Source of the DNA: a virus | Virus record (IMG/VR): IMGVR_UViG_3300049846_000558 | Location: 1 to 26,772 of that record | Reading direction: 5' to 3' (one strand) | Length of the DNA stretch: 26,772 bases | Shown here: piece by piece, positions 1-26,772 of the stretch | How positions within the stretch are numbered: position 1 is the first letter of the stretch | Layout: every line of letters begins with the position of its first letter | The notes under the pieces: generated by a model | Seen by the model: the letters and a program-made list of their open reading frames with translations, nothing else | What the model was told of the DNA's origin: nothing | The model's database searches: none | Position numbers and translations under genes: made by a program

Positions 1-31
1 GTGTGAAATTGCCTGAAATGCGATTTCACAC
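1..31. repeat. Inverted repeat (hairpin) at left edge
   Basis: GTGTGAAATTG (1-11) pairs with CGATTTCACAC (21-31) around a 9-nt loop. As RNA this is an 11-bp stem with one U-G wobble. No T-run follows. It lies 33 bp before the methyltransferase gene and may be an operator or the end of an upstream transcript; the window edge hides the rest. Confidence 0.45.
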
Positions 32-64
32 ACGTGCAAAATCCACATAGGGGGGTATTAACCG

Positions 65-1252
65 ATGAAACAGACAACCGTAGCGATCTCAAGGCTAAAA
101 ATAAACCCGGACAATCCGAGGACAATCAAGGACGACAAGTTCCAGAAGCTGGTTGAATCGGTTAAGTCATTTCCTGAAATGTTATCTATCCGGCCTATCG
201 TGGTGAACGAGGAAATGGTTGTGCTTGGTGGCAATATGAGATTGAAGGCTTGCCAGGCTGCTGGCGTTGAAAAAGTTCCTGTGATAATTGCTGAAGGTTT
301 ATCTCAAGAGCAACAGCGCGAGTTTATCATCAAGGACAACGTATCAGGAGGCGAGTGGGACTGGGACGTGCTGGCTAACGAGTGGGATGCTGGACAGCTT
401 GAAGAGTGGGGATTGGATATCCCTAACATTGTCACCGCAGACGCTCAGGAGGACGATTACGAAGTCCCTGACGAAATCAAGACGGATATAGTCTTAGGCG
501 ACCTTTTCGAGATCGGCCCCCACAGGTTGCTTTGCGGGGATAGTACAGACTCAGATCAAGTGGCAAGGCTCATGGATGGACAGAAATCTGACATTGCATT
601 TACATCACCGCCATATAATGCGGGTAAAAATGTGAGGGGTAACTTTTATGAAAATGATAATGATGATAAAAGTAATTATGATTATGTCAAGTTTTTGTAT
701 GATTTTACAATTAACACATTAAATAATTCGATTTATTCATTTGTGAATTTGCAACTTTTGGAAAGCAATAAACACGCACTAATTGAATACCAATACCAAT
801 TAAAAGAACAAATCAAAGATGTTTTAATTTGGAACAAATCGCAATATCCCCCACACATCAATAAGGGAACTTTTGGATGCAAATGGGAATATCTATTTGC
901 ATTTTGTTACGAATCAAAATCGCGTGCATTTCCATGCACATGGCAAGGTAAATTTTCAAATGTAATCGAAACCGAAAACGCCAGCGGGAACGAATTTGCA
1001 TACATCCATAAAGCAACATTCCCAATATCGTTCCCATCATGGGTAATTAGTAAAATGGATTTTGCAAAAAGCGTTTTGGATGTATTCATGGGAACGGGGA
1101 CAACAATGATAGCGGCCCATCAGCTTAACCGGAAGTGCTACGGCATGGAACTTGACACAAAGTACTGCCAGGTAATTGTGGACAGGATGCTAAAGTTGGA
1201 CCCGACCCTTGAAGTAAAAAAGAACGGACAGCGATATGAGCAACGCGGGTAG
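65..1252 (+). CDS. ParB-like / DNA methyltransferase fusion
   Basis: Predicted site-specific DNA methyltransferase (N6-adenine or N4-cytosine) acting on phage or host DNA. Residues 1 to about 95 look like a ParB/Srx-type domain, with GGNMR at 55-59 in the place of the ParB GGHRR-type box. The methylase half carries TSPPYN (180-185, catalytic motif IV) before FMGTGT (341-346, SAM-binding motif I), the beta-class order. The 395 residues are complete and ParB-methylase fusions of this length are common in phages. The part encoding residues 186-335 is far more AT-rich than the rest (24% G+C at 661-780 against 50% at 481-600, counted by hand) and covers the expected specificity region. The gene overlaps the small terminase by 17 bp, so it is transcribed with the packaging genes. 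Target sequence and adenine/cytosine specificity cannot be read here. Confidence 0.9.
   Translation: MKQTTVAISRLKINPDNPRTIKDDKFQKLVESVKSFPEMLSIRPIVVNEEMVVLGGNMRLKACQAAGVEKVPVIIAEGLSQEQQREFIIKDNVSGGEWDWDVLANEWDAGQLEEWGLDIPNIVTADAQEDDYEVPDEIKTDIVLGDLFEIGPHRLLCGDSTDSDQVARLMDGQKSDIAFTSPPYNAGKNVRGNFYENDNDDKSNYDYVKFLYDFTINTLNNSIYSFVNLQLLESNKHALIEYQYQLKEQIKDVLIWNKSQYPPHINKGTFGCKWEYLFAFCYESKSRAFPCTWQGKFSNVIETENASGNEFAYIHKATFPISFPSWVISKMDFAKSVLDVFMGTGTTMIAAHQLNRKCYGMELDTKYCQVIVDRMLKLDPTLEVKKNGQRYEQRG
600..1075 (+). other. AT-rich mosaic segment inside the methyltransferase gene
   Basis: Base composition changes abruptly within one open frame: 29 G/C in 120 bases at 661-780, 60 in 120 at 481-600, and 29 in 60 at 1141-1200. 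The frame is unbroken. The segment begins at the catalytic TSPPYN codons and ends just before the SAM-binding motif, so it matches the variable target-recognition part of a beta-class enzyme. The simplest reading is replacement of that part by recombination with a low-GC homologue. Borders are approximate. Confidence 0.6.
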
Positions 1253-1730
1253 ACCTCGCAAGCCAACGAAACTTAAAAAGCTGACGGGAACACTTCAGCC
1301 AAGCAGGGTATTGCCCAACGAAATGCAAGCCCCTCCACTCACGGACTACACACGGCCAGATGGCCTGAACAAATACGGGGCCGATGAATGGGACAGGGTT
1401 ATTACAATACTCAAGGAGTCAGGCGTAGTTTCAAAACTGGACACGAGTGCCCTGTTTGCATTGTGCAACGAGTGGGGCAAGTACATGGAGGCGGAGGAGA
1501 AACTCAGGACAATGGGCCGGGTCTTTAAGGCTCCCGGATCAGGCTACCCTATGATGAATCCTTACGAAACGATAAGCGGCCACAGTTATAAGCGATACAA
1601 GGAAATGGCGGTGCAGTTTGGAATGACCCCGGCGTCAAGGTCAAAGGTATCGGCGAGCGGAGAAGGCGCAAAGCAAATGCACCCTTTTGAGGCCGCCGTC
1701 GACGGCGTACCTATGAAGGCAGTAAAATGA
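1236..1730 (+). CDS. terS: Terminase small subunit, P27 family
   Basis: Small terminase subunit that recognises phage DNA and hands it to the large subunit motor. The N-terminus has the basic GRPRKPTKLKKLTG pattern typical of P27-type small terminases, followed by a mainly helical body; 164 residues is usual for the family. The ATG at 1236 lies inside the end of the methyltransferase gene and the stop overlaps the large terminase start in an ATGA junction (1727-1730), implying coupled translation. The pairing with an adjacent large terminase supports the call strongly. Confidence 0.92.
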   Translation: MSNAGRPRKPTKLKKLTGTLQPSRVLPNEMQAPPLTDYTRPDGLNKYGADEWDRVITILKESGVVSKLDTSALFALCNEWGKYMEAEEKLRTMGRVFKAPGSGYPMMNPYETISGHSYKRYKEMAVQFGMTPASRSKVSASGEGAKQMHPFEAAVDGVPMKAVK

Positions 1731-3442
1731 CCAAACCCGAGCAATATATCCATGACGTACTCAAGGGGAAAATTGTCACTGGAAGCCTCGCCCGATTGGC
1801 TGTACAGCGACACGTGGACGATCTCAAGAGGAAGAAGTGGGAGTATTATTTCGATAGTGAAGCCGGACTCTCAGCTATTCAAAGGATGGAAGCCTTCTGC
1901 CACCACGAAGGAAAGCTCATCGGCCAGCCGTTCATCCTCACGCCGTGGCAGGCTTTCGTCGTATACGTCGTCTTCGGATGGAAAAACAAAGCAGGAAAAA
2001 GGAGGTTCAAATACGTCTACGTGGAGATAGCCAAGAAAAACGGAAAAACAGCCTTCGCTGCATTGGTGGCCCTGTTCCTGATGATCATGGACGGGGAGTC
2101 GAACGCGGAGGTATATACTTTTGCCAGCCACAAGGACCAGGCTAAAATCTGCTTCTCCGACTGCCAGAAGATGTTAAAGCACATGGTAGACACGGTCCCA
2201 AGTATTGCCCCAAAGGCATGGATAGGCCAGAACGCAGTGGCCTGGTATCCGACTGCCTCCAAGATCATGCCCATGTCCAAGGACAAAGCCGGCGGCGGAA
2301 AGAAGGACGGAATCCGGGCGCACGGCGGGATCTGTGATGAATACCACGCCCACGAAACCAACGACGTATTCGACCAGGTGAAGTCCTCCATGATCAACCG
2401 CGACCAGCCGCTCATGTGGATCATCACCACGGCAGGCTTCAACAAGCTCGGCCCTTGCTATTCTTTCAGGGAGGTGGTGGTGCAGATTCTCAACGGTGAG
2501 AAAGTCAACGAAAACACCTTTGGCATCATCTTCACCCTCGACAAAGACGACGACGAGTCCGACTCAAAGAACTGGATCAAGTCCAACCCGAGCATGGACG
2601 TGCCTGGGTGCGCCACCATGAAGAACCTCAAGGAGGAATATGCCGACGCCATCGCCAAGGGCGCCGGGGCCGAGGTGAACTTCAAGACCAAGAACCTGAA
2701 TATGTGGACCGACTCCGAGGAGGTCTGGGTCAACGACCGCGCATGGATGGCCAACACCCACAAGCTCGACCGCAAGGAGCTGGAGGGCATGGTATGCTAC
2801 GGAGGGCTTGACCTTGCCAGTGGTATCGACTTCAACGCCCTGACGCTTTTCTTCCCGAACGCCTACACGGTCAAGGGCAAGAAGATCCACGCCATCCTCT
2901 CCTGGTACTGGAAGCCTGCCGACCTTATCAACGACAAACGGCAAAAGCGGGATTACCGGCAATGGGTTAAAGACGGTTATATCCTGGACACGCCCGGCAA
3001 CGTGATCGACTGGACCTACATCGCCGAGAAGATCAAGGAGCTTTCCACGGTCTACTCCATCCACTCGATCAGCTACGACCCCTACCGCGCCAACCACGGG
3101 GTACTTCAAGAATTACTTGCATACGGGCTGCAGTGCTATGCCTTACCTCAAGTGATGAGCCACCTGTCCGAGCCTACCATGCAGGTGGAGACGCTGGCTA
3201 CGGCCGGTCACTTCGAGCATTTCTCTAACCCCGTCACCCGCTGGATGATGGGTAACGTGAAGATCATCCGGGATTCAAAAGGTAACATGATGATCACAAA
3301 GGGCAAAAGCAAGGGCCAGGTAGACGGCCCGGCATCGATTATCAATGCGGTGGGTGACTACCTGACATTCAAGAACAAGGAATCAGACGGGGGTTTTTTG
3401 GTCATAAACACTAAAAAAGATGAAGCCAGAATCTTTGGTTGA
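1727..3442 (+). CDS. terL: Terminase large subunit (ATPase-nuclease)
   Basis: DNA-packaging motor and headful/cos nuclease acting at the portal of the procapsid. The N-terminal ATPase domain shows a Walker A-like AKKNGKT (102-108), Walker B GICDEYH (201-207, with D204 and E205) and the coupling segment WIITTAG (231-237). The C-terminal RNase H-like nuclease shows acidic residues in the expected places: LDLASG with D362, YDPYR with D451, and D533. Length (571 aa) is normal for the P27-partnered/HK97-like group. It is coupled upstream by an ATGA overlap, and its last 23 bases overlap the next gene. Confidence 0.97.
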   Translation: MTKPEQYIHDVLKGKIVTGSLARLAVQRHVDDLKRKKWEYYFDSEAGLSAIQRMEAFCHHEGKLIGQPFILTPWQAFVVYVVFGWKNKAGKRRFKYVYVEIAKKNGKTAFAALVALFLMIMDGESNAEVYTFASHKDQAKICFSDCQKMLKHMVDTVPSIAPKAWIGQNAVAWYPTASKIMPMSKDKAGGGKKDGIRAHGGICDEYHAHETNDVFDQVKSSMINRDQPLMWIITTAGFNKLGPCYSFREVVVQILNGEKVNENTFGIIFTLDKDDDESDSKNWIKSNPSMDVPGCATMKNLKEEYADAIAKGAGAEVNFKTKNLNMWTDSEEVWVNDRAWMANTHKLDRKELEGMVCYGGLDLASGIDFNALTLFFPNAYTVKGKKIHAILSWYWKPADLINDKRQKRDYRQWVKDGYILDTPGNVIDWTYIAEKIKELSTVYSIHSISYDPYRANHGVLQELLAYGLQCYALPQVMSHLSEPTMQVETLATAGHFEHFSNPVTRWMMGNVKIIRDSKGNMMITKGKSKGQVDGPASIINAVGDYLTFKNKESDGGFLVINTKKDEARIFG

Positions 3443-3935
3443 TCCGGTCAATATCGCCAATATGATCAGCACGGCATCACATTGCCCTGCCGGTGCTTTT
3501 GTTGAGGTGGGCGTGTATAAAGGCGGCACGGCCTGGCACCTTGACCAGCTTGCCCAGGAGCAGGGCCGCGAGTGCTTCCTTTACGATACATTTGAAGGCA
3601 TACCCTATAGCGATCCAGTCGACCATCACAAAGTCGGTGATTTTAGCGATACCAGTTATGAGCGGGTAAGGGATTTACTGCCGCGTAGCAAGGTGATTAA
3701 GGGCATTTTCCCAGCCTCTGCCGTCAGGATGGACAAGGTGGCCTTTGTGCATCTGGATTGTGATCAATACCAGTCTATCATCGACTCATGCCGGTATCTG
3801 GAGGCGCTCATGGTTCCGGGCGGGGTGATGTGGTTCGATGACTCGCCCATCCTTGCCGGCGCGGAGATTGCCGTGCGGGAGCTTTACCAGGGCAGGATAC
3901 AAGAAATAAACGGTAAGCATTTCGTGAGATTCTAA
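3420..3935 (+). CDS. TylF/MycF-like SAM-dependent O-methyltransferase
   Basis: Class I methyltransferase resembling the macrocin O-methyltransferase (TylF/MycF) family, whose characterised members methylate sugar hydroxyls. Visible: SAM-binding EVGVYKGG (29-36), DTFEGIP (56-62), HLDCDQY (111-117) and PGGVMWFDD (133-141). In characterised members, aspartates in the last two blocks bind the metal and position the acceptor. At 171 residues it is shorter than the roughly 230-260 of TylF-type enzymes and lacks most of the N-terminal part, yet the core motifs are complete. The start overlaps the large terminase by 23 bp, so it belongs to the packaging transcript. The substrate is unknown; a host glycan or a glycosylated virion protein is a guess. 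Confidence 0.8.
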   Translation: MKPESLVDPVNIANMISTASHCPAGAFVEVGVYKGGTAWHLDQLAQEQGRECFLYDTFEGIPYSDPVDHHKVGDFSDTSYERVRDLLPRSKVIKGIFPASAVRMDKVAFVHLDCDQYQSIIDSCRYLEALMVPGGVMWFDDSPILAGAEIAVRELYQGRIQEINGKHFVRF

Positions 3936-3957
3936 ACAAACCCCCACACTTTGAAAA

Positions 3958-4194
3958 ATGGGATATATTTTAGTCCAATTCACACCCGAGCAACTCCGAC
4001 AGATGCATCAACTAAGCACGACGGAGGGATTTGTCGAGGCCTTCCAGCAGAATATAAACGACTGCGAAACCTTTTTTGAGGCTTACGAGGTTACAGAAAG
4101 CCAACACGAGGCACTTTTTGGCAGGCGCAAGTATTCTTGCTATCATTCTTTTGCTACCCATAGGCCCAAGCCGAAGGATTTAACCAACGGTTAA
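3958..4194 (+). CDS. Small protein of unknown function
   Basis: A 78-residue soluble protein I do not recognise. It has an acidic, aromatic-rich middle (NINDCETFFEAYEVTE), two cysteines and a basic C-terminus. The ATG is preceded by an A-rich stretch, like other starts here. It lies on the same strand between the O-methyltransferase and the portal gene. No membrane segment or known motif is visible. Its stop codon lies inside a short inverted repeat (4179-4195). Confidence 0.6.
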   Translation: MGYILVQFTPEQLRQMHQLSTTEGFVEAFQQNINDCETFFEAYEVTESQHEALFGRRKYSCYHSFATHRPKPKDLTNG

Positions 4195-4195
4195 A
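4179..4195. repeat. Short dyad TTTAACC-N3-GGTTAAA
   Basis: A perfect 7-bp inverted repeat with a 3-nt centre spans the stop codon of the preceding small gene. The same core, TTAACC-N3-GGTTAA, occurs directly after another gene at 6433-6447. The loop is too short and the T-run absent for a typical intrinsic terminator, so a protein-binding site or chance are the alternatives. Confidence 0.35.
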
Positions 4196-4208
4196 ACATT
4201 TCAGGAGC

Positions 4209-4229
4209 GGGTGCGGTTATTTAGCACCT
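4209..4229 (+). promoter_or_regulatory. Small hairpin before the portal start
   Basis: GGGTGC and GCACCT (with one G-U pair) flank a 9-nt A/T-rich loop and end directly before the GTG start codon at 4231. It could slow initiation and set portal level, since only 12 copies are needed per virion. No T-run follows; chance is possible. Confidence 0.25.
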
Positions 4230-4230
4230 C

Positions 4231-5598
4231 GTGAATATACTCACACGCCTGGGCAATGCCTGGGACAACTTCCGATTCCGCTCATCACTTCGGCCCGAAG
4301 AGGTGGCAGAGTTCAGGGATTACGTTTCAAACGTAAAGACCGGGAGCGGTTATTTTGCCAGCTTTACCAATACCAGCGGGGAAACAATCAGCCACGTGAG
4401 TGCCATGCGCATTTCGACCTGGTTCACTTGCCTCCAGGTGCGCTGGGATGCGGTGGCCATGCTGCCATTTAACGTCTACCGTACACGGGGAACGAGCAAA
4501 GAAATAGCCTTCGACCATCCCGTCTATACCCTTTTGCATAGCAGGCCAAACCCATCCATGACCGCAACGCAGTTTTGGAAGGTAGTGCAGCAGAAGCGCG
4601 ACAACTGCGGCAACGCCTACTGCAAAATTTTGCGCGATAAGATGGGCAAACCCACGGGCATCATCATCCTGGACGAGGATAAGGCCGAGATGAAAGTCTA
4701 TTCTGACAAGGCGACCGGGGCGATGTTTTACGAATATGACGGCGAGGATATCCTATCCTCTGACATCCTTCACTTTAAAGGCCTGACCCTTGACGGGAAA
4801 ACGGGCAAAAGCCTGACCGAATACCATGCCGAAACCCTGGGCAGGCTCAAGGCAATACAGAAATATTCCAACCGATCCATCAGCAAAAACCCCGGAATAT
4901 ACGCCACATCCGCAGCCCAGCTGCCCATGAATCCGGCCCAAAAGGACGCATTTAAGGACTATTGGAATAAGGAGATGGTGAACTATGGGGATAGCGGTGC
5001 GATGCCGGTGCTTTACAACGGATTTGAATTAAAGTCGGCAGGCATTAACCCAAAGGATGCGCTATACCTGGAGCAAATCAACGCCACAAAGGAGGATATT
5101 TTTGGCATTACGAAGGTTCCGCCGAAGCTGGCGCAAAACTTTCAGACGGGGTCTACATATAACAATTCGGAACAGCAAAGCCTGGATTTCCTTACCTGGG
5201 GGCTGACCATTAACCTAAAGGATATCGAGGATGAGGTAAATTATAAACTGCTGGCCGGCGAGGGTCTTTTCTGCAAGTTCAACGAGAAGGCCATTCTGAG
5301 GCTGGATGCCAAAACTCAGTCCGATTTTCTTTCTGCCATGTTTAAGATCGGGGTTTATTCTATCAACGAATGCCGTGATATACTGGATATGAACCCGATC
5401 CAAAACGGGGATGATCACTACGTAGAACTCAACAACCTTGCCCCGGTGAGGTTACAAGACGAGATTTTAGAAGGCCGCACCGGCGATAGCGTCGACCCTA
5501 CGGATATGGGCGAGCCGGCTGAGCAGAAGAAACTCAGGGAGATTTTGAAAAAACAACTTAACGGTCATGATCAATACCAACCTAATAAACTTTCTTGA
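4231..5598 (+). CDS. Portal protein, HK97 family
   Basis: Dodecameric portal at the unique capsid vertex, the channel for DNA and docking point for terminase and connector. At 455 residues it has typical length. Family-like features include the N-terminal region leading into VSAMRISTWFTCLQVRWDAVAMLPF, the stretch around KVVQQKRDNCGNAYCKI, and the C-terminal helical part with PPKLAQNF and NNSEQQSLDFL. The start is taken as GTG at 4231 because the next in-frame ATG would delete conserved N-terminal sequence. A small hairpin lies just upstream (4209-4229). The C-terminus overlaps the next gene by 32 bp. Confidence 0.95.
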   Translation: MNILTRLGNAWDNFRFRSSLRPEEVAEFRDYVSNVKTGSGYFASFTNTSGETISHVSAMRISTWFTCLQVRWDAVAMLPFNVYRTRGTSKEIAFDHPVYTLLHSRPNPSMTATQFWKVVQQKRDNCGNAYCKILRDKMGKPTGIIILDEDKAEMKVYSDKATGAMFYEYDGEDILSSDILHFKGLTLDGKTGKSLTEYHAETLGRLKAIQKYSNRSISKNPGIYATSAAQLPMNPAQKDAFKDYWNKEMVNYGDSGAMPVLYNGFELKSAGINPKDALYLEQINATKEDIFGITKVPPKLAQNFQTGSTYNNSEQQSLDFLTWGLTINLKDIEDEVNYKLLAGEGLFCKFNEKAILRLDAKTQSDFLSAMFKIGVYSINECRDILDMNPIQNGDDHYVELNNLAPVRLQDEILEGRTGDSVDPTDMGEPAEQKKLREILKKQLNGHDQYQPNKLS

Positions 5599-5809
5599 CG
5601 CGACCGAGATAGCGACGGAGTCACTTTCACAAAAAACCCTCAAGCTAAATGCAAAGACCACTAAAGCACTAACTGAGAATGACCTGGATGTAGTTGATAA
5701 CGACAAGAGGTTGCGATTAATCAGGAAAATGCTTTTCGAGCTTACCGAACAAGGATTTAACTTCTCAGATAGCGAATTAATTGAAGAACTAAACAAATAT
5801 CAACCATGA
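5567..5809 (+). CDS. Small acidic protein of unknown function
   Basis: An 80-residue, largely helical, charged protein with no recognisable family. It is more AT-rich than its neighbours and probably forms two or three helices, ending in SELIEELNKYQP. It overlaps the portal gene end by 32 bp and the next gene start by 4 bp (ATGA), which supports it being translated. Its place between portal and prohead protease suggests a capsid-assembly or accessory role, but that is inference only. Confidence 0.6.
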   Translation: MINTNLINFLDATEIATESLSQKTLKLNAKTTKALTENDLDVVDNDKRLRLIRKMLFELTEQGFNFSDSELIEELNKYQP

Positions 5810-6432
5810 TAGCAGAACTAAAAGTTGGCCCACAGGTAGCCGCCGACGGCTCACAGGTAACGGGAAGGGCCACAAAAGATGCCTCCATTGTGACCGTCAA
5901 CGGTCACGGCAAATACCTGGAAGCCTTACTCCGTGGCAATACTTACATTTTGGGCGTATCGGGTGCGACCCCGGTAGTTTATGCCGGTGCCGCTGCCGGA
6001 ACTCCATTACTTGCCATCCATAACCCCACAGGATCGGGGAAGGTGCTTTCTCTTTTGGGCCTGTTTATTGCAAACAGGGCCGCAGCCTCTGCCGCCGGTG
6101 TGGTTACCTTCGGCATTTATGGCGGGCCGTCGGCACAGCCTACCGGCACGCAGACCGTTCCGCGAAATTTGCTAACCATGACCCAGAGCGGAAGCATTGC
6201 GATAGGCTTTGCAAACGCTGCACTGACCGGGTCAACGGCGCTGAGTTATTTGGCCTCACCTTTCGCATACTATTGGGCAACGGCTGCCGGCGCAGTGGAC
6301 ATTAACAACTTTTTTGACTTGTCGGGTATGTTTATCGTGGCCCCGGGTAACCAGCTCACCATCGGCGCAAGTGCTGCACTTACCTCGGCAACTTGGGACG
6401 TTTCTTGGGTTTGGGAAGAACTCGCGCAGTAA
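5806..6432 (+). CDS. Putative virion structural protein
   Basis: A 208-residue protein rich in Ala, Gly, Thr and Ser with alternating hydrophobic residues, indicating a beta-sandwich rather than an enzyme. No signal peptide or catalytic motif is visible, and the C-terminus (SATWDVSWVWEE) is aromatic. Position between portal and protease, and composition, point to a capsid decoration, vertex or fibre-like component. I do not recognise the family. It begins in an ATGA overlap and is followed by 86 bp without a gene. Confidence 0.55.
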   Translation: MIAELKVGPQVAADGSQVTGRATKDASIVTVNGHGKYLEALLRGNTYILGVSGATPVVYAGAAAGTPLLAIHNPTGSGKVLSLLGLFIANRAAASAAGVVTFGIYGGPSAQPTGTQTVPRNLLTMTQSGSIAIGFANAALTGSTALSYLASPFAYYWATAAGAVDINNFFDLSGMFIVAPGNQLTIGASAALTSATWDVSWVWEELAQ

Positions 6433-6447
6433 TTAACCGATGGTTAA
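6433..6447. repeat. Short dyad TTAACC-GAT-GGTTAA
   Basis: A perfect 6-bp inverted repeat with a 3-nt centre begins directly after the stop codon of the structural gene. It repeats the core at 4179-4195, and its left half plus centre (ATTAACCGATG) also occurs at 57-67, just before the methyltransferase start. It may be a regulator site; no T-run suggests an intrinsic terminator. Confidence 0.35.
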
Positions 6448-6518
6448 CAATTAAAGGGTAGCCAAAGGTAAAATTTGATCCATCACAAAAGCATTGAGCC
6501 ATAAATAGGCTCCTGCCT

Positions 6519-7178
6519 ATGGAATTTGAAAGGCCGGAAATCCGGCAAAAAGACATACCTGATTACGTTCGGTCACTTGGTGGCGAGCGTCGGTTCTTTG
6601 TTTCAGGTATTGAAATCCGAAACACGGAAGGCAAGCCCAAAACCTTCAGGGGTTATGGGCTGAAATTCAACACGCTTTCAGAGGACTTCGGCGGCTGGCG
6701 CGAGCGCATCGCCCCGGGTTTTCTTGACAACGTGCTGGCCAATGATGTGCGAATCCTCCGCGACCATTCGCCCTCGATGATCCTGGGCCGCACCTCTTCG
6801 GGTACGGCTCGCATCGGTGTAGACTCGATCGGGGGCTGGTATGAATACGAAGACCCCGGGACTACTTACTCCCAGGATTTGGCCATTTCAATCGCAAGGG
6901 GTGACGTAAATCAGTCCTCTTTTGCCTTTACCCTGCCAACCGATAACGGTGACGTATGGGAAAAGCAGAAGGATGGTACATGGCTTCGCACCCTGCTATC
7001 AGCAGGCGAACTTTTCGATATGTCGCCGGTAACTTATCCGGCCTATCCCGATACGAGCATCGGGGAAAGAGCATTTAAAAAAATGGCCATCCCTATGGGG
7101 ATTCAGGAGGCCAACGAACTCATCGAACGGGAACGTGAATACCATGAATCCTTCAAACGCAGACTCAAATTAGTTTAA
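6519..7178 (+). CDS. Prohead (HK97-type) serine protease
   Basis: Capsid maturation protease of the HK97/U35 (herpes assemblin-like) group, which cleaves the capsid protein N-terminal scaffold domain in the procapsid. Visible: FRGYGLKFNTLSEDFGGWRE near the N-terminus, the catalytic histidine in RDHSPSMILGR (H83) and the catalytic serine in NQSSFAF (S133 or S134), then MSPVTYPAYP. The 219 residues match the family. It sits directly before the major capsid gene, as usual. The C-terminal basic helix may act in procapsid targeting. Confidence 0.95.
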   Translation: MEFERPEIRQKDIPDYVRSLGGERRFFVSGIEIRNTEGKPKTFRGYGLKFNTLSEDFGGWRERIAPGFLDNVLANDVRILRDHSPSMILGRTSSGTARIGVDSIGGWYEYEDPGTTYSQDLAISIARGDVNQSSFAFTLPTDNGDVWEKQKDGTWLRTLLSAGELFDMSPVTYPAYPDTSIGERAFKKMAIPMGIQEANELIEREREYHESFKRRLKLV

Positions 7179-7200
7179 ACAAACAACCCATTTAAGACAA

Positions 7201-8640
7201 ATGGATTTCACAAAGAAAGCCCAGGAACTGCGTGCATCTCTTTCTCAGGTAGAGAAGGACATGGACGCGATCTTTGAAACCGCCGAAAAAGAAAAGCGGA
7301 GCCGTTCAAAGGAAGAAAAAGAAAAGTACGACGCACTCAAGGCAAAAGCTGAAGAGTTGATCCAGGAGATCAAAGACGTTGAGGATCGTGAAAAGCAGGC
7401 TCGCAAACGTGCCGAGGAAGTTACTGCCCCGGTGACGTTTGAAACGCCCGGAAAGACCGACGTGGGTAAGGATGAAGTAAAAAACATCCGCAAAGCACGT
7501 ATTGGTAATTTCTTCCGCGCCGCCAACGAGAAACTCAACTACCGCCTAGAAGGCGTTGAAAAAGAACTCGCCGATGACGCAAGCAAGGAGTTCCGCACGT
7601 TCAGCAACCTGGACGGCTTCGATCCTTCCGCCGGATCGCTCATTCCCGCAAAAGCCCTGCGCCATATGGCATGGAGCCAGGAGCAGATGGAAAAACGGGA
7701 TATTCAGGCCACCGGCTCCGGTCTTGGTCTTGAATTGGTGAATACCGACACACTTTCCTCAAACTACGTACAGGCTCTTCGCAACCAGAACGTGTTGATG
7801 GCTGCCGGTGTGCGCGTCATCCAGAATGACAGCGGTGCAAACATTGTATTCCCTCGTGAATCTTCGCTCTATACTGCAGCAATGGCATCATCTGAAAACG
7901 CTGCTGCATCTGAGTCGATGACCTCGGGAGCTTTTGTAACCTCTCCCCTCACCTTCCAGCCCAAGCGTGGAACGGGTTACGTACAGGTGTCCAACCAGGC
8001 TCTTTTGCAGTTTCCCTGGTTTGAGGGCTTCCTGCGCGAGCAAATCGTGCGGGGTAACGCTACCCTCATGGATACGCAAGGCATTAACGGCTCAGGCGCT
8101 TCCGGCCAGGCTCGCGGTATCCTCAACACCTCCGGCACGCAGACCGTCGTCGGCGGTACGAACGGTGCCAACTTTGCACGCACTCACATCACGCAGTTTG
8201 AGAGCGGCGTGGGTGGTGCTGGTGGCGACCTGACCAAGTGCGCATATATTACCAACTTCGCCGTAAACGCTTACGGCAAGCGCACTGAGTTCTCGTCTGG
8301 TTCAGGAAGGTATCTGATTGAATCCGCCCCGAGCTGGTCATGGAATAACGTGAACACCGGCAAGCAGGCCCAGTCTATGCTTGATCAGTATCCGGCGTTC
8401 CTTTCCAACAACGTGCCGAGCAACTTGACCAAAGGAACTTCGACCACGATATGCTCTGCAGTCATCTTCGGCGATGTTACCAAGATGGTATTTATGAACT
8501 TCGGGGGTCTTCAAGTTATTGTTGATCCTTACGTTAACGGCGTTAACGCACTTACCAACTATTACGTGCATTTCTGGTTCGACTTCAACGTCATTTTGCC
8601 GGCGGCTGTATCGTATTCAGTTGATATGCTTACTCCTTAA
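7201..8640 (+). CDS. Major capsid protein, HK97 fold
   Basis: Main shell protein. Residues 1 to about 85 form a highly charged coiled coil, the built-in scaffold (delta) domain removed by the protease upstream. The body then shows the HK97-type sequence pattern: LIPAKALRHM, QATGSGLGLELVNTD, the GTGYVQVSNQALLQF spine region, and NASLMDTQG-like text (NATLMDTQGINGSG). At 479 residues it is on the long side. The exact cleavage site cannot be fixed by eye but should lie before about residue 170. The ATG follows an A-rich leader. Confidence 0.96.
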   Translation: MDFTKKAQELRASLSQVEKDMDAIFETAEKEKRSRSKEEKEKYDALKAKAEELIQEIKDVEDREKQARKRAEEVTAPVTFETPGKTDVGKDEVKNIRKARIGNFFRAANEKLNYRLEGVEKELADDASKEFRTFSNLDGFDPSAGSLIPAKALRHMAWSQEQMEKRDIQATGSGLGLELVNTDTLSSNYVQALRNQNVLMAAGVRVIQNDSGANIVFPRESSLYTAAMASSENAAASESMTSGAFVTSPLTFQPKRGTGYVQVSNQALLQFPWFEGFLREQIVRGNATLMDTQGINGSGASGQARGILNTSGTQTVVGGTNGANFARTHITQFESGVGGAGGDLTKCAYITNFAVNAYGKRTEFSSGSGRYLIESAPSWSWNNVNTGKQAQSMLDQYPAFLSNNVPSNLTKGTSTTICSAVIFGDVTKMVFMNFGGLQVIVDPYVNGVNALTNYYVHFWFDFNVILPAAVSYSVDMLTP

Positions 8641-8649
8641 TTGAGTTGA

Positions 8650-8680
8650 GCAGGGGGGCGGGGTGATAGCCGGCCCCTCA
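8650..8680 (+). terminator. Possible hairpin after the capsid gene
   Basis: Just after the capsid stop, AGGGGGGC can pair with GCC...CCCCT of the GCCGGCCCCTC segment, leaving a two-base bulge. It is G/C-rich and sits in one of the few gaps of the late region, where a partial terminator or RNA-processing signal could raise capsid mRNA relative to downstream genes. There is no following T-run, so support is weak. Confidence 0.25.
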
Positions 8681-8705
8681 TTGATAGAAATTTAAACCAA
8701 AAACA

Positions 8706-9062
8706 ATGGGACTTTATAAGTTTAAGGACAAAGGGGCGGCCTATGGATTAGGCCACACTCCTGGCGAGTTAGTAATGATTGACGAGGAAAAGGGCATCGA
8801 TGCAGTTTGCCTGGTTCCCGAGGTGGCCCGTGATCCGAAGGGTCAGATGGTCAACACCGGGAAGCAAGTAATGGCAAAGAAGCACTACACCGTTGATTAT
8901 TTATTGCAAAATGACGTGATAGGCGTAGCCTCATCGGCAGACAAAAGAACATGGGAGTCTGGCGAACACATCAACGCACTCGCAGACAAGGCGGCTGAGA
9001 AGGCCGCAATGGAGGACAGGCTGCACCGGGAATCTACCATTGAAAGAATCAAAAGGAAGTGA
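8706..9062 (+). CDS. Protein of unknown function after the capsid gene
   Basis: A 118-residue soluble protein. The N-terminal half looks beta-rich (GLYKFKDKGAAYGLG..GELVMI) and the C-terminal third is a strongly charged helix rich in Ala, Lys and Glu (ADKAAEKAAMEDRLHRE). No family is recognised. Its position between the capsid and connector genes suggests a head-completion or capsid-associated role. The ATG follows an A-rich leader (ACCAAAAACA). Confidence 0.6.
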   Translation: MGLYKFKDKGAAYGLGHTPGELVMIDEEKGIDAVCLVPEVARDPKGQMVNTGKQVMAKKHYTVDYLLQNDVIGVASSADKRTWESGEHINALADKAAEKAAMEDRLHRESTIERIKRK

Positions 9063-9256
9063 TAAAAGTCATCTTCATCCATGACGGTCGCCATAAAGGC
9101 TGGCGGTACAAACAGGGCGAGGAGGTTCTGCTGACGGATGGGATGGCAAATCTGGCTATCCAGGAAGGGGTAGCCATCAAAGTCGTCCAGAGGGAGAACG
9201 TTGTAAACCGTATGGCTTACAACGCCCTTGAAAGCGCAAAACGTTCATTGAAATGA
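9059..9256 (+). CDS. Small protein of unknown function
   Basis: A 65-residue protein with a GTG start that overlaps the preceding stop. The sequence (IFIHDGRHKGWRYKQGEEVLLTDGMANLAIQEG) looks like a small beta-barrel (SH3-like) followed by a helix. Small proteins of this style often sit between capsid and connector genes, but I cannot name this one. It overlaps the connector gene by 4 bp (ATGA). Confidence 0.6.
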   Translation: MIKVIFIHDGRHKGWRYKQGEEVLLTDGMANLAIQEGVAIKVVQRENVVNRMAYNALESAKRSLK

Positions 9257-9861
9257 TTGCACGAAACGTCCTCATAACAGACGTTAGTTACGAGCCGGTT
9301 ACCGACCAGCAGGCTCTTGATCATTTGCGGGAGGATTCGACTAACCTGACAAAGATCAAGCCCTACCTGGCGGCTGCGCGTGTATCGGTTGAGCAGGAGA
9401 TGATCAGCACAAAGACGACCCAAGCTACTTTTGAGCTTCGGTTGGATGATTGGGATTCTGCGGCCATGTATGATGGCTACATTACCCTGCCTGCCTGCCC
9501 ACTGGTTTCAATCACTTCGATCAAATACGATGACGTGAACAACGTGGAGCAAACCCTGGCCTCATCCAATTACCTGGCGGATACATCCAGTATGCCTGGG
9601 CGGTTCAAATACGTTTCATCTGCTACCCTCCCGAGCCTGTACGACAAGCCTAACTGCGTTAGGATTCGTTATGTGGCCGGGTATGGTGCAAGTGGGGCGA
9701 CGGACGGGGGCCAGTCTTTAGTGCCGCAGCCTATCAAGGCGGCGGTGCTTATGCGGCTTGCTGAATTGTACGAGGTCAGGACGGAAAGCGTTGGGGGTAT
9801 GGTTAGCCCTTCATCGGTAGCTGTTCAGAGGCTTATTGCACCTTACAGGATACCATGCTGA
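9253..9861 (+). CDS. Head-tail connector (gp6/phiE125 gp8-like)
   Basis: Ring protein that binds under the portal and begins the neck. It shows the usual pattern: an N-terminal helical part (DQQALDHLRED..KPYLAAARVSVEQEM), then a beta section RLDDWDS...ITLPACPLVSITSIKYDDVNNVEQTL, then VRIRYVAGYGA, and a C-terminal helix (IKAAVLMRLAELYEVR) ending with APYR. The RLDDW..LP.CPL..I.SIKYDD text is characteristic of this connector group. At 202 residues it is typical, and its position directly before the head-closure gene agrees. Confidence 0.88.
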   Translation: MIARNVLITDVSYEPVTDQQALDHLREDSTNLTKIKPYLAAARVSVEQEMISTKTTQATFELRLDDWDSAAMYDGYITLPACPLVSITSIKYDDVNNVEQTLASSNYLADTSSMPGRFKYVSSATLPSLYDKPNCVRIRYVAGYGASGATDGGQSLVPQPIKAAVLMRLAELYEVRTESVGGMVSPSSVAVQRLIAPYRIPC

Positions 9862-10202
9862 AAGGAGTTAACCCGGGGCGGATGGATATGCTGGTAACAA
9901 TCCAGCAGAAATCCTACACGCTTAACTCAATCGGCGAGCAGATTGAAACCTGGACTACGCTGAAAACGTGCTATGCCGAGAGGGTACGAAAGCCGGGGGG
10001 TGAGAATATACAAGCCTCGCAAACGGTAGGCACCATGCCCACCGAGTACAAAATCCGGCACGACAGCACGATTGATTTTACGATGAGGCTATGCGAGGGC
10101 GCGCAATCCGGCACGAGCGTCTGGTACTATGTGCGTGACGTTCAGCATTGGAAGCGCGAGGGTTATACTTTAATCCAGGCCGAAAGGAGGGACAATGCCT
10201 AA
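9855..10202 (+). CDS. Head closure / head-tail joining protein
   Basis: Small SPP1 gp16-like neck protein that seals the packaged head. The pattern is family-typical: NPGRMDMLVTIQQKS near the N-terminus, then SIGEQIETWTTLKTCYAERVRKPGGE, a central TEYKIRHDSTI and C-terminal YYVRDVQHW with a final beta-strand. Length of 115 residues is normal for this family (phage head-tail joining). It overlaps the connector gene by 7 bp and the next gene by 8 bp. Confidence 0.88.
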   Translation: MLKGVNPGRMDMLVTIQQKSYTLNSIGEQIETWTTLKTCYAERVRKPGGENIQASQTVGTMPTEYKIRHDSTIDFTMRLCEGAQSGTSVWYYVRDVQHWKREGYTLIQAERRDNA

Positions 10203-10692
10203 CCCGAATTTTTCCATAAAGATCGAAGCCGACGAGCTTATCAAGTTCTTCAATGATATGCCGTCAAAGTTTACCGATCAGGTGCTGGGCGACATTGCCC
10301 AAAAGGGAGCCTCTGTAATCAGGAGCGAGGCCCGGAGGGCTATGCCTATCGACGGTGAACTTGGGAGAATGGGAAAAAAGGCGGTAGTGATTGCCAGAAG
10401 CAAGCAGAATAAGACCCAGCGCGACGTGACCATCGGAGGGCAATACATCCTATACAAAGGGAAAAATGTCAGCCTGGGAAAGATTGTCCGTCACATGACC
10501 GCCGGAAAGCAGAAACTACGCAAAACCAAAAGGGGCAAAAATAGGGGTTTGGTTTCTTTTCAGCTCGGGGATTTTATCCATCGGGCTTTTGAACGGAAAA
10601 AGGACATGGCCGTCGAGGTGATGAAGAAATCAACCTTTGACATCATCAAGAAAAGGGCATCGAAAGTAACGGGGCTGAATTATGCAGGCTGA
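10195..10692 (+). CDS. HK97 gp10-like neck/tail-completion protein
   Basis: Basic 165-residue protein in the usual gp10-like slot between head closure and tail terminator. The start (KIEADELIKFFNDMPSKF) and the following helix (DIAQKGASVIRSEARRAMPID) match the usual pattern of a helix carrying a GA..I..EAR..AP stretch. The middle is rich in lysine (TAGKQKLRKTKRGKNRG). It joins head and tail or completes the tail end. A strong Shine-Dalgarno-like AAAGGAGG precedes the ATG by 4 nt, but those bases also encode the end of the previous protein. Confidence 0.78.
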   Translation: MPNPNFSIKIEADELIKFFNDMPSKFTDQVLGDIAQKGASVIRSEARRAMPIDGELGRMGKKAVVIARSKQNKTQRDVTIGGQYILYKGKNVSLGKIVRHMTAGKQKLRKTKRGKNRGLVSFQLGDFIHRAFERKKDMAVEVMKKSTFDIIKKRASKVTGLNYAG

Positions 10693-11101
10693 GATCGCAG
10701 TACAGAATATACTTGCCAACACCTCGGGAGTCACTACCCTGGTGGGTAGCGGTTCTTCAGCCCGTATTTATTACGGCCGCAGGGTACAGACCAGCACGAT
10801 GCCGGCGATTACCATCGAACCGGATGGGATTGACCCAACGGATCAGAAGCCGGACACTACTAACGGGGCCAGTAAATTAGACGTTGAGGATGTAATAGTT
10901 TCCTCTTATGGAAACTCACTCACCGAAGCACAAGGGTTATCTGTAGCAGTACGGGCGGCACTTGACAAGAAAACAGGGGCCACCTATAACTCGGTCGTCG
11001 TGCAGTCAATTCAGTATTTGGGCCAGGATTACTTCAATGAAGAGATCGAGCCTAAGTACCACGTTTACGAAGATAGGTATAGGTTAAGGATTATAAGATA
11101 A
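10682..11101 (+). CDS. Tail terminator / tail completion protein
   Basis: 139-residue protein with the pattern of DUF3168/gpU-like tail terminators: an N-terminal helix, ...TTLVGSGSSARIYYGRR, then MPAITIEPDGI, a helix containing LTEAQGLSVAVRAALDK, and a final strand pair (YEDRYRLRI). The protein caps the tail tube and docks to the neck. It lies in the standard position before the tube gene and overlaps the upstream gene by 11 bp. Confidence 0.8.
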   Translation: MQAEIAVQNILANTSGVTTLVGSGSSARIYYGRRVQTSTMPAITIEPDGIDPTDQKPDTTNGASKLDVEDVIVSSYGNSLTEAQGLSVAVRAALDKKTGATYNSVVVQSIQYLGQDYFNEEIEPKYHVYEDRYRLRIIR

Positions 11102-11117
11102 AACACAAAGACAGAAA

Positions 11118-11492
11118 ATGGCACTACTTACAAGAAACACACTCTCCGACGTTGCCGGTTCGCGTAACCTTAACATGGGCGCAGCGGAGGCAAGCATGAC
11201 GGCGGTTAGCGCATCCGATACGGTAAACAACGCCGACGGCAAAACGCTTTTGATCGTATCCAACCAGGGCGGCTCGAGCGACACGGTAAGCATTACCGCA
11301 CAGGTTACTGCCCAGCGCACTGCTGGCGGTGCATCGGTAGCGGCAGCGAACGAATCGGTAGTTGTCGCCACGACTGAGCGGCGTATTCTTGGCCCGTTCC
11401 CGCCAAGCATCTACAACGATGCGAGCGGTAACATAACCATCACGCACTCTTTTACTACCTCCGTTAAGATTTACGCCTTCGCACTCAGCTAA
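11118..11492 (+). CDS. Conserved structural-type protein (GPFP..YND motif)
   Basis: 124-residue, all-beta-looking protein of low charge. It has an N-terminal segment with DGKTLLIVSNQGGSSDTVSI and a C-terminal ILGPFPPSIYND motif followed by two strands. I recall proteins with this GPFP..YND ending in many phage structural clusters, usually unnamed. A decoration or tail-associated role fits the position directly before the tail tube gene. The ATG follows the A-rich AAAACACAAAGACAGAAA. Confidence 0.6.
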   Translation: MALLTRNTLSDVAGSRNLNMGAAEASMTAVSASDTVNNADGKTLLIVSNQGGSSDTVSITAQVTAQRTAGGASVAAANESVVVATTERRILGPFPPSIYNDASGNITITHSFTTSVKIYAFALS

Positions 11493-11506
11493 AATTTAAT
11501 TGACAC

Positions 11507-11914
11507 ATGGCAACGACCGGAAGAATAAACGGTGATATTCTGAGCATATCGGTAAACGGCACGGTAGTGGCCGTCACTACTGAATGCAGTCAGTCTATCG
11601 CCATCGCAAACCGCGAAACAACCAGCAAGGACGACAACGGAAACGCCCAGTTTGAGCCCACCAAGAAAACAGAAACCCTGAAGGGGTCTTTCCTGGTGGC
11701 CTACGATAACTCGGCATACCAAAACCTGAAGGCTTTGGCTAAAGCAAAAACCAAATTCACTTGGCGTTTTGGATCGACCGTATCGGGCGACCCTTACGAC
11801 ACAGGCACGGGCTTTTTTGCTTCACTTGACACGAGCGCACCAAACAACGACAACGTAACAGCCTCCTATTCCATACAGGTAACGGGAGCCACCACGTCAA
11901 CGACTAACCCCTAA
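11507..11914 (+). CDS. Major tail (tube) protein
   Basis: Tail tube subunit of the TP901-1/phage_tail_2 type. The 135 residues form the usual pattern: N-terminal GDILSISVNGTVVAVTTECSQSI, then RETTSKDDNGNAQFEPTKKTETLKGSF, and the C-terminal strands with SYSIQVTG. Order before the tail-assembly chaperone and tape measure is standard for siphoviruses. No extra Ig-like domain is appended, and the short Thr-rich tail is probably disordered. Confidence 0.88.
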   Translation: MATTGRINGDILSISVNGTVVAVTTECSQSIAIANRETTSKDDNGNAQFEPTKKTETLKGSFLVAYDNSAYQNLKALAKAKTKFTWRFGSTVSGDPYDTGTGFFASLDTSAPNNDNVTASYSIQVTGATTSTTNP

Positions 11915-11917
11915 CCC

Positions 11918-12295
11918 ATGACTATCAATATAGGGGGTAAGGAGAGGCCGGTAAAAATGAAAATGCTGGCCGTCAAGTTATACCGTAAGTTGACAGGGGT
12001 AAACATTGCCGGGCGCGATTACAAGCGTTTTACCGACATCATTGGAGATGGCGATAAGGAGTTCGACCCCGATCTCTTTATCGCCTTTCTATATGCGGTG
12101 CTGGTAAACGGTTGCCATCCCCAGGAGCCTGATTTCACCGTCGATGACGTTTCCGATTGGGTCAATCTTTATGACAGGGAGATCACCGCTAAGATGGTGG
12201 CCCTGTATTTTGAAGAGATGACGGGCAAAACCGCCGGGGAAATTATCGAACAGGTTGAAAAAAACCTGCCAGCCCCGGAGAAGGCCGGGGCTTAG
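11918..12295 (+). CDS. Tail assembly chaperone, zero-frame product (gpG-like)
   Basis: The 125-residue short form of the tail assembly chaperone, which coats the tape measure during tube assembly. The sequence is helical and charged, with little family signature by eye. Its place between the tube and tape-measure genes, its length, and a complete -1 frameshift signal near its 3' end identify it. Translation in frame ends at TAG 12293-12295, directly after the stimulatory hairpin. Residues K115-N116 sit on the slippery site. The longer fusion product is described separately. Confidence 0.88.
   Translation: MTINIGGKERPVKMKMLAVKLYRKLTGVNIAGRDYKRFTDIIGDGDKEFDPDLFIAFLYAVLVNGCHPQEPDFTVDDVSDWVNLYDREITAKMVALYFEEMTGKTAGEIIEQVEKNLPAPEKAGA
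12259..12292 (+). promoter_or_regulatory. Programmed -1 ribosomal frameshift signal
   Basis: Slippery heptamer A AAA AAC at 12259-12265, in the correct register with the chaperone frame (codons GAA AAA AAC). A 5-nt spacer follows, then a perfect 8-bp stem AGCCCCGG (12271-12278) / CCGGGGCT (12285-12292) with a 6-nt loop. The zero-frame stop is the next codon, and the -1 frame is closed by TGA at 12256-12258, exactly before the heptamer. All parts of a textbook -1 signal are present. Confidence 0.92.
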
Positions 12296-12612
12296 GGTGG
12301 GGCGATTACGAAAGGATTGCCTACGGGAAGCTGAAGCTAAAGCCCTGGGAGTTCGATCAATATGCGCCTTATGAGTTCTTTGCGGCTATCGCGGGGATGA
12401 ATGAGGAGCAGATAGATGAATGGCGCAGGGCAAGGTTTATATCCTGGTGGGCGTGGATAGCGCAAAGGGGGAGTAAAGACATAGCCAGCCCGCAGGATTT
12501 GTTGCCGCTGCCGGGCGATGAGGAAAAGGTAAACGACATAAGGAGAGAAGATTTCGACGAGCTATTTGAAAAGGTTAAAGCAGTATGGACGCCGCCCTTA
12601 GAGCGCGAATAA
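12259..12612 (+). CDS. Tail assembly chaperone, -1 frame extension (gpT-like)
   Basis: Translated only as the C-terminal part of a fusion: 116 residues from the zero frame, then 115 from codons starting at 12265, about 231 in total. The extension reads ...GWGDYERIAYGKLKLKPW, then FAAIAGMNEEQIDEWRRARF and WWAWIAQRG, a pattern like the T part of siphovirus chaperones. A conserved-looking sequence continues upstream of the first internal ATG (12397) to the slippery site, so an independent start at 12397 is unlikely. In lambda the equivalent fusion is made at a few percent and binds the tape measure. The end overlaps the tape-measure start by 28 bp. Confidence 0.88.
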   Translation, partial: KKPASPGEGRGLGWGDYERIAYGKLKLKPWEFDQYAPYEFFAAIAGMNEEQIDEWRRARFISWWAWIAQRGSKDIASPQDLLPLPGDEEKVNDIRREDFDELFEKVKAVWTPPLERE

Positions 12613-14210
12613 GCGCAGATATAACCGACCTAAAGGCCAAGATGGACGAGGCCAAAGGGGTTATTCGCGGCTTTTCCGAGGGCGTTGATACAATGGCCAC
12701 AAAACTTGGCCTTGCATTTGGAGTTCGCGAGGTATCAAATTTTGCCCTTGAAATCACCAAGCTGGCCGGTCAGGCTGACGGTGTTCGTCAAGCATTTGAG
12801 AAAATACAGGGATCGGTAGCCGTACTGCAACAGATGCGTGCGGCTACTCAGGGGACAGTAGCAGACCTCGAGCTAATGAAGTCTGCGGTTCAGGCTTCAA
12901 ATTTTGGCATTCCCATCCAGCAGTTAGGTGCGCTTTTCCAGTTCGCTTATGAACGGGCTAAAGCTACCGGACAAAGCGTCGACTATTTGGTTAATTCAAT
13001 AGTTGTGGGTATTGGCCGCAAATCGCCGTTGATACTTGATAACTTGGGTATTTCCGCCGTTCAGTTAAAAGAGAAACTTGGTGGAGTCAGTACGGAGGCC
13101 GCCTCAATCGGACAAGTCGCCGAAGCAGTTGGAAAAATTGCTCAGCAAGCCCTTGACGAAACCGGCAAGAGCGCGGTAACTGCTGCGGAAAAACTACAGC
13201 GAGTATCTGCTACATGGGAGAATATTAAGGAGGAACTCGGCAAGGGAATTGCTGATCACATTGCAACGGATGATCCAAATTCTTTGCTTACAAACTTTCA
13301 AAATCAGCTGAAAGTTTGGGGTGATGAAAATATCTCTTTTTGGGACAAGGCAACCTCATCAGCACAAGAATATGCTGAAATGGTTAGGCAAATTACGCTC
13401 GAGCAAACAATGGCCGCCTCATCCGCTGCATTTACAAAGCCGAGTGATCTTACTGGTAATTTAGCACCTACTACTGCCGATCCTTTACTAAAAAAGATGC
13501 AGGATGCTATTGATAAAATGCCAGGTAATGCCGGCAAGGCAGGCGGCGGAGTGGGCATTGATGCCAGTGCGGAGATGGCCACTTTAGCAACGGGCGCGGC
13601 AAACTGGATAGAGGGAATGAAACAATCGGCCGCAAGTCTTGAATCAGAAATAATTGGCCCACTTGAAAACGTCGCAGAATTTCAAAAGGAAATAACAGCC
13701 TCCGTTACAGATTACGAAAAGGAACAATACCAGGAGCAGCTCGACGCATTCCAGGCTGCCCAGGAAGCTAAAACAAAGATGGCCGCCGATATGGGCAAGC
13801 AGATAGGCGCAAATTTCGGACTGGCAGCCTCGGGTGTGATCAGTTTCGAGCAGGCAATGAAACGGGCCACGCTCGGCATAGTGAATGACCTCCTGCAGCA
13901 GTCGATGGCGGGTCTTTACGCACGCATATTTGAAACGGTGCCCTTTCCTTTTAACGTCGGTCTAATCGCCGCGGGGCAGGCTTTTGTATCATCTCTGTTT
14001 GCTGGCCTGGCCTCTGGCGGTGGTTCTTCCGGCGGCGGTGGTTCATCGGTGCCGCCTTCGGTAAGAAATAACCCTGCGGTAATGCAAGGGAATACGCAAT
14101 CGGTAAGCATAACGGGCCGCACCATCATCGAGGGCAATAAGCTCGCCGTCGTTTTTGGAAGGGCACAGGAAGTCAACTCGTACACCAGGCCGGTATTTGC
14201 AGGGGGATAA
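12585..14210 (+). CDS. Tail tape measure protein
   Basis: Sets tail length and is ejected with DNA. The 541-residue sequence is mostly long amphipathic helices (residues 1-60; many A/Q/K/E-rich stretches through 420), with hydrophobic patches near 436-470 and a Gly/Ser-rich linker (GLASGGGSSGGGGSS) before a short beta-like C-terminus. No lytic transglycosylase or peptidase motif is visible. The usual relation of about 0.15 nm per residue would give a tail near 80 nm, short for a siphovirus (inference). It directly follows the frameshifted chaperone, which is the standard order. Confidence 0.9.
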   Translation: MDAALRARISADITDLKAKMDEAKGVIRGFSEGVDTMATKLGLAFGVREVSNFALEITKLAGQADGVRQAFEKIQGSVAVLQQMRAATQGTVADLELMKSAVQASNFGIPIQQLGALFQFAYERAKATGQSVDYLVNSIVVGIGRKSPLILDNLGISAVQLKEKLGGVSTEAASIGQVAEAVGKIAQQALDETGKSAVTAAEKLQRVSATWENIKEELGKGIADHIATDDPNSLLTNFQNQLKVWGDENISFWDKATSSAQEYAEMVRQITLEQTMAASSAAFTKPSDLTGNLAPTTADPLLKKMQDAIDKMPGNAGKAGGGVGIDASAEMATLATGAANWIEGMKQSAASLESEIIGPLENVAEFQKEITASVTDYEKEQYQEQLDAFQAAQEAKTKMAADMGKQIGANFGLAASGVISFEQAMKRATLGIVNDLLQQSMAGLYARIFETVPFPFNVGLIAAGQAFVSSLFAGLASGGGSSGGGGSSVPPSVRNNPAVMQGNTQSVSITGRTIIEGNKLAVVFGRAQEVNSYTRPVFAGG

Positions 14211-14213
14211 GTT

Positions 14214-17200
14214 ATGCCTAATCTTAACGTATCCCGAGTAACATTCACCGCCAACGACCCAGTATATGGCGTATTTGTCGCCGGGGACATAGTAGATACT
14301 TACTTTGACACTACCTATTTAACCTATTCGGTAAAGCGAAACGGGGTAGACTATCCGCAGTCAGGGGCCAGCAGCATCCACACCTCGCAAAGGGAGCTTA
14401 ACACCGGCCAGCTATACTACCGATCCATTCAGCTACTCATTCCTGAGTATTGCATCGGCACAGATTTATATACTTTCAGCAATAAGCCCACAGCGGTAGA
14501 CACCTCCGGCGGATATTCTGACTGGCCCTACTGCGCTCACACGGTAACGGCCAACTCAAACCAGTGCGCCGCTGCTCCTGTCTATCAGGATTTGGCATGG
14601 AGCGGAACGCCTACAATAGTCCATTCCACTACGCCGGCCTCGCAGGACGGATCGATTACCTATACGGCTACGTCAAGCTATGGCCCTATTTACTATACCT
14701 TGAAGGGTGATTGGAGCGAGCAGAATACTACCGGGCAGTTTCTCTATCTCACCCCAGGGCAATATCTCCTGCAGGCCCGGGATAACAAAGGGTTTATCAT
14801 CGCTTACGGCTTTCAAATCATTGACCTATCTGCCGGACTGCGGCCGCCTCCTATCGCCGTTTGTGATCTTATTTTTCCGGGCTTTCCTACCATTGTCCAG
14901 GACTCCGGTGCCGGTGATGGGAGCATCACATTTACCGCCACATCCAGCAAGGCTATCCTGTATGCCCTGCGCGATTTCTTCTATTATGACGGAACGGGGC
15001 AAGCATCCAGCACGTTCAGCTCGCTACGGGCAGGCAATTACGTTTTGTATGCCGTTGATGCGAATAACTGCAAAGCCAACTATTCATTTACTATCCCTTT
15101 AGCGACGGCACCATCTACGCCTGCAGCTACACCTCCGACCAACGGGATAGTGTATCAAATGCAGATGCCCGACTACTGCGGAAATATCTCGGTGATCAAC
15201 GTGGTGAAGTTATCCTATACCGGCGCGGTCACCCAGGTAGACGGCGGATCAGCAAGCCCCATTGTGCACTCGATAAGGCTTGAAGGGTCTACCGACCCCT
15301 ACCCCACGGTTTCATCGCAGCAGTTGAGCATCACGTTCAAATCTACGCCCTTTCAATTCCTTTCCCTTTTTACCAATTCAGAGGATTACAGGGTCTACTA
15401 TTATAAAAACCGATCCCTTAACCTGGCCTGCAAGATTTATCCACAATCTTACAAGGAGGCCTATACTGAATCAGTAAACTACCCGGTGACTTTTGAGGCT
15501 TCCGACGGGCTGGCCGAATTGGATGATATTGATTTTCTGGATAGCACAGGGGCCAGGTATTCAGGCACACAAAAGCAAATCAGGGTCATCGCCTCCATCC
15601 TGGCCAAACTTGGGTTTAACCTCAACATCCGCTCGGCCTGTAATATTTTTGCTACGGGGATGTCAACGGGTGCGGCAAATGACCCGTTAGACCAGGCCTA
15701 TGTGGACTGCCAGGCCTACTATCCGAAGAATAAAGCCCTTTCCTGCATCGATGTTATCGACAGGATACTGGCACCCTACTGCGCGACCCTGGTACAATGG
15801 GCGGGCTATTGGTGGATAATACGCTATGAGGAGCTAGTGACTACTTCGGTCGCCTATCGGGAATATGACCCCACCGGGGCGTATGTAACCAATGGCACAT
15901 TCAATCCCCAGGTAGCCGTAAAGAAGGCCACCGATTACAATGCGCTGCATTGGATTGACGGGGCGTTCCTGGATATGACACCCGCATACGGTGACGTGAA
16001 ACTGGTCTACAAACAGGGTCTATTAAAATCCATTCTCAGGAACGGGGAGTTCAATATTGTCGAAACCAAAGGAATCGGCTTTGACTTGAAAAAGAGCATC
16101 GATTTGTCAGGTTTTACGATGATCAATAACTCGGACATCACAAACACTCAATTCACCTGGGTGGATGAGGAGCTTACTAACTCTGCTATTATCATCCAGG
16201 GGACGGGCCTTGCTTATATGACCACCACCATCCCGGGCTTTAAAATGGGAGGACTTGACAGGCTAAATATTATGGTCAAGTATAAAATTGAGGACACCGT
16301 GATAGGCTATCCTTACCAGAAGGTCAGGATGGTCGTCAAGCTGGGGAGTTACTATATGCTTGCCGATGGCTCGTGGTCAAATTCAGCAACGGCCACGGTC
16401 TTAACCAAATACGAAACCTCCGGCAGCAGCTTCAATGAGTTTAAGGCCTCAAGCGTCACTGCGCCGACGGGTGGGATTTACACCGGCGACCTGACCATTA
16501 GCATCTATACCAGCTACGTGTTGAACGCCGACTATACCTCTGTGGTGACCATGAAAACAAAGCAGACAGCGGGGCTGCCTACCGGGTACAGGACGGAGGC
16601 GTACGATAGCGGGTCGATGCTTTACTATGAACTGGAAAACAACACCTCGGAGAGCTACTACGGTAATACCATTTTTACGGGTGACTTGCTTTTGATCCCT
16701 ACCCTGATCACTTCTAAGGACATCATCAGGCCTAACGACTACAATAGCTCGACAAATCCCTATCAATGGGTATTGAAGAAACAAATTAACCCTGCGTTAA
16801 ATACTCCCGTGGTCGGACAGCTTACTATTGATGAAATAAAAGTAAACTATTCGCCCGGTGGTGCTGAATTGGCAGAGGATCAGATTTTAACCTGTTCACC
16901 CAGCACGACAAAAAAGGTATTTACAAAGACCATCTATCATGGCTCAGCCGTCGATTCTGTGAAAACGATCTTTGCCAATTCGTTCAGTTGGTCATCCGGC
17001 CCGGCGACACTTAGCGAGCTTTACGTGGCTAACCCCAACTCGACAAAGACGCACTTAAATTTTTTGCGTAACTCTTCCGGGGCATCTTGGTCAACCTGGA
17101 AGCGCAACGCAGTAAACGAAAGCAAGCCTTTGCAAGAGATTACCATGCTTTCCTATGCGGCGCAAATCAAAGACCCATCCAGAAGGATCAGCGGGTCGCT

Positions 17201-17423
17201 TTCAGCTATTCCTGTGGCTGGCTCGGCGGTATCGCTTAGCCCTATTTCAGTCATCAAAGACTATTATGACGGCAAGTTATACCGGCCGATATACACCTAC
17301 CGCGACAGGGAATGCCTTTATGAGGGGGAATTTATAGAACTCAAGGACATTACCGCAGGGGCCACTTCTACCGGCGGCGGGGTGAGGACTTTTAACAAAA
17401 CTTTTAACTCGACTTTCAAATGA
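14214..17423 (+). CDS. Large tail-tip protein with two SprB-like repeats
   Basis: 1069-residue protein following the tape measure, the normal slot for distal tail/baseplate hub proteins. Residues about 125-203 and 218-295 are two copies of a SprB-adhesin-like repeat: P-T-I-V, then DGSITYTATSS / DGSITFTATSS, later LTPGQYLLQARDNKG / LRAGNYVLYAVDANNC. SprB repeats occur in gliding and adhesion proteins of Bacteroidota. The rest (about 310-720) contains IRLEGSTDPYP, SFEASDGLAELDD-like text and VIDRILAPYCATLVQWAGYWWIIRYE, a pattern I associate with large tail proteins of Bacteroidota phages. No catalytic motif is seen. Likely roles are a structural hub plus reversible adhesion to the host surface. 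Confidence 0.75.
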   Translation: MPNLNVSRVTFTANDPVYGVFVAGDIVDTYFDTTYLTYSVKRNGVDYPQSGASSIHTSQRELNTGQLYYRSIQLLIPEYCIGTDLYTFSNKPTAVDTSGGYSDWPYCAHTVTANSNQCAAAPVYQDLAWSGTPTIVHSTTPASQDGSITYTATSSYGPIYYTLKGDWSEQNTTGQFLYLTPGQYLLQARDNKGFIIAYGFQIIDLSAGLRPPPIAVCDLIFPGFPTIVQDSGAGDGSITFTATSSKAILYALRDFFYYDGTGQASSTFSSLRAGNYVLYAVDANNCKANYSFTIPLATAPSTPAATPPTNGIVYQMQMPDYCGNISVINVVKLSYTGAVTQVDGGSASPIVHSIRLEGSTDPYPTVSSQQLSITFKSTPFQFLSLFTNSEDYRVYYYKNRSLNLACKIYPQSYKEAYTESVNYPVTFEASDGLAELDDIDFLDSTGARYSGTQKQIRVIASILAKLGFNLNIRSACNIFATGMSTGAANDPLDQAYVDCQAYYPKNKALSCIDVIDRILAPYCATLVQWAGYWWIIRYEELVTTSVAYREYDPTGAYVTNGTFNPQVAVKKATDYNALHWIDGAFLDMTPAYGDVKLVYKQGLLKSILRNGEFNIVETKGIGFDLKKSIDLSGFTMINNSDITNTQFTWVDEELTNSAIIIQGTGLAYMTTTIPGFKMGGLDRLNIMVKYKIEDTVIGYPYQKVRMVVKLGSYYMLADGSWSNSATATVLTKYETSGSSFNEFKASSVTAPTGGIYTGDLTISIYTSYVLNADYTSVVTMKTKQTAGLPTGYRTEAYDSGSMLYYELENNTSESYYGNTIFTGDLLLIPTLITSKDIIRPNDYNSSTNPYQWVLKKQINPALNTPVVGQLTIDEIKVNYSPGGAELAEDQILTCSPSTTKKVFTKTIYHGSAVDSVKTIFANSFSWSSGPATLSELYVANPNSTKTHLNFLRNSSGASWSTWKRNAVNESKPLQEITMLSYAAQIKDPSRRISGSLSAIPVAGSAVSLSPISVIKDYYDGKLYRPIYTYRDRECLYEGEFIELKDITAGATSTGGGVRTFNKTFNSTFK
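14586..15100 (+). repeat. Two SprB-type protein repeats
   Basis: The encoded blocks at residues 125-203 and 218-295 of the tail-tip protein align by eye over about 75 residues. They share TIV at the start, DGSIT-aromatic-TATSS, an L-aromatic-x-L stretch, G-x-Y-x-L-x-A and a D-x-N/K ending. Nucleotide identity is low apart from the DGSIT region, so the duplication is old. Confidence 0.7.
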
Positions 17424-18244
17424 GTAGTTACACGGCTTTAGGTTTTAAGGGGTATTGGGGATCGGCATCGGGGCCGTTCCAGGAAACCCTCAACTCGACG
17501 GTGACGGGCGTAGTCCTGCAGCAGGCTATGACGGACATATCAGATTCGTGCTTGTTCCAGGATCAGAGCGTTAACACTGACAGGTTTTACTTTGAGCGGG
17601 ATGATTTTCTCGGGGCTGCCAGTACAGGGACGGCTGTGGGGTGGTTCAGTCAGGTTTCCGGAGCAGGGGCTTCAACATCCGCCTCAACCGCATACGGAAT
17701 TGACGTTAGTGAGAGGGCATTAGGGCTAACCTCATTAGCAACCGGGACAACAGCTGCTGGATATGCTGAAATTTACAAATATCCAAGCAGCATGATAAAC
17801 ACGATTGCGACATTAAGGCTTCGGGCGCGAATTGGTCTACAGATATTATCAAACGGGACAGATCGCTATCAGTCTATTTTTGGCTTTGGTGATTCACTTG
17901 TGGCGGCAGATTCTACTAATGGGATGTACTTTCGATACAAGGACGATGTGAACTCTGGCAAATGGCAGGCGGTTACATCCAGCGGAGGGGTAAGAACTGC
18001 AACCGATACAGGTGTAACGGCAACAACTACATTTTCAATTTTTGACATCAGGGTAAACGCAGCGGGTACATCGGTAACTTTTTACATCGATGATGTATTG
18101 GTAGCCACCAATACCACAAATATCCCAACCAGTACGCAAAAATTTGGCCCTCAATGGTCAATGCTAAAATCAGTAGGGACTACAAGTCTAACCAATTATA
18201 TGGACTGGTACGAGTTAACAATAACCTACGCATCAGCACGGTAA
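17420..18244 (+). CDS. Lectin-like (concanavalin A-like) tail protein
   Basis: 274-residue beta-rich protein. From about residue 52 it shows a jelly-roll style pattern: FYFERDDFLG, a Ser/Thr-rich segment, RLRARIGLQI, FGFGDSL, GMYFRYKDD, WQAVTSSGG, then FDIRVNAAGTSVTFYIDDVLVATNT. The strand YIDDVLVAT near the end is typical of concanavalin A-like sandwich domains in phage tail proteins and glucanases, but no catalytic acid pair is evident. A glycan-binding or receptor-binding role on the tail is likely. It starts in an ATGA overlap with the tail-tip gene. Confidence 0.65.
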   Translation: MSSYTALGFKGYWGSASGPFQETLNSTVTGVVLQQAMTDISDSCLFQDQSVNTDRFYFERDDFLGAASTGTAVGWFSQVSGAGASTSASTAYGIDVSERALGLTSLATGTTAAGYAEIYKYPSSMINTIATLRLRARIGLQILSNGTDRYQSIFGFGDSLVAADSTNGMYFRYKDDVNSGKWQAVTSSGGVRTATDTGVTATTTFSIFDIRVNAAGTSVTFYIDDVLVATNTTNIPTSTQKFGPQWSMLKSVGTTSLTNYMDWYELTITYASAR

Positions 18245-18248
18245 AACT

Positions 18249-18611
18249 ATGGAAATCGTAAAAGGAGAATCAGCAAGCATCAACGGCACAGTCTACTCGT
18301 ACTGGAGCGGGGTGGCTTCTACCTCCACCATTGCTGACGTAACTGGCGGGTCTGTGAGCTGCCTGATTAAGCGCAACTATACCGACAATGACAACCAGGC
18401 GGTCCTCACCCTGACCGGCTCGGTAGTGTCTGGCCCGGCAGGTACGGTGACGGTAGCCATTACGGCAGCAGCCACCAACGCCCTGACCGACATCACTTCT
18501 AATCAGGTGGATTGGTACTACGAGGTATTGGTCAAGGTCGGCACCACCTACTACCGCACCGGGGTACAGTTTATTTCAATCCTTCCCCACGCAATCAAGA
18601 CCCTGCCATGA
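18249..18611 (+). CDS. Small beta-sandwich tail/baseplate protein
   Basis: 120-residue all-beta protein with a pattern reminiscent of the N-terminal domain of BppU-type baseplate proteins. It opens with a short strand (EIVKGESASINGTVY), then VTGGSVSCLIKRNYTDNDNQAVLTLTGSVV, PAGTVTVAI and a closing YYEVLVKVGTTYYRTGVQFISI. The tentative role is an attachment platform for tail fibres. It lies 4 bp after the lectin-like gene and ends in an ATGA overlap with the following mini-gene. Confidence 0.6.
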   Translation: MEIVKGESASINGTVYSYWSGVASTSTIADVTGGSVSCLIKRNYTDNDNQAVLTLTGSVVSGPAGTVTVAITAAATNALTDITSNQVDWYYEVLVKVGTTYYRTGVQFISILPHAIKTLP

Positions 18612-18811
18612 TCGTAGTCACGGAGCGAACGGGAGACATAAGGCACGAGGGCCGGAGCGGCGAGGTAGTGAACGAGGTGCGCAGCGGGTACATCGTGACG
18701 GCTTTGGGGACGATAGTAAGCGGAGGCGGAGGCATACCAGCAAGTGCTATGCTTTGGGATGACGGTTCAGCAATGCAATGGGACGATAACTCTTACATGA
18801 CATGGGATTAG
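18608..18811 (+). CDS. 67-residue protein with W-D-D repeats
   Basis: Start chosen at ATG 18608, which overlaps the upstream stop (ATGA), rather than an earlier in-frame ATG at 18512 inside the previous gene. The N-terminal half is charged (VTERTGDIRHEGRSGEVV), followed by GGGG. The C-terminus consists of three imperfect copies of a Met-x-Trp-Asp unit: MLWDDGS, MQWDDNS, MTWD. The last codons overlap the start of the tail fibre gene by 10 bp. I have no family name; placement indicates a fibre-associated protein or assembly factor. Confidence 0.65.
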   Translation: MIVVTERTGDIRHEGRSGEVVNEVRSGYIVTALGTIVSGGGGIPASAMLWDDGSAMQWDDNSYMTWD

Positions 18812-20556
18812 TATCAGCAGGTTCAGACATAGGCGCACTCGTAGGTACCGAGAAGATACCCGTTGGCGGCGCGGCTTCAGGGGTGACCACCCCGGAAAGG
18901 ATTAAGACGTTTGTGGGGGCTTGGGATTTAGCCTCCGGCGGTACGCTTACGGGAGCGAATACAATTACAGGCACAGGCCTAACACTTAAAGCTGTTTGGA
19001 ATGCGCTTGGCGTAACTCAAACCAATGGCTATGGTTGGTGGTTGGCGAATACAACGGCAGCAGCATCGGGAATAGGAAACCAGCAGTACTCCCCATCTAT
19101 AACTTGGGAAGGTCAAGGATGGAAAAGCAACGCGACAGCAGCAAGTCAATCTGTTAAGTTTACTTCTTATGTGGCCCCCACTGAAAGTACCGCAGCGCCA
19201 AATCCAGTTTGGAAATTGGATTACTCTGTTAATGGTGCGGCTTATGCTAATTTTTTAGTGGTTGGTACTGGAACTTTGGCTACTGGAATGGGGTCAACTG
19301 ATTCAGGATTATTGGTTGCTCATGCGGGCGCTCCTAACGGGCTCATAGGCTTATACAACAATGCAGGAACAGGAATTTATGCGGGGATAGGTTTTAATCT
19401 TGGCAGTGGCGCGGTCAAAGTAGGTGGGCTTGTAAACAGTTACTTTCTAACTCTTTTTAGCGATAACGTAGAGGCAGCCAGATTCACAACAGGCACAAGA
19501 AACTTTGCGATAGGTTCCACTACCGACAACGCACGACTATACGTTTCTCAAAGTGCGCTTTCCGCATCTTGGAAGCCCACCTTCCGATTAGACCCCGGCG
19601 CACACACTTCCATCACCAACACTTTAGAGAACATCAACAACGATTTCTCAGCGGTCACCCAAACTTGGGCAGGGGGTGGTACAGTAGCTACTCAAAGAGG
19701 GACGTATTTCAGGAGTCAGACTTTGGCAGGAGCGAGTGCGCAGACTTTTACCGACGCTTATACATTGTATGTTGACCCCCCAGTAAAAGGGACCAACGCT
19801 ACGATAACGAACAACTGGGCGTTGGGGGTGAATGGCCATGCCCGATTTGGAAGCCTTGGGGGGTCTGTTGCGCTTTATGATTTGGCTAACGGAAACATTA
19901 CCATTTCATTTCCTGCAGCGACTAAAGGATTTGGAGTCACAACAGGTGGAAACGGTATTTTCGTTCAGCCGGTTATCAACACGGCTGGCGGATTTGTTGT
20001 CACGGATGCAGTATCCGGAGTGGCTGATGCTACTGCAAGGCTGGACGTTAGGCAAGGCGCACTTTCAAGCGGTTGGATACCTACTTCTAAATTCACCCCC
20101 GGCGCACACACTTCGATGACTGCGGCAACCGCTTTCCCTAATCAGGTATTTTCAGCCGCAACTCTTTCATGGGTAGCAACTGCCGGAACTATCGCCGCTC
20201 AGAAGGATACAGAGTTTAGGGCCATCACACATTCAGCCGCTACAAGCGGAACTTTCACGGATTTATATAACGTGTTCATGGAGGAACCCGCAGTAGGTGG
20301 GGCCGCTACTGCTACACGCCAGTTTGCGCTAGGTTTGGGTGGGCCTCTTCAGATAGCAATAGGAACCGCATTGGGTTCTGCTTTAGCAAATACAATAGGA
20401 ATAAGCGCAAAGGATTCTTCCGATGGTGCGGCTAACGCTACGCTCGCTCTGTATTTGGAGCAAGCACCCGAAGCTACCGCAACATTTACACAATCACACA
20501 GGCTCAAAATTTGGGTTAACGGAACTGAATATTACTTACCACTTGATAACGTATAA
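18802..20556 (+). CDS. Tail fibre protein with internal duplication
   Basis: 584-residue Gly/Ala/Thr-rich fibre. The N-terminus (GALVGTEKIPVGG...TPERIKTFVG) is of a type that begins many fibres in Bacteroidota phages and probably attaches to the baseplate. Residues about 244-345 and 412-513 are two copies of a roughly 100-residue unit containing ARLYVSQSALSASW / ARLDVRQGALSSGW and PGAHTSI / PGAHTSM, then FTDAYTLYVDPP / FTDLYNVFMEEP. The C-terminus ends RLKIWVNGTEYYLPLDNV, perhaps a trimerisation tip. No chaperone or hydrolase motif is seen. Host recognition is the likely role. Confidence 0.78.
   Translation: MGLVSAGSDIGALVGTEKIPVGGAASGVTTPERIKTFVGAWDLASGGTLTGANTITGTGLTLKAVWNALGVTQTNGYGWWLANTTAAASGIGNQQYSPSITWEGQGWKSNATAASQSVKFTSYVAPTESTAAPNPVWKLDYSVNGAAYANFLVVGTGTLATGMGSTDSGLLVAHAGAPNGLIGLYNNAGTGIYAGIGFNLGSGAVKVGGLVNSYFLTLFSDNVEAARFTTGTRNFAIGSTTDNARLYVSQSALSASWKPTFRLDPGAHTSITNTLENINNDFSAVTQTWAGGGTVATQRGTYFRSQTLAGASAQTFTDAYTLYVDPPVKGTNATITNNWALGVNGHARFGSLGGSVALYDLANGNITISFPAATKGFGVTTGGNGIFVQPVINTAGGFVVTDAVSGVADATARLDVRQGALSSGWIPTSKFTPGAHTSMTAATAFPNQVFSAATLSWVATAGTIAAQKDTEFRAITHSAATSGTFTDLYNVFMEEPAVGGAATATRQFALGLGGPLQIAIGTALGSALANTIGISAKDSSDGAANATLALYLEQAPEATATFTQSHRLKIWVNGTEYYLPLDNV
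19531..20340 (+). repeat. Duplicated fibre unit, two copies 504 bp apart
   Basis: Copy 1 lies at about 19531-19836 and copy 2 at about 20035-20340. The stretch CCCCGGCGCACACACTTC is identical in both (near 19593 and 20097), showing recent common origin or gene conversion, while flanking codons have diverged. About 66 residues of non-repeat sequence separate the copies. Confidence 0.65.
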
Positions 20557-20559
20557 ACT

Positions 20560-20805
20560 ATGGCAAACGTAACAATTACAATCAATGACGCTAACCTGGC
20601 AGATGTCAGGGATACGCTCTGCGCCCGCTGGGGATATGTCGGTGACGGAACCAACGCAAGCAAAGTAGCTTTTTTGAAGGCACGAATAGCCCGCTGGGTT
20701 AAGGATGAATACAAGCTATCCAAAGCCGATTCGGCAGTGGTTACTTCTATTGACACCGTAAGAGAGGCCGCAATCACAACCGCTGAAACCGTAGATATTC
20801 AATAA
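20560..20805 (+). CDS. Small conserved-type tail-region protein
   Basis: 81-residue protein that begins with a strand (NVTITINDANLADVRDTLC) followed by two helices (VAFLKARIARWVKDEYKLS). Small proteins opening with this V-T-I-T-I-x-D-A pattern are frequent downstream of fibres in phages; function is not known to me. It lies 3 bp after the fibre gene and 2 bp before the next. Confidence 0.6.
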   Translation: MANVTITINDANLADVRDTLCARWGYVGDGTNASKVAFLKARIARWVKDEYKLSKADSAVVTSIDTVREAAITTAETVDIQ

Positions 20806-20807
20806 CA

Positions 20808-21086
20808 ATGAAATTAGACTTTAACTTCCAAATCAAAGGCCTTGATGGTAACGACATTCAGGGCGAAGGCGGCAATGCAGGCAAACTTCTTTCCGCTCTT
20901 CTGGCCTCACAGAATAAGGGCAACTCAATCAAGCTATATGATTGGGCCTTGAAGGTGTACAACAATACCCCTTTGGAAATAGATTCAACGGATGCGGATG
21001 TATTGATCGGATTGATTGAGGCAAGCGAGTCGTTGACGGTGATAGGCAAAGTTCCACTTATAAACTACATCAAGAGTGTAAAATGA
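20808..21086 (+). CDS. Small protein of unknown function
   Basis: 92-residue soluble protein (MKLDFNFQIKGLDGNDI...) with a beta-hairpin-like start, then mainly helices, including LLSALLASQNKGNSIKLYDWALKVYN and a C-terminal IGKVPLINYIKS. I have seen this general layout near fibre and lysis genes of phages, but no function is established to my knowledge. It is coupled by ATGA overlap to the first lysis-cassette gene. Confidence 0.6.
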   Translation: MKLDFNFQIKGLDGNDIQGEGGNAGKLLSALLASQNKGNSIKLYDWALKVYNNTPLEIDSTDADVLIGLIEASESLTVIGKVPLINYIKSVK

Positions 21087-21337
21087 CAAACGAGGTTCTT
21101 CAACTACAGGTATGGCTACTGGGCGGGGTTATCTCCTTTTTGCTCGTGGTGCTAATTGGCATACTCAAAAGCAATCTTTCCGATATAAAGAAGGTTTTGG
21201 ATGACCACACCCGCGACATCAGCGAATTGAAGAACTATAAAGCCTCAACGGATGAACGCTATACCAACAACAAGGAGATAGTGAACGAAATCCGCACCAA
21301 GTTGGACTTGATCTACGAACTGCACCGCGCTAAATGA
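21083..21337 (+). CDS. Membrane-anchored coiled-coil protein (lysis cassette)
   Basis: 84 residues: a short N-terminus, one hydrophobic segment (about 10-28, WLLGGVISFLLVVLIGIL), then a charged coiled coil (KKVLDDHTRDISELKNYK..). This is an N-in, type II membrane topology. It is tied by ATGA overlaps to both neighbours, and the next gene is the endolysin, so a lysis role (holin partner, antiholin or spanin-like) is likely. The sequence alone does not choose between them. Confidence 0.6.
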   Translation: MTNEVLQLQVWLLGGVISFLLVVLIGILKSNLSDIKKVLDDHTRDISELKNYKASTDERYTNNKEIVNEIRTKLDLIYELHRAK

Positions 21338-21804
21338 ATCTGAGCGAAAGAGTTTCATTGCTTACCGCCACCAAGAGCGACACGGCCATAAGGCTGGGGA
21401 TAGACAATACACCCGATCAGGTACAATTAGAGAACATGAAACGGGTATCAGGTAAAGTAATTGAGCCGATCTTAGCACGATTTCCGATGATATTCGTTTC
21501 GTCTTTCTTCCGTTCGGAGAAACTGAACAAAAGAATAGGCGGGGCTAAAAATTCTCAGCACATGACCGGCGAGGCGGTTGACCTGGATTCGCCAGATAAT
21601 ATTGCAAACCTTGACGTTTTCAACTTCGCTAAAGAGTATTTGACTTTTGACCAACTGATCTACGAAAGCCCTGACGAGAAAGGTATTCCCTCATGGGTGC
21701 ATATCAGTTTGAAAGACAAAGACAATAGGGGCCAGATATTGGTTTTCCTGAGTTCGACTAAGAAATACATTCCTTTTGGAGAGTATCAAATAGGCATGAT
21801 TTAA
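21334..21804 (+). CDS. Endolysin, M15 family zinc peptidase
   Basis: 156-residue peptidoglycan peptidase of the M15A type (D-Ala-D-Ala carboxypeptidase / L-alanyl-D-glutamate peptidase-like). Visible: SSFFRSEKLNKRIGG, then SQHMTGEAVDLD with zinc ligands H76 and D83, and WVHISL with H123, the third ligand. The SxxR pattern (S57, R60) preceding H-x6-D is characteristic. There is no signal peptide, so it needs a holin for export. It probably cleaves a stem peptide of the Gram-negative host. It starts in ATGA overlap with the membrane gene and ends 2 bp before the holin-like gene. Confidence 0.9.
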   Translation: MNLSERVSLLTATKSDTAIRLGIDNTPDQVQLENMKRVSGKVIEPILARFPMIFVSSFFRSEKLNKRIGGAKNSQHMTGEAVDLDSPDNIANLDVFNFAKEYLTFDQLIYESPDEKGIPSWVHISLKDKDNRGQILVFLSSTKKYIPFGEYQIGMI

Positions 21805-21806
21805 CT

Positions 21807-22055
21807 ATGACCATCGGAAAGAAAGAAGTCACCTTCCATTGGAGCAACTACACCAAGCCAACCCCGGCCAATCTTGAAAGGATCACCGGCGGGCTAAAGG
21901 ACATCATGGCGGGCATCGCGGGTATTACCATCGTAAGCGAACACTACACCGTATCGCTTGCCCTGACCATCGCCATCATCGTACTGGGCCAGCTGGTCAA
22001 GTTCTTTGCCAGCGTAGCCATGGAAGAGCGTAGCAACCAACCCCCACAAGCATGA
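21807..22055 (+). CDS. Holin-like membrane protein
   Basis: 82 residues: a polar N-terminal 30, then two hydrophobic stretches (about 32-44, and 49-70 with VSLALTIAIIVLGQLVKFFASVA), then a polar tail (MEERSNQPPQA). Small size, membrane segments and location directly after the endolysin make a holin the best call. The first segment is short, so one or two membrane passes are possible. It overlaps the following gene by 4 bp. Confidence 0.65.
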   Translation: MTIGKKEVTFHWSNYTKPTPANLERITGGLKDIMAGIAGITIVSEHYTVSLALTIAIIVLGQLVKFFASVAMEERSNQPPQA

Positions 22056-22399
22056 AGCAATACTTCCGGGAACTACTCATCGCGGCCCTGATCGTGGTCT
22101 TTTTCTGGTACGTCTTTACCGACCTCAGAGGCGAGAAGGTAAGGGAGGCCACATTCCAGCAAAGGGAGCAGGCATTGAAAGCCAGGCTCGACAGTCTACA
22201 AAGCCTCCAGCAGCGGGCCGACCTTCACGCCATCCAGGCCCTTACCGATTTGGAAGTCGCCAAGAGGCAAGTCCGTGAGCAGTCCGCCATCACCGAAAAA
22301 CTCAAAATACGATATGAAACTCTGCGCCGTACTGCTGTGCCTCGTTTGTCTGACGCTCAAATCGACAGCGCAGCAAATGCCCTTTATCCAATCCGATAG
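22052..22399 (+). CDS. Inner-membrane spanin-like protein
   Basis: 115 residues: an N-terminal anchor (about 8-23, LLIAALIVVFFWYVF) followed by a long periplasmic coiled coil rich in Gln, Arg, Glu and Leu (about 35-95). This is the layout of Rz-type i-spanins, which join with an outer-membrane partner to fuse membranes in the last step of lysis. The gene for a second exported protein begins inside its 3' end (22314), resembling the overlapping Rz/Rz1 plan. No sequence relation to lambda Rz is claimed. Confidence 0.6.
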   Translation: MKQYFRELLIAALIVVFFWYVFTDLRGEKVREATFQQREQALKARLDSLQSLQQRADLHAIQALTDLEVAKRQVREQSAITEKLKIRYETLRRTAVPRLSDAQIDSAANALYPIR

Positions 22400-22721
22400 C
22401 CTCAAGCCGGTAGCCCTTCCGCGTTGGCAGGTGTGGAGGATGATTCATGAGGTACAGTTGGGCCGCGCTTGTGACACCTTGCGCCAGCAGCTTCAAAAAG
22501 AGGTAACCATTGGTGCCAATGCACAGGTGAAAGCCGACAGCGTGATCTCCATGCAGCAAAAGCAAATTGCCTATCGGGACGAACTTGCCAAGGTGCAGAC
22601 CGAAAGGATTCTCAATGCGCAGGCGGTCAATCAGGAATTAAAGAAAGAACTCCGACAGCAAAAACGACTGACCATAGCTACGGCCGTGGTCGGGCTGATC
22701 TTTGTAATCATAGCCCTTTAA
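22314..22721 (+). CDS. Exported coiled-coil protein with C-terminal membrane segment
   Basis: Start taken at ATG 22314, giving a clear Sec signal peptide (MKLCAVLLCLVCLTLKSTA, probable cut after A19); the earlier in-frame ATG at 22275 would add a charged leader. The mature part is a coiled coil (about 60-115) that ends in a hydrophobic segment (LTIATAVVGLIFVIIAL, about 119-135). The Cys residues in the signal do not form a canonical lipobox. It overlaps the upstream spanin-like gene by 86 bp in another frame. Best guess is a second spanin-type component, but a C-terminal membrane anchor is atypical for an o-spanin. Confidence 0.55.
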   Translation: MKLCAVLLCLVCLTLKSTAQQMPFIQSDSLKPVALPRWQVWRMIHEVQLGRACDTLRQQLQKEVTIGANAQVKADSVISMQQKQIAYRDELAKVQTERILNAQAVNQELKKELRQQKRLTIATAVVGLIFVIIAL

Positions 22722-23008
22722 GGCGGGTCTTTGGCACATACCGCCCTTGTCGAGGCAGTACCCGATCCGTCTGAAGTAGGGTGTGAGGTGATCAGCGACT
22801 TCTGGTAGGCAGCCGCCTCCGACTCGGTCATCTCGCACTTCTTTACATCGTATTCAACCTTACTGTATTGGTTGCTGCTTCCCGACAGGATGTAATAGGT
22901 CACGTGGCAGGTATAGCAGGCTTTGGGCTCGGGGGCGGAAGATGAACAGCCTAGGACCAAGGCCAAGAGGAGCATGTAAGGTTTTCCTGACAATCGTTCG
23001 CTAGCCAT
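22718..23008 (-). CDS. Small cysteine-containing lipoprotein
   Basis: 96 residues from the ATG at 23008; a GTG two codons upstream (23014) is an alternative. The N-terminus is a lipoprotein signal with lipobox VLGC (cysteine 21) followed by Ser-Ser-Ser. The mature part has four cysteines: CYTC (31-34), C58 and C91, probably two disulfides. There is also a Glu/Ala-rich helix (ESEAAAYQKS). I recall similar CYTC..C..C lipoproteins in Bacteroidota genomes, unnamed. It converges with the lysis cassette (4 bp overlap at 22718-22721) and lies downstream of the RHH-like regulator on the same strand. The opposite orientation makes late lysis use less likely and superinfection exclusion or a host-surface role more so (inference). 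Confidence 0.7.
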   Translation of the reverse strand: MASERLSGKPYMLLLALVLGCSSSAPEPKACYTCHVTYYILSGSSNQYSKVEYDVKKCEMTESEAAAYQKSLITSHPTSDGSGTASTRAVCAKDPP

Positions 23009-23053
23009 TGACACAAAGGTAAGGCTATTTTATTTTGCCTTTCATTTGTGTCA
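23009..23053. repeat. Large imperfect dyad at the lipoprotein start
   Basis: TGACACAAAGGTAAGGC (23009-23025) and GCCTTTCATTTGTGTCA (23037-23053) are inverted copies matching at 15 of 17 positions, with an 11-nt loop TATTTTATTTT. On the minus strand the ATG at 23008 follows the stem base directly. It could control translation of the lipoprotein, end the regulator transcript, or bind a regulator. No T-run follows it on the minus strand. Confidence 0.55.
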
Positions 23054-23067
23054 CTCGTTGTCTTTGG

Positions 23068-23238
23068 TTATCGGTATGTTTGGGCAACTACGTGGTCAAT
23101 GGCCTGTCCCAATGAACCTAATTGCTCTTTATGTTCTTCCAAAACGGACAATGTACCCGGTTTAACTTTGGCCGAAATTTGCACCCTTTTGAGGGTTTGT
23201 GGTAATTTGGGCCTTCCTGCTTTGCGTTTCTTTGCCAT
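23068..23238 (-). CDS. Ribbon-helix-helix-like DNA-binding regulator
   Basis: A 56-residue frame reading leftward from ATG 23238 to TAA 23068. The basic N-terminus (AKKRKAGRPKLP) is followed by a likely beta strand (TLKRVQISAKV), then two helices around a turn (GTLSVLEEHKEQLGSLGQAIDHVVAQ). The G-R-P-K start, a basic strand, and a helix ending with a G-x-x-G-x-A-I-D-x-V-V pattern are typical of Arc/CopG-type RHH repressors, which bind as dimers to short palindromes. A 20-bp palindrome sits in its own promoter (23259-23278). Frame continuity, an upstream Bacteroidota-type promoter and the divergent context support it. Confidence 0.75.
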   Translation of the reverse strand: MAKKRKAGRPKLPQTLKRVQISAKVKPGTLSVLEEHKEQLGSLGQAIDHVVAQTYR

Positions 23239-23242
23239 AGGA

Positions 23243-23273
23243 CAAAAATAACACTAAAAATATTTGCATGCAA
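23243..23273 (-). promoter_or_regulatory. Leftward promoter of the regulator gene
   Basis: On the minus strand TTG (plus 23271-23273) is followed after 20 nt by TATTTTTG (plus 23243-23250), an exact match to the Bacteroidota -7 consensus TAnnTTTG with normal spacing. The ATG lies only 4 nt after the -7 box, so the message would be leaderless or nearly so. Confidence 0.6.
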
Positions 23274-23278
23274 GTATT
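23259..23278. promoter_or_regulatory. Palindromic operator candidate
   Basis: AATATTTGCATGCAAGTATT is a 20-bp palindrome with one mismatched pair; the inner 10 (TTGCATGCAA, 23264-23273) are perfect. It covers the -33 element of the leftward promoter and touches that of the rightward one, so a bound protein would control both. The adjacent RHH-like protein is the natural candidate. Confidence 0.55.
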
Positions 23279-23306
23279 GACATTGCCGATTAAAGTATTA
23301 CCTTTA
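23277..23306 (+). promoter_or_regulatory. Rightward promoter of the small-gene/recombination operon
   Basis: TTG (23277-23279), 19 nt, then TACCTTTA (23299-23306), one base off the Bacteroidota TAnnTTTG consensus. It precedes the first gene of the rightward operon (ATG 23359) with an A-rich untranslated leader of about 45 nt, including the CAAAGC-rich stretch before the start. The sequence from 23307 to 23358 shows no other feature. Confidence 0.5.
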
Positions 23307-23358
23307 ACTCATAATTCAAGCGCACAACAAAAACCAAAGCCATTAAAACCAAAGCAAT

Positions 23359-23556
23359 ATGAAACCCAAGAAATCACCAATTCAACAAATCCATGACAGA
23401 GGAATGGTCGCTGTTATTGACGGTGACAGAATGGTAATAGTATCAGAGGTTAAAGTCGAAGATACCGATAATAAAGTGTCAGAGCTTGAGTCGGCGGGTT
23501 ACGAAGTGGGCTACTCAAACAAGGATATAGTTTTCTATACTGAAAGCGAGGACTAA
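23359..23556 (+). CDS. Small protein, first gene of the rightward operon
   Basis: 65-residue protein with a basic start (KPKKSPIQQIHDRG), then a likely beta-alpha-beta unit (MVAVIDGDRMVIVSEVKV...YEVGYSNKDIVFY) and an acidic end. Not recognised. It lies behind the rightward promoter and is directly followed by the next ATG after its stop with no gap, consistent with operon organisation and a possible early phage role. Confidence 0.6.
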   Translation: MKPKKSPIQQIHDRGMVAVIDGDRMVIVSEVKVEDTDNKVSELESAGYEVGYSNKDIVFYTESED

Positions 23557-23832
23557 ATGGGTCACCGTCAGAAAATGACCGATAAGCAAAGGCTCGATTG
23601 GGATATGATGCAATACCGAGCAAGACTAGAGGCAAGGCGTGGCCATAATTATCCATACTGGGAAGACAACAAATACGCGAACTGGCAAATTGGAGAAACC
23701 ACAAAAAGTGAATTAGTCGCCAAAGAATTACTTGCTGAAACTAAGCGTAAGTATCATTCAGCCAAAATCATTTGCGGATATGTTCAGACTATTCAAAGAG
23801 TAAAACATTACACAATAATTTATAAACCATGA
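23557..23832 (+). CDS. Small basic protein of unknown function
   Basis: 91 residues, rich in Lys, Arg, Tyr and Trp (for example DWDMMQYRARLEARRGHNYPYW), with a helical middle and a C-terminal strand (YTIIYKP). No motif is recognised. It starts immediately after the previous stop and overlaps the following gene by ATGA. Composition would fit a nucleic-acid-associated early protein, but this is only an impression. Confidence 0.55.
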   Translation: MGHRQKMTDKQRLDWDMMQYRARLEARRGHNYPYWEDNKYANWQIGETTKSELVAKELLAETKRKYHSAKIICGYVQTIQRVKHYTIIYKP

Positions 23833-24092
23833 AACCGACAGTATTAGCCATCCATCGTGGATACACCATCACGGACGAGCCTTACGGTTCTGAGCCGTTC
23901 ACGATATACACCCCTGAAAACAGGGTACTGGATCATTGCGATGAATGCACTATCAAACAGTGCATGGATACTATTGACGTGATCGAGGACGAACATGAAG
24001 CCAACGAGCGCAGGGAGAAGGAAAGGGGCTGGTATCCGGGCGCATGTTTCGACAGAAGTTATCCGGAAAACTATTCAAACATAAGAGCATGA
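23829..24092 (+). CDS. Small acidic protein of unknown function
   Basis: 87 residues with an N-terminal beta-like part (VLAIHRGYTITDEPYGSEPFTIYTPENRVLD), then HCDECTIKQCM and a charged helix. The three clustered cysteines plus histidine (H-C-D-E-C..C) could bind a metal ion but do not form a standard finger. Coupled by ATGA overlaps on both sides. Confidence 0.55.
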   Translation: MKPTVLAIHRGYTITDEPYGSEPFTIYTPENRVLDHCDECTIKQCMDTIDVIEDEHEANERREKERGWYPGACFDRSYPENYSNIRA

Positions 24093-24337
24093 GAGTAGTC
24101 TGCCTGAAAGATTCCTGGAAGGTCGCCCGCAAAGGATTGGGCGCAATTCCAACCATCCACCCCGTCAAGGGGGAGATATACTCAGTCAAAGCAGAAAGCG
24201 ATGGGGCTTATTTGATTGATGGATTCCCCCATGCGATGTATTCCGCTCATTCCTTCCGCCCGGTTGACGATACGTTCGGGCCGAACATTTGCGAGATCAT
24301 CGAGCAGCAAGTTGAACTGGAAACAATACAATCATGA
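24089..24337 (+). CDS. Small protein of unknown function
   Basis: Start chosen at ATG 24089, which overlaps the upstream stop (ATGA); an earlier in-frame ATG at 24044 lies inside the previous gene. The 82 residues form a beta-rich fold: MRVVCLKDSWK, PTIHPVKGEIYSV, GAYLIDGFPHAMYSAHSFRPV, and a short acidic C-terminal helix. Proteins with the pattern V.C....W......P..G..Y.V......Y.I.GF....Y.A..F.P. are familiar small phage or host proteins of unknown function. Confidence 0.6.
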   Translation: MRVVCLKDSWKVARKGLGAIPTIHPVKGEIYSVKAESDGAYLIDGFPHAMYSAHSFRPVDDTFGPNICEIIEQQVELETIQS

Positions 24338-24495
24338 TCCGCCTCTTCGTCACACAAACCCCCACCGGCTTTGAGTGTAGCTACCAACACTCAACCGAGA
24401 AATGGTCAGGCAAGACCATACAGGAAGCACTCAACGCTTTCGAGCGGACGTATCTGGACTACTACGGAAGCCAACCGATCTATTGCTGGCAGTGA
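24334..24495 (+). CDS. 53-residue protein of unknown function
   Basis: A short frame from ATG 24334 (ATGA overlap with the previous gene) to TGA 24493-24495. The sequence starts with a beta-hairpin (MIRLFVTQTPTGFECSYQHSTEKWSG) and continues with a helix (TIQEALNAFERTYL) ending DYYGSQPIYCWQ. It fits exactly between its neighbours, with a TGATG junction to the next gene, which argues that it is real despite its size. Function unknown. Confidence 0.6.
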   Translation: MIRLFVTQTPTGFECSYQHSTEKWSGKTIQEALNAFERTYLDYYGSQPIYCWQ

Positions 24496-24965
24496 TGGAA
24501 ACACGAATTGAATGGAGGCCATCTATTGGCCAGTATGAGGTGTCCAGCGATGGGCAAGTCCGCAGAGTAGGCGGGGCTGTTTTAAGAAACAGGGGAGGAC
24601 TATACCCTAATGTTGCGCTTTCCACAAACGGTAAGCCTAAGACCTACATGATTCATCGATTGGTTGCACTTGCCTTTTTGGGTCTAAAACATGGGCAGGT
24701 AGTTGATCATATCAACGGCGACAAGAATGATAACCGCGTGGCTAATCTCCGATGTGTTACGCAAAGAGAGAACACGTCGACATTCAAAAGGAACAACAGG
24801 TCGCTACCGATCGGCGTGAGCCTTAATGACTCACGATATGTAAACCGATTTCGCGCCAGAATAAGGATAAATGGCAAACACGTTGATCTTGGTAGTTATC
24901 CCTCCCCGGAATGCGCCTCCCTTGTATACGAAGAAACCAGATTTCATTTAACCAAATCAATATGA
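24495..24965 (+). CDS. NUMOD4-HNH-AP2 endonuclease
   Basis: 156-residue site-specific endonuclease of the homing type. The start at ATG 24495 shares its A with the upstream TGA. Order: NUMOD4-like EWRPSIGQYEVSSDGQVRRV (6-25); HNH core with IHRLVALAFL (53-62) and VVDHINGDKNDNRVANLRCVT (69-89, catalytic H72 and the N-D-N-R segment); and an AP2-like C-terminal DNA-binding part with FRARIRINGKHVDLGSYPS (119-137). No intron is evident around it: both flanking genes are intact and joined by short overlaps, so it is a free-standing element built into the operon. Confidence 0.88.
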   Translation: METRIEWRPSIGQYEVSSDGQVRRVGGAVLRNRGGLYPNVALSTNGKPKTYMIHRLVALAFLGLKHGQVVDHINGDKNDNRVANLRCVTQRENTSTFKRNNRSLPIGVSLNDSRYVNRFRARIRINGKHVDLGSYPSPECASLVYEETRFHLTKSI

Positions 24966-25702
24966 GCGAACAATCCACCGAACTAATCCAATCTGATGGC
25001 GCATTTTCCTCTGCTGGCTTTGACCACGCCCAGCGAGTGGCAAAGATGCTTTCTTCTTCATCCCTCATTCCTGAGCAGTACCGCGGCAACATTCAAAACA
25101 CCATGATTGCCCTGGAGATGGCAACCCGAATAGGTGCATCACCGCTCATGGTAATGCAAAACCTTTACATCGTTCATGGCCGCCCGTCATGGTCCAGCTC
25201 GTTCATCATTGCCGCCCTCAATAGTTGCCGGAGATTCAGCCCCTTACGTTTCCAGATTTCTGGAGAAGGTGAAAATATGGGCTGCCGCGCTTGGGCCTAT
25301 GATCTGAGTAACAACAACGAAAAGATTGAGGGGCCACTTGTTACTATGAAAATGGCCAAGGCTGAGGGATGGCTTGACAAGAACGGAAGCAAATGGAAGA
25401 CCATGCCGGAGTTGATGATGCGCTACCGTGCTGCCGCTTTCTTTGGTAGGCTTTACGCCCCTGAGATTATGATGGGGATGCAAACCGCTGAGGAGGTTAT
25501 TGATATCACCGCGCAAGAGGTGAAGCCGGAAGAATCCAAAAAGACGAAAGAGGCCGAGCGCATCACCCTGATGATCCAGGACGCCCAGACGCTCGAAGAC
25601 TTAGGGGCCATCGAAAGCGGTGCAGACCTGGACTACGACCAGATGGAGGCCATTGCAACCAAGAAGGAGCAACTCAAAACCAAGACCAATGGACGCAAAT
25701 AG
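24962..25702 (+). CDS. RecT-like single-strand annealing protein
   Basis: 246-residue protein with the layout of RecT/Bet-type recombinases: helical N-terminal part (FDHAQRVAKMLSSSSLIPEQYR), then NTMIALEMATRIGASPLMVMQNLYIVHGRPSW, then the WKTMPELMMRYRAAAFFGRLYAPEIMMGMQTAEEV segment near the C-terminal core, and a charged tail. It would anneal phage single strands during recombination or repair. Start chosen at ATG 24962 (ATGA overlap with the HNH stop). The next gene is a lambda-exonuclease-like nuclease, the usual partner. The RecT assignment rests on pattern recognition without a search. Confidence 0.78.
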   Translation: MSEQSTELIQSDGAFSSAGFDHAQRVAKMLSSSSLIPEQYRGNIQNTMIALEMATRIGASPLMVMQNLYIVHGRPSWSSSFIIAALNSCRRFSPLRFQISGEGENMGCRAWAYDLSNNNEKIEGPLVTMKMAKAEGWLDKNGSKWKTMPELMMRYRAAAFFGRLYAPEIMMGMQTAEEVIDITAQEVKPEESKKTKEAERITLMIQDAQTLEDLGAIESGADLDYDQMEAIATKKEQLKTKTNGRK

Positions 25703-26411
25703 CATACGTTTCCGCTGCTCCCAGCTGGGTGTACTCATGGTGCAACCCCGGAGCAAGAGCGAAGAACTCAGCGAAACCACTAAGACCTACCTGTCCGAGG
25801 TGTACGTCAATGCCAGGTACAACCGCCGCAAGGAACTGACCAACCGCTACATCGAGAAGGGACTGGCCGTGGAGGAAGATTCCATCACGCTGTATTCCAG
25901 GGTGAAGAAGATCCCCTTCTTCAAGAACGAGCAGCACTTCGCCAACGACTACATCCAGGGAACGCCCGACCACGTGGGTGACTTTGTCCTGGACATCAAG
26001 AGCAACTGGGACATTTTCACCTTCACCAACACCTTCAAGGACGACCTGAATAAGAAATACTACTGGCAACTGATGGGCTACATGGCCCTGACCGGCAAGA
26101 AGGAGGCCCGGCTTGCGTACTGCCTGGTCAATACCCCGGACGTGATGATCGAGGATGAAAAGCGCAGGCTCGCCTGGAAGATGGGATTAATCGACCCGGA
26201 AGCCAACTTGGAGTACATCAAAGCCTGCAAGCAGATCGAGCTGTTGAGCCTCTATGACGACATCCCGCTATCAGAGCGGGTGAATGAAATCGTCATTCCC
26301 TACGATGCGCTGGCCATCGAATCCCTGTACAACAAGATCATCGCCTGCCGCCAGTACATGGCCGACACATGGCCCAAGTTCTTCCGCGAGCCGGTGAGTG
26401 TAGAAGAGTAA
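25689..26411 (+). CDS. PD-(D/E)XK exonuclease (YqaJ / lambda exo-like)
   Basis: 240-residue nuclease that resects double-stranded ends for the annealing protein upstream. Start chosen at ATG 25689, giving MDANSIRFRCSQLG; an earlier frame start at 25620 lies inside the RecT-like gene. Visible catalytic layout: E62/E63 (GLAVEEDSI), QGTPDHVG with D94, LDIKS (101-105, the D/ExK lysine is K104) and Y-W-QLMGYMAL with Q127. This order matches YqaJ/RecB-type exonucleases. It overlaps the RecT-like gene by 14 bp. Confidence 0.88.
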   Translation: MDANSIRFRCSQLGVLMVQPRSKSEELSETTKTYLSEVYVNARYNRRKELTNRYIEKGLAVEEDSITLYSRVKKIPFFKNEQHFANDYIQGTPDHVGDFVLDIKSNWDIFTFTNTFKDDLNKKYYWQLMGYMALTGKKEARLAYCLVNTPDVMIEDEKRRLAWKMGLIDPEANLEYIKACKQIELLSLYDDIPLSERVNEIVIPYDALAIESLYNKIIACRQYMADTWPKFFREPVSVEE

Positions 26412-26430
26412 CCAATTAACCCCAATCTAT

Positions 26431-26733
26431 ATGGCAAAGAAGAAGCCCTATGTAATCATCCGCACCTATTCGGCAGGAGTCCACGCTGGATTCCTGGAAA
26501 GTAAGAAGTCCACCATCGCAGGCGTAGAGGTACGCTTATCAAATGCCAGACGTCTTTGGTACTGGAGTGGCGCGGCGTCACTATCTCAACTCAGCGTTGA
26601 CGGCGTATCACGTCCCAATGACTGCAAGTTCCCCACGGAGGTTCCGTGGATTGATCTGATCGCCATCGAGGTTCTGCCGTGCAGCAAGAAGGCGCAGGAG
26701 TCGATTAAATCCGTGCCTGTATGGAAAGCATAG
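26431..26733 (+). CDS. DUF6948-like protein
   Basis: 100-residue protein with a compact pattern: YVIIRTYSAGVHAG, then a basic segment, VEVRLSNARRLWYWSGAASLSQL, a PNDCKF block, and IEVLPCSKKAQESI ending PVWKA. I recognise this as the DUF6948 type of small phage protein; function unknown. The ATG follows a 19-bp gap (CCAATTAACCCCAATCTAT). Its stop overlaps the next gene start by 13 bp. Confidence 0.8.
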   Translation: MAKKKPYVIIRTYSAGVHAGFLESKKSTIAGVEVRLSNARRLWYWSGAASLSQLSVDGVSRPNDCKFPTEVPWIDLIAIEVLPCSKKAQESIKSVPVWKA

Positions 26734-26772
26734 GCTCCGGCAACGGCTCCGGCTCCGGCTCCGGCAACGGCT
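26721..26772 (+). CDS. Start of a Gly/Ser/Asn-repeat protein (truncated by window)
   Basis: A frame beginning at ATG 26721 inside the end of the previous gene reads M-E-S-I followed by (Gly-Ser/Asn) units to the window edge: GSGNGSGSGSGNG. The DNA is hexanucleotide repeats GGCTCC and GGCAAC. Glycine-rich repeat proteins of this style occur in phages of Bacteroidota, without known function. It could also be a long linker or an elastic fibre; the rest is outside the window. Confidence 0.6.
   Translation, partial: MESIGSGNGSGSGSGNG
26733..26772 (+). repeat. Hexanucleotide tandem repeat (GGCTCC/GGCAAC)
   Basis: Six complete units are visible (GGCTCC, GGCAAC, GGCTCC x3, GGCAAC) and a seventh is cut by the window end. 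A change of one unit keeps frame, so length variation would change protein length rather than switch the gene off. Confidence 0.85.

Follow-up and report, generated by a model that had tools for sequence, protein, structure and literature searches.

A 56-codon gene for a putative RHH-type regulator at a divergent promoter junction in a genome fragment of a probable Bacteroidota phage

Gene organization around the junction

The sequence analyzed here (the window) is a viral contig fragment of 26,772 bases, and the genome it represents is incomplete. On its minus strand lies a small open reading frame of 56 codons (23068-23238), which starts with ATG and encodes a protein with a basic GRPKLP tail (MAKKRKAGRPKLP...QTYR). 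The original prediction had claimed a short minus-strand gene at this place, and the claim is borne out by the open reading frame list and by homologues in independent contigs (see below). Its codon score of 0.017 per codon is similar to those of the adjacent early genes and is equalled by 12% of wrong-frame segments. Coding statistics are indecisive at such a length, and the frame is therefore called a gene because of its homologues.

Downstream of the 56-aa gene, on the same strand, is a gene for a putative lipoprotein of 96 aa with the lipobox LVLGC (22718-23008). It has a promoter box of its own, TACCTTTG (23021-23014), located 13 nt before its ATG. The opposed early operon begins on the plus strand with genes for proteins of 65, 91, 87 and 97 aa (23359-24337), followed by genes for a RecT-like annealing protein (24959-25702, plus strand; PHROG 561, E 8.7e-82) and a recombination exonuclease (25671-26411, plus strand; PHROG 5715, E 6.5e-48). 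An HNH endonuclease gene (24402-24965; Pfam HNH_3, with weak NUMOD4 and AP2 matches) lies within this operon, overlaps a 53-aa open reading frame, and looks like a homing endonuclease insertion. The recognized late lysis gene before the switch encodes an endolysin (21334-21804, plus strand; PHROG 894, E 6.7e-23). The small gene had been described as separating the lysis genes from the recombination operon, but it has no direct contact with the lysis genes, since the minus-strand lipoprotein gene intervenes. The stop codons of the lipoprotein gene and of the last plus-strand gene on the lysis side overlap (22718-22721), so that the converging transcripts meet with no gap.

A long, strong inverted repeat, TGACACAAAGGTAAGGC...GCCTTTCATTTGTGTCA (23008-23054), covers the lipoprotein promoter including its -7 box. 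Its minus-strand RNA has a folding energy of -17.7 kcal/mol (z -4.4 relative to shuffles); in read-through RNA, the hairpin would bury the region before the lipoprotein ATG, and a leaderless mRNA would be without it. The repeat could also be an operator or a terminator. A search of Rfam found nothing.

Promoters and palindrome in the divergent gap

The gap between the 56-aa gene and the first plus-strand gene (start 23359) measures 120 bp, as had been predicted, and is 69% AT. It contains a near-perfect palindrome of 20 bp, AATATTTGCATGCAAGTATT (23259-23278), a candidate operator in which nine of the ten pairs match. The promoter of the 56-aa gene consists of a -33 TTG (23273-23271, minus strand), which lies inside the palindrome, a spacer of 20, and the -7 box TATTTTTG (23250-23243). 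Only one other full TTG/TAnnTTTG match exists on the two strands of the window, and the chance of any full match in a 120-bp gap of such composition is about 0.06. The candidate promoter of the early operon runs in the opposite direction, with a -33 TTG (23277-23279), a spacer of 19 and the weak -7 box TACCTTTA (23299-23306), and has a predicted start at about 23311; it misses the final consensus G and is thus weaker than originally described. Two Bacteroidota-type promoters had been claimed, and the minus-strand one stands as a full match while the plus-strand one is the weaker member of the pair. Numbered along the minus promoter, the palindrome lies at -21 to -40, and along the plus promoter at -52 to -33; it thereby touches both -33 elements as claimed, containing the minus-strand TTG and overlapping the plus-strand element by 2 bp.

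How unusual is such a palindrome? One of this kind arises with P about 0.010 (1.0%) in 120-bp Markov sequences of the same composition. Over the entire window 0.75 palindromes of such quality are expected and two are present, and so the argument for this one is its location and not its rarity. A search for similar sites, proposed earlier as a check on the operator, came out negative, with no second site within 3 mismatches elsewhere in the 26.8-kb window, which is a genome fragment. A third copy of the half-site AAGTATT (23293-23299, plus strand) follows the copy at 23272 by 21 bp, or two helical turns; with P about 0.12 by chance, a half-site array is only a lead and is not claimed here.

The position of the -7 box leads to a prediction about the message. 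According to ribosome profiling and RNA-seq in Flavobacterium johnsoniae, the first T of this box lies at -12 and transcription begins 4-5 nt past its end (PMC6847099). The first T of TATTTTTG lies 12 nt before the A of the ATG, so that the predicted transcription start coincides with the start codon and the mRNA would be leaderless. A TAHHTTTG box 12-13 nt before the ATG is found at both minus-strand genes, those for the 56-aa protein and the lipoprotein, and at no other of the 78 ATG open reading frames of at least 50 aa on both strands; the chance of a box at this distance is about 0.004 per gene. Judging from this spacing, both mRNAs are predicted to be leaderless. In Bacteroides thetaiotaomicron, 5' UTRs shorter than 10 nt make up only about 3.7% (PMC7366714).

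Homologues of the 56-aa protein

The 56-aa protein matches no family in Pfam, PHROGs or NCBIfam and no sequence in the PDB, and scanning viral and genome contigs for its exact peptides returned nothing. Comparison with phages and plasmids gave weak matches only, one of which, in a Streptomyces phage, lies inside an ADP-ribosyltransferase gene and was rejected as probably due to chance. A pattern based on the second helix (GxLGxAID spacing) likewise produced chance matches only and was set aside, and searches of Bacteroidota genomes with the protein and with its alignment yielded only apparent chance matches. Homologues were recovered by a degenerate pattern on GRPKLP plus the strand (RVxI), which found them in contigs L194, L195, L199 and L200; an alignment scan added one in L206 and a last pattern one in L229.

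Four homologues, all from viral contigs, were aligned with the window protein and are 36-40% identical. The residues invariant among these five sequences are G8-P13, R18, V19, A23, V25, P27, T29, L33, G44 and D48. The GRPKLP family (L194, L195, L200, L206 and L229, the last assigned by profile and eye) resembles the window protein in length range, and its four aligned members share the conserved core, but the homologues have a longer N-terminal tail (WGGKR-NQ) and three fewer residues leading into the second helix. In L194, L195, L200 and L206 the homologue is encoded within a packaging operon, between the terminase and portal genes and co-directional with them, rather than at a junction of opposed genes. 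On an Exiguobacterium plasmid, the gene of a distant profile match neighbors that of a MobP2 relaxase. The packaging-operon locations indicate that the family is not dedicated to switches. A 171-aa open reading frame of the window (3420-3935), which by eye looks like a small-molecule methyltransferase, also lies between large terminase and portal genes. The analysis adds a small-protein family that matches nothing in Pfam, PHROGs and NCBIfam (in NCBIfam, for the window member only), with one member at a probable switch and others in packaging operons.

A predicted RHH fold

The protein had been proposed to be of Arc/CopG type. Sequence profiles give no backing to this proposal: Pfam RHH_1 (PF01402, CopG-like) fails to match the window at a threshold as loose as E 10, hmmscan found none, and hhalign against a Bacteroidota RHH domain profile produced only an out-of-register alignment. 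Structure prediction, which had been put forward as the check, was more favorable. From the single sequence, AlphaFold2 returned one long helix that matches nothing in the PDB. With four homologues added, the model (which rests on five sequences) is extended up to residue 28 and then forms helices at 29-40 and 43-55, with pLDDT 72.8 and pTM 0.39. The strand, expected at about residues 18-25, is not assigned in this model because it is a monomer lacking its partner.

When the homologue-based model was compared with 350,542 PDB chains by Foldseek (E up to 10), all six chains retrieved were RHH proteins (CopG, Arc twice, AmrZ, NikA and AtaR), with E values of 4-9. A second aligner, VIA, gave 22 rows, every one of them an RHH protein by its title, with Z at most 3.3. 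The nearest solved folds therefore belong to the RHH superfamily, at scores that are weak because the domain is small (40 residues). Considering the homologues and the predicted fold together, the protein probably has an RHH fold, and the Arc/CopG assignment is supported by these two lines and by none of the sequence profiles.

The same slot in related phages

Of 80 recT relatives, the closest were judged for the position before the early operon. In eight of these (L004, L006, L008, L009, L011, L015, L016 and L017) a minus-strand gene lies directly before the plus-strand operon, and in four of the eight (L004, L006, L008 and L011) that slot gene matches PHROG transcriptional repressors. Palindromes occur in the gaps of at least five of the eight (L004, L006, L009, L011 and L017), with a different sequence in each. 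A tyrosine integrase gene is present in seven of the eight records with a slot gene and in none of seven records taken for comparison that lack such a repressor-like gene (L002, L003, L005, L007, L010, L012 and L013), several of the records being fragments. No integrase gene was found in the 26.8-kb window fragment; L016, whose order of late genes, minus-strand regulator and early operon is the most similar, has none either. No relatives of the major capsid protein were found. In seven of the eight slot relatives, the gene after the repressor encodes a lipoprotein or a secreted protein; a strict lipobox rule is passed by four of those seven and by the window gene, against a base rate of 1.5% of all open reading frames.

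The matching slot implies that the window is laid out like a lysogeny module, the 56-aa protein standing where the relatives have a CI-like one. The CI-type switches of temperate phages, as in L006, L008 and L011, share with the window the divergent repressor gene, the early recombination operon, the lipoprotein or secreted-protein gene and the palindromes in the gap. They differ in carrying an integrase gene, and their repressors are proteins of 216-263 aa with PHROG repressor matches as opposed to a 56-aa RHH-like protein. The suggestion that this junction may be the control point of the phage is strengthened by these comparisons, since relatives place recognized repressors, accompanied by integrases, in exactly the same slot. 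The anatomical part of the proposed autoregulatory switch also stands: a repressor-like gene diverges from an early operon, and a palindrome that could serve as the operator lies between them, over the promoters. Both the promoters and the relatives point to Bacteroidota-type bacteria as the host.

Proposed mechanism and alternatives

Because the 56-aa gene sits where relatives keep their lysogeny repressor, it probably represents a miniature version of that switch. RHH dimers would bind the 20-bp palindrome, and a bound dimer would cover the -33 element of its own leaderless promoter, providing autoregulation, as well as the edge of the -33 element of the recombination-operon promoter, which would silence the lytic early genes. 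Under repression, expression would be confined to the repressor and lipoprotein genes, both with leaderless promoters of their own, and the lipoprotein would then be a surface protein of the lysogen; it is a candidate for superinfection exclusion or for surface cargo. We give an even chance to this reading, in which the phage is probably temperate and an autoregulated RHH repressor sits in the slot of CI, repressing the early operon. The packaging-operon homologues, the lack of an integrase in the window and in L016, and the missing consensus G of the early promoter count against it. So do the weak fold scores, the unmatched RHH profiles and a palindrome whose own rarity amounts to no more than P about 0.01. 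A more specific version, in which the complete lysogeny repressor of a temperate Bacteroidota phage has shrunk to a leaderless 56-residue RHH protein that replaces the HTH/CI type, with the second leaderless gene as lysogen cargo, is possible, but we lean against it.

The same anatomy would serve a strictly lytic phage in which an Arc- or Cro-like protein acts as a timing regulator, turning off its own gene and the early operon at late onset with no lysogeny involved. This is the main rival, unlikely but to be taken seriously: an integrase is absent from the window and from the similarly ordered L016, and the small size resembles auxiliary regulators more than CI proteins. On the other hand, an integrase accompanies the slot gene in all but one of the eight related records, and a lipoprotein neighbor is what the lysogeny modules of relatives carry. 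Quite improbable, in our judgment, is a role as a small DNA-binding helper in packaging, replication or recombination of the genome, with an incidental place at the junction. The position between large terminase and portal genes of every other close homologue whose surroundings were read, and the relaxase neighboring the distant plasmid match, would fit such a role, but the window gene would be transcribed alone, away from the packaging and recombination operons, from its own promoter with a palindrome over it.

Many small RHH proteins are antitoxins, and AtaR, TacA1 and MazE-mt are among the fold matches. That the protein serves as antitoxin in a type II toxin-antitoxin system is nevertheless very improbable, and this reading was rejected because no toxin-like partner gene is present; the neighbor is a lipoprotein gene with a separate promoter box, and no PADLOC model matches either gene. 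It is just as hard to believe that the open reading frame is spurious, with the palindrome and boxes as accidents of an AT-rich gap. The codon score is unremarkable and palindromes of this kind are expected about 0.75 times per window, but homologues in independent contigs keep the GRPKLP, RV, A, V, P, T, L, G and D positions, which largely refutes this explanation, and the -7 box lies at the exact leaderless distance.

Repressors of comparable size are known, and so is the type of mechanism, of which the window would hold a new variant, the novelty lying in a tiny repressor in this slot, an undescribed family and paired leaderless promoters. Arc and Mnt of phage P22 (immunity I region) are RHH proteins of about 50-80 residues with operators near divergent promoters; their target is the antirepressor, and the phage has a separate HTH repressor as well. 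The 56-aa protein is likewise a small, phage-borne and RHH-like protein with Arc among its nearest folds, but it occupies the main repressor slot itself, and no sequence relationship was detected. CopG, the best fold match, is a tiny RHH repressor that acts on its own promoter through a pseudo-palindromic operator in the control of plasmid copy number; its setting is a plasmid copy control operon with no divergent phage operon, and it has no significant sequence similarity to the window protein. Lambda cI mRNA made from PRM likewise has no leader. We found no precedent for RHH immunity repressors in the literature searched, a result that does not show that none exists.

Which phages can live together in one cell is determined by their immunity repressors, and a repressor of 56 codons would escape gene callers that apply length cut-offs. 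If the repressor reading is correct, some Bacteroidota phages judged to be repressor-less may be temperate, and the minimum size of a phage repressor could be tested with one palindrome and one short gene.

Other small proteins beside the early operons of relatives

In L017 (1897-2106) and L004 (4362-4565), the first early-operon gene opposite the repressor encodes a protein that is RHH-like by eye, with no Pfam or PHROG family and no significant score against the RHH profile. A 48-aa protein of L002 (5474-5620), also RHH-looking by eye and not significant against the RHH profile, is encoded by the first gene of a minus-strand operon facing the recT operon, and it is possibly another hidden small regulator at a divergent junction. 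Finally, early operons of L003 (5175-5348) and L010 (5178-5348) encode, just upstream of recT, proteins of 56-57 aa with a GGAR-GCGRKP-like tail, which form a separate small-protein family with a similar basic tail.
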